Shown here: one piece after another, positions 1 to 64,000 of the stretch
How positions within the stretch are numbered: the stretch's first letter is position 1
Layout of the letters: the number at the start of each line of letters is the position of its first letter
NCBI RefSeq assembly: GCF_947489565.1
Contig: NZ_CANLEA010000007.1
Location: 62,001 to 126,000 of the forward strand
Source: an uncultured Kordia sp.
GTDB taxonomy: Bacteria > Bacteroidota > Bacteroidia > Flavobacteriales > Flavobacteriaceae
Reading direction: 5' to 3'
DNA length: 64,000 bases
The notes under the pieces: generated by a model
Database searches by the model: none
What the model saw: the letters and a program-made list of their open reading frames with translations, nothing else
What the model was told of the DNA's origin: nothing
Position numbers and translations under genes: made by a program

Positions 1-1360
1 CAACTGCTTCCATGACTGCTTCACTCATGGTCGGATGCGGATGGACAGCTTTTAATACTTCGTGTCCTGTAGTTTCTAATTTTCTACCCAATACAGCTTC
101 GGCAATCATATCAGTCACACCGGCACCAATCATATGGCAGCCTAACCATTCTCCGTATTTAGCATCAAAAATTACTTTTACAAAACCTTCTTTATTTCCA
201 CCTGCGCTAGCTTTTCCAGATGCAGAGAACGGGAACTTACCAACTTTGATATCGTATCCTTGCTCTTTTGCTTGTGCTTCTGTTAAACCAACCGAAGCAA
301 TTTCTGGAGAACAGTACGTACATCCAGGAATATTTCCATAATCTAAGGCTTCTACATGCATTCCTGCAATTTTCTCTACACACAAAATTCCTTCCGCAGA
401 AGCAACGTGAGCTAAAGCTTGTCCTGGCGTAACATCTCCAATTGCGTAATATCCAGGAATATTCGTTTGGTAGTAATCGTTTACTAAGATTTTATCTCTA
501 TCGGTAGCAATTCCAACAGCTTCCAATCCAATATTTTCAATATTTGTTTTAATTCCAACAGCCGATAATACAATGTCAGCTTCTAAAACTTGTTCTCCTT
601 TTTTCGTTTTGACGGTAGCTTTTACGCCATCGCCCGAAGTATCAACCGAAGTAACTTCTGCAGAAGTCATCACTTTAATTCCACTTTTCTTAAACGAACG
701 TTCTAACTGTTTAGAAACATCTGCATCTTCTACAGGAACAATCTTAGGCATATATTCTACAACAGTAACTTCTGTTCCCATTGAGTTATAAAAATAAGCA
801 AACTCCACACCAATCGCTCCAGATCCTACTACGATCATCTTCTTTGGTTGTGTTGGCAAGGTCATTGCTTCGCGGTAGCCAATAACTTTCTTTCCATCTT
901 GTGGCAAGCTTGGCAACTCACGCGAGCGTGCTCCAGTAGCAATCACAATATGTTGTGCACTATATTCGGTTACTTTTCCATCAGCATCTTTTACATCGAT
1001 CTTCTTTCCAGCTTTCAAGGTTCCAAAACCGTTCAATACATCAATCTTATTCTTTTTCATTAAGAACTGAACACCTTTGCTCATTCCGTCAGCAACACCA
1101 CGACTACGTTGTACGACAGCGTCAAAATCCTTATCGTATTCTTTCACTGACAATCCGTAATCTCCAGCATGTTTCAAATATTCAAAAACCTGTGCTGATT
1201 TCAATAAAGCTTTCGTTGGAATACATCCCCAGTTTAAGCAAACTCCACCAAGACTTTCTTTCTCAACGACTGCGGTTTTAAACCCTAATTGAGAAGCTCT
1301 AATGGCAGTTACATATCCACCAGGACCACTTCCTAAAACGATGATATCGTATGTACTCAT
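1..1360 (-). CDS. lpdA: dihydrolipoyl dehydrogenase (E3), C-terminus outside window
   Basis: FAD-dependent E3 subunit of 2-oxoacid dehydrogenase complexes, which reoxidises dihydrolipoamide with NAD+. The reverse strand reads an N-terminal FAD-binding GxGxxG stretch (VLGSGPGGYV), the redox-active disulfide motif GGVCLNWGCIPTK, a second NAD-binding GSGAIGVEFA motif, and a C-terminal dimerisation region containing HPHPTMSE, which carries the catalytic His. About 453 codons are present; only the last few residues are cut by the window edge. The ATG is at 1358-1360, directly before the FAD motif, so the start is secure. It appears monocistronic here, with a long repeat-filled gap upstream. Family recognition is very strong; which dehydrogenase complex it serves cannot be told. 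Confidence 0.96.
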   Translation of the reverse strand, partial: MSTYDIIVLGSGPGGYVTAIRASQLGFKTAVVEKESLGGVCLNWGCIPTKALLKSAQVFEYLKHAGDYGLSVKEYDKDFDAVVQRSRGVADGMSKGVQFLMKKNKIDVLNGFGTLKAGKKIDVKDADGKVTEYSAQHIVIATGARSRELPSLPQDGKKVIGYREAMTLPTQPKKMIVVGSGAIGVEFAYFYNSMGTEVTVVEYMPKIVPVEDADVSKQLERSFKKSGIKVMTSAEVTSVDTSGDGVKATVKTKKGEQVLEADIVLSAVGIKTNIENIGLEAVGIATDRDKILVNDYYQTNIPGYYAIGDVTPGQALAHVASAEGILCVEKIAGMHVEALDYGNIPGCTYCSPEIASVGLTEAQAKEQGYDIKVGKFPFSASGKASAGGNKEGFVKVIFDAKYGEWLGCHMIGAGVTDMIAEAVLGRKLETTGHEVLKAVHPHPTMSEAVMEAV

Positions 1361-1447
1361 ATCTTAAAATTTTGTTGTCTGTTTTTCAAGATGCAAATTT
1401 ACGGAATTCTGCTTTAAGAATAAACTATATGTACTTGTTTTTGATTG

Positions 1448-1516
1448 TTAGGCACGCTTTGCTCTTAGATTGTTAGACTTGCTTTGCTTATAGACACGCT
1501 TGCGCTTTGGGATTGT
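1448..1516 (+). repeat. TTAGAC/CTTTG dispersed repeat, copy 1
   Basis: Contains units such as TTAGGCACGCTTTGCTCTTAG and TTAGACTTGCTTTGCTTATAG. It matches, in the opposite orientation, the repeats at 14680-14768, 16014-16077 and 16792-16853. This copy lies upstream of lpdA and does not supply a stop codon. Confidence 0.6.
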
Positions 1517-1885
1517 GTGTCTTTGTCAATCTATCAATTTGTTTATTCGTTCATTTCGTATATCAATTTCATTCAAGAATTCCAAAGTACGTTTATCGTT
1601 ACTCTCAAATTGACAAATAGACAAAAAGACAAATCAACAAATTGACACAATAAGGAAGTTCCCTTTCGCTACGCTTCAGGTCGCGCTATTCGCTGCAAGT
1701 CCGCGCTCGAAACTCGCTGTGGGCTTTCCACTGCTATCACTAACTCAGTTCGAAGTACGCTTTTTATTTGATACACTGCATGTCAATTCGAGCGCAGTCG
1801 AGAATACTGAGTATTTTATCTTTTGTTGATTTATTGTTGATTAGTTTTTTCGCCCATTTATTCTTTTGTGTTTTATTCTCTAACC

Positions 1886-2008
1886 GTCAGTTCGAGTGTT
1901 TTTGTCATATCGAGTGCAGTCGGGATAGGCAAAAATGTATCGAGAACAGCTCAGAAAATCAAAGTACTTCTCGATACTAAATTTCTTCGAAATTTCACTC
2001 GAAGTGAC
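1886..2008. repeat. imperfect long inverted repeat (TCGAGTG family)
   Basis: Left arm GTCAGTTCGAGTG (1886-1898) pairs with CACTCGAAGTGAC (1996-2008) with one mismatch. Inner arms around TGTATCGAGAA and TTCTCGATAC also pair. The design is the same as the cleaner hairpin at 37616-37725, so this is a dispersed palindromic repeat family. Confidence 0.65.
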
Positions 2009-2040
2009 GTTTAGAGTTTTTCTAGAATAGAATTAGAAAC

Positions 2041-2076
2041 GTCATTACGAGGAAGCATGACGAAGTAATCTGTTTC
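2041..2076 (+). repeat. GTCATTACGAGG-type dispersed repeat, single arm
   Basis: Reads GTCATTACGAGGAAGCATGA followed by CGAAGTAATCTGTTTC. Related arms occur at 15825-15926, 16678-16780 and 37506-37592, where two arms face each other and can form a long hairpin. Confidence 0.6.
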
Positions 2077-2217
2077 TCTATTGTTAGGTTACTATCCGTT
2101 TTTTCAAAACATTCTCAGATACTAACACTTTTACATTTTGAGTTTTTCTTTTTTTGTAGGAAATGTAACATTTGAGTACATTGTAGCAACTAACTTATTG
2201 TAAATACGAGTTAAGAT

Positions 2218-3345
2218 ATGGGAAAGCCGAATTTGGTAATAGATAGAGAGCAAAAAAAAGTTTTTTTGGATGGGGAGATCATAGGTAAAGTAGATACATC
2301 TAATTCGTATTCAGGAAAGGAAGAAGGAGACAGAATTATTATTGAAGATGTATTTAAGTTGGACGATATTTTGATTTCAAATTTGTTTAAATATAATTTT
2401 GAAGATTTGGTAATTACTTTTGATGAGATTTTTTTTTCATGCTATGGTTGGTTGAAAGAATCAGCCCCAGCTTATTACAAATGGTATCCCAATTCGAGTT
2501 CACATATTTATCTGTCTAGATCATGTAAGCCTATAGTTGATCTTCGTCTATTTTTGTACCGTTGGGATTTTTCTTTTAGTGTAAAATCTTTTATTGAAAC
2601 CTTATCTGTTTTCATTCAAAATGATGAAACTATTAGAATTGATTCAGAAATACTAAAGAATCCAAGCCTAGCAACGATAAGTGTATTTTCCTTGTATTTT
2701 GATATAGATATAGAATTTAAAAAAATTAAAGTTTTATATGAAGAGGTCGTAGAACAGTTAAAACTAAAAATAGATTTAACAATTTCAGAATTAACTCAAC
2801 AAAATAACTCAAACCTATCAAACACCTTCACATTCCCACCAGAAATCCAAAGTTCCTGTGAGCAATATCTTATCTACTTCGCCACATTCTTAAAAGACAT
2901 CGGTATCAATGCAGAAACCAAAATTGAATCCAAAGCACATAAAACCTTATTTACCGTAATTCCAGCAAATGGAGAAGAAGCGTTGGATAAAATCAAAAAA
3001 GCACTGCAAATATATTTGTCGCTACCAGAAAGTCCAGAGTTTGAAAGTGTCGCTTCAGAGTTTACAGATATGTCTGTACAAAGGTTAGCTTCACAAGTCT
3101 ATTTTTATAAATCTCAATTAGCTTTAGCAAGTGTGATGTTACAAGAGAAAGACAAACAAATTAAGAGTTTGAATATGAAAGTTTACCAACAAGAAGCTTC
3201 TGTTGAATTGCAAGTTTTAGAAGAAAAAAATGAAGAAAAGGTTTTTGGTGGCTTAGTAACAATTACTGAATTTAAATTGAACGGATTTAAAATCAATTCT
3301 CCAGAAATGGTACGCTTTTTAAAGAGAGTTTTTAAAATAAAATAA
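2218..3345 (+). CDS. hypothetical protein, 375 aa
   Basis: I do not recognise the family. The product is 375 residues, soluble, with no signal peptide or membrane segment. Residues about 190-265 look like a compact alpha/beta domain (a conserved-looking stretch around SSCEQYLIYFATFLKDIGI followed by an acidic NGEEALDKIKKAL helix). Residues about 285-330 form a probable coiled coil rich in Gln, Lys and Glu. The tail from about 340 is short and basic. The ATG at 2218 starts the frame and has no Shine-Dalgarno sequence, as is usual in this phylum. The stop is followed directly by heptanucleotide repeats. The gene stands alone; codon use looks like its neighbours. Confidence 0.7.
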   Translation: MGKPNLVIDREQKKVFLDGEIIGKVDTSNSYSGKEEGDRIIIEDVFKLDDILISNLFKYNFEDLVITFDEIFFSCYGWLKESAPAYYKWYPNSSSHIYLSRSCKPIVDLRLFLYRWDFSFSVKSFIETLSVFIQNDETIRIDSEILKNPSLATISVFSLYFDIDIEFKKIKVLYEEVVEQLKLKIDLTISELTQQNNSNLSNTFTFPPEIQSSCEQYLIYFATFLKDIGINAETKIESKAHKTLFTVIPANGEEALDKIKKALQIYLSLPESPEFESVASEFTDMSVQRLASQVYFYKSQLALASVMLQEKDKQIKSLNMKVYQQEASVELQVLEEKNEEKVFGGLVTITEFKLNGFKINSPEMVRFLKRVFKIK

Positions 3346-3346
3346 A

Positions 3347-3421
3347 ATGTAAAATGCTAAATTTTAAATGTAAAAGTAATTTCCCCAACACCCAACACCC
3401 AACACCCAACACCCAACACCC
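3347..3421 (+). repeat. heptanucleotide repeat tract (ATGTAAA-type then five CCCAACA)
   Basis: The tract is organised in steps of seven bases: ATGTAAA, ATGCTAA, ATTTTAA, ATGTAAA and AGTAATT, then, after a short junction, five perfect CCCAACA units (3384-3418) and CCC. It ends six bases before the ATG of the kinase-like gene at 3427. A similar heptad tract is at 37340-37402. Confidence 0.85.
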
Positions 3422-3426
3422 AAAAA

Positions 3427-3960
3427 ATGAAACTCCTCCTCATCGGTGCCTCAGGCTCAGGAACCACAACACTTGGAAAAGCATTGGCGAAAGCAACTTC
3501 ATTTCCACACTTAGATGTAGATGCTTATTATTGGAAACCTACGAATCCGCCATTTCAAGAGAAAGTTGATGTAGCTGAGAGACAAGCACATTTACAAACA
3601 GCTTTTGAGAAATATGAAAATGTCATTGTCAGCGGTTCGTTGGTCAGTTGGGGAAATTATTGGAAAACGGCATTCGATTTGGTAGTTTTTGTCACCTTAG
3701 ACAAAGACATTCGCATGATACGCTTACAACAACGAGAATATGAACGTTACGGAAATCAACTAGAAACGGATTCGAAAATCAAAGCGACTTCGGAAGCATT
3801 TCTCAATTGGGCAAAACAGTATGACAATCCAACATTTACAGGTCGTTCTATCAAAATTCATCGCGATTGGTTGGCGTCACTTTCTTGTGAAATTATGGAG
3901 ATCAATAGTGAAGATTCTGTACAAAATAACGTTTTAAAAATACAAAGTCGTTTCAATTAA
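3427..3960 (+). CDS. P-loop nucleoside/adenylate kinase-like protein
   Basis: Small P-loop NTPase of 177 residues. The Walker A motif GASGSGTTT lies at residues 7-15, followed by a LDVDAYYW segment typical of adenylate-kinase-like and topology-modulation-type (FlaR-like) kinases, where an Asp binds the substrate region. RLQQREYERYG around residues 100-110 looks like a lid with Arg residues. The natural substrate is unknown. The translation start lies directly downstream of five CCCAACA repeats, so the 5' untranslated region is unusual and may vary in length. An overlapping frame through the repeats (from 3354) is not likely to be real. Family level is fairly sure, exact function not. Confidence 0.8.
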   Translation: MKLLLIGASGSGTTTLGKALAKATSFPHLDVDAYYWKPTNPPFQEKVDVAERQAHLQTAFEKYENVIVSGSLVSWGNYWKTAFDLVVFVTLDKDIRMIRLQQREYERYGNQLETDSKIKATSEAFLNWAKQYDNPTFTGRSIKIHRDWLASLSCEIMEINSEDSVQNNVLKIQSRFN

Positions 3961-4062
3961 AAATAAAAGAAGTTGTAACACTTTTTAAAATACAACTACA
4001 CATAATTTGTATCTTTTGAAAACCAAAAGTGAAGATCTCAGCTAGAAATTTAATATAAACTA

Positions 4063-4647
4063 TTGAAAGAAAACTATCATTTTAATCCTTTTGCAGGTGT
4101 TTTAGATCATGAAGTCAATCATACGATTGTACCGAGATTTCCTATTTCAGAGATTGTTGCAGCAATAGAAAATAATCAATCGATTGCCATAGAACTGATA
4201 GGCAAACAAGGACGCGGAAAAACAACACATCTGATTTGGTTGCAACAGCAATTACCTGAATATCCAATCTTTCATTTAGGAAAAAATACAGAGATAACCG
4301 AGATACTTCAGCATGCTTCGGAAGTTGTTTTTGTGGATAGTATTCATCACTTAAATTTCAAAGAACGCTTACAGCTATTTAAGGCAAAAAGAGTCGTGAT
4401 TTACACCACACATTATACGCGAAAACTCTCGTGTGTATTGACACAGAAAAAGCTGAAAGTCATTCGTTTCAAAGGAATTGATATTCACACATTAAAAAAA
4501 ATCATAAACAATCGATTATCATTAGCACAAAAAGATAACCAAAAGCAAGAAATACAGGTAAGTGAAAGCGAGTTGCAGGAACTCATCAAAAAATATGGAG
4601 ACAATTACCGAGGAATTATAAATAAATTATACGAAAACTATCAATGA
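4063..4647 (+). CDS. P-loop ATPase, STAND/AAA-like, 194 aa
   Basis: Predicted cytosolic ATPase. Walker A is GKQGRGKTT at about residues 46-54. A hydrophobic strand ending in Asp (EVVFVDSIHH, about residues 87-96) is a good Walker B candidate, followed by an ERLQLFKAKRVVIYTTHYTRKL sensor-like region. The C-terminal 60 residues are helical. The reading frame has a stop codon at 4051 and no ATG before the P-loop, so TTG at 4063 is the likely start. It overlaps the next gene by four bases (ATGA), indicating coupled translation with the arrestin-like membrane protein. I cannot assign a pathway. Confidence 0.78.
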   Translation: MKENYHFNPFAGVLDHEVNHTIVPRFPISEIVAAIENNQSIAIELIGKQGRGKTTHLIWLQQQLPEYPIFHLGKNTEITEILQHASEVVFVDSIHHLNFKERLQLFKAKRVVIYTTHYTRKLSCVLTQKKLKVIRFKGIDIHTLKKIINNRLSLAQKDNQKQEIQVSESELQELIKKYGDNYRGIINKLYENYQ

Positions 4648-5672
4648 GCAGTTCAACACTACAAGCAGAAATATGTATAGATGAAGTACACAAAGGCGAA
4701 GTTTGTACAGGATATTTGGATATTGTATCTACTGAAGATATTCTCATGGATGAAATTACTGCCAAAATATACTTTGAAGCGCGTGGAAAAATGAGTGGTT
4801 ACAAAAACGAAGTACTTTCGTTTTCCATCATCACAGAACCAATATTGATAAAAGCAGGAGAAGAAAATAGCATTCCTTTTTCATTTGAAATCAATGATTT
4901 TGTGGAAAGCTATGAAGGCAAAAATGTGAGTTTTACGTACACATGCGAGGTCATGATGCATGTAGATGAGGAAGATTTTAAAAAGTTAGGATTGAATTTT
5001 TTAGCAAGTGTAAAATCATTCATCACTTCCGATAAAAGATTACGCGCGCAAAAACAATTTGAAGTCGCAGACCTTCATAATACCTATAGTGTAAAAGAAG
5101 GTACATATGATTTTAAGCTGAAACTCAATTATATATTACCCTTAGCAATTGCTGTAATTTTATTTTTGATATACATATCGTTGATTCCAGAATTCGATCT
5201 TAGTTTTACGATTCTGGGTATTGTAATCTTGATTACGTTTACGTTTATGATACATTATTATCTCGAAGATGCTTTGGGAAGATTGACCATGAAATTAGCA
5301 GATGACGATGATGAAAACTTTCATTGCGCGATTGAAAAGACAAAAAAAATTAATTTAAAAGAACAGCATGTCTATTATGAAATCATTGAAGAAGTTGTAG
5401 ACAATCGAGGTACAAGTTCTAGTACTAATAGACAGGAGTTATATAAATCATTTCGTAAAGAAATGAAGAGTTTTAAAAAAAATACAGCTTTCACATTTCC
5501 GTATCCAGGCAATTTGAGCTATGCAACGATGGAGCAAAAAGATGTAAAGATTTATTGGCGCATGTGTATTACGGGCGTTTCTAATTTAGGTCTAAAATTA
5601 AAATATGTATCCGAATTTGAAGTCAAAAAAAACAAACCTATTCACAACAAAGAAGGTTTAGTGAAATTTTAA
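4644..5672 (+). CDS. membrane protein with arrestin-like beta domains
   Basis: The product has 342 residues. Residues about 1-130 have the strand pattern of an arrestin/Spo0M-like beta-sandwich (KGEVCTGYLDIVSTEDI, later IPFSFEINDF and a GKNVSFTYTCEV strand). Two adjacent hydrophobic segments at about 160-205 form a membrane hairpin. The region from about 225 to the end repeats the same FPYP...VKIYWRM...V pattern and may be a second beta-sandwich. There is no signal peptide. Translation is coupled to the preceding ATPase through ATGA. A scaffold or adaptor role is an inference from the fold; the arrestin call is by eye. Confidence 0.65.
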   Translation: MSSSTLQAEICIDEVHKGEVCTGYLDIVSTEDILMDEITAKIYFEARGKMSGYKNEVLSFSIITEPILIKAGEENSIPFSFEINDFVESYEGKNVSFTYTCEVMMHVDEEDFKKLGLNFLASVKSFITSDKRLRAQKQFEVADLHNTYSVKEGTYDFKLKLNYILPLAIAVILFLIYISLIPEFDLSFTILGIVILITFTFMIHYYLEDALGRLTMKLADDDDENFHCAIEKTKKINLKEQHVYYEIIEEVVDNRGTSSSTNRQELYKSFRKEMKSFKKNTAFTFPYPGNLSYATMEQKDVKIYWRMCITGVSNLGLKLKYVSEFEVKKNKPIHNKEGLVKF

Positions 5673-5776
5673 GAACGTTTAAATAAGGATTCTCATAAAT
5701 TTAAGGAAATCGAGTATGTTTGCATTTCATTAAATAATAAAAATAACAGATGATTTCATCTTTAAAACGAATTACA

Positions 5777-6738
5777 ATGCATAAATTTTTTCCCTACTTT
5801 CTAGCAATCATCATTTTGGTGAGCTGTACACAAAAACCAGCAGAAGGTGTTGTGTACGAAGATTTTAAAAATGATTTAGAAACACTTAAGTTTCAAGGGA
5901 AAGTAAAAAAAGTAGTAACACAAAATGCAGATTTCGAAAGTTCTTCAAGTGACAAACTGGAACCTGCAATACTAGCTGAAGTACAAGAATTTTCAGCAGA
6001 TGGTTTTTTACTAAATTCTGAAGTGTACGATTACAAAGGAGAATTAGATAAAAAAACAACATATGCATATGATGATGAAAATAAGTTGACGAAAAAGTAT
6101 GTTGTCAGTCCAGGAGATGAAATATTTAAAACAGAAACAGAAATGCTTTTACGTATCGCGGAAAGCAAAGAGCAACGATCTAGAACATATAAAGTATATA
6201 CAGATAGTGTTTTGGACTATACAATGACGTATTTTGATGACAAACACGACAATATAAAGCCATAAGATCGTACAAAGAAACAACCTTAGAAGAAACATAT
6301 AACAACATATATGTTCATGACAATAAACTAGCATTACGACTCAAAATTCAGGAAGCGAAACCAGATGATACGTTGGGGACATTTATATATGATGATAAAA
6401 AACGAGTTATTGAAGAAACTACGTATCTTAGTTTTACCCAATACAAAGAAGAATATACGTATGAAGGAGACATGTTGGTACAACAAAAAACATATCGTGT
6501 AAACAAAGCAGGAGACGCCTACGATATTTCAATACAAAAGTTTAATGAATACTACCATCCAATATACAAGTCATTTGACAACAAGAAAACTGTAATGGAA
6601 GATAAGTTTGAGTATGAATATGATGCAAAAGGAAATTGGATAAAGAAGACAAAATATTATAAATCAGTCCTTGACAAAGCTGGCGATTTTACAAAAACTA
6701 GCGTTATGTTGAGAGATATTACATATTACGATGAATAA
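5777..6738 (+). pseudogene. YD-repeat-like lipoprotein gene broken by a single-base frameshift
   Basis: The first part reads a lipoprotein signal peptide (MHKFFPYFLAIIILVSC, Cys at about residue 17; an ATG nine codons upstream at 5750 is possible) and stops at 6263-6265 after YFDDKHDNIKP. A different frame then continues without a gap (AIRSYKETTLEETYNN...) to 6738 and ends with EYDAKGNWIKK and RDITYYDE. The joined protein aligns along its length with the intact lipoprotein at 13702-14655 (NYDAHKNAVKI there; EYDAQGNWIKK and RDITYW at the end). Adding one A to the AAA run at 6256-6258 restores a single frame of about 320 residues. Either a true mutation or a homopolymer sequencing error. Confidence 0.85.
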
Positions 6739-6756
6739 AAAAACAAAAAGCAACGC

Positions 6757-7233
6757 ATGAGCAATTCATTAAAACCTCAAAAAAATAATATTGACGACAT
6801 TCAGTTTCCTCCACATGACGGAAACAATCAACAAAGAGAAGTAGTATTTGTAGAAAGAAGAGGCGCACCAACGATGCTGACTATTCTTGTGATATTTACC
6901 ATCATTGGATCGTTGTTCTCTATGGGAAAATCGCTTTTCTATGATACGGTGGAATCATATTTTGGTTTTGGCGGAAGTTATACTTATTGGGTATATGCTT
7001 TAACTTGTGCAGGAACAATGATTGGCGCTATTATGATGCTTTCCAAAAGACTGAAAGGTTTGTATCTCTATTCGGCATGTCAAATCATTTTTATTGCCAT
7101 GTTTATATTGAGTAGAATTCCTTCGGCAGATGTATATTATTCTACAAGTTATACCATGTTGGTGGCATTACCCGCAATAATCTTCTTAGTGTTGTATTGG
7201 TCGAAAGATATTAGAGATTATTTGACGAAATAA
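6757..7233 (+). CDS. four-helix membrane protein, 158 aa
   Basis: Unknown function. A soluble N-terminal tail of about 40 residues is followed by four hydrophobic segments (about 45-62, 73-95, 105-122 and 132-150) and a basic end (SKDIRDYLTK). It is a clear paralogue of the protein at 9096-9599: both share PT-I-L....GSLF..G..L.YD, KGLY.Y, and ILYWxKDIR. The 9096 protein has a zinc ribbon where this one has a polar tail. The ATG lies 19 bases after the frameshifted lipoprotein gene, so the two are probably co-transcribed with the lipoprotein that follows. Confidence 0.75.
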   Translation: MSNSLKPQKNNIDDIQFPPHDGNNQQREVVFVERRGAPTMLTILVIFTIIGSLFSMGKSLFYDTVESYFGFGGSYTYWVYALTCAGTMIGAIMMLSKRLKGLYLYSACQIIFIAMFILSRIPSADVYYSTSYTMLVALPAIIFLVLYWSKDIRDYLTK

Positions 7234-7242
7234 ATATTGATC

Positions 7243-7875
7243 ATGAAAAAAATACAGTTTAAAAAACAATTATTCTTTCTGAGTATATGTCTGCTTGTTT
7301 TTGCTTGTAAAGAAGTTGATCCCAACAAGCAAATTGATGAAGGTTATGTGAGTGATCAAGTCTATACAAGCAAAGAAATTGGATGGCAAATACTAATTCC
7401 TAATGGTTGGGATATTGTGACCAAAGAACAAAGTGATCAATATTCAGAAAGAGGGAAAGAAATATTTAAAGAAGGACTTGGTGTCGAGATAGATGATTCT
7501 CAATTAAAAGATTTAATAAGTTTTAAAAAGAATCAGTTCAATATATTTATTTCAAGTTCAGAGCCTTTTAAAGAAGACTTTGAAGGTGAATGGGAACAAA
7601 ATAATGCAGATTTAAAATATTATCTATATGAAATGTTTAAGAATAATGGAGTCAATGTAGATTCAACAGCAACCACAACAGTTCGCATTGATGGACTCGA
7701 TTTTAAACGTTATGGATTTACAATAAAAAAAACAAGTGGAGAAGTGATCCTAAACCAATTGATGTATATCAAGTTGATTAATGGGCATTCATTCAGTGTA
7801 AATATTAATTATAATAATGAGAGAGACAAAAAGGTCATGTTAAAAGCATTATTCGATTCTCAATTTAGAAAATAA
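7243..7875 (+). CDS. lipoprotein, 210 aa
   Basis: The signal peptide MKKIQFKKQLFFLSICLLVFAC has Cys22 as the probable lipidated residue; this supports the ATG at 7243 over a TTG two codons earlier. The mature part starts KEVDPNKQID, holds a GWQILIPNGWDIVTKEQ segment resembling proteins of the PsbP/DUF1795-like fold (single alpha/beta domain with repeated F..E-G.. strands), and ends with INYNNERDKKVMLKAL. That fold assignment is tentative. It sits in a run of small envelope genes spaced by 10-30 bases (6757 to 9599), likely one transcript. Confidence 0.72.
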   Translation: MKKIQFKKQLFFLSICLLVFACKEVDPNKQIDEGYVSDQVYTSKEIGWQILIPNGWDIVTKEQSDQYSERGKEIFKEGLGVEIDDSQLKDLISFKKNQFNIFISSSEPFKEDFEGEWEQNNADLKYYLYEMFKNNGVNVDSTATTTVRIDGLDFKRYGFTIKKTSGEVILNQLMYIKLINGHSFSVNINYNNERDKKVMLKALFDSQFRK

Positions 7876-7886
7876 AAACAACATAC

Positions 7887-8282
7887 GTGTACGAATTTAT
7901 AGAACAAAGTACTTATATTTTTGACAGCATATTGATGCCTATTTTTTTCTGGTATTCTCTAGGTTTAGTTGCCTTAAAACTCGCAGATGCAATAAAACCA
8001 AAGTTTTTTAGGATCGATCAGAAAATTTGTAAAGTCATTTCCATACTTGGAATCGTATATATATTTGCAACGCTGATCGTATGTTATGCGTATCATGAAG
8101 CAATTATGATGGTGTCAGGAATGGAACCTAATTCGGGCAGAGTTCCATTACATTTTTGGTTTTTAATATTATGGCGACCGCTGCTATTATTCATGTTTAC
8201 ACAATTACTTAGAGTGGAACAGATGAGTAATTCTATGGTATTCAGAGGAATTACCGCTGTGTTATTTTTAATTATTCGCTAG
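7887..8282 (+). CDS. small integral membrane protein, 131 aa
   Basis: Four hydrophobic segments (about residues 11-33, 48-68, 87-106 and 112-130) fill most of this protein, with a short KPKFFRIDQK cytoplasmic loop. No ATG exists before the first helix; GTG at 7887, 11 bases after the previous stop, is the likely start. Function unknown. Position in the run of membrane and lipoprotein genes suggests an envelope role, which is inference only. Confidence 0.62.
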   Translation: MYEFIEQSTYIFDSILMPIFFWYSLGLVALKLADAIKPKFFRIDQKICKVISILGIVYIFATLIVCYAYHEAIMMVSGMEPNSGRVPLHFWFLILWRPLLLFMFTQLLRVEQMSNSMVFRGITAVLFLIIR

Positions 8283-8305
8283 ATTTTTTTTTAAGAACAA
8301 TCTCA

Positions 8306-9061
8306 ATGAAACACCTTTCAGACAAACGAAACAATCAACTTGCGTATTGTAAAGTTTGTGAATACAGAGACTTTGATAATCAAAAAGGAATTACTTGTGC
8401 GCTGACAAAAAATGTTGCCGATTTTGAAAGTGAATGCCCATCTATACGTATTGATTTTGAAGAAGTAGAAGGGCAAGAAATCGATCTTCACAATGCAATT
8501 CTTGATTACATACGAGAAAAATACGATTCGTTTTATTTAAAAAAGGAACACTATATTTTACCAAATCAACCCTTTTATTCTAAATACTACTCCAAAGAAA
8601 ATACACAGAAAATTAAGATAAAAGGACCCAAGGATGAAAATGCTTGGACTACCATTGTTTCTATGGTTTTACTTGCATCTATAATGGCAATATTCAATAC
8701 TGAAGGCAATGCTTATAAGCTATTATTTGGCTTCTTAATTTTTATTTCGGTTGTTTTTTTAGGAATACGATTAGTTATTGATACATATACGCCAGCAAAA
8801 GTAGGTTTTAGTACAGATGTGCAAGGATTGACAATACATCGCAAGAGAATTTTTTGGCATGATATTGTAGATTTTCGCATCATGCACAAGCCAGGAAAAG
8901 AAGGATATTATGATTTAATTTTGGGAACTATTAGTGAAGGTGTGCAAACATTTGATATAAGAGATATAAAAATTTCAATAGATCAGCTTTTAGAAATCTT
9001 CAGTTTCAACAGACTCGATTATTTAACACGTTATGATCGAAACCTACCTGACCTACTTTAA
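8306..9061 (+). CDS. membrane protein with N-terminal four-Cys motif, 251 aa
   Basis: The N-terminus has Cys15, Cys18, Cys31 and Cys44 (CKVC...C...C), spaced like a zinc- or metal-binding knuckle. Two hydrophobic segments at about residues 113-131 and 136-156 follow. The C-terminal 90 residues (GFSTDVQGLTIHRKRIFWHDI...) look like a PH-like beta domain such as is seen in small bacterial membrane proteins. The Cys motif parallels the zinc ribbon in the neighbouring 9096 gene. No family is recognised with certainty. Confidence 0.7.
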   Translation: MKHLSDKRNNQLAYCKVCEYRDFDNQKGITCALTKNVADFESECPSIRIDFEEVEGQEIDLHNAILDYIREKYDSFYLKKEHYILPNQPFYSKYYSKENTQKIKIKGPKDENAWTTIVSMVLLASIMAIFNTEGNAYKLLFGFLIFISVVFLGIRLVIDTYTPAKVGFSTDVQGLTIHRKRIFWHDIVDFRIMHKPGKEGYYDLILGTISEGVQTFDIRDIKISIDQLLEIFSFNRLDYLTRYDRNLPDLL

Positions 9062-9095
9062 TATTTATTAATTATATTTAGAAAAAGTAGATCGT

Positions 9096-9599
9096 ATGAA
9101 AAACTGTATCGCATGTAATCAACCAATAGCAGCTGAAGTTAAATTTTGTCCTCACTGTGGAGCAAAACAACCATCGCAAACAGCAAACATTCCAAATACA
9201 GCAGAACAAGAAGCGCAGGCCAAACCTCCAACAATTATTATCATATTGGCAGTTTTAACCATTTGCGGATCACTGTTTGGCATAGGACGCGCACTTTTAT
9301 ATGATTTATTTGGTTCCGCAACCAATGATGACAGCATTCGAATCCGAGCCATTATTTATGTAGTCACTTCCGTCGGAACCATTTTGGGAGCCGTATTTAT
9401 GTTGCTCAAACAACGAAAAGGATTATACATATACACCGTATTTCAAGTCATATATATTGCGACTGTCATATACGCAGCATCTGCGCATTCTCATAAAGAC
9501 GAAAACCTATCTTCTGCAATGTTAGTTTTCTTTGTAGTACCTGCAATTTTATTTTTAATATTGTATTGGTTAAAAGATATTCGCAAGCATTTAAAATAA
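9096..9599 (+). CDS. zinc-ribbon membrane protein, 167 aa
   Basis: The N-terminus is a zinc ribbon with Cys4, Cys7, Cys18 and Cys21 (CIAC...CPHC), then a Gln/Ala/Pro linker and four membrane segments from about residue 45 to 160. The membrane part is paralogous to the protein at 6757-7233. Such zinc-ribbon plus multi-helix proteins are common and mostly unstudied. The gene ends 31 bases before the AraC-type regulator at 9631, so it could be co-transcribed with it. Confidence 0.78.
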   Translation: MKNCIACNQPIAAEVKFCPHCGAKQPSQTANIPNTAEQEAQAKPPTIIIILAVLTICGSLFGIGRALLYDLFGSATNDDSIRIRAIIYVVTSVGTILGAVFMLLKQRKGLYIYTVFQVIYIATVIYAASAHSHKDENLSSAMLVFFVVPAILFLILYWLKDIRKHLK

Positions 9600-9630
9600 T
9601 TATAAAACGATCAATTAATAAGCGTTACAT

Positions 9631-10821
9631 ATGCATTTCGGTTTCGGATTCAAAAGTTCTACCTTACTTATCTTCTTTATTCACGGATTGATATTTACGT
9701 TACTTTTAGTGTATAAAGGCATCCGAAACGAACACAAATCGAGTTTTTGGCTGGCAGCTTTTATCTTTTTATGTTCCATGTACATTGCGCCTTTTATGTT
9801 GGGTTATGCAGGTTGGTATGCAAAAGATCCGTATCGAGATATTCTATTTTTTATACCATTTCAGCAATTGTTTTTATTGCCGCCATTATTGTATTTCTAT
9901 ATAAAAAGTTCTTTGAATCCTTCATTTACATTTCAACGGAAAGATTGGCTGCACTTTGTTCCTACCATTCTGTATGGAATTTATAGTTTAATTATTTGGA
10001 TTACAGATACAATCGTGTTGGATGAATACTATTTTTATGCAATTGAAAGAGATAAAGATTTAGCACTTTGGTATCAAATAGCTGGTTTTATTATGATGGT
10101 ATTCTACTTATTTGCGTCTTTAAAACTGTATGCGCAATACAAAAAGAAAACCTATGAAACCGTAAGTTTTGCAGATTCTATTTTATACGTTTGGATGGAA
10201 CGTTTTTTAATCGCTTTCTTAGGATTATTACTCATCCGAATTTTATTCTTCATTCTCAATCCTGAATGGGCAAACTTTGGAAATAAATATTGGTACTATC
10301 TCGCGTTTTCAATCTTATTTTATTATATCGCTTTAAGCGGATATATACATAGCATCAAAATAAATCTTCCGTATTTACCAAAACTAATTTCGACGGAATC
10401 TGTAGATTTTCTCGCGGAAGCAGAAGCACAAAATGAACCTGTAAAAACTTCAGAAAAAGTAGCAATCCAAATCACAGAAGAAGACAAAGCTTTGCAAAAA
10501 CAGCTCGAACATTTTATGGTTTCTGAGAAGTTGTTTACAAATCCAAATTTGACCTTGTTTGATGTGGCTTCAAAACTCAATACGCATCCAAAAAAGGTGT
10601 CAAATATCATCAACAAAGGTTTCAAAATGAACTTTAACGACTTTGTCAATGCGTACAGAACAGAAGAAGTCATCAAAAAAGTAACTTCCAATGAAAATAC
10701 TTCCAAAACGTTATTGGGAATTGCTTTAGATTCCGGATTTAACTCAAAATCAACATTTAACAGAGCTTTTAAAAAGCAAACACAGCAAACTCCCAAAGAA
10801 TATTTTAGCCAAAAGAACTAA
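9631..10821 (+). CDS. AraC-family regulator with N-terminal membrane domain
   Basis: A 396-residue protein. The first 240 residues hold about seven hydrophobic segments (a multi-helix sensor-like domain common in Bacteroidota AraC regulators). The C-terminal 110 residues are an AraC-type double helix-turn-helix: FDVASKLNTHPKKVSNIINKGF for the first and GIALDSGFNSKSTFNRAFKK followed by QTPKEYF for the second. It probably senses a membrane or periplasmic signal and acts on nearby genes. The serine hydrolase at 10909 starts 87 bases downstream and is the obvious candidate target. Ligand unknown. Confidence 0.88.
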   Translation: MHFGFGFKSSTLLIFFIHGLIFTLLLVYKGIRNEHKSSFWLAAFIFLCSMYIAPFMLGYAGWYAKDPYRDILFFIPFQQLFLLPPLLYFYIKSSLNPSFTFQRKDWLHFVPTILYGIYSLIIWITDTIVLDEYYFYAIERDKDLALWYQIAGFIMMVFYLFASLKLYAQYKKKTYETVSFADSILYVWMERFLIAFLGLLLIRILFFILNPEWANFGNKYWYYLAFSILFYYIALSGYIHSIKINLPYLPKLISTESVDFLAEAEAQNEPVKTSEKVAIQITEEDKALQKQLEHFMVSEKLFTNPNLTLFDVASKLNTHPKKVSNIINKGFKMNFNDFVNAYRTEEVIKKVTSNENTSKTLLGIALDSGFNSKSTFNRAFKKQTQQTPKEYFSQKN

Positions 10822-10908
10822 AAAAGAAGTGTCAAATCACGATTTGGCGCGCATTACATTGGATATATTACAACATTTGTAGCATCAAAAAACGTAAAAA
10901 ACAATCTA

Positions 10909-12552
10909 ATGAAATCGAACATAATATTTTTAGTTTTTCTCTTGTCATCAATGCTCACTTTTGGACAAGAAATCACCAATTCGCAACGTGAACAATTAAA
11001 CAAAATCACGACACAAGATGTTCCGAAGAAAGCACCTGGAGTTGCCGGAGGAATTGTGAAAGATGGTAAAATTATATATGCAAAATATGCAGGTTATGCC
11101 AACTTAAAAGATAGCATGCACATTGGAAAATCGTCACGATTCAACATTGCATCCAACGGAAAACAATTTACCGCTTTTGCCATTTTAATCTTAGAAGAAA
11201 AAGGTAAATTAAGTCTAGAAGACGACATTCGAAAATACCTTCCAAAGCTCTATAAAAACATTGAAAATCCGATTAAAATAAAACACTTACTCAATCATTC
11301 TAGTGGAATTCGCGATGTATATCGTTTATGGAGTTTACAAGGATATACTTGGTGGAAACAGCAATACAACAACGCAGATGCTATGCAATTGTTAGAAAAA
11401 CAAGAGGATTTGAACTTTACTTCAGGTTCCAAATATTTGTACAGCAATTCCAATTATATTGTGTTGACTCAGATTATAGAAAAAGTGACTGAAACATCGT
11501 TTGTAGACGTTACCAATCAGATGTTTAACGATTTGGGCATGCCAAATACTTCATTCGTAAACGATTATACAAACATCGAAGAACCTATAGCAAAACCGTA
11601 TTTTAACTTTGATACTTGGACAACGTATGATTGGACTTGCAACTTACACGGAGACGGAAACCTATTTTCTACTTTGGAAGATCAGCTGCATTGGGAAAAA
11701 ATCTTGCAAACTAAAAAAAGTAAAAACTTCTCTAAAGAAATCATCATCAAAAGTCAAGAGTTAATTGTCAACACAAACATTGAAAACTACGGATACGGCG
11801 TAGAATTTATGGAACACAAAGGTGAAAAATACCGTTATCATGCTGGAGGAACTGGCGCGTGGAAAGCCATTACTGCACGATTTGAAACAGGCAATTTCAC
11901 CGTAGTAACGTTAACGAACAGTGGAAAAATTGATCCCATGATGCAAACCTTGCAAATGGCAGATGTATTGCTCAACAAAACCAATGAAAAAGAAAGTTTT
12001 CCAATAGTTCCTGAAAAAATAGGAGCGAAGGTAACAAATCAAGATATCTTGGGAATCTATCGTACGAAAGGCGGTTATATCATGAAATTTGAAGAACGAG
12101 AAGGCAATCTATACATGATTCGTTCTGGAAGAAACGACATTAAACTTGTACGCGAAGCCGATAATATTTTCCATCAATGGAATGATGCACCTTTCAAACA
12201 AGAATTTACCAAAAACAAAGAAGGAATCATGCAAATTACGGCGTATTATCCATCTGTAAAACCATTTACATTAACGCGTATTGAAAGTGATTTAAGCAAA
12301 TTTGACTTTGCAATGTTGAATGGTTCTTATCTAAATTCAGAAACCAATGTTTCATTTACCATCAAAAACATAGGAAAAGAAAACTACGAAATCATCTTTG
12401 GAGAAGATATCATGAAAGGATTGTTAGTGTATGAAAATGAAATGCTTGTCGACGATTACAATTTGTCTTTTGAGAAAGACAGCAATGGGAAAATCAACGA
12501 AATTCTAGTAACGACAGATCGTATTCAGAATGTACGTTTTGTGCGGAAATAA
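10909..12552 (+). CDS. secreted serine hydrolase, beta-lactamase / class C family
   Basis: The signal peptide (MKSNIIFLVFLLSSMLTFGQ) ends near residue 20. The beta-lactamase-related domain carries the SxxK nucleophile motif (SNGK in FNIASNGKQF, about residue 84), YSN (in YLYSNSNYIVL, about 183) and an HAGGTGAW motif near residue 314 at the KTG-box position. A C-terminal beta-rich domain of about 170 residues follows. This family includes penicillin-binding-protein-like peptidases, esterases and D-aminopeptidases; the substrate cannot be told. Likely periplasmic. It is separated from the AraC regulator by a short gap. Confidence 0.88.
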   Translation: MKSNIIFLVFLLSSMLTFGQEITNSQREQLNKITTQDVPKKAPGVAGGIVKDGKIIYAKYAGYANLKDSMHIGKSSRFNIASNGKQFTAFAILILEEKGKLSLEDDIRKYLPKLYKNIENPIKIKHLLNHSSGIRDVYRLWSLQGYTWWKQQYNNADAMQLLEKQEDLNFTSGSKYLYSNSNYIVLTQIIEKVTETSFVDVTNQMFNDLGMPNTSFVNDYTNIEEPIAKPYFNFDTWTTYDWTCNLHGDGNLFSTLEDQLHWEKILQTKKSKNFSKEIIIKSQELIVNTNIENYGYGVEFMEHKGEKYRYHAGGTGAWKAITARFETGNFTVVTLTNSGKIDPMMQTLQMADVLLNKTNEKESFPIVPEKIGAKVTNQDILGIYRTKGGYIMKFEEREGNLYMIRSGRNDIKLVREADNIFHQWNDAPFKQEFTKNKEGIMQITAYYPSVKPFTLTRIESDLSKFDFAMLNGSYLNSETNVSFTIKNIGKENYEIIFGEDIMKGLLVYENEMLVDDYNLSFEKDSNGKINEILVTTDRIQNVRFVRK

Positions 12553-12639
12553 AAGTTGATTGCTAGTGACTAATAAGAAAAACCGTAATGATTTTACAGA
12601 GAATTAGCTTATTTTTAGGTAATTACAAAAGGTAAGATC

Positions 12640-13506
12640 ATGTCACAACAACTCAAACAGTTCAAGCAAGAACAAGCGCGCATTTCTCAGAAAAGACTAA
12701 AAACAACATATCCAAGAGAATTAACTATTGTAGCAGAAGGTGATTCTTGGTTCGATTATCCGTTTCGAAAAGATATCATTGACTATTTAATTAAAAAAGG
12801 ATACGCAATTGATAAATATGCCAAAGCGGGCGATACCTTAGAAAATATGGTGTATGGAACAGAAGTAAAAAAACGCCGGAACTCGTACAGTAACAAAGGC
12901 GCTATATCGTTGCAAAAAACTTTAAATTCCATTCGAAAACACAAACCTAAAATAGTGCTTTTTAGCGCAGGAGGAAATGATATTGTAGGAAGTGAAATTT
13001 TAGGATATTTAAATCACAGTGTATCCAATCCGGCGAGTTTACTTAATAAAGAGATTTTTCAAGCGCGTTTGGCAGAAATGAAAACTGCGATTGAGTTTTT
13101 TATAAAATCGGTTCGTGCCACACATGTCGATTGTAATATTTTAATGGATGGATACGATTATGCAAAAGTGAATGGAAAAGGTTATAATTTTATTTTCAGA
13201 AATATAAAAGGACCGTGGTTATTGCCATCGTTTGTTGCGAAACAAATTTCTCGAAAGTCAGATCATAAAGCAATTATAAAATATTTAGTAGATGAGTTTA
13301 ATCAAATGCTGATCGATTTAGATGCACAATACAATAACTTTCATCATATTGACTTGCGTGGAAAATTCCCGAACGATTCGCAATGGGACAATGAAATTCA
13401 CTTAAAAAACTCAGGTTACAGAGAAATTGCAAACATTTATCATGCTAAAATTGAAAAAATATTTGGAGAAGATCCTATAAAAATATTTAAGCATTCAATC
13501 GTATAA
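12640..13506 (+). CDS. SGNH/GDSL-type hydrolase
   Basis: The product has 288 residues with SGNH blocks in order. Block I is IVAEGDSWFDYP (Ser about residue 34). Block II is around YAKAGDTLENM (Gly). Block III is FSAGGNDIVGSE (Asn about 113). Block V is NEIHLKNSGYREIA (His about 252). There is no obvious signal peptide, so a cytoplasmic esterase or lipase-like enzyme is likely. The GDSW form is typical of the SGNH_hydro group. The gene is isolated, followed by a hairpin terminator at 13533. Substrate unknown. Confidence 0.85.
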   Translation: MSQQLKQFKQEQARISQKRLKTTYPRELTIVAEGDSWFDYPFRKDIIDYLIKKGYAIDKYAKAGDTLENMVYGTEVKKRRNSYSNKGAISLQKTLNSIRKHKPKIVLFSAGGNDIVGSEILGYLNHSVSNPASLLNKEIFQARLAEMKTAIEFFIKSVRATHVDCNILMDGYDYAKVNGKGYNFIFRNIKGPWLLPSFVAKQISRKSDHKAIIKYLVDEFNQMLIDLDAQYNNFHHIDLRGKFPNDSQWDNEIHLKNSGYREIANIYHAKIEKIFGEDPIKIFKHSIV

Positions 13507-13532
13507 AAAACATCGCGAACACCAATATTTAT

Positions 13533-13565
13533 AAAGTCTAAGCTAGTTTAGTTTGGACTTTTTTA
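13533..13565 (+). terminator. Rho-independent terminator after SGNH hydrolase gene
   Basis: AAAGTC and GACTTT arms, with a TAA/TTA pairing inside, flank a short loop and are followed by a run of T. Confidence 0.6.
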
Positions 13566-13701
13566 TAAGCTAATTTTAAAGGAGTACGAGAACTAAAAAC
13601 GTAAAAAAAATGTATTTTTACTGAAACAAAATCATTCAAACAACTACACATATAAAAACAGTAACATTAAAACCGATTATTTACCAAACTCCGCATGATT
13701 T

Positions 13702-14655
13702 ATGAAAAAAATAGCATCTATCAGTTGTCTTTTAATGATTCTTATCAGTTGTCAAAACAAAAAAGAAGTGCATTCCACCGACAAAGATTTGAAAAATGAT
13801 TTACAATTTGAAAACCTACATGGAAATGTAAAAGAATTTACGCTGAAAAAGGCATATCCTTTAGGAGATTCAGAAACGGAATTTCAAGAAGCGGTAGTAC
13901 ATGCTATATATACTTTCAATGAAGCTGGAAACTTTGAGAAAACTGAAATTTTCAATGATTTTGGCAAACTCGACACACGAAGTGCGTTTCTATACAACAA
14001 CAATGAACTCCTAGTAGAATTTAAAATGCGAAGCTTTTCAGGAGATGAAAATATGGAAGTACGAGAATTGAATACCTACAATGAGGATGCTTTATTAGAA
14101 CATCAAGAGCATTTTCAAAATCAAAAGCTTGTGTTTGAGGCAGATGTGACCTATGATACCGAAAAGAATATTACAACATGGAGGTATTTGCATAATAATC
14201 AAACAATGACCAAAACTGCGGAAACTTTTTTGGACGATCAGGATCGTATCATTAAAATCATAGAGACTTCTGATAAAGAAAATATCAAAAATGTACAATC
14301 GAATGTGTATGATGACTCAGGAAATCTTATAAAACATGAAGCAAACATTGGAAGTCTAAAATTTAGAGACGAATATACGTATGAGAATGGGAAACGTGTT
14401 GAAATGAAAAACTATAGCATTCCGCTAAGCGAAGAAGTGTTTTTGGATATGATTACCAATTATGATGCACATAAGAATGCTGTTAAAATTAGTCATTACG
14501 AAAACGCAGCGTTGAAAAAAGTGTTTACCTATACCTACGAATATGATGCGCAAGGAAACTGGATTAAAAAAATTACGCATATAAACAGAAATCCAGCATC
14601 TGGCGAAACATTTGATCTCTATCTATTAGAAACCAGAGACATTACTTATTGGTAA
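13702..14655 (+). CDS. YD-repeat-like lipoprotein, 317 aa
   Basis: The signal peptide MKKIASISCLLMILISC ends in a lipobox with Cys at about residue 17. The mature protein is made of beta-hairpin-like units of the type Y(N/D)xxGNxxK (YTFNEAGNFEKTEIF, NVYDDSGNLIKHE, YEYDAQGNWIKKI), reminiscent of RHS/YD repeats and MORN-like sheets. It is the intact version of the frameshifted gene at 5777-6738 and is more distantly related to the tandem set at 41059-43869. Function unknown; surface or periplasmic. Confidence 0.82.
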   Translation: MKKIASISCLLMILISCQNKKEVHSTDKDLKNDLQFENLHGNVKEFTLKKAYPLGDSETEFQEAVVHAIYTFNEAGNFEKTEIFNDFGKLDTRSAFLYNNNELLVEFKMRSFSGDENMEVRELNTYNEDALLEHQEHFQNQKLVFEADVTYDTEKNITTWRYLHNNQTMTKTAETFLDDQDRIIKIIETSDKENIKNVQSNVYDDSGNLIKHEANIGSLKFRDEYTYENGKRVEMKNYSIPLSEEVFLDMITNYDAHKNAVKISHYENAALKKVFTYTYEYDAQGNWIKKITHINRNPASGETFDLYLLETRDITYW

Positions 14656-14679
14656 TATTTCAATAAACACAATCGAAAC

Positions 14680-14768
14680 AAGTCTACAAGTCAAAAAACA
14701 AAGTGCGTCTAAGATAGTCTAACGATCTAAGTAAGTCTAAGAACAAAGTAAGTCTAAGAAGTCTACAA
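14680..14768 (-). repeat. TTAGAC/CTTTG dispersed repeat, copy 2, supplies a stop codon
   Basis: On the minus strand the tract reads TAGACTTCTTAGACTTACTT followed by TGTTCTTAGACTTACTTAG and more units. Its first TAG (14763-14765) is the stop codon of the DinB-like gene. Confidence 0.75.
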
Positions 14769-15326
14769 ATCATCCGTAAAATGCTTCTTGCTTTTCTCTT
14801 TGCTAAACTTATCAGCGTTATAATTTGATGATTTTCCTTTTGGAATAGACAACGATTCCCAAGCATCAGAACGAATCAATTTAGCAACATAGACCAACTG
14901 ACCAACATGATATGAATAATGACTCAGTTGACGCGTCATGGCTTCCAAAACGGTATGTCCTTGATTTCGGATGTAAATAATGCGTGAAACATCTTCCGCT
15001 TGCAACGGATTGATCGCATCAAACAAACATTGCCAACCTTTTTCCCAGGCGGTCATCATTTCGGCTTTCGTTTTATAGGTAGCTTCAAACTCTGTATCGC
15101 GATGTCGCCACTCTTTTTCGCCATCTTCTGTGAGGAAGTTTGTCCAACGACTCAACATATTCCCAACAATATGCTTTACAATGATGGAAATGCTATTGCT
15201 GTCCTCGTTTTGTTGCCAATGAATTTCTTCGTCAGTTAATTGCGCAAAGGTTTTATCGCCCAAACTTTTATAATAGGCAAATTGTTTGCGCGTACTTTCT
15301 AAATAATTTTCGGAAATAGAATTCAT
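14763..15326 (-). CDS. DinB-superfamily / DUF1572-type protein
   Basis: The protein has 187 residues and the four-helix pattern of the DinB/YfiT fold. His in IIVKHIVGN (about residue 52) and His in SYHVGQLVY (about 140), plus a further His between them, match the metal-binding triad. Family members include bacillithiol-linked transferases, but DUF1572 members are largely uncharacterised. The ATG overlaps the preceding gene's stop (ATGA at 15323-15326), so it is translationally coupled to the unknown membrane protein. The stop codon TAG lies within a TAGACTT repeat. Confidence 0.85.
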   Translation of the reverse strand: MNSISENYLESTRKQFAYYKSLGDKTFAQLTDEEIHWQQNEDSNSISIIVKHIVGNMLSRWTNFLTEDGEKEWRHRDTEFEATYKTKAEMMTAWEKGWQCLFDAINPLQAEDVSRIIYIRNQGHTVLEAMTRQLSHYSYHVGQLVYVAKLIRSDAWESLSIPKGKSSNYNADKFSKEKSKKHFTDDL

Positions 15327-15793
15327 GCGATGCTAAGTTTAGGTTGGAAATGCTCTTGTAAAAAAAGTTGAATATCCTTTGTTTCTCTTTCATCATCTAG
15401 CGTTACAGTATACGTAATCGGGACATTTTTAACGCTAGCAAATTTGACAGTCAAATCTTGATTCCTAAGGATAATATGTTCAATTTTATGTAGTGGTACT
15501 TTAAAATGTTTTAGTTGGTACTTACGATTTAAAAGATGGATAACAGTTAATACCAATAAAGGAATGAATGAAAAACTTATTTCTTTTTGTATAATCAGAA
15601 AAGCAAAAATTACAACAAGACCTGTATATATAATGTTGATAATATAATTTGAAGCATAAAAAAAAGTCAATTTTGGAGTTTCTGTTTCTTTCAAAATTTC
15701 ACAAGTTTGCCAATTCCCATGATCGTTGAAATAAAAGAATTCTTCATTAATATTTAAATAGCCTTTCTTTAAAACAAAATAGCGTTTTTCCAT
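15323..15793 (-). CDS. small membrane protein, 156 aa
   Basis: Two adjacent hydrophobic segments (about residues 50-68 and 72-90) lie between an N-terminal beta region (YFVLKKGYLNINEEFFYF) and a C-terminal PH-like beta region (VPLHKIEHIILRNQDLTVKF). That arrangement is typical of small bacterial PH-domain membrane proteins. No function is assigned. It overlaps the DinB-like gene by four bases. Confidence 0.68.
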   Translation of the reverse strand: MEKRYFVLKKGYLNINEEFFYFNDHGNWQTCEILKETETPKLTFFYASNYIINIIYTGLVVIFAFLIIQKEISFSFIPLLVLTVIHLLNRKYQLKHFKVPLHKIEHIILRNQDLTVKFASVKNVPITYTVTLDDERETKDIQLFLQEHFQPKLSIA

Positions 15794-15824
15794 ATAGTAA
15801 AGATACTAAAAACTACGATGAAAC

Positions 15825-15926
15825 ATCATTGCGAGAAGCAAAGCGATGCGGTATTCTGTTTGTTAGAAAGCATTTTTGTTATTTTAAAGTAAAAGATTAC
15901 TTCGTTATTCTTCTTTGCAAAGACGT
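15825..15926. repeat. paired GTCATTACGAGG-type inverted repeat
   Basis: Left arm ATCATTGCGAGAAGCAAAGC and right arm ending CTTCTTTGCAAAGACGT face each other around a spacer of about 35 bases. It is the same family as 2041-2076, 16678-16780 and 37506-37592. Just downstream, ATTCGTGAATTCGTG (15949-15963) recurs near 34660. Confidence 0.6.
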
Positions 15927-16013
15927 ATCAAACAACTCAAAAAAACATTCGTGAATTCGTGGTGAAATTTTAAGTAACAGTAAGCAGTTAAAAAACGAGT
16001 GAGATTCCTCATC

Positions 16014-16077
16014 AAGTCTAAAAACAAAGTGCGTCTAAGAAGTCTAAAAAGTCTAACGGTCTAAGAAAGTCTAAAAA
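16014..16077 (-). repeat. TTAGAC/CTTTG dispersed repeat, copy 3, supplies a stop codon
   Basis: On the minus strand TAGACTTTCTTAGACCGTTA is followed by further TTAGAC units and GCACTTTGTTTT. The first TAG (16071-16073) is the stop codon of the uracil-DNA-glycosylase-family gene. Confidence 0.75.
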
Positions 16078-16646
16078 TCCAACAACCGAGCAACTTCAGC
16101 TTGCAATTTCGGAATTACATCTTCTTCAAACCAAGGGTTTTTACTCAACCAAAAACGATTTCTTGGTGATGGATGCGGTAAAGGGAAAAACTTTGGTAAA
16201 TAACTTTCGTAATTGGAAACCGTTTCTGTCAAGGTTTTTTTAGCGTTCTCTTTTAAATAATATTTCTGAGCATATTGCCCAACGAGCAATACCAATTCTG
16301 CTTCTTGCATTTTAGAAAGTAACTGTTCGTGCCAAGCTTCTGCACATTCTTTTCGTGGTGGTAAATCACCTGATTTTCCTTTTCCAGGATAGCAAAATCC
16401 CATCGGAATCAAGGCAATATTTTTAGCATCATAAAAAGCTTCATCGGTAATACCAAGCCAATTGCGCAAGCGCTTTCCACTCATATCATTCCATGGAATA
16501 CCATTTTGATGGACTTTTAATCCGGGCGCTTGTCCAATCAAAATAATCTTAGAAGATGCATGCGCTGCCAAAATCGGGTTGATACCAAGCGGTAAAAAAT
16601 CTTTACAAATAGTACAACCCAATATTTCTTCTAATAAATTTTCCAT
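16071..16646 (-). CDS. uracil-DNA glycosylase family protein
   Basis: The protein has 191 residues from ATG 16646; a TTG ten codons upstream is less likely. Motif 1 is IGQAPGLKVHQNGIPWND (about residues 40-57), close to the GxAPG water-activating motif of the UDG superfamily. Motif 2 is PLPHPSPRNRFWL (about 158-170), the HPSPRN DNA-intercalating loop. Probably removes uracil or acts on damaged bases; a small family common in Bacteroidota. The N-terminal LGCTICKDFLPLG contains two Cys but too few for a full iron-sulfur cluster. The end is formed by a TAGACTT repeat. Confidence 0.85.
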   Translation of the reverse strand: MENLLEEILGCTICKDFLPLGINPILAAHASSKIILIGQAPGLKVHQNGIPWNDMSGKRLRNWLGITDEAFYDAKNIALIPMGFCYPGKGKSGDLPPRKECAEAWHEQLLSKMQEAELVLLVGQYAQKYYLKENAKKTLTETVSNYESYLPKFFPLPHPSPRNRFWLSKNPWFEEDVIPKLQAEVARLLDF

Positions 16647-16677
16647 AGTAGTATCGATATCAAAATGAACAATCAAA

Positions 16678-16780
16678 CGTCACTACGAGGAGTTACAGCG
16701 ACGTGGTAGTCTGTCAGTTAAAAAATATGTCTGTTATTTGAACAAAAAGATTGCTTCGTCATACTTCCTCGCAATGACGT
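16678..16780. repeat. paired GTCATTACGAGG-type inverted repeat
   Basis: Left arm ACGTCACTACGAGGAGTTAC (16678 on) and right arm TTCCTCGCAATGACGT (16765-16780) pair with mismatches and can form a long hairpin between the UDG-family gene and msrB. It is a REP- or MITE-like element with no coding capacity. Confidence 0.65.
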
Positions 16781-16791
16781 TTCAAAAATTC

Positions 16792-16853
16792 TAATTATCT
16801 AAGCTAGTCTAAAAATCTAAGAACAAAGTAAGTCTAATAATCTATGCAGTCTA
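16792..16853 (-). repeat. TTAGAC/CTTTG dispersed repeat, copy 4, supplies a stop codon
   Basis: On the minus strand TAGACTGCATAGATTATTAG continues into ACTTACTTTGTTCTTAGA. The first TAG (16851-16853) is the stop codon of msrB. Confidence 0.75.
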
Positions 16854-17339
16854 TTTCTCAGGTACAAACTTCAACGCAACTCCATTAATACAATGTCTTT
16901 TTCCTGTAGTTTTTCGTGGACCATCATCAAAAACATGTCCCAAATGTCCGCCACAAGTAGCGCAATGTTCTTCCGTTCGGGCATAGCCAATATTATAATC
17001 GGTGCTGAAAGAAACATTTCCTGCAATCTCACGATCAAAACTTGGCCAACCTGTTCCTGAATCAAATTTATGATCACTTTTAAACAAAGGTGTATTGCAA
17101 CCTGCACAATGATAGGTTCCTTTGGAATAGTTTTTATTCAGCGGACTCGAAAATGAACGTTCTGTTCCCGCTTTTCGCAACACATAAAATGCTTCGGCAC
17201 TTAATTGCTTTTTCCATTCAGTTTCCGTTTTTGTAACCTTAAAAGTTTCTTTTTCGGTATTTTTTACTGCTTGTTTTTGAGCAGAAGTATTGCAACTAAA
17301 TAACATGCCTATCAAGGCGATTAAAAAAATCTTTTTCAT
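16851..17339 (-). CDS. msrB: peptide-methionine (R)-S-oxide reductase, lipoprotein form
   Basis: Reduces methionine-R-sulfoxide in proteins. The 162-residue product has a lipoprotein signal peptide (MKKIFLIALIGMLFSC, Cys16), placing repair in the periplasm or outer membrane. Zinc-binding pairs are CAGC (about residues 77-80) and CATCGG (about 126-129). GTGWPSF and GYARTEEHC are family signatures, and the catalytic Cys is Cys150 in RHCING. Length is normal for MsrB plus a signal. The gene is single, with its stop inside the TAGACTT repeat. Confidence 0.95.
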   Translation of the reverse strand: MKKIFLIALIGMLFSCNTSAQKQAVKNTEKETFKVTKTETEWKKQLSAEAFYVLRKAGTERSFSSPLNKNYSKGTYHCAGCNTPLFKSDHKFDSGTGWPSFDREIAGNVSFSTDYNIGYARTEEHCATCGGHLGHVFDDGPRKTTGKRHCINGVALKFVPEK

Positions 17340-17430
17340 CTCTTCTTTTTTAAATTTTCAAAGCCAATTTTATACTCTAAAAATACGGTTTTTTACATAA
17401 ATGATCTGTCGTAACAAAAAATGAATCATT

Positions 17431-17446
17431 ACGAAAACCTTTTCGT
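17431..17446. promoter_or_regulatory. candidate operator palindrome upstream of glgA
   Basis: Perfect 7-base arms ACGAAAA and TTTTCGT around CC, about 110 bases before the glgA-like start. The size fits a repressor site, but no regulator can be named. Confidence 0.35.
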
Positions 17447-17555
17447 TTTAATATTCCGTTAACTGTCACTTAATTATAGTACTTATATCATATTAATTAC
17501 TTAGCTTTAAACTTATTACCGAAAAATAAACTAGAAAAAGGGTTAAAAATTAACG

Positions 17556-18758
17556 ATGAAAGTACTTTTTTTTACGAAAGAATTTCCACCATATGTCTAC
17601 GGAGGTGCAGGAGTTCATGTCGAATATTTAGCAGATGAACTTAAAGAATTGATGAAGGTTGATGTACGCAGTTTTGGAGATCAAAATATTGATACAGAAA
17701 ATCTTAGCATTACAGGATTTTTAGGAAATCACGAAAGCTTTGAATCCACAGATAAAAAGTTAAAAACTATCTTTAATACCATGCAAACAAACTTGCATAT
17801 GAATGCCAATGGTATCGATGCAGATGTAGTGCATTGTCATACTTGGTATGCGCAATTTGCGGGTATTATGGCAAAATTATGTTATGGTAAACCTTTGGTA
17901 ATTACCACACATTCTTTAGAGCCGTTACGTCCTTGGAAACGCGAACAACTCGGTCGCGGATACGATGCTTCTTCATGGATAGAAAAAACAGCGATCGAAA
18001 TGGCAGATGCGATCATTGCTGTTTCAGAAGAAACGAAAGTAGATGTGCTAGCACATTTCAACGTAGCTGAAGATAAAATAAAGGTGATTTACAACGGAAT
18101 CAATCTACAGCAGTATCAATACACAGACGACAAAACAACACTTGAAAAGTTCAATATAGACGCTTCCAAACCATATGTATTGTTTGTGGGACGCATTACA
18201 CGCCAAAAAGGAATCATTCATTTGGTCAATGCCATCAAACATATTGATACAAACACGCAAATTGTGCTTTGTGCAGGTGCGCCAGATACAGAGGAAATTG
18301 CAAAAGAAATGCAAGAAAGTGTAGCTGCAGTCAAAGAAACGCGTGACAATGTGTTTTGGATTGAAGAAATGTTACCAAAAGAAGAAATTATTCAATTGTA
18401 TTCGCAGGCAACAGTATTTTGCTGTCCATCGATTTATGAACCTTTCGGAATCATCAATATAGAAGCCATGGCCTGCAAAACGGCTGTAGTAGCTAGTGCA
18501 GTTGGCGGCATCAAAGAAGTCGTGGTTCCAAATGAAACAGGAATTTTAATAGAAGTGGAGCAACAAAACACAGCGCCTTTTGAACCTGTAAATCCAGAAA
18601 AATTCGCCAAAGATTTAGCAAACGGAATCAACAAAGTTGTCAATGATAGCGAACTCAGACATCAGATGGAAATTGCCAGTAGAAAACGTGTAGAAGACTT
18701 TTTTGACTGGAAAGCCATTGCAAAACAAACCGAAAACCTATATAAATCTATCATATAA
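17556..18758 (+). CDS. glgA: GT4-type glycogen synthase / maltose-1-phosphate synthase-like (GlgA/GlgM)
   Basis: A 400-residue glycosyltransferase with two Rossmann-like domains. The N-terminus FFTKEFPPYVYGGAGVHVEY carries the nucleotide-sugar KxxPP..GGAG motif; the central THSLEPLRPWKREQLGRGY is very characteristic. FVGRITRQKG and a C-terminal PSIYEPFGIINIEAMA give the E-x7-E donor site. The length and these motifs fit the actinobacterial-type GlgA (GT4), one of which in mycobacteria (GlgM) makes maltose-1-phosphate from ADP-glucose and glucose-1-phosphate. Together with glgC 8 bases downstream and glgE nearby, a GlgM role is plausible but not proven. Confidence 0.88.
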   Translation: MKVLFFTKEFPPYVYGGAGVHVEYLADELKELMKVDVRSFGDQNIDTENLSITGFLGNHESFESTDKKLKTIFNTMQTNLHMNANGIDADVVHCHTWYAQFAGIMAKLCYGKPLVITTHSLEPLRPWKREQLGRGYDASSWIEKTAIEMADAIIAVSEETKVDVLAHFNVAEDKIKVIYNGINLQQYQYTDDKTTLEKFNIDASKPYVLFVGRITRQKGIIHLVNAIKHIDTNTQIVLCAGAPDTEEIAKEMQESVAAVKETRDNVFWIEEMLPKEEIIQLYSQATVFCCPSIYEPFGIINIEAMACKTAVVASAVGGIKEVVVPNETGILIEVEQQNTAPFEPVNPEKFAKDLANGINKVVNDSELRHQMEIASRKRVEDFFDWKAIAKQTENLYKSII

Positions 18759-18766
18759 TTACCACC

Positions 18767-20035
18767 ATGATTAACGACAAAGTACTAAGTATCATTCTCG
18801 GAGGCGGACAAGGTTCACGACTCTATCCATTAACAGAAGCACGTTCAAAGCCAGCAGTTCCGATTGCTGGAAAATACAGATTGGTAGATATTCCAATTTC
18901 TAACTGTATCAATTCCGATATCAAACGGATGTATGTATTGACGCAGTTCAATTCGGCTTCGTTAAACAAGCATATTTCAAAAACCTATCACTTTAGTTTC
19001 TTTAGTTCGGCGTTTGTGGATGTCTTGGCGGCAGAGCAAACTATTTCGAGTGACAAATGGTTTCAAGGAACCGCCGATGCAGTACGACAAAGTATGCATC
19101 ATTTTTTAAAGAATGATTTTGAGTATGCGTTGATCCTTTCGGGAGATCAATTATATCAGATGGATTTTAACGAAATGATCAAACAGCATGAACAATCGGG
19201 TGCGGAAATTTCCATAGCAACCTATCCGGTAAATGCGAAAGATGCGACGTCGTTTGGAATCATGAAAACCAATGAAGAGAATGTCATTACGTCGTTTATT
19301 GAAAAGCCTGCGGCAGAATTATTGCCAGAGTGGAAGTCGGATGTGAGTAAAGAAATGAAGAAAGAAAAGCGTTTGTACTTGGCTTCAATGGGAATTTATA
19401 TTTTTAATAGAGATTTGCTCATCAAACTTATGGACAATCCTGATACGGTAGATTTTGGAAAGGAAATCATTCCGCAAAGTATCGACAAACATAAAACCGT
19501 TAGTTTTCAGTATGAAGGATATTGGACAGATATTGGTAATATTGATTCGTTCTTTGAAGCCAATTTAGGTTTGACGGATGATATTCCAAAATTCAATCTC
19601 TACGATCAAAAACGTCGCATCTATACCAACGCGCGTATTCTGGCGACTTCTAAAATCTCGGGAACTACCTTAAATCATACGGTTATTTCTGATGGATGTA
19701 TCATTCAGGCGTCTAAAATAGAACGTTCTGTCATTGGAATTCGTTCCCGTATTGGAATCGATACCGTAATAGTAAACACGTATATGATGGGAAGTGATTC
19801 GTACGAATCTTTAGAGGAAATAGAGGAGAAGAAGATAGATATTCTTTTAGGAATTGGAGAACGTTGTTATATCAAAAACGCCATTATTGACAAAAACTGT
19901 CGCATTGGTGATGATGTCAAAATTCACGGTGGTCCAGATTTAGCAGATGAAGAAACGGACACGTATTTTATTAAAGACGGTATTGTGGTGATTAAAAAGG
20001 ATGCTGTGATTCCTAAAGGGACGATTATACAGTAG
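18767..20035 (+). CDS. glgC: glucose-1-phosphate adenylyltransferase
   Basis: Makes ADP-glucose and pyrophosphate from glucose-1-phosphate and ATP, the committed step of bacterial glycogen synthesis. The 422-residue product begins with the nucleotidyltransferase signature GGGQGSRLYPLTEARSKPAV (residues 12-31) followed by GKYRLVDIPISNCINS. YEGYWTDIGNIDSFFEANL is the sugar-binding region, and a left-handed beta-helix of hexapeptide-like repeats fills the end. The gene starts 8 bases after glgA, so both form one operon, ended by a hairpin at 20171. Confidence 0.97.
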   Translation: MINDKVLSIILGGGQGSRLYPLTEARSKPAVPIAGKYRLVDIPISNCINSDIKRMYVLTQFNSASLNKHISKTYHFSFFSSAFVDVLAAEQTISSDKWFQGTADAVRQSMHHFLKNDFEYALILSGDQLYQMDFNEMIKQHEQSGAEISIATYPVNAKDATSFGIMKTNEENVITSFIEKPAAELLPEWKSDVSKEMKKEKRLYLASMGIYIFNRDLLIKLMDNPDTVDFGKEIIPQSIDKHKTVSFQYEGYWTDIGNIDSFFEANLGLTDDIPKFNLYDQKRRIYTNARILATSKISGTTLNHTVISDGCIIQASKIERSVIGIRSRIGIDTVIVNTYMMGSDSYESLEEIEEKKIDILLGIGERCYIKNAIIDKNCRIGDDVKIHGGPDLADEETDTYFIKDGIVVIKKDAVIPKGTIIQ

Positions 20036-20170
20036 CGAAACTCCTTTTTTGTGAAGTCTAAAAGACGCACACAAAACGGTAAGTTGAACTATCCCGATGA
20101 AAATCGAGATCTTACTTTTCTAAAGATAGATTACTTAAAGAATGACTAAGTTTTTGTGAAATTATAAATT

Positions 20171-20200
20171 AAAATCCTGCTTGTTAGAGTGGGATTTTTT
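20171..20200 (+). terminator. terminator downstream of glgC
   Basis: AAAATCC and GGGATTTT arms around a 13-base loop are followed by TTGTTTTT. It lies between glgC and a convergent gene and probably serves the glgAC operon. Confidence 0.65.
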
Positions 20201-20210
20201 GTTTTTCTAA

Positions 20211-20606
20211 TCATTTAATCGGAATGACCATTCTGTCTTTTGATTTTATAGCCCATTGAACTTGCCACGTATTTCCATCAATTTGGTCAAGCAATATAAA
20301 AGTCCAAGTATTTTGAGTAGGATAAAGAGTAAATCTATTATCAACTTGCTTTTCTTTTATCACTAGAGGTAAAATATTTAAATCTGTTTGAAATCTATCC
20401 TTGCCATTCACATCAAATTGGACTTGCCACATTTGTCCAGTCTTAGTGTTTAATTTTATAAAATTCCACATATTTTTAGTTGGAAAGATTTTGTATGTAA
20501 CATTTGAAGTATTTTGATCAAAAGCTGCATCTTTTTCTAAATCTGATTGAGCATAAGAAATCATTGTCGTTAGGACTATGATAACCAATAGGATAGACTT
20601 TTTCAT
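20211..20606 (-). CDS. small secreted protein with an internal duplication
   Basis: 131 residues from the ATG at 20606, which begins a good signal peptide (MKKSILLVIIVLTTMISYAQ); an ATG 12 codons upstream is possible. The mature part consists of two similar units: YKIFPTKNMWNFIKL...WQVQF...KDRF and FTLYPTQNTWTFILL...WQVQW...KDRM. These are beta-rich with conserved Trp, Gln and Asp-Arg. No family is recognised. Probably periplasmic or secreted. Confidence 0.72.
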   Translation of the reverse strand: MKKSILLVIIVLTTMISYAQSDLEKDAAFDQNTSNVTYKIFPTKNMWNFIKLNTKTGQMWQVQFDVNGKDRFQTDLNILPLVIKEKQVDNRFTLYPTQNTWTFILLDQIDGNTWQVQWAIKSKDRMVIPIK

Positions 20607-20776
20607 ATTAATCTTAATCAAGGAATAGTTTTGTTTTATCATTATCTTTCTACCTTATAGTCACAGCTATAAGCAGCACTTATATTAACAAGGAAGAATT
20701 AGAGTAATCAATAATAGACAATTACTTATAAATAACATTACGGTTTTCCGTACAAGAAATACTTACAACTATGCTG

Positions 20777-20989
20777 TTATTCTCTTTCTGTATTTTCCTT
20801 TTTCCCTTTTTTATTCAACACATATCTGTCGGTAATTGCCATAAAAAATCCAAAAAGTGAAGCGTGTATTAGAAATTTGAATCCACTGAATTCTTCTCCA
20901 CTAAAATAATCAAATCCAGCCATCATTACGGCGAAAATAATCCCGGAAATCACACCATATATGAGTAATTGTTTCGTTTGTAGATTCAT
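20777..20989 (-). CDS. small membrane protein, 70 aa
   Basis: Two hydrophobic segments (about residues 8-28 and 40-56: GVISGIIFAVMMAGFDYF and FLIHASLFGFFMAI) separated by a polar FSGEEFSGFK loop, then a basic, Lys/Glu-rich end. It resembles small two-helix membrane proteins of Flavobacteriaceae with no known role. The size is small but the composition and ATG are good. Confidence 0.6.
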   Translation of the reverse strand: MNLQTKQLLIYGVISGIIFAVMMAGFDYFSGEEFSGFKFLIHASLFGFFMAITDRYVLNKKGKKENTERE

Positions 20990-21139
20990 AGTTTTTTAAA
21001 TTTAGTTTCCATTCAACGTATATGCTGAACTAATTTGGAACATACATAATAACAGGAATTTCCGTTGATTTCTTTAAAAATAAAACAAAGATTACACATA
21101 TACAATCTGATTTTACAATACTTAGGAAAGAATATAGTG

Positions 21140-21952
21140 TTAATTGCCCTGCAAACTACTCGGACTATATCCAAAGGCTTTTTTAAATGCAAATGAAAAA
21201 TGGGAGAGGTTTTCAAAGCCCACGGAAAGATACACGTCCGTGGTTTTGAGTTTTTCTGTATGAAGCTTATAATGCGCTAAGTGTAGTCTTTTTTCAGTAA
21301 GCCATTTTCCAGGAGTATTCTTAAATACTTTTTTAAAATCAGATTTAAAAGTAGTGAGACTTCTACCTGTTAAAAAAGCAAACTTTTCTAAGGGAAGATT
21401 ATACATAAAATGTTCTTCCATGTATTTTTCGAGGTCTATCTTCCCAAGCTCGTTAAAAGTTCCTAAAATAGAACTAGCTCTCTTATCTATGGAGTCAATA
21501 ATGGTTAATACTTCTTTCGTTTTAATTGCGACGAGTGCTTCAGGAAGAGCATCTTGCATTTCAAAGTAAGGCAATAACGAACTAAAAAAGCTATCTAATA
21601 ACGAATGTGATTTTATCGGTCTTTGTTTCATAATATGTTCAGACCAAGTTTCTAAAATAGGTCTGTCTAAATAAAATTCACGAAGTTGTGTTTCTGAAAG
21701 AATCATAGATACACATTTAAACGGTTTCCCACCAATAGGTTTTTTTATCGTTCTAGACAATTGATGTTTTGGAACTAAAATAGCATCTCCTGCAACAAAA
21801 GTTTGCGTGCTTTTTCCATACGATATGATAAGTTCACCTGAATAAATATAGGCAACAATATGTTGTGGCGAAAAATATTCCCAAGTGTTTTCTTGATCTA
21901 TTGAACAGGTTATGAAAATTTTGCCTTTTTCGGTTGTATTTAGAAATTCCAT
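21140..21952 (-). CDS. AraC-family transcriptional regulator
   Basis: 270 residues. The N-terminal 150 form a cupin-like sensor (HIVAYIYSGELIISYGKS, VAGDAILVPKHQLSRT). The C-terminal 100 are the AraC DNA-binding domain with LEKFAFLTGRSLTTFKSDFKKVF, TPGKWLTEKRL and VYLSVGFENLSHFSFAFKKAFGYSP. The SDR gene at 22022-22978 is upstream on the same strand, ending 70 bases before the regulator's start. The pairing suggests the regulator controls it, but the inducer is unknown. Confidence 0.9.
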   Translation of the reverse strand: MEFLNTTEKGKIFITCSIDQENTWEYFSPQHIVAYIYSGELIISYGKSTQTFVAGDAILVPKHQLSRTIKKPIGGKPFKCVSMILSETQLREFYLDRPILETWSEHIMKQRPIKSHSLLDSFFSSLLPYFEMQDALPEALVAIKTKEVLTIIDSIDKRASSILGTFNELGKIDLEKYMEEHFMYNLPLEKFAFLTGRSLTTFKSDFKKVFKNTPGKWLTEKRLHLAHYKLHTEKLKTTDVYLSVGFENLSHFSFAFKKAFGYSPSSLQGN

Positions 21953-22021
21953 CTCACAAAAATAGTATTAATAATTAGGTAGTGTTTGGGTAAAGGCTAT
22001 TGGTAAAGTGTTTTATTAGAC

Positions 22022-22978
22022 CTAAAACGGAAACTTTTGTCCAGTTTTATTTACTGAATCTGTCCATAGTTTTGAAGCAATATCGCGATCAAAAACAAAA
22101 GGTTCAAGTTTACATTCACCAACAGGTCCTGTCCATTGCATTTTTCCAGTTGGTCCATAATATGCTTTCTGATTCAAGTTTTCTTCTGTAGCACACATTA
22201 CTTCTGGATAAGCTCCTTTTTCAGCCGACTGAACTAAAGGTGTTAAGGACATTAACTTAAAAATAATTCGATCTCGTAAACCACCATTATTTTTTATCAG
22301 TGATGTGGCAGAAGCTCCTGGATGACATACATACACTTTTACATTTTTGTTGTTCGCTTTGATTCTTTCTTGTAATTCATAAGCAAACATTATTTGAGCT
22401 AGTTTACTGTGGCAATAGGTATTCATTGGATGATAATTTTTATCCCAATTCATGTCATCAAACTGAATGGTTTTTATGCCCATTTTATATCCTTCACTAC
22501 CAACAACTACAATGCGTCCTTGTGATTCTTCGATGCGTTCATAAAGCAATGCACACAAGAGAAAATGACCATAATGATTGACGCCAAGTTGACTTTCAAA
22601 GCCATCAGCAGTAAATAGTTGTTTGGGCACTTGTGCTATAGCTGCATTGCAAATTAATGCGTCAATTTTTGGTAAAGTTTCCATCACTTCGGTCGCCGCA
22701 TTTCGAACAGAAGAAAGTGCTGCTAAATCCATTTTAATAAACGAAACATTCGCATTTGTTCCTAATTGTTCTTTAAGATCATTAATTGCTTTTTTCGATT
22801 TTTCTTCGTTTCGATTAAGCATGATCACAGTAGCGCCTTTGTGTAATAATATTTTGGCTGCTTGAAAACCAGCTCCAGTGTTTGCACCTGTTATGAGATA
22901 TGTTTTGCCAGTTAAATCTTTTAACCTTTCAGGTGTCCAACCTTTTTTTCCAAATTTATTTTGATGAGTTTTCTTCAT
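22022..22978 (-). CDS. short-chain dehydrogenase/reductase (SDR)
   Basis: 318 residues, NAD(P)-dependent oxidoreductase of the retinol-dehydrogenase / light-dependent protochlorophyllide-reductase-like branch. Cofactor motif TGANTGAG (about residues 30-37), NRNEEKS suggesting NADP preference, a structural CNAAI (in LICNAAIAQVP) and the catalytic YCHSK. The C-terminal part (LTPLVQSAEKGAYPEVMCATEENLN) is typical of this branch. Substrate unknown. Confidence 0.9.
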   Translation of the reverse strand: MKKTHQNKFGKKGWTPERLKDLTGKTYLITGANTGAGFQAAKILLHKGATVIMLNRNEEKSKKAINDLKEQLGTNANVSFIKMDLAALSSVRNAATEVMETLPKIDALICNAAIAQVPKQLFTADGFESQLGVNHYGHFLLCALLYERIEESQGRIVVVGSEGYKMGIKTIQFDDMNWDKNYHPMNTYCHSKLAQIMFAYELQERIKANNKNVKVYVCHPGASATSLIKNNGGLRDRIIFKLMSLTPLVQSAEKGAYPEVMCATEENLNQKAYYGPTGKMQWTGPVGECKLEPFVFDRDIASKLWTDSVNKTGQKFPF

Positions 22979-23099
22979 AATTCCTCTTTTTTATACGAAT
23001 TTACTGGTACAAAAATCTTGAGAAATTATGTAGTTAATTTTGTTAAAAAGTCTTTTTTTGTTTGTTTAAAAGTTTTTAGAAGTGTGACTGTAACCTTTT

Positions 23100-23651
23100 C
23101 TAAGGCAAATTCAACTGCCAAGAAACGCCAAATCGATCTTGGATAAAGGTGAATTTTGTGCTAAATCCATAATTTCCCATAGGCATAAAGATCTTTCCAT
23201 TTTCGCCTAGTTGTGTCGCTAACTTTTCAATTTCTGCATCCGATTTGCATTCTACGAAGACAGAAACGCCTGGTGTAAAATCCCATTCGTGTTTTATAGG
23301 GCTATCGCTACAAGCAAATTGACTTCCATTGAGCTCAAATGTAGCATACATAATAGTGCCTTCTTTGGCAGGTCCGTCTTTTCCATATTTCTGAATACTC
23401 GTAACTTTTGAGTTTTCAAATAAACTGATATAAAAGTTCATGGCTTCTTCGGCGTTGTGCTCTTGAAAGGTAAAGAATGTGGAAATTTGACTTTTTGGTT
23501 TCATTTTAATTTTTTCTTTGATTAATTTTTCTAAACTATCAATTGTAGCCATTTTGCTTTTGAGTTCTTCTTTTGAAAGCTTGTTGTCGTTTGTATTGTT
23601 GCAACTAAAAGCTAGTATAACGATGGCGAGTATTGGTATTATTCTTTTCAT
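23100..23651 (-). CDS. VOC / PhnB-like domain protein with lipoprotein signal
   Basis: Residues 1-17 (MKRIIPILAIVILAFSC) form a lipoprotein signal; Cys17 is followed by Asn residues and a coiled Lys/Glu linker. Residues about 50-183 are a PhnB-type (3-demethylubiquinone methyltransferase-like) VOC fold: FFTFQEHNAEEAMNFYISLF, GSQFACSDSP and MPMGNYGFSTKFTFIQDRFGVSWQL. Such domains are normally cytoplasmic, so an exported, membrane-anchored copy is odd. It lies just downstream of a second VOC gene (23681), suggesting a shared operon. Confidence 0.8.
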   Translation of the reverse strand: MKRIIPILAIVILAFSCNNTNDNKLSKEELKSKMATIDSLEKLIKEKIKMKPKSQISTFFTFQEHNAEEAMNFYISLFENSKVTSIQKYGKDGPAKEGTIMYATFELNGSQFACSDSPIKHEWDFTPGVSVFVECKSDAEIEKLATQLGENGKIFMPMGNYGFSTKFTFIQDRFGVSWQLNLP

Positions 23652-23680
23652 ATTTAGGGTGTTAGGTGGTTGTGTAAAGG

Positions 23681-24076
23681 TTATATCATTTCAACTATTT
23701 GCATATTATTTCCAACAGTATCGTTAAAAACGGCAAATTTAAAAGTTCCCATTACGCTTGGTTTTACGCTAAATTCCACACCAAGTTTTGTCAAACGTTC
23801 ATATTCAGTATCTACACTATCAACATCAAATTGCGTCCAAGGAATTCCTGCGGACATCAAGGCATCTTGAAATACTTTAGAAGGTTCAAAGTGGAGTGGA
23901 GCAGGTTCCAATAAAATTTCTGGTCCGTCTTGTGCATCTTTGGAAACAAGTGTAATCCATCGATTGCCACCTTCCAACGGCATGTCTTTCTTTTTAATAA
24001 AACCCAATTTTTCAGTGTAAAATTTTAAAGCTTTTTCTTGGTCTAAAACGGGAATGCTAATTAGGGTAACTTTCAT
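23681..24076 (-). CDS. VOC-family (glyoxalase-like) protein
   Basis: 131-residue single VOC domain: LISIPVLDQEKALKFYTEKL at the start, RWITLVSKDAQDGPEILLEP in the middle, and FAVFNDTVGNNMQIVEM at the end. Glu in the second and last strands is at metal-site positions. Many such small proteins bind antibiotics or act on unknown small molecules. Its start lies 48 bases after the end of an AraC-type gene on the same strand (24125-24511), which may regulate it. Confidence 0.85.
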   Translation of the reverse strand: MKVTLISIPVLDQEKALKFYTEKLGFIKKKDMPLEGGNRWITLVSKDAQDGPEILLEPAPLHFEPSKVFQDALMSAGIPWTQFDVDSVDTEYERLTKLGVEFSVKPSVMGTFKFAVFNDTVGNNMQIVEMI

Positions 24077-24124
24077 ATTTTTATCTTTTTAAGATGATGC
24101 CAAAGTTCAGAATTCTCAAAGTAT

Positions 24125-24511
24125 TCAGCTTCTCGAAAATTGCTCTTTTTGATATATACTGGGCGATTTGCCAATTCTAGTCTTAAACAATGTACTAAAT
24201 GATCCGACACTTTCAAAACCAACAGCAAAACAAGTTTCCGTGACCGACATACCATTTGTTAGGAATATTTTCGATTTTTCAATCCGTTTATCAATCAAAT
24301 ATTGACGCGGTGTTTGTCCATAATACTTTTTAAACAAGCGCAACAAATGAAATTTAGACACAAACTCAGTTTGAGATAAAGTATCTAAGTTTATAGCTGT
24401 CTCATAATGATTATCAATATGTCTTTTAATACCAATAACAGTCTCTATCTGTTTATCATTAGAAAAATAGCTGTCTTTAATCTCCTTTATTTTTTCTTCG
24501 TAAAATGTCAT
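24125..24511 (-). CDS. short AraC-type DNA-binding protein
   Basis: 128 residues that consist almost only of the AraC DNA-binding domain: LDTLSQTEFVSKFHLLRLFKKYY for the first helix-turn-helix, TPRQYLIDKRIEKSK, then VTETCFAVGFESVGSFSTLFKTRIGKSP for the second. An N-terminal sensor is missing, so it may respond through another protein or constitutively. The gene precedes the two VOC genes on the same strand and probably controls them. Confidence 0.88.
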   Translation of the reverse strand: MTFYEEKIKEIKDSYFSNDKQIETVIGIKRHIDNHYETAINLDTLSQTEFVSKFHLLRLFKKYYGQTPRQYLIDKRIEKSKIFLTNGMSVTETCFAVGFESVGSFSTLFKTRIGKSPSIYQKEQFSRS

Positions 24512-24609
24512 AGTAGTCTCTGTAGCGTATTGTGAGATAGTAATTTACTGATTAGCTTCTATAAATATAAAAAAGATAACAGATGTGTAATTTGGTTTTA
24601 TCTTAAAAA

Positions 24610-25836
24610 TCATCGAATCAAAGGAAATGCAATATTAGAACGCTGTATTTTACGTTTATGAAATGGTAAAATATCTGCTTTTTTCAAATAGTTTTGATTT
24701 GGATATACACGATCGGCCATTTGTAGAATGATGAATAATTTCATTCGGTCAGTTTCTCCAATCGTGTTATGTGGCCATGGTTTGTTTGAATCTGCGTAAG
24801 GCGCAAGATAATCAAGTGCCGTTTTTAAACGAGAATCTTCTTCTTTAGCTTTCCATATATCTACCTCAACTTTTTGGGCAAGATGCGCTACAAGAAACAT
24901 AGCATGCAAGTTATAAATACTATAAAACAGTGGACGTGTACGCGCCATCTCTTCGGGCATAGAACCATCTGGTTTAATTTGTGAATACAAACGATTTTGA
25001 ATAAACTTTTGTGCAATTTGTGTGGCTGCCACTTCATTACCAGAATAAAGCGCGAAGTACATGGCCTGCACATCATAAAAAGAACCATGATTGTTATTTG
25101 AATCCGCTTCCTGAAGTGCCAATTCACTCGTGGTAAGCCATTCAAAATACATTGCTGCCCAATTCTTTAATTTTTCTTGTTCTGTATTGCTTAACCATGA
25201 GGAGTCTTTAATTAATAAAGCGCCTTCAAAAGCACGTATCATAAGACGTCCATCTAAAACTCCAGACTTTGTTCCATTGTTATGCCCTAGTCGTATTTGT
25301 GAATGATTCACATTTGGATTCATCTTCGTTTCTTCATCCAAGAACCAAACACGAAGTAACTCTGCTGCTCTTTTAGCATATTTTTCTTTTCCCGTGAAGT
25401 AATATGCAAGTCCTAACGTTTCGGTATTATAACTAAAAGTTTCAATTCTTTGTCGGTCAGAATGTTTCAAACTTTGACTATCAGGATTGGTTTCTCCATC
25501 ACGCCAAATATAAGGCAAGCCATCAGTTTTTGTTGAATCTGGCCACCAATAACGACTGTAGCTAGCGTAGTCATGTTTATTTTTACTAGGAGGAAGTTTT
25601 TCCTTATTAGTCACAGAAAATGGACCTTCTTTTAGCGCTGCTTCGGCTTCTTTAATCAATCGATCGTACGCAAATTTTAGTGTTGGATCGTTATTTTGAA
25701 TTAGGTCTTTTGTATTTGCTAAATACGCACTGTCCATCAATAGTGTTGCTGCATATTTAGTTTTCACCTCATCATTGCTACAGTTGTAGGATAAGAATAC
25801 TGAAAATAGAAGGATGACTTGTAACTTTTTTTTCAT
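24610..25836 (-). CDS. alginate-lyase-family polysaccharide lyase
   Basis: 408 residues with an export signal (MKKKLQVILLFSVFLSYNC, probably lipidated at Cys19). The alpha/alpha-toroid alginate lyase domain (PF05426 type) shows YSRYWWPDSTKTDGLPYIWRDG (about 95-115), NHSQIRLGHNNGTKSGVLDGR (about 188) and SNNNHGSFYDVQAMYFALYSG (about 260), where Asn-His and Tyr are the expected catalytic residues. Substrate may be alginate or a related uronic-acid polymer. No alginate transporter (SusCD pair) is nearby, so it stands alone. Length is typical for the family. Confidence 0.86.
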   Translation of the reverse strand: MKKKLQVILLFSVFLSYNCSNDEVKTKYAATLLMDSAYLANTKDLIQNNDPTLKFAYDRLIKEAEAALKEGPFSVTNKEKLPPSKNKHDYASYSRYWWPDSTKTDGLPYIWRDGETNPDSQSLKHSDRQRIETFSYNTETLGLAYYFTGKEKYAKRAAELLRVWFLDEETKMNPNVNHSQIRLGHNNGTKSGVLDGRLMIRAFEGALLIKDSSWLSNTEQEKLKNWAAMYFEWLTTSELALQEADSNNNHGSFYDVQAMYFALYSGNEVAATQIAQKFIQNRLYSQIKPDGSMPEEMARTRPLFYSIYNLHAMFLVAHLAQKVEVDIWKAKEEDSRLKTALDYLAPYADSNKPWPHNTIGETDRMKLFIILQMADRVYPNQNYLKKADILPFHKRKIQRSNIAFPLIR

Positions 25837-26066
25837 TTCGTACGTTTTCTCAAAATGTATAATTAGAACTAATTTTTCATTATTCTCTATGTATGAACAA
25901 AATACAGATATATAATTTACTTTTTTACACTAAGTTCTATTAATAATATACTTCTACAAAATCTCAGACGACTTTTTTCACCACAAAAGCAATGCATTCG
26001 TCACAAATTTTTTAGTCTAGGCGATTTTTGTCGTATTTTAAAACTAGAAATAAAACCTTTAGAACC

Positions 26067-26282
26067 ATGAAAAAAAAGAATCTAAAAAGTTTAAAGTTGA
26101 AAAGAAGTGTTATTTGCAACTTTACCAAAGAGAAGATCACTGGAGGAACGCAATATGTATGTCCTACGTTTGCCGCTGATCGTGTAACCTGTCCAGGATA
26201 TCAAGGAAATCCCGGTCCATGTCAATACCCAAAAAGTATCGGAGCGATTCGTTGTGACGTTCCTGTTGATAGAGATTTTTAA
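26067..26282 (+). CDS. GG-leader peptide, Cys-containing (lanthipeptide-like precursor), orphan
   Basis: 71 residues from the ATG at 26067. The leader is residues 1-27 with the KSLKLKRSVI pattern and a Gly-Gly at 26-27, matching the five leaders at 33104-34362. The core (28-71) has four Cys (CPTFAADRVTCPGYQGNPGPC and a later RCDVP), several Thr and Ser, and Gly/Pro, unlike the others. It resembles Bacteroidota class I lanthipeptide precursors, but no LanB or LanC homologue is in the window, so modification is not shown. Confidence 0.7.
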   Translation: MKKKNLKSLKLKRSVICNFTKEKITGGTQYVCPTFAADRVTCPGYQGNPGPCQYPKSIGAIRCDVPVDRDF

Positions 26283-26390
26283 AATACATATCAAATTGAG
26301 CGCCTTTGATATATTATGAATAGTATACCATTTTTAACTTCTCAATGGCGTTCGATTTGAGATATCAATTTTAATACATCATATAATATT

Positions 26391-27297
26391 TTAGAATTCG
26401 ATGCGGTCATAGCTATTCAAGACTTTTAGCGTCCACAAAGTTTGCATACCTGCCCATTCCAATTTCATGCCTTCACTGAGTCCGTACCAAGTGTCCCCAT
26501 CGACCATCATCTTTTTGTTTGTGAATTAGATTTGTCAAGTCAGCTTCAATAGTATCATCACTAAATAACGAGCGTAATATACTATTTGGAGTTGGAGCAT
26601 AATTTAAGCTGTGTGGCTTTTGATACAATCCCCAACCATCATCCAATCTGTCTTTACAAAGTATACCATCTGCCATGATCCATTTTCTTAAATCAGTAAT
26701 GGCTTTTTCAGCTTTTTCTCGGTTTTTAGTGTATTGTAAAAACTGAAGTCTTCTCGGGACACAAAGATTGCAAAAAACATGTCGCTCTTGGATGCGTTCC
26801 ATCTCGTCCCAAACAAATTCTTCTGCTTTTTTCATCCAAGGAATATCAATATGATGCTTTTCTAAAATACCTAATAAAGGAGCTGTGGTGCTTAACGCTG
26901 CCCATTCTTTCACTGTTTTAAAATGATCTTCACAAGGATACTCTCCTTTTGGTTGAAACATCCACGGAATTCCGCCTTTGGCAGTAGTCACACTTTCAAA
27001 ATAAGGCATAAAGTCTTTTAAAATTAACTCAGGAGTCAAGTAACCAATCTCATCTAAGGTTTCCAATGCCATAATGCTAAAAAGTGGCTGACTTTCTGGC
27101 GAAGCGGTATCAGGTTCCATGCCATGTCCAAAACCACCATCTACATTTCGGTATGCATAAACAGCATGATACACACCTTCTATATTTCCACTGCCAAAAT
27201 GAAAATCAAACAAGCGTCGTTCAATCATTCGTGCATTGGTCAGGATAAAATCTCTCGCTTTTAAAAACTGTTCTTTAGATAGCATTTGTTTTTTCAT
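26391..27297 (-). pseudogene. alpha/alpha-toroid (prenyltransferase-like) protein gene with a frameshift
   Basis: The main frame (26473-27297) codes 274 residues with toroid-type repeats (FGHGMEPDTASPES, DDGWGLYQKPHSLNYAPTPNSI). It ends abruptly at DDGRWGHLVRTQ. Shifting by one base at the CCCC run (26495-26498 on the plus strand) restores DGRWDTWYGLSEGMKLEW and AGMQTLWTLKVLNSYDRIEF, ending with TAA at 26391-26393. So an extra G has probably broken the last 30 or so codons. Function of the family is unknown. Either a true mutation or a homopolymer error. Confidence 0.83.
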
Positions 27298-27444
27298 AGA
27301 TACTTTCTAAAGATAAGTTATTTACAAGAGATTAAACTATTCGCTCATAATTCAGTTTTAAAAGTAACTTAAAAATGACTACCAAAAAGATCCTTTTTCT
27401 GGGTGAAAAAATCAAATTAATGTTATTCCACTGTTGAATAATTG

Positions 27445-27458
27445 TTACGCAATCGTTG
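27445..27458. promoter_or_regulatory. candidate operator upstream of glgE
   Basis: TTACGCAATCGTTG, about 95 bases before glgE, resembles TAACGTTATCGTTA upstream of the GH31 gene (10 of 14 bases). It may be a LacI-type operator. Confidence 0.35.
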
Positions 27459-27553
27459 TAGTTTCATAATCAGTAAGATAATCGCTTTAGAAGTAGGGAA
27501 ATTGCTTTAAATTTTACTAATTTCGGAACTTAAAACGCTAATTATTCCTAAAA

Positions 27554-29491
27554 ATGCAAAACCAAAAACGTGTCGTTATCGATCATATTTCTCCACAATT
27601 AAATGGTGGTGAATTTTTTATCAAACGAATTGTAAACGAAATCGTCACTGTAAATGCACATGTATTAGTTGATGGACATGATGTAATTGCAGCTTCTGTA
27701 TTGTACAAACACGAAAAAGAACGAACTTGGAAAGAAGTGCGCATGCACGAATTAGGAAATGATGAATGGCAAGCGTCATTTGTAGTTGAAAAACAAGGTT
27801 TCTATACCTACAAAGTAGAAGGTTGGGTAGATTATGCATTGAATTGGCAGCACGGTTCTGAGCGTAAAATAGACGACAATCAACACATTAGCTCGGAATT
27901 GCTAGAAGGTGCTGAATTGTTAAAACCATTGCTTAAAAAAGCTTCCAAAACGGAAAAAGAGTATTTAGGCGAATGTATTGAAGCGTTTCAAGATGCTACA
28001 CAATATGAAAAAGCGATTACAGAAGCCAAAAGTGAGCGTTTGCACGAAATCTTCTTAAAATATCCAGAAAAGCATTTAGCAAATACATCACACGATTTAC
28101 AAATATATGTAGACCGTAAGAAAGCGGAATTCAGTACATGGTATGAATTCTTTCCACGATCAAGCTCAGAAACAGAAGGAACACACGGAACGTTCAAAGA
28201 TTGCGAACGTTTATTGGAACGTATTGAAAACATGGGATTTGATACGTTATATTTCCCGCCAATTCATCCTATTGGAGAAGTCAACCGTAAAGGAAAAAAC
28301 AATACTACAGAAGCCAAAAAAGGTGATGTAGGTTCCGCTTGGGGAATAGGTTCACAATATGGCGGACATAAAGACGTACATCCAGCTTTAGGAACGATGG
28401 ACGATTTTAAAGCCTTGGTAGCGAAAGCAAAAGAACATAATATAGAAATTGCGATGGATTACGCTTTGCAAGCTGCGCCCGATCATCCTTGGGTGACTTC
28501 GCATCCAGATTGGTTCAAATGGCGTCCAGATGGAACGGTACAATACGCTGAAAATCCACCGAAAAAATACCAAGATATCCTTCCAATTTATTGGGAAAGT
28601 GAAGACTATAAAAACTTATGGAACGAATGTTTAGACATTTTGATGGTTTGGATTGATTGTGGCGTTCGTATGTTTCGCGTAGACAATCCGCACACAAAAC
28701 CATACTACTTTTGGAATTGGATTATTGCTCAAGTTAAAAAGAAACATCCAGACGTACTCTTTCTCGCGGAAGCGTTTACCAAACCCAAAGTAATGCAACA
28801 ATTGGCGAAACAAGGATACACACAATCGTATACATATTTTACATGGCGAAACAGCAAACAAGAACTCATAGAATATGTAGAAGAACTCACGCAAACGGAG
28901 CAAAAAGAGTATATGCGACCGAATTTTTGGCCAAATACACCAGATATTAATCCATATCATTTGCAAGGCGCGAATGAATCAAAGTACATTCAGCGATATG
29001 CGCTAGCAGCAACTTTAAGTTCAAATATCGGAATCTACGGACCCGTTTTTGAACAAATGCTCGATCATGCGATTCCTGGAAAGGAAGAATATTATATGTC
29101 GGAGAAATTTCAATTGTGTCATTACGATTGGTTCAAAGAAAACAAACTTACAACGCTCATTTCGCGTATCAATAGAATTCGCCATGAACACGAAGCGCTG
29201 CAACAAACGAACAATATCAAATTCTGTCATATAGAAAATGATAATCTTATCGGATTTTACAAGTGGAATCAAGATCGAACCAGTGAAATTTTGGTGGTTA
29301 TCAGTTTAGATCAATACTATATGCAGCAAGGAACAATTCAATTGCCATTGCACGATTTAGGAATTCATCAAGGACAGAAAGTAGAAGTACATGATTTAGT
29401 GACTGGAAACAGTTACAATTGGTATGACGAATGGAATTATATAGAATTGCATCCAACTTTACCATTCCACATTTTTGAAATCAGAAAATAG
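27554..29491 (+). CDS. glgE: alpha-1,4-glucan:maltose-1-phosphate maltosyltransferase
   Basis: Transfers maltosyl from alpha-maltose-1-phosphate to an alpha-1,4-glucan. The 645-residue product has an N-terminal beta domain (VVIDHISPQLNGGEFFIKRI, about 1-110), a helical insert and a GH13 subfamily 3 barrel. The nucleophile Asp is D377 in MFRVDNPHTKP and the acid/base Glu is E406 in FLAEAFTKP. IHPIGEVNRKGKNN and NTPDINPYHLQ are typical GlgE landmarks. It heads an operon with the maltokinase (17 bases) and glgB (3 bases). No treS is present. Confidence 0.95.
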   Translation: MQNQKRVVIDHISPQLNGGEFFIKRIVNEIVTVNAHVLVDGHDVIAASVLYKHEKERTWKEVRMHELGNDEWQASFVVEKQGFYTYKVEGWVDYALNWQHGSERKIDDNQHISSELLEGAELLKPLLKKASKTEKEYLGECIEAFQDATQYEKAITEAKSERLHEIFLKYPEKHLANTSHDLQIYVDRKKAEFSTWYEFFPRSSSETEGTHGTFKDCERLLERIENMGFDTLYFPPIHPIGEVNRKGKNNTTEAKKGDVGSAWGIGSQYGGHKDVHPALGTMDDFKALVAKAKEHNIEIAMDYALQAAPDHPWVTSHPDWFKWRPDGTVQYAENPPKKYQDILPIYWESEDYKNLWNECLDILMVWIDCGVRMFRVDNPHTKPYYFWNWIIAQVKKKHPDVLFLAEAFTKPKVMQQLAKQGYTQSYTYFTWRNSKQELIEYVEELTQTEQKEYMRPNFWPNTPDINPYHLQGANESKYIQRYALAATLSSNIGIYGPVFEQMLDHAIPGKEEYYMSEKFQLCHYDWFKENKLTTLISRINRIRHEHEALQQTNNIKFCHIENDNLIGFYKWNQDRTSEILVVISLDQYYMQQGTIQLPLHDLGIHQGQKVEVHDLVTGNSYNWYDEWNYIELHPTLPFHIFEIRK

Positions 29492-29508
29492 CTATAAAAC
29501 TTGCTACC

Positions 29509-31128
29509 ATGACTAAAAAGACCGCCAAAAACAAAACGCAATATAATTTTAACGATGCTTGGGAAGACTTGTTAGAAAACAAAGACTTTGTCAAGGCATT
29601 TCTTTCAGATGTATTGGAAGATTACATCATCAAACAGCGTTGGTATGGTGGAAAAGCGAGTCAATTAAAATATATTGAACTGTCGGAATATTTCCGCATT
29701 CAGCAACATGGCGAAGTCTATTATGGTTTAATTTTGGAAGTCAATTTTGTAGAAGCTTTCTATCAGCATTATTTCTTACCGATTGCTTTTGTGTCGGATG
29801 AAAGTTTTGCCAAAGAAGATCGAATTTTGCCAATCAGTATCAAAAATCAAGAAGGATTTATCATTGATGCCATCAACTTAGAAGCGTTTCGTAAATTGGT
29901 TTTTGAGCGTATCCAAACGGCAATTCCAAACGATCAAACACGTGTGCAGTATCATAAAAGTTTGCAATTTAACGATGTATACAAATCGTCCCGTTTTATG
30001 GGCTTAGAGCAAAGCAATACGTCGATTGTGTACAATGAAACTTGTGTGTTGAAATTCTTCAGAAGAATCTATGCGAATAAAAATCCTGACTATGAAATGA
30101 GTCGATTTTTATCAGAAAAAAAGCAATACAAAAATACGCCAGCATATCTTGGAAGTCTCAGCATTGTAGATTCCGACAAGGAAAATATTACCATCGGACT
30201 CATGCAAGAAATGGTGCCCAATGAAGGTGATGCTTGGGATTATATGTTGAAAGAATTACACAAAGTATTCCTAAATCTGGAAGCTAAAAATATAGACATT
30301 CGCAAACTACCCGAAACGGAATTATTTGAACGTTTAAGCATTCGCGATGTATCTCCAAGAATCATTGATTGGGTTGGATTGAATTTATTCCTAAAGGTTC
30401 AAAAACTGGCAGAACGTACCGCAGAAATGCACATTGCTTTGGGAAGTGAATTTGAAGAAACAGCTTTTACACCAACGCATTTTAATGGCGATTATACGGT
30501 TTGGTTGAAAAATAGATTGCTCTATCAATTCCAAAACCGATTGAATACCGTCGAAAATAATCTGCACAAACTAGAAGGTTTGTCATTAGAACTAGCACAA
30601 GAATTTTTAGACAATAAAAACAGCATTCGTAAACGTTTGGTAAATTTTGATTGGACAAAGTTGAAAGGCGAACGTATTCGAGTGCATGGCGATTATCACT
30701 TAGGTCAAATTTTGGTTAAAGATGACGATTTCTACATTCTCGATTTTGAAGGTGAACCCGAAAGTACCATTCGCGATCGTAAAGTAAAACAGCCGCCGCT
30801 CAAAGATGTAGCAGGATTATTTAGAAGCTTTCACTATGCTATTTATGCTACTATATTCAATCACAAAGACGAATACAAACGCAATCAAGAAGAATTGTTT
30901 GAAGCGGGCGAAGTATTATATACATACTTCATTGGCGTATTCTTAAAAACATACATTACCAAAATTCAAGCTGCCAATTTAAACATTGGCTACAGTCAAG
31001 AACGCATCTTTTTACTAAAATATTCATTGCTCGAAAAAGCGATTTACGAACTTGGGTATGAACTCAATTCACGACCACTTTGGGCAGTCATTCCACTCAA
31101 AGGAATCACAAACATTATCAATCATTAA
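29509..31128 (+). CDS. mak: maltokinase
   Basis: Phosphorylates maltose to maltose-1-phosphate with ATP, feeding GlgE. The 539-residue protein has a maltokinase N-terminal domain (FVKAFLSDVLEDYIIKQRWY and GGKA, the KxRWF/Y GGK signature) and an aminoglycoside-phosphotransferase-like kinase core. RVHGDYHLGQILV carries the catalytic Asp and FYILDFEGEP the magnesium-binding Asp. In many bacteria mak is fused to or next to treS; here it stands alone between glgE and glgB. The start is ATG 17 bases after glgE; the stop is 3 bases before glgB. Confidence 0.93.
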   Translation: MTKKTAKNKTQYNFNDAWEDLLENKDFVKAFLSDVLEDYIIKQRWYGGKASQLKYIELSEYFRIQQHGEVYYGLILEVNFVEAFYQHYFLPIAFVSDESFAKEDRILPISIKNQEGFIIDAINLEAFRKLVFERIQTAIPNDQTRVQYHKSLQFNDVYKSSRFMGLEQSNTSIVYNETCVLKFFRRIYANKNPDYEMSRFLSEKKQYKNTPAYLGSLSIVDSDKENITIGLMQEMVPNEGDAWDYMLKELHKVFLNLEAKNIDIRKLPETELFERLSIRDVSPRIIDWVGLNLFLKVQKLAERTAEMHIALGSEFEETAFTPTHFNGDYTVWLKNRLLYQFQNRLNTVENNLHKLEGLSLELAQEFLDNKNSIRKRLVNFDWTKLKGERIRVHGDYHLGQILVKDDDFYILDFEGEPESTIRDRKVKQPPLKDVAGLFRSFHYAIYATIFNHKDEYKRNQEELFEAGEVLYTYFIGVFLKTYITKIQAANLNIGYSQERIFLLKYSLLEKAIYELGYELNSRPLWAVIPLKGITNIINH

Positions 31129-31131
31129 TTT

Positions 31132-33042
31132 ATGGCAAAAGTAGTTCCACATAGTTTATTCTCTGACTTTGATATTGACTTATTCAAAGGCGGGAAACAT
31201 TACAAATTGTATGAAAAATTTGGTTCGCATATCATGACTGTCGATGGTGTAGAAGGAACCTATTTTGCAGTTTGGGCACCAAGTGCAAAAACGGTTTCTG
31301 TCATTGGTGATTTTAACTTTTGGATAGAAGGCGAACATCAACTCAACGTACGTTGGGACGCAAGTGGAATTTGGGAAGGATTCATTCCCAATGTTGGAAA
31401 AGGAACTACATACAAATACAAAATACAAAGTCATCATAACGACATCAAAACGGAAAAAGCAGATCCGTATGCGCGTCGTTGTGAGCATCCGCCAAAAACT
31501 GCTTCCATTGTTTGGGATGCTGATCACGATTGGAAAGATGCCGATTGGATGACCAAACGTAAAAAGCACAATGCCTTAGATGCGCCATTTTCTGTGTATG
31601 AAGTGCATTTAGGTTCGTGGAAGCGAAAAGTAGCAGAAAACAAATTCTTATCGTATACTGAATTGGCAGATGAATTGGTGGCGTATGTAAAAGAAATGAA
31701 CTTTACACATGTCGAATTGATGCCCGTAATGGAATATCCGTACGATCCAAGTTGGGGCTATCAATTGGTAGGATATTTTGCGCCAACCTCCCGATTTGGC
31801 TATCCTGAAGAATTCAAATTATTGGTTGATAAATTACACCAAAACGATATCGGAATCATCTTAGATTGGGTTCCATCACACTTTCCAGAAGATGCGCACG
31901 GACTCGGTTTTTTTGATGGAACCTGTTTGTATGAACATCCTGATAAACGAAAAGGCTATCATCCCGATTGGAAAAGTTTGATCTTTAATTACGGTCGAAA
32001 CGAAGTAAAATCGTTCCTAATCAGTAATGCTATTTTTTGGCTTGAACAATATCACGCCGATGGTTTACGTGTAGATGCGGTAGCTTCCATGTTATTTTTA
32101 GATTATTCTAGAAACGATGGCGAATGGGAACCGAATCAATTTGGCGGACGCGAAAATCTAGAAGCCATTGCATTTATGCGCGAAATGAACGAAGCTGTGT
32201 ATACAATGTTTCCAGACGTACAAACCATTGCCGAAGAATCGACGTCATTTCCAATGGTATCACGTCCAACGAGTATTGGCGGACTCGGTTTTGGAATGAA
32301 ATGGATGATGGGTTGGATGCATGACACATTGCAATATTTTGCGAAAGAACCTATTTATCGCAGACATCATCAAAATGATTTAACCTTTAGTATGACTTAT
32401 GCGTTTACGGAAAACTTTATGTTGCCGTTGTCACATGATGAGGTTGTGTATGGAAAACATTCCATTTTGGGAAGAATGCCAGGCGATGAATGGCAACGCT
32501 TTGCGAATTTACGTTTGTTGTACAGTTATATGTTTACACATCCAGGGACAAACTTACTCTTTCAAGGTTCAGAATTTGGACAAAGTGAAGAATGGAATTT
32601 TGAGCAAAGTCTCGATTGGCATTTGCTGGAATATGACGTGCATAAAGGAGTGCAAACGCTCATCAAGGATTTAAACAATCTCTACAAAACGGAACCAGCA
32701 TTACACGAAAAACAATTTACAGCAGATGGTTTTGAGTGGATCGATTATAACGATGCTGGAAACTCAGTATTAATCTATATCCGCAAAGGAAAAAAGCCAG
32801 CAAATGATTTGGTGATTGCGTGTAATATGACACCAATTCCACATGAAAACTATCGTATTGGATTGCCAAGAAAAGGAAATTTGCAAGAAATCTTCAACAG
32901 TGACTTAAAACAATACGCTGGAACGAACGATTTTGTAAATACCAAAGTTACTTCTGATGAACTTGAATGGCAATTCAGAAATCATTCTACAGAAATAAAA
33001 ATTCCGCCGTTAGGAATGGTCGTATTAAAATATAGATCTTAA
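31132..33042 (+). CDS. glgB: 1,4-alpha-glucan branching enzyme
   Basis: Introduces alpha-1,6 branches in the glucan. The 636-residue product begins with a CBM48-like beta-sandwich (YFAVWAPSAKTVSVIGDFNF), followed by a GH13 barrel. The nucleophile Asp is D315 in GLRVDAVAS, the acid Glu is E368 in TIAEESTSFP, and SHDEVVYGK follows. NLLFQGSEFGQSEEW and the C-terminal IPPLGMVVLKYR are family-typical. Compared with glgB of enteric bacteria the N1 domain is absent, as in many shorter members. Last gene of the glgE-mak-glgB operon. Confidence 0.97.
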   Translation: MAKVVPHSLFSDFDIDLFKGGKHYKLYEKFGSHIMTVDGVEGTYFAVWAPSAKTVSVIGDFNFWIEGEHQLNVRWDASGIWEGFIPNVGKGTTYKYKIQSHHNDIKTEKADPYARRCEHPPKTASIVWDADHDWKDADWMTKRKKHNALDAPFSVYEVHLGSWKRKVAENKFLSYTELADELVAYVKEMNFTHVELMPVMEYPYDPSWGYQLVGYFAPTSRFGYPEEFKLLVDKLHQNDIGIILDWVPSHFPEDAHGLGFFDGTCLYEHPDKRKGYHPDWKSLIFNYGRNEVKSFLISNAIFWLEQYHADGLRVDAVASMLFLDYSRNDGEWEPNQFGGRENLEAIAFMREMNEAVYTMFPDVQTIAEESTSFPMVSRPTSIGGLGFGMKWMMGWMHDTLQYFAKEPIYRRHHQNDLTFSMTYAFTENFMLPLSHDEVVYGKHSILGRMPGDEWQRFANLRLLYSYMFTHPGTNLLFQGSEFGQSEEWNFEQSLDWHLLEYDVHKGVQTLIKDLNNLYKTEPALHEKQFTADGFEWIDYNDAGNSVLIYIRKGKKPANDLVIACNMTPIPHENYRIGLPRKGNLQEIFNSDLKQYAGTNDFVNTKVTSDELEWQFRNHSTEIKIPPLGMVVLKYRS

Positions 33043-33051
33043 GTATTGACA

Positions 33052-33076
33052 CAAAAAAGCGAACCTAAGTCCGCTT
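33052..33076 (-). terminator. terminator for the first GG-leader peptide (minus strand)
   Basis: On the minus strand AAGCGGAC-TTAG-GTTCGCTT is followed by TTTT. The 8-base stem includes one G-T pair. It lies after the stop of the peptide gene 33104-33286 and is convergent with glgB. Confidence 0.75.
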
Positions 33077-33103
33077 CAACAATACTTTCTGAAGTTATAT
33101 TTA

Positions 33104-33286
33104 TTAATTAGTATAGTCAGTTATTTCTTGTGAAATTTCGATAGTCGCCTCAATAATTTCGATACAGATAGTACCCAAAGTACAGGTCATAGAAGCAGTC
33201 ATGCTACCGCCATTCACTTTAGCAGTTTCTATATTTGAAATCGCTCTTTTCTTAAGATCTAATGATTTTAAAGTTCTTTTTTTCAT
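33104..33286 (-). CDS. GG-leader peptide 1 (two Cys)
   Basis: 60 residues. Leader residues 1-27: MKKRTLKSLDLKKRAIS, then a short NIETAKVN stretch and GG at 26-27. Core: SMTASMTCTLGTICIEIIEA and on to EITDYTN at the end. The C-T-L-G-T-I-C spacing recurs in peptide 2 (CTFGVFC). The leader motif KSLxLKK matches Bacteroidota class I lanthipeptide or GG-cleaved peptides. It has its own terminator at 33052 and is separated from peptide 2 by 158 bases containing another terminator, so it is probably transcribed on its own. Modification and function unknown. Confidence 0.8.
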   Translation of the reverse strand: MKKRTLKSLDLKKRAISNIETAKVNGGSMTASMTCTLGTICIEIIEATIEISQEITDYTN

Positions 33287-33387
33287 AGTTAAATTTTTGA
33301 ATGAATTAAAAAAAGTGCTTTAAAAGTAAGAAGAGTAGTTGGAGCAGAAATCGTACAATTTGTAGTAAAAATTATTTCATGTTGCTC

Positions 33388-33417
33388 ATAAAAAAAGCGA
33401 ACTAAAAAGCTCGCTTT
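33388..33417 (-). terminator. terminator for the GG-leader peptide 2-5 run (minus strand)
   Basis: Arms AAAGCGA (33394-33400) and TCGCTTT (33411-33417) pair perfectly around a 10-base loop. On the minus strand the stem is followed by a run of T. It ends the transcript that carries peptides 2-5. Confidence 0.8.
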
Positions 33418-33444
33418 GCATGAAAACTTATATGTGTAAAAATA

Positions 33445-33627
33445 CTAATTATTTGCACTTTCATTCCAACCATCTATAAATCCATCAATTGCGATTTCTA
33501 CGGTTACACAAAAAACACCAAACGTACAGCTAATAGATGTAATACTTCCTCCATTAAGTTTGGAAGTTTCAAAAGTTGAGATTGTTTTTTTATTTAGATC
33601 TAGTGATTTTATAGCTCTTTTTTTCAT
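33445..33627 (-). CDS. GG-leader peptide 2 (two Cys)
   Basis: 60 residues; leader MKKRAIKSLDLNKKTIS... with GG at 26-27. The core SITSISCTFGVFCVTVEIAI has two Cys with the same C-T-hydrophobic-G-x-hydrophobic-C spacing as peptide 1. Its end GFIDGWNESANN differs somewhat from the I-T-D-aromatic tail. It follows peptide 3 by 36 bases on the same strand and is ended by the terminator at 33388-33417. Confidence 0.8.
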   Translation of the reverse strand: MKKRAIKSLDLNKKTISTFETSKLNGGSITSISCTFGVFCVTVEIAIDGFIDGWNESANN

Positions 33628-33663
33628 AATATATTTTTTTTAGATAAATATTTGATATTCAGT

Positions 33664-33858
33664 TTAGTTGAAATAATCAGTGATAAATTCTACAGCATCT
33701 ACAACTGCATCCATAGCAGCATCTACAGCATGAGGAGTTACAGGCGTGTATACCGTTACATTTGTAGGTGTTGTGCTTCCGCCATTCACTTTAGCAGTTT
33801 CAAAATTTGAGATCGTTTTTTTGTTTAATTCTAATGATTTGATCGTTCTTTTTTTCAT
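33664..33858 (-). CDS. GG-leader peptide 3 (no Cys)
   Basis: 64 residues; leader MKKRTIKSLELNKKTIS... with GG at 26-27. The core STTPTNVTVYTPVTPHAVDA is rich in Thr but has no Cys, so a lanthionine ring cannot form within it. It continues to DAVVDAVEFITDYFN, an amphipathic helix-like tail with the ITDYFN end. The V-Y-T-P-V stretch also occurs in peptide 4, so these two are the closest pair. No enzyme gene adjoins. Confidence 0.8.
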   Translation of the reverse strand: MKKRTIKSLELNKKTISNFETAKVNGGSTTPTNVTVYTPVTPHAVDAAMDAVVDAVEFITDYFN

Positions 33859-33903
33859 AATAAAAATGTTTGATTTTTAGCTTTTAATAGGTGCGCAGAT
33901 TGT

Positions 33904-34077
33904 TTAGTCAAAAAAATCTGTTATTGCGTCTAAAGCTGCATCAATTGCCACCACCATTACTGGCGTGTACACAGCAGTACTCGTAGGAGCAGTACTTCCT
34001 CCTTTAACTTTTGAACTGTCTAAAATTGAAATAGTTTTCTTATTTAGTTCTAATGATTTGATAGTTCTTTTTTTCAT
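33904..34077 (-). CDS. GG-leader peptide 4 (no Cys)
   Basis: 57 residues read directly from the reverse strand (ATG 34075-34077, TAA 33904-33906). Leader MKKRTIKSLELNKKTIS then ILDSSKVKGG. Core STAPTSTAVYTPVMVVAIDA then ALDAITDFFD. It shares VYTPV and the C-terminal I-T-D-F-F-D end with peptide 3. No Cys. It lies 45 bases upstream of peptide 3. Confidence 0.8.
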   Translation of the reverse strand: MKKRTIKSLELNKKTISILDSSKVKGGSTAPTSTAVYTPVMVVAIDAALDAITDFFD

Positions 34078-34188
34078 AATTAATGTTTTGGTAGTTAGTT
34101 CTTAAGTTATTTCTCTGTCTCAAAGAAATAGTAGAGAATGCTTTACAAGTTTAAATGTATGTAAAGACGTATTTCAATTCAACTAAAG

Positions 34189-34362
34189 TTATTCATTATC
34201 TAAATAGTCAATCAAAGCATCAGCCGCAGCTGCAGTCGCATATCCAACAGTTGCCAAATATGCTGTCCAAACAGAATATGATCCTCCTTGTATTTTATCA
34301 GTTTCAATAGTTGAAATTGTTTTTTTATTTAATTCTAATGATTTAATGGTTCTTTTTTTCAT
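34189..34362 (-). CDS. GG-leader peptide 5 (no Cys)
   Basis: 57 residues read directly from the reverse strand (ATG 34360-34362, TAA 34189-34191). Leader MKKRTIKSLELNKKTIS then TIETDKIQGG. Core SYSVWTAYLATVGYATAAAA then DALIDYLDNE. Very Ala-rich, aromatic, no Cys, and ends in an I-D-Y variant of the tail. It is the first gene of the run of four and 111 bases ahead of peptide 4. Confidence 0.78.
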   Translation of the reverse strand: MKKRTIKSLELNKKTISTIETDKIQGGSYSVWTAYLATVGYATAAAADALIDYLDNE

Positions 34363-34929
34363 GATTCAATAATTTAGTGGATTTGATTAAATTGAATATA
34401 TAAAGTAAAGAATTCTCACGCTTTGAAAAGTGCCAAAAAACAAGTCAAAAATTTACCATACGTTAGCGCGAATTTGAAACTCGTGCTATAGAATACAAAA
34501 AGCTAAAAAACAAGCATCCCAAAAAATAGTTAGTGAGCGTTTCCAAACTCGTTTTGATAAATAACAAAATATAAAACGTTCACCTGAACTTAATCCAGCT
34601 TCATATAAGAGTAAGAAAAATTCGTGTGAGTTTCTACGTAAACAATAATCAAAAAACTATTCGTGAATTCGTGACAAAAGCTACTAGAGAGAGTTTATTT
34701 CGACAAACCACAGATAAGAGAAATTTGTACCATTAACCCAGTAAAAACAAAAATATCAATAATGAAATTTAAAGCTCTAAGAATAAGAAAATCATAAAAA
34801 AGTCCCAAAACAATTCACATTTCAATAATTATGATCAACTATAACGTTATCGTTAATAAATCAGGGTTTTAAAGCTTTCAATTCTCTAAACTTTTGCGTT
34901 TTTTTACATATTATCTAAAAAATTACAAG
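34363..34929. other. divergent intergenic region between the peptide array and GH31
   Basis: No gene seen in these 567 bases. It must hold the minus-strand promoter of peptides 5-2 and the plus-strand promoter of the GH31 gene. It contains an ATTCGTGAATTCGTG copy (near 34660) shared with 15949 and the candidate operator at 34842. Confidence 0.6.
34842..34855. promoter_or_regulatory. candidate operator upstream of GH31 gene
   Basis: TAACGTTATCGTTA: arms TAACG and CGTTA around TTAT, 75 bases before the likely ATG. It resembles the site at 27445 upstream of glgE. A LacI-type regulator would fit, but none lies in the window. Confidence 0.4.
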
Positions 34930-37332
34930 ATGATTGTAAACACAGAGTTAGAACAAAAAGGAAATTTGTTTCCATCCAAAATAATAGACTTTAGCAAAGA
35001 CGTCGATACGTTGTATTTTACAGCAGAAAATGATGTGGTTTTGCAATTGCGAATTGTACGCGATAGTGTCTTGCGTTTTCGATATACAACCACAGGAACA
35101 TTTGGAAATGATTTCTCGTACGCCATTACAAAATATGCAAGTACAGGATACAATCATTTAGAAATAGACGAAGACGACGAAAAATACATCATAACCACTT
35201 CAAAATTGATTTGTCATATTTCCAAAGCAAACATGCGTGTGAAATTATATGATGTAAAAGACAATACCTTGATCAATGAAGACGAACTTGGTTTCCATTG
35301 GGAAGAAAGTTACGAGTACGGTGGAAACATCGTAAAAATGAGCAAAACCGTCAATGAACGTGAAAGCTATTTTGGACTAGGCGATAAGCCAGAACATCTT
35401 AACTTAAAAGGAAAGCGTTTCCAAAATTGGGTGACTGATTCATACGCTTATGGAAAACATACAGATCCTATCTACAAAGCAATTCCGTTTTACACAGGAT
35501 TGCATCATAACAAAGCCTACGGAATCTTTTTTGACAATACTTTTAGAAGTTATTTTGACTTTGCACACGAACGCAGAAATGTAACTAGTTTTTGGGCACA
35601 AGGTGGCGAAATGAATTACTATTTCTTCTATGGACCAGAAATGCAAGATGTCGTAGAAAGTTATACAGATTTAACGGGAAAACCGCATCAATTACCGCCA
35701 TTATGGGCATTAGGATATCATCAGTGTAAATGGAGTTACTATCCAGAAAGTAATGTGAAAGAAATCACTAAGAAATTTAGAGACTTAAAAATTCCGTGTG
35801 ACGCCATCTATTTGGATATTGATTATATGGATGGTTTCCGTTGTTTTACGTGGAATAAAAACCACTTTCCAGACCCGAAACGCATGGTAAAAGAATTGGC
35901 AGATGATGGTTTTAAAACCGTTGCGATTATTGATCCCGGAATCAAAATAGACAAAGAATACAGTGTTTTTAAAGAAGCATTAGACAAAGATTATTTCTGC
36001 AAACGTGCTGATGGACCGTATATGAAAGGAAAAGTATGGCCAGGCGAATGCTATTTCCCCGATTTTACAAAACCAGAAGTGCGTGATTGGTGGTCAGGAT
36101 TATTCAAAGAGCTGATTGAAGACATCGGAATCAAAGGTGTGTGGAACGATATGAACGAACCTGCTGTGATGGAAGTGCCAAACAAAACATTTCCAGACGA
36201 TGTACGTCACGATTATGATGGAAACCCTTGCAGTCACCGAAAAGCGCATAATGTATACGGAATGCAGATGGCGCGTGCAACTTATCAAGGATTAAAGAAA
36301 TTCAACTATCCAAAACGTCCATTTGTCATTACACGAGCAGCCTATTCAGGAACGCAGCGTTATACCTCAACTTGGACAGGTGACAATGTAGCAACTTGGG
36401 AACATTTGTGGATTGCCAATGTACAAGCACAACGTATGGCAATGTCTGGTTTTTCTTTTGTAGGAAGTGATATTGGTGGATTTGCTGAACAACCGCAAGG
36501 AGAACTATTTACACGTTGGATTCAGCTTGGAATCTTTCATCCGTTTTGTAGAGTCCATTCTTCGGGAGATCACGGCGATCAAGAACCATGGGCATTTGAT
36601 GAAGATGTAACGGATGTAGTACGTAAGTTTGTAGAATTGCGTTATCAACTATTACCATACTTATACACAGCATTTTGGAATTTGGTTGATCATGGAACGC
36701 CATTATTAAAATCTTTAGTAATGTTTGATCAAGCCGATCATCAAACGCATTACAGAACGGACGAATTTGTATTTGGAGATAAAATACTAGTATGTCCAAT
36801 TCAGGAACCCAACAGCAAAGGGCGCAGAATGTATATTCCACGTGGAAAATGGTATAACTTCTGGACAGATGAATTGGTTGAAGGAGGAAAAGAAAAATGG
36901 GTAGATGCCGAAATTGATAGCATGCCAATTTTTGTAAAAGCTGGTGCTGTAATTCCGAAATATCCTGTACAACAATATGTTGGTGAAAAAGAAATTACCG
37001 AAGTAACCTTAGATATTTACTATACAGAAGGAAAAGAGCGTTCGCAATTATTTGATGATGCGCATGATGGATACGATTATACAAAAGGACGTTACAGTCT
37101 AAGAACGTTCAAATTGACTGGAAAACCGAAAGAATTAATCTTACAGCAACACAAACAAGGAAAGTACATTACAACATACGAAAACTTTAAGTTGAATATT
37201 CATGGATTGCCATTCAAAGTCAAAGAAATCCAAATAGACAATGAAACAGTTTCTTTATCAGAAGTGAAAAAAGATGCATCTGGAGCGATGATTGTAGACA
37301 AAAACTTCTCTGAAATTCACATTATTGGATGA
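34930..37332 (+). CDS. GH31 alpha-glucosidase
   Basis: Hydrolyses terminal alpha-glucosidic bonds. From the ATG at 34930 (preferred over a TTG 12 codons earlier) the protein has 800 residues. An N-terminal beta-sandwich precedes YFGLGDKPEHLNLKGKRFQN. The GH31 barrel has the nucleophile Asp407 in GVWNDMNEPAV and the acid/base Asp485 in WTGDNVATW, with FVGSDIGGF nearby. Beta domains at the end include PIFVKAGAVIPKYP. There is no signal peptide, so it is probably cytoplasmic, fitting a role in processing maltodextrins linked to the glgE operon. Confidence 0.93.
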   Translation: MIVNTELEQKGNLFPSKIIDFSKDVDTLYFTAENDVVLQLRIVRDSVLRFRYTTTGTFGNDFSYAITKYASTGYNHLEIDEDDEKYIITTSKLICHISKANMRVKLYDVKDNTLINEDELGFHWEESYEYGGNIVKMSKTVNERESYFGLGDKPEHLNLKGKRFQNWVTDSYAYGKHTDPIYKAIPFYTGLHHNKAYGIFFDNTFRSYFDFAHERRNVTSFWAQGGEMNYYFFYGPEMQDVVESYTDLTGKPHQLPPLWALGYHQCKWSYYPESNVKEITKKFRDLKIPCDAIYLDIDYMDGFRCFTWNKNHFPDPKRMVKELADDGFKTVAIIDPGIKIDKEYSVFKEALDKDYFCKRADGPYMKGKVWPGECYFPDFTKPEVRDWWSGLFKELIEDIGIKGVWNDMNEPAVMEVPNKTFPDDVRHDYDGNPCSHRKAHNVYGMQMARATYQGLKKFNYPKRPFVITRAAYSGTQRYTSTWTGDNVATWEHLWIANVQAQRMAMSGFSFVGSDIGGFAEQPQGELFTRWIQLGIFHPFCRVHSSGDHGDQEPWAFDEDVTDVVRKFVELRYQLLPYLYTAFWNLVDHGTPLLKSLVMFDQADHQTHYRTDEFVFGDKILVCPIQEPNSKGRRMYIPRGKWYNFWTDELVEGGKEKWVDAEIDSMPIFVKAGAVIPKYPVQQYVGEKEITEVTLDIYYTEGKERSQLFDDAHDGYDYTKGRYSLRTFKLTGKPKELILQQHKQGKYITTYENFKLNIHGLPFKVKEIQIDNETVSLSEVKKDASGAMIVDKNFSEIHIIG

Positions 37333-37339
37333 TTTATGA

Positions 37340-37402
37340 ATGTTAGATGTTAAATTTTAAATGCTGAATGCTGAATGCTGAATGCTAAATGTTAAATTTT
37401 GA
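37340..37402 (+). repeat. nine-unit degenerate heptanucleotide repeat
   Basis: Units ATGTTAG, ATGTTAA, ATTTTAA, three ATGCTGA, ATGCTAA, ATGTTAA and ATTTTGA. The tract starts eight bases after the GH31 stop. It shares ATGCTAA and ATTTTAA with the tract at 3347. Confidence 0.85.
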
Positions 37403-37462
37403 ATATGTCATATCGAGCGCAGTCGAGATATATTTGAAATAAAATCAATAGAATTTAAAAGT

Positions 37463-37495
37463 AGAGCCTTGACTTTAGAGTTTTGGCTCTTTTTG
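37463..37495 (+). terminator. terminator downstream of GH31 gene
   Basis: AGAGCC and GGCTCT arms around a 16-base loop followed by TTTTTG. Confidence 0.55.
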
Positions 37496-37505
37496 TTATC
37501 ATGAT

Positions 37506-37592
37506 ACGTCTTTGCGACGAAGCACTCTGTGATTTCAAAGAAAATAAGTATTGTACTAGAAACAGATTACGTTACTAAGGTTCGTAATGACG
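37506..37592. repeat. paired GTCATTACGAGG-type inverted repeat
   Basis: Left arm ACGTCTTTGCGACGAAGC and right arm GGTTCGTAATGACG face each other. It is the most diverged pair of this family in the window. Confidence 0.5.
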
Positions 37593-37615
37593 AATCAGAG
37601 ATGAATCGCTAAACC

Positions 37616-37725
37616 GTCAGATCGAGTGATTTTCGAATGAAAAGAAGAAAATTGTATCGAGAAGTAATGAGAAATTCATAGTAGATCTCGATACAATTTT
37701 TCTATGAAAAATCACTCGATCTGAC
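37616..37725. repeat. long near-perfect hairpin repeat (TCGAGTG family)
   Basis: Outer arms GTCAGATCGAGTGAT (37616-37630) and ATCACTCGATCTGAC (37711-37725) are perfect complements. Inner arms ATTGTATCGAGA (37651-37662) and TCTCGATACAAT (37686-37697) also pair perfectly. Same design as 1886-2008. Non-coding. Confidence 0.85.
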
Positions 37726-37773
37726 ATTTGAATATTTATTGAATCTGTCATTCCGTACCTGATGCGGAATCCA

Positions 37774-38646
37774 TTAGTCTTTCAACAAAAACTCCTCAAT
37801 CTTTTCAATCACTTCTTGACTTCCCAGAATCCTGCGATGTCCTAAACCTTGTGTAATATGAATGTCTCCATTTGGCAAGGCTTTATGAATGGCACGTGCA
37901 CAACTAACATGAACATCTGCATCATTTTCATCATGAACAACTAATGTTGGTATTTGTACTTCTTTAGCGGAATAACTTGCAGAAACAGCATTGATATCAC
38001 TTCCAAAAAGGCGATCAAGAATTGCTTTCATTTTTGTAGCAACTATCGGCTTTAGCGTAAGTGCTTTGATAAAATGAGCAATAATATCCGAAATGATATC
38101 TGCGGCGCCAATAGTAACTAGTTTTTTCACTTGTACACCATTCTGAATCGCATTTAGCAAAGACATTCCTCCTAAACTATGACCAATAGCAAACTCAAAA
38201 GGTCCGTATTGTTTCTCTAACTCATGTATGGAAGCAATAAACTCTAATAATGAAGATTTATTTCCTTTTAACTTTCCGTGTGATGGCGCATCAAAACTAA
38301 TAGTTTGATAACCTAATTTCACAAAATGATCTGCAATTTTTACCAACTGAGTTCCGCGACCGCTCCAACCGTGTGCCAACAAAATCTTTTTATCACTTTC
38401 ACCATACGAATACACCAAAATATCTTTCTCAATGGCAGGAACACGCATCAACGTTTGTGTAGATTGCTTATCCATGTGAAATTCACGTTTCGGCATCTTG
38501 TGTTTAATAGGCGTAATAAACAGGCGCTTTGCATATTTCGCGGCAAGTGACGTAGAAATAAATTGTAAAAAACGTCCTGTATATAAAATAGGTTTTGGGA
38601 CTTGTACAGCGGGTTCAGGCTTCAAATTTGGTGCAGTTTGACTCAT
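37774..38646 (-). CDS. alpha/beta hydrolase
   Basis: 290 residues. The oxyanion region is LLAHGWSGRGTQL (about residue 90), the nucleophile Ser is in GHSLGGMS (about 159), an Asp is in VVHDENDADVHV (about 240) and the His in GLGHRRILGS (about 273). A serine esterase/lipase-like or acyltransferase enzyme with no signal peptide and an N-terminal Lys/Arg-rich helical extension. Substrate unknown. It is convergent with the GH31 gene across the repeat-rich gap. Confidence 0.87.
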   Translation of the reverse strand: MSQTAPNLKPEPAVQVPKPILYTGRFLQFISTSLAAKYAKRLFITPIKHKMPKREFHMDKQSTQTLMRVPAIEKDILVYSYGESDKKILLAHGWSGRGTQLVKIADHFVKLGYQTISFDAPSHGKLKGNKSSLLEFIASIHELEKQYGPFEFAIGHSLGGMSLLNAIQNGVQVKKLVTIGAADIISDIIAHFIKALTLKPIVATKMKAILDRLFGSDINAVSASYSAKEVQIPTLVVHDENDADVHVSCARAIHKALPNGDIHITQGLGHRRILGSQEVIEKIEEFLLKD

Positions 38647-38806
38647 TTTTTGGTAAGATATCTAAGATCATTCAAAATTGAGATAAATTTTCGAGCTTCG
38701 GAAATACATTTTATAGTTTTATGTCAATTATTTAATAATCGCTAATTTTGTTAGAACCAATATAAAGTTCAAACACAACAATAAAGACTTAAAAAACTCA
38801 AAGGAC

Positions 38807-39628
38807 ATGAAGAAAGTAATCGCATTATCAGTTTTTATATTCATATTATCCTGTGCCACAAATCCGTTTACAGGAAAGAAAACATTAGCATTAATTCCTA
38901 ATTCTCAATTATTCCCAACAGCTTTTGCACAGTACGATCAGTTTTTGACTGAAAATAAAGTGGAAACAGGTACCACAAGAGCCAATATGATTAAAAGAGT
39001 AGGAGAGCGTATTGCTGTAGCTGCAGAACGTTGGTTAGATGCAAATGGAAAACAAGGATATTTAAAAGATTACAAATGGGAATACAATTTAGTAAATGAT
39101 CCAACGATAAATGCTTGGTGTATGCCAGGAGGAAAGATTGTTTTTTACACAGGAATCTTAGATGTAGCACAAAACGAAACCGCAGTAGCTGCAATTATGG
39201 GACATGAAGTTGCACATGCATTGGCAAACCATGGACAACAACGTATGAGTGCAGGAATGATGCAGCAATTAGGAGCCGTTGGAGGAAATGTTTTAATTAA
39301 AGATGATAAAACAAGAAATGCTTTCAATCAATACTACGGAGTTGGATCAACGGTATTAGGAATTTTACCATTTAGTAGAAAACACGAAAACGAATCTGAT
39401 AAAATTGGCGTGTATTTAATGGCAATCGCAGGATACAATCCGGATGAAGCTGCAGAATTGTGGAAACGTATGGGGGCAAAAAGTAGCGGACAAGCTCCAC
39501 CAGAATTTTTAAGTACGCATCCATCAAATGAAACACGTATCAAAAACTTACAAGCAGAAGCGTCTTTAGCTAAAGCAGAAGCTCGAAAATTTGGAGTTAC
39601 GAATTTTAGACCAATAAAAAACTTTTAG
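38807..39628 (+). CDS. M48-family metalloprotease, lipoprotein
   Basis: 273 residues with a lipoprotein signal (MKKVIALSVFIFILSC, Cys16). The zinc motif is HEVAHALANHG (His133, Glu134, His137), with the third ligand Glu in ENESDKIGVYLMAIAGYNP. It ends in a typical FLSTHPSNETRIKNL. This is the Oma1/BepA/LoiP-like group that degrades misfolded envelope proteins. Promoter elements may be TAATTTTG at 38743-38750. A hairpin terminator follows at 39663. Confidence 0.94.
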   Translation: MKKVIALSVFIFILSCATNPFTGKKTLALIPNSQLFPTAFAQYDQFLTENKVETGTTRANMIKRVGERIAVAAERWLDANGKQGYLKDYKWEYNLVNDPTINAWCMPGGKIVFYTGILDVAQNETAVAAIMGHEVAHALANHGQQRMSAGMMQQLGAVGGNVLIKDDKTRNAFNQYYGVGSTVLGILPFSRKHENESDKIGVYLMAIAGYNPDEAAELWKRMGAKSSGQAPPEFLSTHPSNETRIKNLQAEASLAKAEARKFGVTNFRPIKNF

Positions 39629-39662
39629 TTAAAACGCATTCCAAAATAAATCTGTATTTTAG

Positions 39663-39690
39663 AAGCTGTCCATAATGGGCAGCTTTTATT
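39663..39690 (+). terminator. terminator between the M48 protease and Atg22-like transporter genes
   Basis: AAGCTGTCC and GGGCAGCTT arms with one G-T pair around ATAAT, followed by TTATTTTTA. It ends 10-15 bases before the transporter's ATG. Confidence 0.7.
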
Positions 39691-39700
39691 TTTATACAAC

Positions 39701-41029
39701 ATGGTAAAAACGAATCAATTACAAAAAGGAGACAAAAAACTAATTGGTGCTTGGGCATTTTATGACTGGGCAAACTCTGTATATTCACTCGTGATAAGCA
39801 CAGCAGTGTTTCCGATATATTATGCCACAGTGACTTCAAAATTTGAACAATATGCAATTAATGAAAAAATCAATTTCTTAGGAACACAGTGGGATCCAAC
39901 AACATTATATGATTATACGATTGCGTTTTTTATGGCAATTGTGGCCATTTCATCACCAATACTTTCGGGAATTGCTGATTATACAGGAAACAAACTTAAA
40001 TTTTTAAAATTCTTTTGTCTCTTAGGTTCTTTGTCTATCATGGGATTATTTTTCTTTGAAGATGAATCATCGCTGTGGATCGGACTTTTATTAACCGTAA
40101 CGTCCGGAATTGGTTTTTGGGGAAGTATTGTTTTTTACAATGCATATTTGCCCGAAGTAGCGCATCCAGAACAACAAGATCAAGCGAGTGCCAAAGGATT
40201 TATTTACGGATATATAGGTTCTATTTTATTACTCATTCTGTGTTTGGTTTTGATTGAAGGACACGAAATGTTTGGAATTGATAAAGGTTTGGCGACGCGT
40301 ATTTCATTCATTGCAGTTGGAATTTGGTGGTTAGGTTTTGCACAAATAACCTATAGAAGATTGCCAAATAATGTGCATAATAGAAAACCTCAAAAAGGTT
40401 ATTTAACTAGCGGATTTAAAGAGTTAGGGAAAGTTTGGAAAGAACTCACCAACTATCCGCAGTTGCGTACATATCTATTGTCCTTTTTCTTTTTCAGTGT
40501 TGGTGTACAAACCATAATCTATATGGCAGGAATCTTTGGAAGTACCGAATTAGGATTGCCAACGACCAACTTAATTGGTGCTATATTATTAGTACAAGTG
40601 GTGGCTATTTTTGGAGCGTATATCTTTTCAAACGTATCTAAAAAATATGGAAACTTAACAGCTTTAAAAACTACGATTATCATTTGGGGAGTAGTTTGTT
40701 TTATTGCTTTCTCACTTGACAAAACACAAGAAAATATAGAGTTGTATTTTTATATATTAGGCGGATTAATAGGTTTAGTGCTTGGCGCGATTCAATCCTT
40801 ATCACGCTCCACCTATTCTAAATTACTACCAGAAACAGAAGACACGGCGACGTATTTTAGTTTCTTCGATGTTACGGAAAAAGTAGCAATTGTCTTAGGA
40901 ATGATTGTTTTTGGAGCTTTAAAATCGATTACAGGTTCTATGCAATGGTCAGTGCTATTCTTGGCCATATTCTTCCTTATTTCTTTCATAGTATTAAGTT
41001 TTGTGAAGAAAACAAAATATGTACAATAA
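39701..41029 (+). CDS. MFS transporter of the UMF1/Atg22-like family
   Basis: 442 residues with twelve hydrophobic segments. The start GAWAFYDWANSVYSLVISTA is the hallmark of the UMF1/Atg22-like group, and GAIQSLSRSTYSKLLPETED in the C-terminal half is also typical. Prokaryotic members may export amino acids or other small molecules, but substrates are not established. No signal other than the first helix. The lipoprotein array begins 30 bases later. Confidence 0.9.
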   Translation: MVKTNQLQKGDKKLIGAWAFYDWANSVYSLVISTAVFPIYYATVTSKFEQYAINEKINFLGTQWDPTTLYDYTIAFFMAIVAISSPILSGIADYTGNKLKFLKFFCLLGSLSIMGLFFFEDESSLWIGLLLTVTSGIGFWGSIVFYNAYLPEVAHPEQQDQASAKGFIYGYIGSILLLILCLVLIEGHEMFGIDKGLATRISFIAVGIWWLGFAQITYRRLPNNVHNRKPQKGYLTSGFKELGKVWKELTNYPQLRTYLLSFFFFSVGVQTIIYMAGIFGSTELGLPTTNLIGAILLVQVVAIFGAYIFSNVSKKYGNLTALKTTIIIWGVVCFIAFSLDKTQENIELYFYILGGLIGLVLGAIQSLSRSTYSKLLPETEDTATYFSFFDVTEKVAIVLGMIVFGALKSITGSMQWSVLFLAIFFLISFIVLSFVKKTKYVQ

Positions 41030-41058
41030 CTCCAGTTATAAATTTTAAAAAACAATTC

Positions 41059-41781
41059 ATGAAAATTTCAAAAAGTAAAAAACTGGGCATTGTTCCTATA
41101 GTTTTCATTATTTGTATACTACTTGCTTCCTGTTCAAATACGACATCAACAGATTTGGTTAAGTTCGGGATTCGTGGAAACGTAAAATCTTTCACAGAAC
41201 AGAACTATGAACCAATAATTGAAGCTGGCAAATGGGCAAAAGGCGAATTGGTTGCTTACGGAAATCACACCACTTTTTTTGATGTTGATGGAAATTACAC
41301 AGAACGACAAGGTTTTGATACAGAAGGCAAGCCTTCAGAAAAAATCATTGTTAAAAGAGCACATGGTAAGTTGGTAGAAGAAATTATTTATGATGCTAAT
41401 AAAGCAATACTTGGAAAAATAGTGATCCATACTGATACGGGCAAAAAGCTAGTGTATTCGACTCATGATAAAGATGGTACTGAAACACTCAAAGGAACTA
41501 TGTGGTATGAAAATGGACAATTACAAAAGCAAGATTTTGAGTTTTTTGACAGAAAAGAGACAGAAGATAAAGTAGTAACTGTTTTCAAATATGATAAAAA
41601 AGGAAATATGTCTCATCAAATACAACTGGATACAAAAGGCGATACAACAAGCGTTCAAAAGTTTGAATATGTAGAATTTGATAACCATGAAAATTGGACA
41701 AAAAGAATGGAATATCCTTTTAAAGATTCAGATGCGCCAGACAGAATTGTAATAAGAACCTATGAATATTATGAAAATTAG
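41059..41781 (+). CDS. tandem lipoprotein 1
   Basis: 240 residues from the ATG at 41059, which starts the signal MKISKSKKLGIVPIVFIICI then LLASC (Cys25). The mature part is built of Y/F-D..G units (FFDVDGNYTERQGFDTEGKP; MWYENGQLQKQDF) and ends EFDNHENWTKRMEYP...IVIRTYEYYEN. It is the first of four paralogous genes whose ends and starts overlap. Frames extending upstream into the transporter gene are not credible because the signal peptide fixes the start. Confidence 0.85.
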   Translation: MKISKSKKLGIVPIVFIICILLASCSNTTSTDLVKFGIRGNVKSFTEQNYEPIIEAGKWAKGELVAYGNHTTFFDVDGNYTERQGFDTEGKPSEKIIVKRAHGKLVEEIIYDANKAILGKIVIHTDTGKKLVYSTHDKDGTETLKGTMWYENGQLQKQDFEFFDRKETEDKVVTVFKYDKKGNMSHQIQLDTKGDTTSVQKFEYVEFDNHENWTKRMEYPFKDSDAPDRIVIRTYEYYEN

Positions 41782-42481
41782 AAAGCATAGTGTAATTCCA
41801 GTATTAATTATTGTTTTCACACTATTTAGTTCATGCTCTCAAAAAACAGAAACAGATTGGAGTGTGTACGAACTAAAAGGGAAAGTGAAAAAGTATGTAG
41901 AAAGAAATTATGAGCCAGAAACTAAGTTTGGAGAATGGTACGCAGGAGAACAGTATGAATATGGAAATCATAGCGTAGCTTTTGATTCGAATGGAAATTA
42001 CACAAAAATAGACTTTATCAACGAAAAAAATGAATTGAGAAAACGCACGATTCCAAAAAGAGAGAACGGTAAAGTCATTGAGGAATTTAAGTATGATGAG
42101 GATGGACAGTTAGAAAAAGTTGCAAAGTGTAAATATCTCTCTGATTCTAAAGTTGAATATATTCTTTATGATGAAGATGGAAAAGAGGTCGGTTCAGGGA
42201 AAACTTTTTTAGAGAATGGTAGAATCAGCAGAAGAGATTATAAGGAATTCTCTGACGGGAAAACTATTTTTGAGATTAGAATGAAATTCAAGCATAACGA
42301 AGATGGACTAGTAAGTGCACTCGAACAAACAGATGAAGATGGAAATGTTGAAAATTACAGATACGAATATCTTGAATTTGACGATCAAAATAACTGGACA
42401 AAAAGACTGAATTACAATGTAGATGATAGTAAAATGCCCGAAAGATTAGTCATTAGAAACTATGATTACTATGAAAACTAA
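41771..42481 (+). CDS. tandem lipoprotein 2
   Basis: 236 residues from the ATG at 41771 (an ATG three codons earlier is possible). Signal MKIRKHSVIPVLIIVFTLFS then SC. YEPETKFGEWYAGEQYEYGN and the end EFDDQNNWTKRLNYN...LVIRNYDYYEN parallel copies 1, 3 and 4. The start overlaps the stop of copy 1 by 11 bases (ATGAAAATTAG), so translation is probably coupled. Confidence 0.85.
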   Translation: MKIRKHSVIPVLIIVFTLFSSCSQKTETDWSVYELKGKVKKYVERNYEPETKFGEWYAGEQYEYGNHSVAFDSNGNYTKIDFINEKNELRKRTIPKRENGKVIEEFKYDEDGQLEKVAKCKYLSDSKVEYILYDEDGKEVGSGKTFLENGRISRRDYKEFSDGKTIFEIRMKFKHNEDGLVSALEQTDEDGNVENYRYEYLEFDDQNNWTKRLNYNVDDSKMPERLVIRNYDYYEN

Positions 42482-43175
42482 AAAATATACTGTAATTCCA
42501 ATGCTGATCATTGTTTTTGCAATGTTGAGTTCTTGTGGTAAAAAAACCGATTGGGACATATATGCATTGAAAGGAAAAGTGAAAACTTACGTAGAAAATT
42601 ATTACGAGCCCGAAATAAAATTTGGAGAATGGAAACAAGGAGAAGCAGCTGAATATGGAAATTATAGTGTCAATTTTGATGATGAAGGAACTTATCAAAG
42701 AATGGATTATCTAGATAAAAATGGAGAATTAACAGAACGAGCAATTCCTAAATGGGACAATGGAAAAATCATCGAAGAAGTTACATACGATAAAGATGGA
42801 GCATTTAAAAGTGAAACAAAATATACATACATCTCAGATTCAAAACTAGAATTTACAAACTATGATGAAGATGGAAATATAAAAGTGCAAGGAACCACTT
42901 TTTTAGAGGATCATAGAATCGTTAGGCGAGATCACAAAATCTTTACAAATGGAAAAGTTACCTACGAAATTAGAGTAAATTATGAATGTAATGAAAAAGG
43001 ACATGTAAGCAGTATGAAACAAACGGATGAAGATGGGAAAATTACGATCAGTAAATTTGAGTATTTAGAATTTGACGATCAAAACAACTGGACTAAAAGA
43101 CTAGATTATCTAGGAGATGATAGCAAAACACCTACTAAAATAGTCATCCGAACTTATGATTACTATGAAAACTAA
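42471..43175 (+). CDS. tandem lipoprotein 3
   Basis: 234 residues from the ATG at 42471 inside the last codons of copy 2. Signal MKTKKYTVIPMLIIVFAMLS then SC. Closest to copy 2 (YYEPEIKFGEWKQGEAAEYGN; TSMKQ-type TDEDGK unit; EFDDQNNWTKRLDYL). It keeps the same 11-base overlap at both ends. Role unknown; lipidated and periplasmic or surface exposed by inference. Confidence 0.85.
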   Translation: MKTKKYTVIPMLIIVFAMLSSCGKKTDWDIYALKGKVKTYVENYYEPEIKFGEWKQGEAAEYGNYSVNFDDEGTYQRMDYLDKNGELTERAIPKWDNGKIIEEVTYDKDGAFKSETKYTYISDSKLEFTNYDEDGNIKVQGTTFLEDHRIVRRDHKIFTNGKVTYEIRVNYECNEKGHVSSMKQTDEDGKITISKFEYLEFDDQNNWTKRLDYLGDDSKTPTKIVIRTYDYYEN

Positions 43176-43869
43176 AAAATACACGATTATTCCAATATTG
43201 ATCAGCGCTTTTATAATGCTGAGTTCTTGTACAAATAAAAAAACCGATTGGGATTTATATGAATTGAAAGGAAAGGTAAAAACCTATAACGAAAACCATT
43301 ATAATCCTGTTGAAAAATCTGGCGAATGGCAAAAAGGAAAGCCTTTAGGGTACGGAAGTTCTAGCGTGAGTTTCACAAAAGAAGGCGATCATGAACGAAT
43401 AGATATTTTTGACAAAAACAACGATTTAAGCGCACATCAGATTTCTAAAAAAGAAAATGGTAAAATGGTTGAAGAATTAAAGTATGATGCAAAAGGAAAT
43501 TCGGAAGGCATAACAAAATATACGTATCTCTCAGAAACAGAACTTGAGTTTGTATCCTATGATCCAGATGGAAACGAAGTTGGAACGGGAAAACTTTTTT
43601 ATAAAGATGGTAAAATAATAAAACGCAATTTTAAAACATTATACAAGGGACGTGTAGAGTTTGAGGTTGAAATGAAATTTTTACGCGATGAAAATGGAAT
43701 GACTACAGCGATAGAAAAAAAATATCCAGATGGAGGAGTCGTGACTACAAAATTTGAGTATGTAGAATTTGACGAACATGACAATTGGACAAAAAGATTT
43801 AGTTATACTCCAGAAGACTCAGAAAGACCAGAAAAAATAGCTATTCGAACCTATGAATACTATAAATAA
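43165..43869 (+). CDS. tandem lipoprotein 4
   Basis: 234 residues from the ATG at 43165. Signal MKTKKYTIIPILISAFIMLS then SC. The end EFDEHDNWTKRFSYTPED...IAIRTYEYYK lacks the final Glu-Asn of the other copies. As the last copy it has no downstream overlap; a new promoter begins 25 bases later. It belongs to the same family as 13702-14655 and the broken gene at 5777-6738. Confidence 0.85.
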   Translation: MKTKKYTIIPILISAFIMLSSCTNKKTDWDLYELKGKVKTYNENHYNPVEKSGEWQKGKPLGYGSSSVSFTKEGDHERIDIFDKNNDLSAHQISKKENGKMVEELKYDAKGNSEGITKYTYLSETELEFVSYDPDGNEVGTGKLFYKDGKIIKRNFKTLYKGRVEFEVEMKFLRDENGMTTAIEKKYPDGGVVTTKFEYVEFDEHDNWTKRFSYTPEDSERPEKIAIRTYEYYK

Positions 43870-43894
43870 TAAAGTGTAATCAAAAGTAAAATAA

Positions 43895-43924
43895 TTGCTT
43901 ACGATATAAAATTTATTACATTTG
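43895..43924 (+). promoter_or_regulatory. Bacteroidota-type promoter
   Basis: TTG (43895-43897), 19-base spacer, then TACATTTG (43917-43924): a match to the TTTG-N19-TAnnTTTG housekeeping consensus. It lies 25 bases before the lipocalin-like gene's ATG. Confidence 0.75.
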
Positions 43925-43949
43925 ACTCAAATTAAAACCATTATACTAT

Positions 43950-44564
43950 ATGAAAAAAGCATCCCTATTACTGTTAATTTTTATTTCCCTCACAGCATTT
44001 ACTTGCGAAAATGAAGCATTAGATCCAGAAACGGAAGAAACAGCAAATGCTAACAATAATAATAATAACAATACAGATGATCCAACTTCCATTATTGGAA
44101 CTTGGCAGGCAGTTTCTTTTAGTGCAAACGCAGAAATAAGTGTAGATGTTGCAGGATTACCAACAACAATGATGCAATCGTCAGGATCTAACCTTAACTA
44201 TACGGTTACTTTTAATAGCGATAATACTTTTGCAACAGAAGGAAGCTATGACGTAACTTCTACTGTTTCAGTGGCAGATATTACACAAACGAATACAAGT
44301 TCTGTAACTGATGTTATGGGAGATGGAACCTACGAGATTACAAGTAACAACACAATGACCATAAGTGGAGCATTTTACGATTTACAAGTAGACGGTATTG
44401 ATACTGATGCATTAGCAACTTCTCCGCAAGAAGCACAATTTACAATCAGTGCTGACGGACAAACATTGACATTTCAACAAGATCCACAAACAATTACTTC
44501 TGTATCTCAAGGAATTGAAACAACATCCGTTGTTTCCAGTAACTCTGTATTTACAAGACAATAA
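43950..44564 (+). CDS. lipocalin-like lipoprotein, 204 aa
   Basis: Signal MKKASLLLLIFISLTAFTC (Cys19), then an Asn-rich linker (seven Asn in a row) and a beta-rich domain starting IIGTWQAVSFSANAEISVDV, with the G-T-W signature of lipocalin-like proteins. Further units YTVTFNSDNTFATEGSYDV and GDGTYEITSNNTMTISG fit the alternate strands. Secreted, probably outer-membrane anchored. Preceded by a clear promoter and followed by a strong terminator, so it is a single-gene unit. Confidence 0.82.
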   Translation: MKKASLLLLIFISLTAFTCENEALDPETEETANANNNNNNNTDDPTSIIGTWQAVSFSANAEISVDVAGLPTTMMQSSGSNLNYTVTFNSDNTFATEGSYDVTSTVSVADITQTNTSSVTDVMGDGTYEITSNNTMTISGAFYDLQVDGIDTDALATSPQEAQFTISADGQTLTFQQDPQTITSVSQGIETTSVVSSNSVFTRQ

Positions 44565-44583
44565 AACACACCATCATAACACA

Positions 44584-44617
44584 TAAAAAAACCACTCATA
44601 TCGAGTGGTTTTTTTGT
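44584..44617. terminator. terminator after the lipocalin-like gene
   Basis: AACCACTC and GAGTGGTT pair around ATATC and a run of seven or more T follows. The A-rich left flank makes it usable for the convergent gene at 44644 as well. Confidence 0.85.
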
Positions 44618-44643
44618 TGTCCATTTTTTGATTGTTGAATCTT

Positions 44644-45372
44644 CTAGTTCATAGAAATGCTTCCAGAACCTGCTACTTTAGTATCTTGTTTTGCTGGTTT
44701 TCCTTTATAAGTAATATCTCCAGAACCAGCTACACGTGCTTTTAAATAGTCAGTTGCATGTAATCGAATATCTCCAGAACCTGCCAAGCTTACTTTAGCA
44801 CTTTTTGCTTGTAATTTATATGCGTGAATGTCTCCAGAACCCGACAATGCTATTTCTGCATTATCTGCTGTTCCTCTAGCGGTCATATCTCCCGAACCAG
44901 AAACAGCCATTTTTAACTTTCCTGCGTTGATATCAATAATAACATCTCCCGAACCAGCCAATGCCATTTTAAAACTATCTGCTTGAATGGTGTCTTTAGT
45001 ATATACATCTCCCGAACCAGATAAAGAAACTCCGCTAATATCTTTAAACGGAACTGTAATAATTAATTGCTTTCCTCTACTTACACGTAAGTTGTATCCT
45101 TTTTTAGTTTTAATTTTTAACACATCTCCTTTCACTTCCGTAGTAATGTGTTCTAATAAATTAGATTCTCCTTTTAGTGTAATAGTTCCTTCGGTTCCAG
45201 CTACCAATTCTACGTCAAAAAAACCTGCAACGCTTACGGCGTCATAATCGGAAGTAGTTCTTGTAATAGTAGTTACATTCCCGTTTCCTTTAACTTTCTT
45301 TTTTCCCCATTGTGCGTGAGACACTGTAGTGGCTAATAATAATGTGATGATAAATATTGTTGCTTTTCTCAT
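44644..45372 (-). CDS. secreted head-GIN-domain (DUF2807-like) beta-solenoid protein
   Basis: 242 residues; signal peptide of about 20 residues (MRKATIFIITLLLATTVSHA). The body is a regular solenoid with GSGD[IVM] recurring about every 20 residues (SLSGSGDVYTKD, ALAGSGDVIID, AVSGSGDMTA, ALSGSGDIHAY, SLAGSGDIRLH, RVAGSGDITYK) and ending VAGSGSISMN. This matches the putative auto-transporter adhesin head GIN domain. Last gene of the ECF sigma operon at 44644-47748. Confidence 0.9.
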   Translation of the reverse strand: MRKATIFIITLLLATTVSHAQWGKKKVKGNGNVTTITRTTSDYDAVSVAGFFDVELVAGTEGTITLKGESNLLEHITTEVKGDVLKIKTKKGYNLRVSRGKQLIITVPFKDISGVSLSGSGDVYTKDTIQADSFKMALAGSGDVIIDINAGKLKMAVSGSGDMTARGTADNAEIALSGSGDIHAYKLQAKSAKVSLAGSGDIRLHATDYLKARVAGSGDITYKGKPAKQDTKVAGSGSISMN

Positions 45373-45419
45373 GATAATTGATTTTTTAGATTGATTTTTT
45401 TGTTTTATGATTTGATGAA

Positions 45420-46508
45420 TTATTGTTTTTTTATGAATCGAATACTTCCGTATTCTGCACTAATTAAAATTTTATTTCTGGTTGAACCGTTTCCGTGATA
45501 ACCTTCGTAATAGCTTTCATTAGATTCCACTCGTTTTTTATTCATGGTAAAACCATCTGCTCCTTTTAAACTTGCATTCTCTAAGTCTAACTGAAAGTCA
45601 AAGTAATACTGTGGTTGATATCCAATCTTAATTCCGGCAAGCTCTGAATCAATTCTGATATCTCCTGCATCATCTGTCATTTCAGCTATTTTAATAGAAC
45701 CGTAATCTGCTGATAAGTCCAAATTTCCAGTAATGATTCCTAAACGTAGTGACAAATAATCTCCACTTCCTTTTACATTATATGCTTGTCCAATTTGTAA
45801 TGTATTATAATCGCAACTGTATTCGATGTTGCTAACAACTTCAAAACTTGATTTTGTATGATCTGCATTTAATTCAATGTTTTCAGCTTCTTTTACGGAA
45901 AAAGAAGAGTAATCTGCATTAATACGTCCACCTTTCATATAGGCAATAGTGACATTATTTGTATGATCAAAATTCAAATAATTATCGTTTCCTAATAACT
46001 GACCTATTTCCATACGTCCATGATCGCAGTTTAACGAAACTTTATTTTCGGCACGATCCAAGAAAATTCCTCCATAATCATTTGAGACATTTAACTCATT
46101 TCCTTTCGGAAATTTGATCGTATAATTTACCGTTACATTTACTCTGTTACGCTTGTTCCATTTGCGCCATGACTTTGACTGATTTTTGTTAAAACTTGTC
46201 ATTGCACTTACCATGGAAGCTGTATTATTAAAATTTACATCAATTTGTTTCAAACGTTCAACTACTTTACTTTCAGAATCTCCATTGGATTTAATGACTA
46301 CTTCAATAGCTACTGTATTTTTATCCCAAGCTGTCATATGAATAGTTCCATAGCTATTTGAAATTTTTAAAAGAGCATCTGCATCTACATTAAATTCTTT
46401 ACTAATTGTTTTTTCTTTAGTATACTTTCCTTTATGCTTTGTATTGCCAAGCGTAATAAAAGGTACTAAAAAAGCAAGTATGGTTAGTTTATATAACAGT
46501 GTCTTCAT
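45420..46508 (-). CDS. exported beta-repeat protein (DUF4097-like)
   Basis: 362 residues from the ATG at 46508, which begins a signal peptide (MKTLLYKLTILAFLVPFITL); a TTG eight codons upstream is less likely. The start overlaps the anti-sigma-like gene by 20 bases. The mature part begins FNVDADALLKISNSYGTIHM and shows repeated short beta units with D-Y/H-G (NVSNDYGGIFLDRAENKVSL, LNADHTKSSFEVVSNIEYSC), a DUF4097/GIN-related fold. With the next gene it forms the envelope part of an ECF-controlled operon. Confidence 0.8.
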   Translation of the reverse strand: MKTLLYKLTILAFLVPFITLGNTKHKGKYTKEKTISKEFNVDADALLKISNSYGTIHMTAWDKNTVAIEVVIKSNGDSESKVVERLKQIDVNFNNTASMVSAMTSFNKNQSKSWRKWNKRNRVNVTVNYTIKFPKGNELNVSNDYGGIFLDRAENKVSLNCDHGRMEIGQLLGNDNYLNFDHTNNVTIAYMKGGRINADYSSFSVKEAENIELNADHTKSSFEVVSNIEYSCDYNTLQIGQAYNVKGSGDYLSLRLGIITGNLDLSADYGSIKIAEMTDDAGDIRIDSELAGIKIGYQPQYYFDFQLDLENASLKGADGFTMNKKRVESNESYYEGYHGNGSTRNKILISAEYGSIRFIKKQ

Positions 46509-47061
46509 TCTTGAATATTTTAATTTCTTCAATTTGTACTAATACATTCTCTAATAGCTGTATACGAAGTTGGAAATTTGCGACCATTGCTTGTAAAATA
46601 CGTTTATCTTCTCCATATGCAACAAGTTCATCTTTTAACTTGTCATATTCTGTTTCAAGACGTTTTAGTTGCTGCAAAGCATCTTGTACAATTTCTTTAG
46701 TGTCTTCATCTTCAGCAGCTTTTACTTTTTCGAGTTCTTTTTCAATCAAAGAAGCAAAATGGACTTGTGACTTTTCTACTTCTGGCGAAAATGTAACTTC
46801 TGGAGATTCTATAGTGGTAGTTCCAAAATTAGAACCGATAAAAATTCCCAAGCTCAATAAAATTACACAGGCTGCCGCAATTTGCTTCCACCAAGTAAAC
46901 AATATTTTCGGTTTGCTGATGTCAGCTGTTTCTTGAGATTCTTCCTGCTGTTGCTGTAATTTTCTCAAAAAACGGTGTTCGTGTCCCAATTCAGGTGTTT
47001 CGATATCGAAATCATCTTTCAATCGGTCAAATAAGTTTGTAATGTTGTCGTTCTCTTTCAC
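46489..47061 (-). CDS. anti-sigma-factor-like membrane protein
   Basis: 190 residues, GTG start at 47061. The N-terminal cytoplasmic part (ITNLFDRLKDDFDIETPELG) is the likely sigma-binding helix bundle. One membrane segment lies at about 63-80 (QIAAACVILLSLGIFIGSN). The periplasmic part is a long coiled-coil-like region (EKELEKVKAAEDEDTKEIVQ). It lies between the sigma factor and the envelope protein, overlapping the latter by 20 bases. No zinc-type HxxxCxxC motif is visible, so the assignment is by context. Confidence 0.75.
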   Translation of the reverse strand: MKENDNITNLFDRLKDDFDIETPELGHEHRFLRKLQQQQEESQETADISKPKILFTWWKQIAAACVILLSLGIFIGSNFGTTTIESPEVTFSPEVEKSQVHFASLIEKELEKVKAAEDEDTKEIVQDALQQLKRLETEYDKLKDELVAYGEDKRILQAMVANFQLRIQLLENVLVQIEEIKIFKNEDTVI

Positions 47062-47193
47062 ACGTTTAAATTTTTATTATCTGATAATAATTTTTTTATA
47101 AAATTGAGAACGTGTGCAACCGCTCCGCTCTCGCATTAAAAACTTTCAAAATTTCATTTTGCAAACTAATTTTTAAATTTATTAATGCTCGTT

Positions 47194-47748
47194 TCATACG
47201 TATACTTCCAATTTTCGTCTTAGACTTTCTTTTGCACGCGAAATCGTAGTTCTGCAATTTGCATAGCTAATATCTAGAATTGAGCAAATTTCTTCATAAT
47301 CAAACCCTTCAATTAAATGTAAGGTCAAAGAAACTCTGTAATTGTCCTTCAGTGTTTTTAAAGTTTGCAATACTTTTTGAGCCTGTAAGCTTGTAAACTC
47401 CTCATCCGAAGCAACTCCATCATTATCTTCGACCTTATGTAACAAAGTGTCGATAGGAACTTCTTCTTTTCGTTGTTGCTTTTTATACAGATAAATACTT
47501 TTATTCACTACGATTTTTTTTAACCATGCGCCAAAAGAAACTTGTTCGCTAAAAGTATCCAACTTCATAAAAGCATTCAAAAATGCTTCTTGCATGGCGT
47601 CTTCTGCTTCTGCGCTATTTTTTAAAATTCGAAATGCAGTATTATACATCGCTTTGTAATAGCGATTGTAAATCTCCATTTGCGCAGATTGATTTCCTTC
47701 TTTGCACAACGTAATGAGTTGTTCAGTATGTAACTTTTGGTGGCTCAA
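47194..47748 (-). CDS. ECF RNA polymerase sigma factor
   Basis: 184 residues, probable TTG start. Sigma-70 region 2 includes MYNTAFRILKNSAEAEDAMQ followed by EAFLNAF; the conserved AWLKKIVVN comes next. Region 4 is LIEGFDYEEICSILDISYAN followed by CRTTISRAKESL. It leads the operon with an anti-sigma-like gene, a DUF4097-like protein and a GIN-domain protein (all minus strand), which it probably regulates. Confidence 0.92.
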   Translation of the reverse strand: MSHQKLHTEQLITLCKEGNQSAQMEIYNRYYKAMYNTAFRILKNSAEAEDAMQEAFLNAFMKLDTFSEQVSFGAWLKKIVVNKSIYLYKKQQRKEEVPIDTLLHKVEDNDGVASDEEFTSLQAQKVLQTLKTLKDNYRVSLTLHLIEGFDYEEICSILDISYANCRTTISRAKESLRRKLEVYV

Positions 47749-47997
47749 AAAGTTTAGTTTATTGTAAAGATTAGTGAAAAATTAAATTGTTACACTTTTA
47801 TCTAAAATTATTTAATATTTCTTGATTTTTATCTATTTATCAAGGAAAGCTTGGCATAACAATTGTCTTTAAATGATCGTTGTGACCAATGAAATCAACG
47901 ACTTTAGTTGATTTATAAGCGGTTACACAGTAAAATAAAAATAAAAATAAAAAGATATCATCCTGTTTATATGACAGAATGACTTAGAACAATATAT

Positions 47998-50460
47998 ATG
48001 AGCGAGACAAAGTTTTTAAATATGGACAGTTTGTCATTTCAATCCATTGATGAAGATGCGGAATTGATTCCGTTGATGACGCCCGAAGATGAAGAAGAAA
48101 TCAATAGAGAAGAGTTACCACCTACATTGCCAATTTTACCGTTACGAAATACCGTATTATTTCCAGGAGTTGTAATTCCAATTACCGCTGGACGCGATAA
48201 ATCAATTCAATTGATCAAAGACGCTAATAATGGCGGAAAAGTAATTGGTGTCGTTTCTCAAAAAGATGAAACAGTAGAAAATCCTGCATTAGAAGATATC
48301 AATACTCTAGGAACTGTAGCGCGTATTTTGCGTGTCTTACAAATGCCAGATGGAAATACAACGATTATCATTCAAGGAAAAAAACGCTTTGAAGTAGATA
48401 CTTTATTGCGTGATACTCCATACATGGAAGCAACGGTGAAAGAAGTGCCAGAAACACGTCCGGAAAAAGATGATGAAGAGTTTACCGCGATTTTAGATTC
48501 GATCAAAGATTTGGCATTACAAATCATCAAAGAGAGTCCAAACATTCCGTCGGAAGCATCGTTTGCCATCAAAAACATTGAAAGTTCTTCGTTTTTAATC
48601 AACTTCATATCTTCAAATATGAATTTGACCGTAAAGGAGAAACAAGAATTATTGGCTGTGACCGATTTAAAACAACGTGCATTAGCAACGCTGAAAAGCA
48701 TGAACTTGGAAATGCAGAAGTTGGAGTTAAAGAATGATATTCAGTCAAAAGTACGCCACGATTTAGATCAGCAACAGCGTGAATATTTCTTGCATCAGCA
48801 AATGAAAACAATCCAAGAAGAATTAGGTGGAGGCGTTTCGTATGAAAAAGAAGTAGAAGAAATGCGCGCTCGTGCCAAAACGAAAAAGTGGGACGAAAAT
48901 ATAAAGAAGCATTTTGATAAAGAATTGTCAAAAATGCAACGCATGAATCCGCAAGTTGCCGAATACTCTATTCAGCGTAACTATTTGGAGTTGTTTTTAG
49001 ATTTACCTTGGAATGAATTCAGTAAAGATAAATTCAATCTGAAAAAAGCACAAACCATCTTAGATCGTGATCATTCAGGTTTGGAAGATGTAAAGAAGCG
49101 TATCATAGAATATTTGGCAGTACTAAAGCTACGTAACGATATGAAATCACCGATTTTATGTTTATATGGTCCTCCAGGAGTTGGAAAAACCTCTTTAGGA
49201 AAATCAATTGCAGAAGCTTTAGGACGAGAATATGTGCGTATTTCTTTAGGTGGATTGCGTGATGAAGCTGAAATTCGCGGACATCGTAAAACATATATTG
49301 GAGCCATGCCAGGACGAATTATTCAAAGTCTGAAAAAAGCAGGAACGTCAAATCCTGTATTCGTATTGGATGAAATAGATAAGCTTTCTAGCAGTCACAA
49401 TGGCGATCCGTCATCGGCAATGTTAGAAGTATTAGATCCAGAACAAAACACCGCTTTTTATGATAATTTCTTAGAAATGGGCTACGACTTGTCAAAAGTA
49501 ATGTTCATTGCAACGGCAAATAGTCTAAGTACCATTCAGCCTGCATTACGCGATCGTATGGAAATTATCAATGTCACAGGATATACGACAGAAGAAAAGG
49601 TAGAAATTGGTGGAAAACATTTGCTAGAAAAGCAATTGAAAGAACACGGACTTTCTGAAAAAGATTTAAAAATAGGGAAGAAGCAGCTTGAAAAAATAGT
49701 AGAAGGATATACGCGTGAAAGTGGTGTACGTGGATTGGAAAAGCAAATCGCTAAAATGGTGCGTTATGCGGCAAAATCTATTGCCATGGAAGATAAATAC
49801 GAGAAAAAAGTAACCAATGCTATCATAGAAGAAGTATTAGGTCCTGCACGTATGGAGCGCAATAAATATGAAAATAATGATGTGGCAGGAGTTGTTACAG
49901 GATTAGCTTGGACAAGTGTTGGAGGTGATATTTTATTTATAGAATCTACTTTATCAAAAGGAAAAGGAAACCTTTCCATCACAGGAAACTTAGGAAAAGT
50001 GATGAAAGAATCTGCGACGATTGCGATGGAATATATGAAGTCGAATGCAGACTTTTTAGGCGTAAAACCTGAAATATTTTCAAAATACAATGTGCACATT
50101 CACGTTCCAGAAGGTGGTACTCCAAAAGATGGACCAAGTGCGGGAATTACCATGTTGACATCTTTGGTTTCGTTATTCACACAGAAAAAAGTGAAAAAAG
50201 ATATTGCCATGACGGGAGAAATTACGTTGCGAGGAAAAGTGTTGCCTGTTGGTGGAATCAAAGAAAAAATATTAGCAGCGAAACGCGCAGGAATCAAAGA
50301 AATCATTTTGTGCGAACAAAACAGACGTGATATTTTAGAAATCAAAGCAGCTTATTTAAAAGGACTCACATTTCATTATGTAACCGAAATGAGCGATGTA
50401 ATTAAGCATGCAGTGACCAATGAAGCTGTAAAAAATGCAAAAACATTATCTGTAGATTAA
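47998..50460 (+). CDS. lon: ATP-dependent protease Lon (endopeptidase La)
   Basis: Hexameric cytoplasmic AAA+ protease that removes damaged and regulatory proteins. 820 residues: an N-terminal substrate domain ([20 protein letters not shown]), a coiled-coil region about 230-300, an AAA+ domain with Walker [10 protein letters not shown] (391-399) and Walker [10 protein letters not shown], and a protease domain with catalytic Ser714 (DGPSAGIT) and Lys757 (GGIKEK, 43 residues on). Length is typical. ATG directly at 47998 and a terminator at 50521 make it a single-gene unit. Confidence 0.98.
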
Positions 50461-50944
50461 CAAAATTGACAATGACTTGAAGTTGTACACAATTTTAAAT
50501 TCAATGTTACCATCATATAAAAAGACTTGGAGTTACTACATAACGCTGAGTCTTTTTTGCATCATACAAATTTGATAGTAACTAAAAAAGAACAGCTGCC
50601 CAATGTGTTAAACTAAACGAAACGAAACATTTTTGTTATTGAGCAACTGTTACATAATTAAACATCTCCGAGTTCTTACATGTTTTGCATGTCGTTGATT
50701 CAGAAATTCTTTTGAAGAACGGTTGTTTTATGTTGTAAAACAAAGACATGAGGTGCGGTTTTATAAAATATCAATAAAAATAAAGTGCTTTAAAAGCCAT
50801 ATTAGTAAAGGATTGCCAATAAAAAGTGTAGTTTTGCCGCAGAAAAAAATCAATTAACAGAAATATCTGAATTTTTTTAAAAAGCGTATAAAATATTTAT
50901 AATATCTAAACGTTTTGAATAAAGATTTTAGTTACTTTGTACAC
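50461..50944. other. intergenic stretch between lon and porQ
   Basis: Contains the lon terminator (50521-50558). The rest (about 385 bases) is AT-rich with no credible gene. A TTACTTTG element near 50932 ends just before the porQ start and may be its -7 region. Confidence 0.55.
50521..50558 (+). terminator. terminator downstream of lon
   Basis: AAAGACT and AGTCTTT arms around about 21 bases, followed by a T-run (TTTTTTG). Confidence 0.6.
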
Positions 50945-51964
50945 ATGCAGAAAAAGATCCTCTTTTCCTTTTTTTTGTTTATAACTACGCTGGCCTCCGC
51001 TCAAATAGGAGGTAGATACACGTACCAGTTTTTAAACTTAATTTCTTCTCCAAGGCAAGCAGCTCTTGGAGGAAAAGTAATTACGAATTACGATAAAGAT
51101 GTAAATCAGGCATTGTTTAATCCTGCAACTATTAACTATACAATGGATAATCAGTTGTCAGTAAATTATGTCAATTATCTAGGAGATGTAAATTACGGTT
51201 CAGCTGCCTATGCGTATACTTGGGACAGAAGAGTACAAACGTTTCATGCAGGAGTTACCTATGTATCATACGGTCAATTTGATGGATATGATGAAGAAGG
51301 AAATGCTACAGGAAGCTTTACAGGAAATGAAGTTGCGTTGTCAATGGGATATGCATACAATATTCCTTGGACAGATATTCATATTGGTGCCAGTGCAAAA
51401 TTTATCAACTCTAAATTAGAACAATACAATTCTTTTGGTGGTGCGGTAGATTTAGGAATTATGTATATAAATGAAGAACTAGAATTCAATGTTGCGTTAG
51501 TAGCTAGAAACTTAGGACTTCAATTTACAACTTATGCAGGTGTGCAAGAACAATTGCCTTTTGAATTAATTTTAGGATTATCGCAAAAGCTTGAACACGT
51601 TCCTATTCGTTGGCATGTTACCTTTGAAAACTTACAAGAATGGAATATTGCGTTTGCCAATCCAAATAGAGCAGAACAATCGATTGAAGGTGGCGTAACG
51701 GAAGAAAAAGTGACATTCTTTAAAAACTTAATTCGACGAACCATTGTAGGAATGGAATTGTTCCCAGACAAAGGATTTAATATTCGATTAGGATACAACT
51801 TCCGTAGAGGAGAAGAATTAAAAATTATAGATCAACGTAATTTCTCTGGAATTACGGCTGGATTTGGACTTCGAATCAATAAACTAAAATTCGATTATAC
51901 CTACGCACGTTACGCTATTGCGGCAAACACAAGTATGTTTGGTGTTACAATTAATTTGCAATAA
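50945..51964 (+). CDS. porQ: type IX secretion system protein PorQ
   Basis: 339 residues from the ATG at 50945, which begins the signal MQKKILFSFFLFITTLASAQ; a start ten codons earlier is less likely. The mature protein is an outer-membrane beta-barrel of the PorV/PorQ/FadL-like type: GGRYTYQFLNLISSPRQAAL with the AALGG motif, ALFNPATINY (NPA motif) and a C-terminal strand ending FGVTINLQ. PorQ is part of the outer-membrane module that attaches cargo proteins in the type IX system. It is followed by cmk, a common pairing. Confidence 0.9.
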   Translation: MQKKILFSFFLFITTLASAQIGGRYTYQFLNLISSPRQAALGGKVITNYDKDVNQALFNPATINYTMDNQLSVNYVNYLGDVNYGSAAYAYTWDRRVQTFHAGVTYVSYGQFDGYDEEGNATGSFTGNEVALSMGYAYNIPWTDIHIGASAKFINSKLEQYNSFGGAVDLGIMYINEELEFNVALVARNLGLQFTTYAGVQEQLPFELILGLSQKLEHVPIRWHVTFENLQEWNIAFANPNRAEQSIEGGVTEEKVTFFKNLIRRTIVGMELFPDKGFNIRLGYNFRRGEELKIIDQRNFSGITAGFGLRINKLKFDYTYARYAIAANTSMFGVTINLQ

Positions 51965-51997
51965 AACGACGCGTTACCACCAAAAAAGAATGCGATC

Positions 51998-52687
51998 ATG
52001 AAAAAAATTATCATTGCCATTGATGGTTTCTCATCTACAGGAAAAAGCACGATTGCTAAACAACTTGCCAAAGAATTAGAATATATATATGTAGACACAG
52101 GCGCTATGTATCGCGCGGTAACTTTGTACGCACTTCGCAACGAATATATCAATCCAGACAATTTTTCTATCAATGCTTTGGTCGAAGACTTAGATAGCAT
52201 TCACTTACACTTTGTATATAATGATGCAGTAGGCTTCGCCGAAATGTACTTGAATGGAGAAAATGTAGAAAAAGAAATCAGAACCTTAAGAGTTTCTGAC
52301 TTTGTGAGTAAAGTCGCTGCAGTTCCTGAAGTACGGTATCAATTGGTAAAGCAACAACAAAAAATGGGGCAAGACAGTGGCATTGTAATGGATGGAAGAG
52401 ATATTGGGACTGTTGTATTTCCTGAAGCAGAATTAAAACTTTTCATGACGGCTTCTCCAGAAAAAAGAGCGATCCGTCGTTACAAAGAACTCATTGAAAA
52501 AGGCGACGATGTTAATTATGAAGACGTATTGCGAAATGTGCAAAACAGAGATTATATAGATTCGCATCGAGAAGATTCACCTTTACGACAAGCGGAAGGC
52601 GCCATTGCTATTGATAATAGTGACATGGGACTGAAAGAACAATTTGAACGCATTCTCAATTTAGTCAAGCGAACCATAAACGCTTAA
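51998..52687 (+). CDS. cmk: cytidylate kinase
   Basis: Phosphorylates CMP and dCMP with ATP. 229 residues with the P-loop GFSSTGKST (about 9-17), the CMP-binding YVDTGAMYRAVTLYAL, and the later DGRDIGTVVFPEAELKLFMT, all diagnostic. AIRRYKELIEKG carries the lid Arg residues; the long helical insert is normal for this family. The start lies 33 bases after porQ and the two may share a transcript. Confidence 0.97.
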   Translation: MKKIIIAIDGFSSTGKSTIAKQLAKELEYIYVDTGAMYRAVTLYALRNEYINPDNFSINALVEDLDSIHLHFVYNDAVGFAEMYLNGENVEKEIRTLRVSDFVSKVAAVPEVRYQLVKQQQKMGQDSGIVMDGRDIGTVVFPEAELKLFMTASPEKRAIRRYKELIEKGDDVNYEDVLRNVQNRDYIDSHREDSPLRQAEGAIAIDNSDMGLKEQFERILNLVKRTINA

Positions 52688-52798
52688 AAAGTGTTTTAAG
52701 TCTGATAAAATACTGCTCATACAGAGTATTTTAGGAAAATAAAAATTATTGTTCTATCTTCAAATCGAAAAAGAAAATCGATTAAGTTACCAAACTGT

Positions 52799-54016
52799 AT
52801 GAAAATTGCTAAACAGATATTTTTAATATCCATTAACACCCTTATTTTACTCTTTATATCTTCCTGTTCAAAAGAAGAAACTGAAATAGAAATTGAGTCC
52901 TATTTTGAAATTACCGAAACTCAATTATTTTCTCCACCTGAAGAAACTGAATTTGAAATTGATATTTCTACCAATACTGATTGGAAGATAATATCAAATC
53001 CTGACTGGCTAGAAGTCGTAAAAGAAGTTGATTATAATATCAATAGACTACACATCACAGTTTTTGAAAATGAAGATTATTCTTCACGAGAAGGGAAGAT
53101 CAAAATTAAAACGACGGGAGATATTTATGAAGTTGAAGTTCGTCAAGGAGCGTTTTATGAAGACTTTCGTAAAGGCTATATAAATTATGATCCTGTAGGT
53201 TATCAGGGCAATGCTGTTTTTACCGTATTTACACAAAGTGAAGCAAAACCTGATTATTATTGGGGTTTTACCATTAGACATGAACAAAATTTGTCTGATG
53301 ATGTATATGTTGATCAATTCAGAATTACCTATTGTGAAGAATTTAGGTACAATGGAGAGGAAATGATTCCAACAGAAATTACCTTACTGCATTTTGGCGA
53401 ATCGGAGTTTACATATAGAAAAAATGGTGCTTCAAACTTTACAGGAGGTTTTCATGGAAATGAAACATTAGAAGAAATAGAATTCTTTATTGACAATACA
53501 GTAATGACCGATCTATCTACTGCTTTTGCTATGAAACCGTGTGAAGAATTTTCATATAAACAAAAAAGCATGATGCATAAAGATGACATGTCTCATGGAG
53601 AAGAAGCAGAGCACATAAAACAAACAACGATAAAAGACGGCGGTTATACTACAAAAAATACCTTAATAGGAAAGGAAAATATTTCCTTGAGTACTTGTTA
53701 TGGTTCTTTAGTGTCGGTAAGTATTGATATTGGCCAAAATGGATATACGGACAACTTCGATGAATCTGTTACATTCAATCAAAATGGCGATCGAAAAATG
53801 GAAGAAGTCAACAATAAAATTTTCTTATGGAGTGAAACCAATCAACTTTCTACAAAAATAGAAAGTATCTTTAGTATCAATGACAATTCTTCAAAGCAAT
53901 ATATATGGGATACTCAATATTACAGTAAGTATTACAGATACCTTCAAAATGTAGACCTTGCCATTGGAGAAACTTGGGATTTTGAGACAAAGGTTACCTT
54001 TAATAAAATGAGATAA
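52799..54016 (+). CDS. BACON-domain lipoprotein
   Basis: 405 residues with signal MKIAKQIFLISINTLILLFI then SSC. An N-terminal BACON-like beta domain (about 30-118) has FEIDISTNTDWKIISNPDWL and EVEVRQGAF, the typical start and end of that fold. The rest is a beta-rich domain unlike anything I recognise, with GGFHGNETLEEIEFF and IGETWDFETKVTF. BACON domains often bind glycans in Bacteroidota surface proteins. Followed by a strong terminator. Confidence 0.82.
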   Translation: MKIAKQIFLISINTLILLFISSCSKEETEIEIESYFEITETQLFSPPEETEFEIDISTNTDWKIISNPDWLEVVKEVDYNINRLHITVFENEDYSSREGKIKIKTTGDIYEVEVRQGAFYEDFRKGYINYDPVGYQGNAVFTVFTQSEAKPDYYWGFTIRHEQNLSDDVYVDQFRITYCEEFRYNGEEMIPTEITLLHFGESEFTYRKNGASNFTGGFHGNETLEEIEFFIDNTVMTDLSTAFAMKPCEEFSYKQKSMMHKDDMSHGEEAEHIKQTTIKDGGYTTKNTLIGKENISLSTCYGSLVSVSIDIGQNGYTDNFDESVTFNQNGDRKMEEVNNKIFLWSETNQLSTKIESIFSINDNSSKQYIWDTQYYSKYYRYLQNVDLAIGETWDFETKVTFNKMR

Positions 54017-54017
54017 A

Positions 54018-54054
54018 TAAAAAACCGCCTTACTTTAAAATAAGGCGGTTTTTC
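54018..54054. terminator. bidirectional terminator
   Basis: AACCGCCTTA and TAAGGCGGTT perfect arms, with A-run before and T-run after. It serves the lipoprotein gene (plus) and the LysM gene (minus). Confidence 0.9.
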
Positions 54055-54070
54055 CGATTTTTTTATTTCT

Positions 54071-54454
54071 TTATGATAAATGTGGAATTATCAATTCTTG
54101 TCCTGGATGAATTACATCTGGATTTTCAAGAATATCTCCATTTGCTTTAAAGATAGCATGGTATTCACCAGCTTTTCCATAATACTGCTTTGCAATCTTA
54201 CCTAACGTGTCTCCACTTGCTACTGTGTGGCGGTGAAAAACAGTTTCATCAGCTACTTCAATATTAGCTTCAATGTCTTGTGGAAGTTCTCCTCCAAGTT
54301 CTTTAATTTTATCCCACATCAAGTTTTTTTCATACTGCGTACCAGCTGTACCACTTACTTTTAATACACCATCTGCTTCTTCTACATTTCCGTTTTGAAT
54401 ATTTAACTCTTGTCCAAGATCTAGAACTCCTTGATATTTCGCTTTTACACTCAT
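54071..54454 (-). CDS. LysM-domain protein (YgaU/Kbp-like)
   Basis: 127 residues. The N-terminal 70 residues resemble a BON-type domain (GVLKVSGTAGTQYEKNLMWD). The C-terminal LysM domain begins HTVASGDTLGKIAKQYYGKA and ends HPGQELIIP. There is no signal peptide, so it is probably cytoplasmic, like E. coli Kbp (YgaU), a K+-binding protein of this architecture. K+ binding here is not shown by sequence. Confidence 0.88.
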   Translation of the reverse strand: MSVKAKYQGVLDLGQELNIQNGNVEEADGVLKVSGTAGTQYEKNLMWDKIKELGGELPQDIEANIEVADETVFHRHTVASGDTLGKIAKQYYGKAGEYHAIFKANGDILENPDVIHPGQELIIPHLS

Positions 54455-54600
54455 TCTTTTGTTATTTTAATTATTAATATCATAAATATAAAGCAAAAAA
54501 ATAAATTTCGTGTTATGACAGTGTTACAATCTTTTTTTTCGATAAAAATCATATTTCATAGCTAAATTGAAAAAAACGCTTCTGTTTGAAGTACTATTTG

Positions 54601-54631
54601 TTTGTAAATCAAAATAATAATCATACTTTTG
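54601..54631 (+). promoter_or_regulatory. rpsA promoter (Bacteroidota consensus)
   Basis: TTTG (54601-54604), exact 19-base spacer, and TACTTTTG (54624-54631): a textbook TTTG-N19-TAnnTTTG. A leader of about 90 bases follows before the ATG at 54727. Confidence 0.85.
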
Positions 54632-54726
54632 CACTCCTTTTTAGCATGATGGAGAATCGGAAAAGGGACAAAGAAAATTTTAAGAAACATAACAATCTAC
54701 TGCTTTTACATGCAAAGAATCTCTAA

Positions 54727-56532
54727 ATGAGCAGTATACAAATTTTACATCAGCAAATGGCTGAAGAAAACACAAACACAGACGTTCAGGACGTTAAAAA
54801 TCCTGAAGAATTTCTAGCAAACTTTAACTGGCACAATTACGAAGAAGGAATTGACCAAGTAGAAGACGAAAAGTTAGAAGAGTTCGAAAAATTAGTAGCG
54901 GCAAATTTCGTTGATACAGATGATGACGCTGTAGTAGATGGAACTGTAGTAAGAATGACTGACAGAGAAGCGATTATTGATATCAATGCTAAATCTGAAG
55001 GAGTAATTTCTTTAAACGAATTTCGTTACAATCCAGACTTAAAAGTAGGAGACAAAGTAGAAGTATTAATTGACGTTCGTGAAGACAGAACAGGACAGTT
55101 AGTGTTATCTCACAGAAAAGCGAGAACAATCAAAGCATGGGATCGTGTAAACGCTGCGCATGACAAAGGTGAAATCGTTAATGGTTTTGTAAAATGCAGA
55201 ACTAAAGGAGGTATGATTGTAGACGTATTCGGAATTGAAGCGTTCTTACCAGGATCTCAAATTGACGTGAAGCCAATTAGAGATTACGATCAGTATGTGA
55301 ATAAAACTATGGAATTCAAAGTGGTTAAAATTAACCATGAATTCAAAAACGTGGTTGTATCTCACAAAGCACTTATTGAAGCAGATATTGAATTACAGAA
55401 GAAAGAAATTATTGGTCAATTAGAAAAAGGTCAAGTACTAGAAGGAATTGTGAAAAACATTACTTCTTACGGTGTATTTATTGATCTTGGAGGAGTTGAC
55501 GGATTAATCCACATTACAGATCTTTCTTGGTCTCGTATCAACCATCCAAATGAGGTTGTTGAATTAGACCAGAAATTAAATGTTGTAATCCTTGACTTTG
55601 ATGATAACAAATCAAGAATCCAATTAGGATTAAAGCAATTAAGCGCTCATCCATGGGAAGCTTTAGATTCTGAATTAAAAATCGGAGATAAAGTAAAAGG
55701 AAAAGTTGTTGTTATTGCTGATTACGGTGCATTTATCGAAGTAGCAGAAGGTGTTGAAGGATTAATTCACGTTTCTGAAATGTCTTGGTCTACACACTTA
55801 CGCTCTGCACAAGATTTCGTAAAAGTTGGAGATGAAGTAGAAGCGGTAATCTTAACATTAGATAGAGAAGATCGTAAAATGTCTCTTGGTATCAAGCAAA
55901 TGACGCCAGATCCATGGACTGATATTACTACAAAATATCCTGTAGGTTCTAAGCACACAGGAACTGTACGTAACTTCACTAACTTTGGTGTATTCGTAGA
56001 ATTAGAAGAAGGAATTGACGGATTGATTTATATCTCTGATTTATCTTGGACTAAGAAAGTGAAGCATCCATCTGAGTTTGTTACTGTTGGTGACAAATTA
56101 GAAGTACTTGTATTAGAATTAGACGTAGAAGGACGTAAATTAAGTTTAGGTCACAAACAAACTACTGAAAATCCTTGGGATAAGTACGAAGATGAGTTTG
56201 GTGTTGGAACAACGCACACAGCGGAAATCTCTGACACTAATGATAAAGGAGCTACCGTAGCATTAAATGAAGATGTAGTAGCATTCATTCCTTCTCGTCA
56301 CTTAGAAAAAGAAGACGGAAAGAAATTGAAGAAAGGTGATACTGCTGAGTTCAAAGTAATTGAGTTCAATAAAGAATTCAAAAGAGTAGTAGCTTCTCAC
56401 ACTGCAATCTTTAGAGAAGAAGAGCAACGTAATGTTCAAGCTGCTGCTAAGAAGCAACAAGCTAACGAGAGAACAACTCTTGGAGACTTAAATGCTTTAC
56501 AGCAATTAAAAGACAAAATGGAAGGAAAATAA
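54727..56532 (+). CDS. rpsA: 30S ribosomal protein S1
   Basis: Large RNA-binding ribosomal protein that helps mRNA loading in the absence of strong Shine-Dalgarno sequences. 601 residues with successive S1 (OB-fold) repeats: VDGTVVRMTDREAIIDINAK, VLEGIVKNITSYGVFIDLGG, VKGKVVVIADYGAFIEVAEG and HTGTVRNFTNFGVFVELEEG are the clear central ones. It ends with a Gln/Lys-rich tail (QLKDKMEGK). The cmk gene lies about 2 kb upstream with two other genes in between. Confidence 0.97.
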   Translation: MSSIQILHQQMAEENTNTDVQDVKNPEEFLANFNWHNYEEGIDQVEDEKLEEFEKLVAANFVDTDDDAVVDGTVVRMTDREAIIDINAKSEGVISLNEFRYNPDLKVGDKVEVLIDVREDRTGQLVLSHRKARTIKAWDRVNAAHDKGEIVNGFVKCRTKGGMIVDVFGIEAFLPGSQIDVKPIRDYDQYVNKTMEFKVVKINHEFKNVVVSHKALIEADIELQKKEIIGQLEKGQVLEGIVKNITSYGVFIDLGGVDGLIHITDLSWSRINHPNEVVELDQKLNVVILDFDDNKSRIQLGLKQLSAHPWEALDSELKIGDKVKGKVVVIADYGAFIEVAEGVEGLIHVSEMSWSTHLRSAQDFVKVGDEVEAVILTLDREDRKMSLGIKQMTPDPWTDITTKYPVGSKHTGTVRNFTNFGVFVELEEGIDGLIYISDLSWTKKVKHPSEFVTVGDKLEVLVLELDVEGRKLSLGHKQTTENPWDKYEDEFGVGTTHTAEISDTNDKGATVALNEDVVAFIPSRHLEKEDGKKLKKGDTAEFKVIEFNKEFKRVVASHTAIFREEEQRNVQAAAKKQQANERTTLGDLNALQQLKDKMEGK

Positions 56533-56554
56533 TTCTGAACATTTTATCATATAT

Positions 56555-56588
56555 CAAAAAGCCGTTTCAATTTGAAACGGCTTTTTTT
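56555..56588. terminator. bidirectional terminator after rpsA
   Basis: AAAAAGCCGTTTCAA and TTGAAACGGCTTTTT pair almost perfectly around a tight loop. A very similar stem (ATCCGTTTCAA...) ends the gene at 60306. Confidence 0.9.
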
Positions 56589-56613
56589 GTACTTAGTTTT
56601 TTTTGATTGAGAA

Positions 56614-59600
56614 TTATTTCACGATCATTTTTATGGTTTCTTGTTTGTGATTTTCATCATAGATTTTGACAAAGTAAATTCCAGGATTCAGTTTATATGT
56701 ATCAAAAGAAATACTCGTGCTTTGAACGTTTGTCATTTCTAATACGGTTTTTCCGTAAAAATCTCTAACAATAACATTTTCAATATGTGTACTTTTATCT
56801 TTCGCAGATAATGTAGTATTACTAGAAACAGGATTCGGATACAATGTAAATTTATACTGATTGAAGAAAGGTGTTTCAGTACTTGTTTGACTTCTGTCAA
56901 AAATACTACTTCCGCCTTCATCTCGCAATCTCGCTACAAAAGCATCATGAAAATTACTATAACTTTCTCTGTAAGAAGTGTCAAAATTTGTATCCGTATT
57001 ATATGTTCCAGCGACCATAATATGATTCTGAACACCTAAACAAATGCTAAATACTCTTTTGTCAGTAGCGGTTTCTTGCCAGAACAAACCATTGATATTT
57101 TGTGTATTTCCTAATTTGGCAACAGAACTATTTTGATATGTAAAGAAGTTCTTATTGTTGAAAGCTGCAAAAATACTATTGGTGTTACTGTCGTATACTA
57201 GTTTTGTGGTATAAGTCAAAGGATCATTGATGCGTCCATAAAAATTTACAGGATCCGTAGCTAAGTTAATTCCGTACGTATACACTTCATTATCTCTAGA
57301 TAAATAAATGGTATTATTATCATGCGTAATACTTGAAGTCATTTCGTCTTCATAGATGTTATTTGTAGAAATTTCCAGTTCAGGACCGTCATTAGGATTA
57401 TCATTGATGGCAATTGTAAAATAATCGATACCCACTTCATGTGCTGTGTTTTCTGGGATAAAAACATTTCCGTTCATTTCTCCTGTAACATATAAGGAAT
57501 TGGTACTTTCTATATATGCAATATCATGAATACGATAAAAATGATTGTTGGCATTACTTGGCGACAAAGCTTCAAATTCAACACTATGTATATAATTAAA
57601 ATTTTGGTCAAACTTAAATACTTTGGTTTCATACCTTCTAATTAATCCAGCACCAACATTTACAAAGTAGTCTCCATTATTTGGGAAATTTTGGGTGAAT
57701 AATGATGTTAAAAATATATTTCCTGTAGAAGTGTCAATATCAATATTCGCTTCATTATATCCGTACTTATAACTGTCAATTTGAGTACCATTCAAATTAT
57801 ATTTAAGTATATATCCATTACTAGTAGTTATGAAAATATGGTTGTTAAAGTATTTTACTTTTTTACCATTTCCAATAGTATTCGTCAGATATCTTGTCCA
57901 AAGCAAGTTTCCATCCATATCAAATTTCATAATATAATTGCTGCTAGTAGCTGTAAAATTAGGATCTTCAAAAGAAGTATCTCCATTGGCTAGCAATCCA
58001 ACCACATACGTATTTCCAAGATCATCTTGTTCAAGATCATACGGATATCTTTTCACTGTAGTTTTAGCTCCAAAAGTTCTTGGCCATAACTTGTTAGGTA
58101 AATTGAGACAAAATTGAGCACAACTTTCAATAGTCTGACACGCAAGTTTTGTAATTGACGTACAGTTTTGACCTTCTGCAGGAAGTACGTCGTCTCTAAA
58201 ATTAACTCTAAAAGTATAGCATCTTTGTTCTTGATACGCTAAATCATCTACTTGAATTTCAAAACTGTTGTTTACAATAGATGCAGAAAAATTAACTGGA
58301 TTGAATGAAGTCATATCAAAGAATTGTGGATCTAAAGTATCTTCAATCGTTGTGCTGATTGGGCAACTATCTACTTCATCATTTCTAACACAAATATTAA
58401 ATGTGATTTGATCGCCTGGATCAAAACGCGGACATTTTGGAGATATCGTTCGAACGGTTTTGCTCAAATAAATATCTGGGCAGCGAACCGTAGTACAACA
58501 AACTTCTACAATAATATTGAAATTAATAACAGTATAACAACCATTTGGTCCTGTAAGTCTAGCATAAATTGTTTGCTGATCAGAAGTTGTATTTTCATAA
58601 TTACCAGGACTTGCAATACTGCCAACATTAGCGTTAGCATCGGCTAAACTTGTATGAAAACTAACGGTAGCATCTGTTTGACCATTTTGAATAATTGTAG
58701 AAACGGAAGTCAAATCAAAAATACCAAAACCATCATTAGGTGTTTCATCGCATATAGTAATATCATCAGGAATTTGTGCCACAGGAGCAGCTGAAATCGT
58801 TACTGTAATTGTATCTTCATACGAGCAACCATTTGCAGTCACCAAAATACGGTACTCGCCACTTTCAGTTACCGTATAAGTATTTTGTGTTGCTCCAGAA
58901 ATGTTCACAAAGTTCCCATTCGTTAATTTTTGCCATTGATAGGTAGCATTTGGAATTGCTGGGACTCCAATTTCACTACTTTCCCCAACACAAGCTACAA
59001 TATCTGGACCTAATTCAATACCCACATTAAATGAACCATTTTCTATAAGAATTGCAGAATCATACGTAGCATCTCCTTCATCAGCAATTGCTATCGTGAT
59101 TCTATATTGTTGATTTGGTATTACATCACCAAAAGCAGTAAAATCGTGAGTTTGCCCGTTAAAGGATGTTGGTGATTGAGCGGCAGGAATCGTTAATACA
59201 CTATCTGGATTTGGATTGATTACGTAATTATAATTCGAGAAAAACGGTTCATTAACAGCTACACATTGTACGCCTCCAGTTCCGTCATCAAAATATATAG
59301 TAGGTCTAATACTCGTTACTTGAATAGGTGTATTTGAGTTTGGAACTACGGCTAAATTTTGAACTGTTCCATTAGATAAATCTTCTAAAACAAACACAAA
59401 TAAATCAGCGAAATTACATTCATACTGTTGATTGTATTCTTCTGAAAGTAACATAAAATCAAAAGAAATATGATTGGCAATCGGTGTAAAATTAAAAGAA
59501 ATCGTAGTTCCGTTTCTATAATTACTACCTGGTTCTCCAAACTGAGTAATGAATGGATCTGCATATGATGCCCAAGCACCAGCGTTTCCATTTGATGAAG

Positions 59601-60093
59601 GATTATCAGGATCATTAGGACCTTGCACTTGATTTATAAACCCAGTAGATAAAATCATTCCGCTGTTAAAAGGTATGTTAGAAGAGCCATTTGTAAAACT
59701 TCCCAAACTTTCAGGCAAGCTCCCAAACTGAGAATCACCACTTGATGTTGATTCGATGTTTGTAAATGTAGCACAACTATTTGTGAATAATTGTTGCACC
59801 AACAAAGCAGGTCCTAAAACACCATCGCCTACAGGAGTCGCAATGAATCCACCACGGTTTGCGTTTTTTTCTTGAGAGAATAAATGTTTGTTTTTTTGTT
59901 GAAATTCTAGCTTCAACTTTGACTTTAACCCAGAAACTTCACGATTGTTTAATTTTGAAATGTCATAGTTAACGATTTCAGTTTCAACATACGCATTAGT
60001 CATTTTTTGAAGCTGTTCTCTGTTTTGAGCTGTCACAGATAACATGCCAGTAAATAACAGTACGATTAGAAATAAATATTTTTTTTTCATCAT
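56614..60093 (-). CDS. secreted surface protein: choice-of-anchor L domain and type IX sorting signal
   Basis: 1159 residues. Signal peptide MMKKKYLFLIVLLFTGMLSV then TAQ. Residues about 100-350 are the choice-of-anchor L domain (FTNIESTSSGDSQFGSLPES; later FNFTPIANHISFDFMLLSEE). An Ig/PKD-like domain follows (GVPAIPNATYQWQKLTNGNF), then a Cys-containing cell-surface domain (VCCTTVRCPDIYLSKTVR) and a beta-propeller-like part with repeated K-F-D strands. The end (FTLYPNPVSSNTTLS ... KIYDENHKQETIKMIVK) is a T9SS type A sorting domain, so it is exported through the system that includes porQ. Confidence 0.92.
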   Translation of the reverse strand: MMKKKYLFLIVLLFTGMLSVTAQNREQLQKMTNAYVETEIVNYDISKLNNREVSGLKSKLKLEFQQKNKHLFSQEKNANRGGFIATPVGDGVLGPALLVQQLFTNSCATFTNIESTSSGDSQFGSLPESLGSFTNGSSNIPFNSGMILSTGFINQVQGPNDPDNPSSNGNAGAWASYADPFITQFGEPGSNYRNGTTISFNFTPIANHISFDFMLLSEEYNQQYECNFADLFVFVLEDLSNGTVQNLAVVPNSNTPIQVTSIRPTIYFDDGTGGVQCVAVNEPFFSNYNYVINPNPDSVLTIPAAQSPTSFNGQTHDFTAFGDVIPNQQYRITIAIADEGDATYDSAILIENGSFNVGIELGPDIVACVGESSEIGVPAIPNATYQWQKLTNGNFVNISGATQNTYTVTESGEYRILVTANGCSYEDTITVTISAAPVAQIPDDITICDETPNDGFGIFDLTSVSTIIQNGQTDATVSFHTSLADANANVGSIASPGNYENTTSDQQTIYARLTGPNGCYTVINFNIIVEVCCTTVRCPDIYLSKTVRTISPKCPRFDPGDQITFNICVRNDEVDSCPISTTIEDTLDPQFFDMTSFNPVNFSASIVNNSFEIQVDDLAYQEQRCYTFRVNFRDDVLPAEGQNCTSITKLACQTIESCAQFCLNLPNKLWPRTFGAKTTVKRYPYDLEQDDLGNTYVVGLLANGDTSFEDPNFTATSSNYIMKFDMDGNLLWTRYLTNTIGNGKKVKYFNNHIFITTSNGYILKYNLNGTQIDSYKYGYNEANIDIDTSTGNIFLTSLFTQNFPNNGDYFVNVGAGLIRRYETKVFKFDQNFNYIHSVEFEALSPSNANNHFYRIHDIAYIESTNSLYVTGEMNGNVFIPENTAHEVGIDYFTIAINDNPNDGPELEISTNNIYEDEMTSSITHDNNTIYLSRDNEVYTYGINLATDPVNFYGRINDPLTYTTKLVYDSNTNSIFAAFNNKNFFTYQNSSVAKLGNTQNINGLFWQETATDKRVFSICLGVQNHIMVAGTYNTDTNFDTSYRESYSNFHDAFVARLRDEGGSSIFDRSQTSTETPFFNQYKFTLYPNPVSSNTTLSAKDKSTHIENVIVRDFYGKTVLEMTNVQSTSISFDTYKLNPGIYFVKIYDENHKQETIKMIVK

Positions 60094-60263
60094 ATAAAAA
60101 TTAGAAATGTTAGTATTTATTTTAAATGTACTTACTATAAATGCTGTTTAAAATAGACAATGCTAAACTGCGGAAAGCTTCTTCATATTCGCTTAGAAAT
60201 GTTTCAAATACGATATTTTGAAAATGTCCTTTTGAAGTGTTTTAAGGTGTTTCGTTAGGTTTT

Positions 60264-60303
60264 CAACACAAAAAATCCGTTTCAAATTGAAACGGATCTT
60301 TTG
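60264..60303 (-). terminator. terminator after the TonB-ended gene (minus strand)
   Basis: ATCCGTTTCAA and TTGAAACGGAT perfect arms with a one-base loop. On the minus strand a T-run follows. Confidence 0.8.
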
Positions 60304-60305
60304 TT

Positions 60306-63065
60306 TTAATTACTTACTTGAAAGATAATTGGTAACATGTATTTGACATTGATGTTTTTTCCTTTTTGTTTTGCAGGGATCATTTTAGGAATCAACTCTA
60401 AAACGCGTTGTATTTCCGCTGCTGCTTCAGGATGATTTGCCCGAATTCTAATATTTGTAACGACTCCTGATGTGTCTATTACAAATGATGAGAGAATTTT
60501 AAATTTTCCACTGGTTTTTTGATGTTTTGAAAGAATGCTTACATCCGTTTGACGATTGACAAGTTTCTGAATCTTATCACTCATACATTTTTTACGTTCA
60601 ACTTTGGTTTCTAAAGTTTCGCAACCCGGATAAATAGGTACTTGCTCAACAAGTTCAAAAGGAATTGTTGTATCATCTGGTTCATCAGCTAGTATAACTT
60701 CAACAGGTTCTGCCAAAATCGCTTTTTTTGTAAATAATGTACTGACTTTAGTTTGCTGACATGGAAAAACAACAGCTTCAATCTCTTTTTTAAGTTGTAC
60801 AATTTCACGATACTTTTTGATGGTTTGCTTGTTTTCTTGTTGATGATAATGATAGAAAATTTCGGTTTCTAGAGAACTTTGTTCAGTATTGATCTTCGCA
60901 AGTTTCTCCCGTAATTTTTCCGTAGTAATTTGACGAAGTTGAATCTTATCAGAAGCATTTTGGACAGTTTTTTCAAAATAGAAAGGAACCGAATTCAAAT
61001 ATCCAATACAATGCACACGATAACTTAGTAAATCATTTACGCTGTATGTAAAGCGATCATTATTGGCTTCCAATCGAATAAAACTATTAAATTCTGCCGG
61101 AACAAGATATACAAACAGGCGCTCAAAACGTTGGGAGTTTTCAATAGTTACTTCATAATTAGAATAGCTAATTGTGGTACTTTTGGATTTGTTTTTAACG
61201 GTGACAGTTTTTCTGTTTTTAAGACTTGGAATGATGTCTTCTGAAATAATTCGGTCAATATTTTTCCAGCCTGTCGTTCGAATGGGCGCTCTATAACGAC
61301 GTTTTTTTCTTTCTTTTTTAATGATTTTTGATACAGAAACTTGCTCAACATTACGAACACGAGTTACTGTATTTCTAGTAGAAACAGCACTTCGATTTAT
61401 TGGAGTTTGATTGAATATACGTGGTAAATTCGTATTTAATTCTTTGGCAACTTTTTTTGTAGTGATCGCTAATTCTTGTTGATAATAATTATCTAATTGC
61501 TGTTTTGAAAATGCTTGATATTTTGTATCAACAGCTAAGATAGAATCCATAGTGTGTTGTGTTTTTTCCAATGCCAAACGATATACTTGTTGCTGTGCTA
61601 TATAATATTGATTCAATTTAGAAATATCGGTATCTAGCGTTGCAACATTTGTTAAATTTTGTGCAGCGAAAAAGTTAAATTGTTCGCGAATTGAAGCATT
61701 GTGTATGGTGGCTGCAACCATTTTATCTACTTCATATAAATTGTAATTAAGATTTTGGGCATACAGATTAAAAATAGTATTTGCTTCTTTACAATTTTGA
61801 TGAATCACTGCCAAACGTTCCTCAAAAGCTTTGGTAGCTATAAATGTATTTTGGTAGCGTTCATTCCAAATAGTTTTCACTTTTAAGGGATCTAAACCTA
61901 AAAGTGTTTCTTTAGTTTTAGTCGTTTTACGAACAGAATCATAAGTTTGTCTGATCGTATCCTTAGGAATATCATTTCTTCGTCTTCTTCGATTTTTTCC
62001 TCTTTTTTCCTCTTTAAAAATACGATCTAGAATATAATTCTTTGTTTTGACAGTATCTTTCATTTTTCCAAAGGAATAATACAAACTATCCGTAAATTTC
62101 TTATTGCTAGTATCATATCCTTTCTCGGCAAGCGTTTCCAAATATGCTGGTGGATAAAAATTTAAACTAGCAATATCTTCCGGAATCAATGCGACGTTCA
62201 ATGGTTTTGGATTCACCCAATCGATAGTTCCGTCAGGAGCAGTTTCGCCATCAAACAATTGCATACCTTCTTTATAATCTTGTGTCGGAATATCTGCGGT
62301 AATTTCCTTTTCTGGATGAATTTGTAATTTTTCGCCATCTTTCAAAGCTTTCAAGAAAAACATACCGCCAGTTTCCAAAGGTTTTTCATTGTGAAGTGTT
62401 CCCAAGCCAGCAAACATAATCGCTTCTGAGGTAACTGCTTCTTTGATTTCCAACGTAATATTTTCTGTAACTACATTCTGATCTGCATCCACAAAAGCAT
62501 TCTCAGGAATTAAAAACACAATTCCGTGCTGTGTTTCTATAATCGTATCTTTTTTAGAGGAAATGGTGAAAATTTCGGAAGGAATCAGCTCCAAAGGATC
62601 GTTTTTAAAATTTGCTGCAATAAGTGAAGTCTTTAACGGTGTCACTTTTGGAGTTTTCTTTTTTACAATCGTATCAGGAACTATTACAACTTCTCTTACG
62701 ACGTCAACTTTTTTGTTTTGTTGTATGGTTTGTTCAACTTTCGTTGGAATGGTCTCAGCTTCTATTGAACTTTCTGCGGAAGCATTCACAAAATACCAAG
62801 TCACAAGTGCGAGTATAATTGGAAGAAGAATCAGTCCAATCCCTTTTATAAGTTTCCAAAATTGATAGGTTTGCTGTGCGTTTTGAATACTTTGTTGTAC
62901 TGAAATATGTTCCAAACCTTGTATCAGTTGTTCTTGTAACGTTACCTCATTTTTAAAATTGGGATCAGTTGCCATGCGTGCTTCAAATTGGTTGGTTTCT
63001 GCGTCAGAAAGTACATTTAGTAAGTACTTTTCTATCAATGCAATCGTTTCTAATTCTGCTCTCAT
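60306..63065 (-). CDS. anti-sigma-like membrane protein with TonB C-terminal domain, 919 aa
   Basis: The N-terminus (about 1-70) resembles cytoplasmic anti-sigma domains (IEKYLLNVLSDAETNQFEAR). One membrane segment lies at about 73-92 (KGIGLILLPIILALVTWYFV). A long periplasmic part includes a FxxENAFVD / AVTSEAIMFAGLGTLHNEKP region and a basic RGKNRRRRRNDIP stretch. Residues about 830-919 (VPIYPGCETLETKVERKKCM ... IIFQVS) form a TonB-like C-terminal domain. The ATG overlaps the sigma gene's stop (ATGA), so sigma and regulator are made together. Confidence 0.82.
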   Translation of the reverse strand: MRAELETIALIEKYLLNVLSDAETNQFEARMATDPNFKNEVTLQEQLIQGLEHISVQQSIQNAQQTYQFWKLIKGIGLILLPIILALVTWYFVNASAESSIEAETIPTKVEQTIQQNKKVDVVREVVIVPDTIVKKKTPKVTPLKTSLIAANFKNDPLELIPSEIFTISSKKDTIIETQHGIVFLIPENAFVDADQNVVTENITLEIKEAVTSEAIMFAGLGTLHNEKPLETGGMFFLKALKDGEKLQIHPEKEITADIPTQDYKEGMQLFDGETAPDGTIDWVNPKPLNVALIPEDIASLNFYPPAYLETLAEKGYDTSNKKFTDSLYYSFGKMKDTVKTKNYILDRIFKEEKRGKNRRRRRNDIPKDTIRQTYDSVRKTTKTKETLLGLDPLKVKTIWNERYQNTFIATKAFEERLAVIHQNCKEANTIFNLYAQNLNYNLYEVDKMVAATIHNASIREQFNFFAAQNLTNVATLDTDISKLNQYYIAQQQVYRLALEKTQHTMDSILAVDTKYQAFSKQQLDNYYQQELAITTKKVAKELNTNLPRIFNQTPINRSAVSTRNTVTRVRNVEQVSVSKIIKKERKKRRYRAPIRTTGWKNIDRIISEDIIPSLKNRKTVTVKNKSKSTTISYSNYEVTIENSQRFERLFVYLVPAEFNSFIRLEANNDRFTYSVNDLLSYRVHCIGYLNSVPFYFEKTVQNASDKIQLRQITTEKLREKLAKINTEQSSLETEIFYHYHQQENKQTIKKYREIVQLKKEIEAVVFPCQQTKVSTLFTKKAILAEPVEVILADEPDDTTIPFELVEQVPIYPGCETLETKVERKKCMSDKIQKLVNRQTDVSILSKHQKTSGKFKILSSFVIDTSGVVTNIRIRANHPEAAAEIQRVLELIPKMIPAKQKGKNINVKYMLPIIFQVSN

Positions 63066-63610
63066 CTGTTTGCTTTTAAGGTTCGTAATTCATTTTTAGC
63101 ACGTTCCAAACACTTGTATTTTTGTGTTTTGGCAGATGATTCGGAAGTAAAACCTAATGCATGCGCAATTTCTCGCATCTTCTTTTTATCGATATAAAAT
63201 AACGAGAGCAGTTTTAGGCATTTTTCTCCAATAGATCGCAAAGCTTTTTCAGCCAATTGATATTTTTCTTCTTCTTGCAAATGAAAATCTGCAGGAATGG
63301 ATTCGTCTCTTACAAACGTTTCTTCAAAGGCGTTTATCTGTTTATTTTTTTGTTGTAATTGATCTTTCCACAAATACTTGCAAATACTGAAAATATAAGT
63401 TTCAATACGTGCAGTCAATTTAAAATCGGGAGTGTTCGCTTTCTTATAAAAAATAAGCAAAGCTTCTTGAAACACATCTTGAGCTTCCTCTTTGGTTCCT
63501 CCATATTTGCATATAAAGCGCGATACTTTTGGAAAGTATTTGTAAATCTTTACAAAGGCTTTTTCTTTCTGTGTAGAAGTTAGCATTTGTAATACGAATT
63601 TATCTTTCAT
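63062..63610 (-). CDS. ECF RNA polymerase sigma factor
   Basis: 182 residues. Region 2: AFVKIYKYFPKVSRFICKYG then GTKEEAQDVFQEALLIFYKK. Region 4: REIAHALGFTSESSAKTQKY then KCLERAKNEL. The ETYIFSICKYLWKDQL segment is the region 2.4-like part. It is translationally coupled (ATGA) to the 919-residue protein, which is the probable anti-sigma partner. Target genes are unknown; the giant secreted gene at 56614 lies downstream but behind a terminator. Confidence 0.92.
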   Translation of the reverse strand: MKDKFVLQMLTSTQKEKAFVKIYKYFPKVSRFICKYGGTKEEAQDVFQEALLIFYKKANTPDFKLTARIETYIFSICKYLWKDQLQQKNKQINAFEETFVRDESIPADFHLQEEEKYQLAEKALRSIGEKCLKLLSLFYIDKKKMREIAHALGFTSESSAKTQKYKCLERAKNELRTLKANR

Positions 63611-63798
63611 CTGAATCTGTTTATATACTTAATGGTATAACCACAAAAAGGTAACCAAACTTTTTCTGAAAATATTTTTTTTTGGAATATAAAATGGAGA
63701 TTTAATGAAATTCTACAATATATATCTATCAGAATACCTACTTTAGAAATGAAAACCCAATTAAAATTATAGATTCAATTTTCAAACAATCCACCACA

Positions 63799-64000
63799 AT
63801 GAAAAAATGTATACTAATAGTCACTTTGATAAGTATTTTTTCTTGTTCTAACAACTCGATGAAAAATGCTTCAAAAAGTATATCGAAAAGTAAAGATTCT
63901 TTAAAAATAACTTGGGTAGAAGTGGCAGATACCTTATCAAATTTTGAAGCTTTATTAGCAACAAATCATCTATACTATCTAGAACAAATGTCTGTTGAGT
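63799..64000 (+). CDS. lipoprotein, 5' end only
   Basis: The ATG at 63799 begins signal MKKCILIVTLISIFSC (Cys16), followed by SNNSMKNASKSISKSKDSLK and ITWVEVADTLSNFEALLATN. The gene runs off the window end after about 67 codons. It is divergent from the ECF sigma gene, with about 190 bases between. No family is recognised. Confidence 0.75.
   Translation, partial: MKKCILIVTLISIFSCSNNSMKNASKSISKSKDSLKITWVEVADTLSNFEALLATNHLYYLEQMSVE

What the first reader, a model, noticed from the sequence alone, without database searches (positions are those of the whole stretch)
33104..34362. Array of five GG-leader peptides with near-identical leaders and divergent cores, no modification enzymes
Five minus-strand genes of 57-64 codons share almost the same first 17 residues (MKKRTIKSLELNKKTIS) and a Gly-Gly at 26-27. 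Their cores differ: two have two Cys with C-T-x-G-x-x-C spacing, and three have no Cys at all. Bacteroidota class I lanthipeptide leaders look like this (known family), but Cys-less cores cannot form lanthionine rings. No LanB, LanC, radical SAM or peptidase-ABC gene lies in the window. The array sits between glgB and a GH31 gene. The peptides could be exported without ring formation, or modified in trans by distant enzymes (inference).
Basis: partly seen in the sequence, partly recalled or inferred. Interest (0 to 1): 0.82.

Follow-up and report, generated by a model that had tools for sequence, protein, structure and literature searches.

The report
Cysteine-free branch of lanthipeptide-type precursor genes
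A marine bacterium (genus Kordia) carries five small peptide genes in a row that share one leader tag but differ in their active part; three lack the cysteines that ring-forming peptides of this kind need, yet two related genomes keep such members at the same place, which suggests a real ring-free secreted product.

Summary
In detail: five minus-strand ORFs (57-64 aa) between glgB and GH31 share a GG leader; two cores carry CTxGxxC, three have no Cys. LanB, LanC, C39 and radical-SAM searches hit elsewhere in the genome, not in the window. The genus is Kordia. Each of 11 genomes has one LanB and 113-150 matches to the leader-type precursor profile, at most 150 being scored. So the array is a branch of a large dispersed set. 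The branch is odd: of 77 own-genome precursors the only three Cys-free ones are here, and 0 of 25 in an even sample are Cys-free. The array sits at the same site in 3 of 9 readable genomes. One Cys-free core is 30 of 30 identical to its orthologue, and substitutions favour selection over decay. Best reading: precursors recognised in trans through the leader; Cys-free ones leave dehydrated or plain, which sequence cannot tell. Large precursor numbers in Kordia's phylum are in print; six paper searches showed no Cys-free array. New variant of a known kind.

The parts
34189..34362 (-). W5, precursor peptide 57 aa, Cys-free core (30 aa)
   Evidence: ORF; core 30 of 30 identical to the orthologue in G006
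33904..34077 (-). W4, precursor peptide 57 aa, Cys-free core
   Evidence: ORF; related Cys-free peptide in G005 at the same site, core 14 of 30 aligned positions identical
33664..33858 (-). W3, precursor peptide 64 aa, Cys-free core
   Evidence: ORF; related Cys-free peptide in G005 at the same site, core 15 of 37 aligned positions identical
33445..33627 (-). W2, precursor peptide 60 aa, core with CTFGVFC
   Evidence: ORF; CTxGxxC shared with one member each in G006 and G005
33104..33286 (-). W1, precursor peptide 60 aa, core with CTLGTIC
   Evidence: ORF; CTxGxxC shared with one member each in G006 and G005
33394..33417 (-). terminator-like stem after W2
   Evidence: pattern scan, 2 found in the region against a mean of 0.7 (sd 1.0) in shuffles
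33056..33077 (-). terminator-like stem after W1
   Evidence: pattern scan
31132..33042 (+). glgB, convergent neighbour marking the site
   Evidence: Pfam CBM_48, Alpha-amylase, Alpha-amylase_C; used for synteny
34894..37332 (+). GH31, divergent neighbour marking the site (ORF listed from a TTG; in G005 and G006 the ATG-started ORF is 800 aa)
   Evidence: Pfam PF01055; synteny
26067..26282 (+). sixth precursor of the same leader type, Cys-rich, not part of the array
   Evidence: leader profile E 1.5e-6

Best explanation
The five genes encode secreted-peptide precursors of the Kordia class I lanthipeptide type. SHOWN: a shared leader with LxLxK and GG; a single split LanB with LanC, HlyD and C39 ABC genes at one locus elsewhere in the genome; many dispersed precursors with the same leader type; substitution patterns that fit selection on leader and core. 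INFERRED: the leader is bound in trans by LanB and by a C39 transporter, which cuts after GG and exports the core. The two CTxGxxC cores could carry one or two (methyl)lanthionine rings; the three Cys-free cores cannot, and leave either with dehydrated Ser/Thr or unmodified. INFERRED: the near-identical leaders act as recombination sites that re-sort cores within the array. A biological role (signal, bacteriocin, partner peptide) is not shown.
For: Leader: 5 of 5 have L9, L11, K13, a hydrophobic residue at 19 and GG at 26-27, close to the motif reported for Bacteroidetes class I LanA (PMC7268733); L9 and K13 are invariant in 77 own-genome precursors. Machinery: one PF04738 match in each of 11 of 11 Kordia genomes; own locus has LanC, LanB N-part, separate LanB C-part, TPR/HTH_18 protein, three precursors, HlyD, C39-ABC. 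Dispersed substrates: 150 of 150 scored candidates (410 in the first look) match the 77-peptide profile, weakest E 4.6e-7; 15 of these 150 matches run over a stop codon. 113-150 matches in each of 11 genomes, 150 scored at most. NF038153 scores of two of the three precursors beside LanB are 20.3 and 18.0 bits, also under the cut-off of 22 (the third gave no match); of five array relatives in G005/G006 four score 9.7-21.6 and one gave no match. Selection: W5/G6b core 0 nonsynonymous to 3 synonymous changes, whole gene 2 to 6 (p 0.003); G6c/G5b core 2 to 7, whole gene 2 to 14 (p 1e-8). Array cores keep Ser+Thr (23% in 5 cores against 21% in 72) while Cys falls (2.5% against 11%).
Against: No expression, mass or enzyme data. 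All five window peptides stay under the NF038153 cut-off and one gives no match. Three cores lack Cys, so 'lanthipeptide' fails for them. Six of 77 own precursors match TIGR04149, a radical-SAM RiPP leader model, two array relatives touch it weakly (11 bits, cut-off 25), and the genome has 22 radical-SAM hits, so another modification is not excluded. Four C39 hits exist, one of them partial and weak, so the transporter is unknown. The synonymous distance of W5/G6b is itself low (0.13-0.20 against 0.61 for glgB and 0.80 for GH31), so recent exchange explains part of the identity. The array is absent from the nearest relative by glgB, G008. The AlphaFold model was too poor to use (pLDDT 56).
Confidence: 0.62

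Rival explanations
1. The Cys-free peptides are plain unmodified GG-leader peptides (signal or microcin-like) that use the leader only for C39 export and never meet LanB in a productive way.
For: No Cys in 6 of 10 array peptides of three genomes; the five window cores have no Lys or Arg and are hydrophobic; C39 hits present; no LanB, LanC or radical-SAM hit nearby.
Against: The leader is of the same type as that of the Cys-rich precursors, including those beside LanB. No known immunity or receptor gene was recognised in the gap; it holds, besides overlapping frames, three unexamined ORFs of 34-37 aa between W5 and GH31.
Confidence: 0.4
2. The array is a decaying remnant of Cys-rich lanthipeptide genes and its cores drift.
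For: The CTxGxxC cores resemble the C-terminal part of longer Cys-rich cores with CTEGVVC (L026, L053, L083), so Cys loss from such an ancestor is plausible; no leader peptide at 4 of 9 readable sites.
Against: Five intact ORFs, conserved cores between species, excess of synonymous changes.
Confidence: 0.08
3. The array is a core-diversifying locus: recombination inside leaders swaps cores, and the products matter as a varied set. This is compatible with the best explanation.
For: W5, its spacer and the start of the next leader are conserved as one block in G006; similarity fades inside the next leader, and the following core is Cys-free in the window but CTxGxxC in G006. The same site holds other, Cys-rich leader peptides in the other orientation in 2 of 9 genomes.
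Against: Only three arrays known; gene loss and duplication could give the same picture.
Confidence: 0.3

Closest known systems
Class I lanthipeptide precursors of Bacteroidetes with LxLxKx5L leaders, many ending in GG (PMC7268733; passages seen)
   Same: Leader motif, GG end; C39 protease and split LanB are reported for such clusters and present in this genome
   Different: The array lies away from LanB/LanC and three of five cores have no Cys. That study discarded ORFs with no Cys in the estimated core.
Prochlorosins / synechococsins (ProcM, 29 substrates; SyncM, 79; PMC10783134, passages seen)
   Same: One enzyme, many dispersed precursors with like leaders and variable cores; PMC11251773 (two passages seen) says substrates of this promiscuous synthetase include peptides lacking cysteines
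   Different: Class II LanM and Nif11-type leaders there; split class I LanB here
Kordia RiPP richness (PMC11118758, passages seen)
   Same: Kordia named as RiPP-rich; up to 176 precursors on one Bacteroidota genome; LanC beside nucleotidyltransferase around precursors
   Different: The passages seen mention no Cys-free array; its supplements were not open to me
Pinensins (Chitinophaga; named in passages of PMC9248904 and PMC7268733)
   Same: Bacteroidota class I with split LanB
   Different: Antifungal product with its own cluster; that its core contains Cys is recalled
Class II microcins (recalled, no call)
   Same: GG leader, C39 export, no ring chemistry needed
   Different: No immunity gene recognised beside the array

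Membership tests
Bacteroidota class I lanthipeptide precursor | LxLxKx5L leader motif | tested here: met
   L9, L11, K13 invariant in 5 of 5; position 19 is I, F, F, L, I, hydrophobic but strictly Leu only in W4
Bacteroidota class I lanthipeptide precursor | GG at the leader end | tested here: met
   G26 G27 in 5 of 5
Bacteroidota class I lanthipeptide precursor | Score over the NF038153 cut-off (22 bits) | tested here: not met
   4 of 5 give 9.8-13 bits, 1 of 5 no match; two array relatives give 21.5 and 21.6
Bacteroidota class I lanthipeptide precursor | Cys in the core for lanthionine rings | tested here: not met
   2 of 5 have two Cys, 3 of 5 none; W3, W4 and W5 are therefore not filed as lanthipeptides
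Bacteroidota class I lanthipeptide precursor | LanB and LanC in the same cluster | tested here: not met
   The only PF04738 match is on another contig, C2:166694-168664; LANC_like matches are on C16, C6, C2 and C27
Bacteroidota class I lanthipeptide precursor | (Methyl)lanthionine in the product | not testable with these tools
   needs mass spectrometry
Prochlorosin-like one-enzyme, many-substrate system | Single synthetase, dispersed precursors with like leaders | tested here: met
   One LanB N-part in 11 of 11 genomes; 113-150 profile matches in each, 150 scored at most. That LanB acts on them is not shown.
Prochlorosin-like one-enzyme, many-substrate system | LanM and Nif11 leader | not tested
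   LanM was not searched; 47 of 77 precursors match the class I leader model at E up to 0.1
Unmodified GG bacteriocin / class II microcin | Immunity gene beside the peptide | tested here: inconclusive
   None recognised; three ORFs of 34-37 aa between W5 and GH31 were not examined, and immunity could lie elsewhere

The most novel reading that the evidence does not exclude
Kordia uses a class I LanB acting in trans to make ring-free, dehydrated linear peptides from a selected Cys-free branch of its precursor set, with cores re-sorted by recombination between near-identical leaders: a product type that Cys-requiring mining cannot see.
Probability: 0.22. Interest if true: 0.72.

Novelty: new variant of a known kind. 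Interest (0 to 1): 0.5.

Why it matters
If true, leader identity rather than core chemistry decides what enters a lanthipeptide pathway, and a filter used in published mining (drop ORFs with no Cys in the core, PMC7268733) removes conserved members. It gives a clean test: one leader type, one LanB per genome, and cores with and without Cys side by side.

Tried and rejected
Pfam on the five peptides gave one hit, to an unrelated family (ERGIC_N, 17 bits, cut-off 27). AlphaFold on the ten-peptide alignment gave pLDDT 56 and two helices, not used. The promoter scan found no more sites than shuffles (8 against a mean of 9.4). Of 299 genomes of the family (own included; at most 21 candidates scored in the rows shown) 5 matched the ten-peptide profile at E 1e-8: two Kordia and three of two other genera, the latter with matches ending at profile position 29-44 of 57, mostly leader. 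L019 held no whole ORF of 150 aa or more, so the C39 gene was read from L133. The idea of a unique precursor locus was dropped. A first regular expression gave 82 ORFs, some clearly false; a stricter one gave 77.

Biases: the 77 peptides come from 30 stretches (574,182 bases with the window) picked because leader or lan genes were hit there or because they flank the window. The even sample of 20 x 20 kb lies on contigs C1-C6 only; its 25 hits extrapolate to 401 per genome, bootstrap range 161-691. (149 distinct peptides, 7 Cys-free) included six loci of other genera; one search dropped these six (L112, L113, L114, L116, L118, L120) and found 203 distinct peptides in 188 sequences, 7 Cys-free: six of the array kind and one beside LanB in G007. 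The dN/dS figures cover 15 pairs, 6 of the 10 possible pairs within the window.

Full report
CHECK. The five ORFs, their strand, lengths, GG and Cys pattern are as described. They lie between a branching enzyme and a GH31 enzyme, opposite to both in strand. Gaps between the genes are 111, 45, 36 and 158 bases from W5 to W1 (from the coordinates), with terminator-like stems after W2 and after W1, so W5-W2 may be one transcript and W1 another (inference).

GENOME. The window is bases 62001-126000 of contig C7 in a 6.42 Mb genome of 100 contigs. Four of four named loci found with the array profile are Kordia; the contig of K. periserrulae DSM 25731 (645,661 bases) has the length of contig C2 of G005, which carries a two-member array. 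The own genome has one LanB N-part hit, six LANC_like hits, four C39 hits and 22 radical-SAM hits, none in the window. The LanB locus reads LanC, LanB N-part, separate LanB C-part, a TPR/HTH_18 protein, three precursors, then on the other strand HlyD and a C39 ABC transporter.

HOW MANY RELATIVES. A search with one peptide gave 29 places. A 77-peptide profile matched 150 of 150 scored candidates, of 410 first-look candidates; 15 of the 150 matches run over a stop codon. Across 11 Kordia genomes 113-150 matched, 150 scored at most. An even sample gave 25 in 400 kb, each with GG at the end of the leader, and 0 in the reversed control. High counts are in print: up to 176 RiPP precursors on one Bacteroidota genome, with Kordia as an example of a RiPP-rich genus (PMC11118758, passages). 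NCBIfam NF038153 matched 47 of 77 at E up to 0.1; TIGR04149 (radical-SAM RiPP) matched 6 and NF038158 (class I) 4.

WHAT IS ODD. In the 77, Cys-free cores number 3, all in the array; if placed at random, three such would fall among these five with probability 1.4e-4, a test framed after seeing the pattern. In the even sample 0 of 25 are Cys-free. Of 203 distinct peptides from the Kordia sequences held, 7 are Cys-free, six of them array members of three genomes; the seventh lies beside LanB in G007, where two other genomes have a one-Cys version. The five array cores have no Lys or Arg. Their net charge of -4 to -5 lies inside the 5-95% range of the other 72 (-7 to 3). Their hydropathy (0.26 to 0.81) lies well above the median of the others (-0.32; 95th percentile 0.54).

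CONSERVATION. glgB was found in 10 of 11 genomes; G004's contig ends soon after it; so 9 sites can be read, own included. Array type: 3 of 9 (own 5 genes, G006 3, G005 2). Other, Cys-containing leader peptides in the other orientation: 2 of 9 (G001 3 genes, G002 1). No leader peptide: 4 of 9 (G003, G007, G008, G010). The nearest relative by glgB, G008 (94%), has none, so loss or transfer must be invoked. W5 and its G006 counterpart agree in 30 of 30 core and 25 of 27 leader residues; G6c and G5b in 23 of 25 and 27 of 27. Synonymous changes exceed nonsynonymous ones: core p 0.017 and 0.0004, whole gene p 0.003 and 1e-8. The other window members have no such close orthologue; their nearest relatives share 14-15 core positions (W1 15 of 33, W3 15 of 37, W4 14 of 30) or 8 of 33 (W2). 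W5/G6b is also unusually close at synonymous sites (6 of 41 against 168 of 402 in glgB, p 0.0006), which points to recent exchange or constraint on the DNA.

CORE SWAPS. The conserved block holds W5, its spacer and the first part of the next leader; then similarity fades, and the next core is Cys-free in the window but CTxGxxC in G006. Within the window, paralogue leaders have dN 0.08-0.17 and cores 0.28-1.02 (six of ten pairs). This fits recombination at leaders, though loss and duplication could give the same.

MECHANISM AND LIMITS. The leader suggests binding by LanB and cutting by C39 in trans; neither was tested. Ser and Thr are kept while Cys is lost, which allows dehydration without rings but does not prove it. 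Radical-SAM modification is not excluded. Precedent for Cys-free substrates of a promiscuous class II synthetase: PMC11251773 (two passages). Published lanthipeptide mining dropped ORFs with no Cys in the core (PMC7268733, passages). Passages of PMC10734526, PMC7477175, PMC9248904 and PMC11519912 were also seen; those on Kordia report rich gene clusters, among them a lanthipeptide and a proteusin-like one, but no Cys-free array. My six paper searches listed no account of one; most subscription journals and bioRxiv as such are not in that library.

VERDICT. Real, intact, under selection where it could be tested (two orthologous pairs), and part of a known kind of system; the Cys-free branch is the new element. 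Interest 0.5.

Noticed in passing
   Followed up: partly
L044:7801-11063, L045:9221-11551, L046:9450-11496: LanC-like protein, nucleotidyltransferase-like protein and a GG precursor side by side, with no LanB; a like pairing is reported for Kordia in PMC11118758.
   Followed up: partly
L043:8263-10973: HopA1-family domain protein, LanC and a GG precursor in a row.
   Followed up: no
L047:5337-18841: A C39 ABC locus with two longer small proteins (119 and 104 aa) that carry a GG of another leader type.
   Followed up: no
window 34078-34362 and L080:5282-5565: W5 and its noncoding spacer are much more alike between two species than synonymous sites of the flanking genes; unexplained.
   Followed up: partly
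L130:3348-4213 and L127:5238-5405: The glgB-GH31 gap holds other, Cys-containing precursors in the other orientation in two Kordia genomes, so the site is used repeatedly.
   Followed up: yes
window 29509-31128 (+): 539-aa protein between the GlgE and glgB genes with no Pfam match at 1e-5.
   Followed up: no
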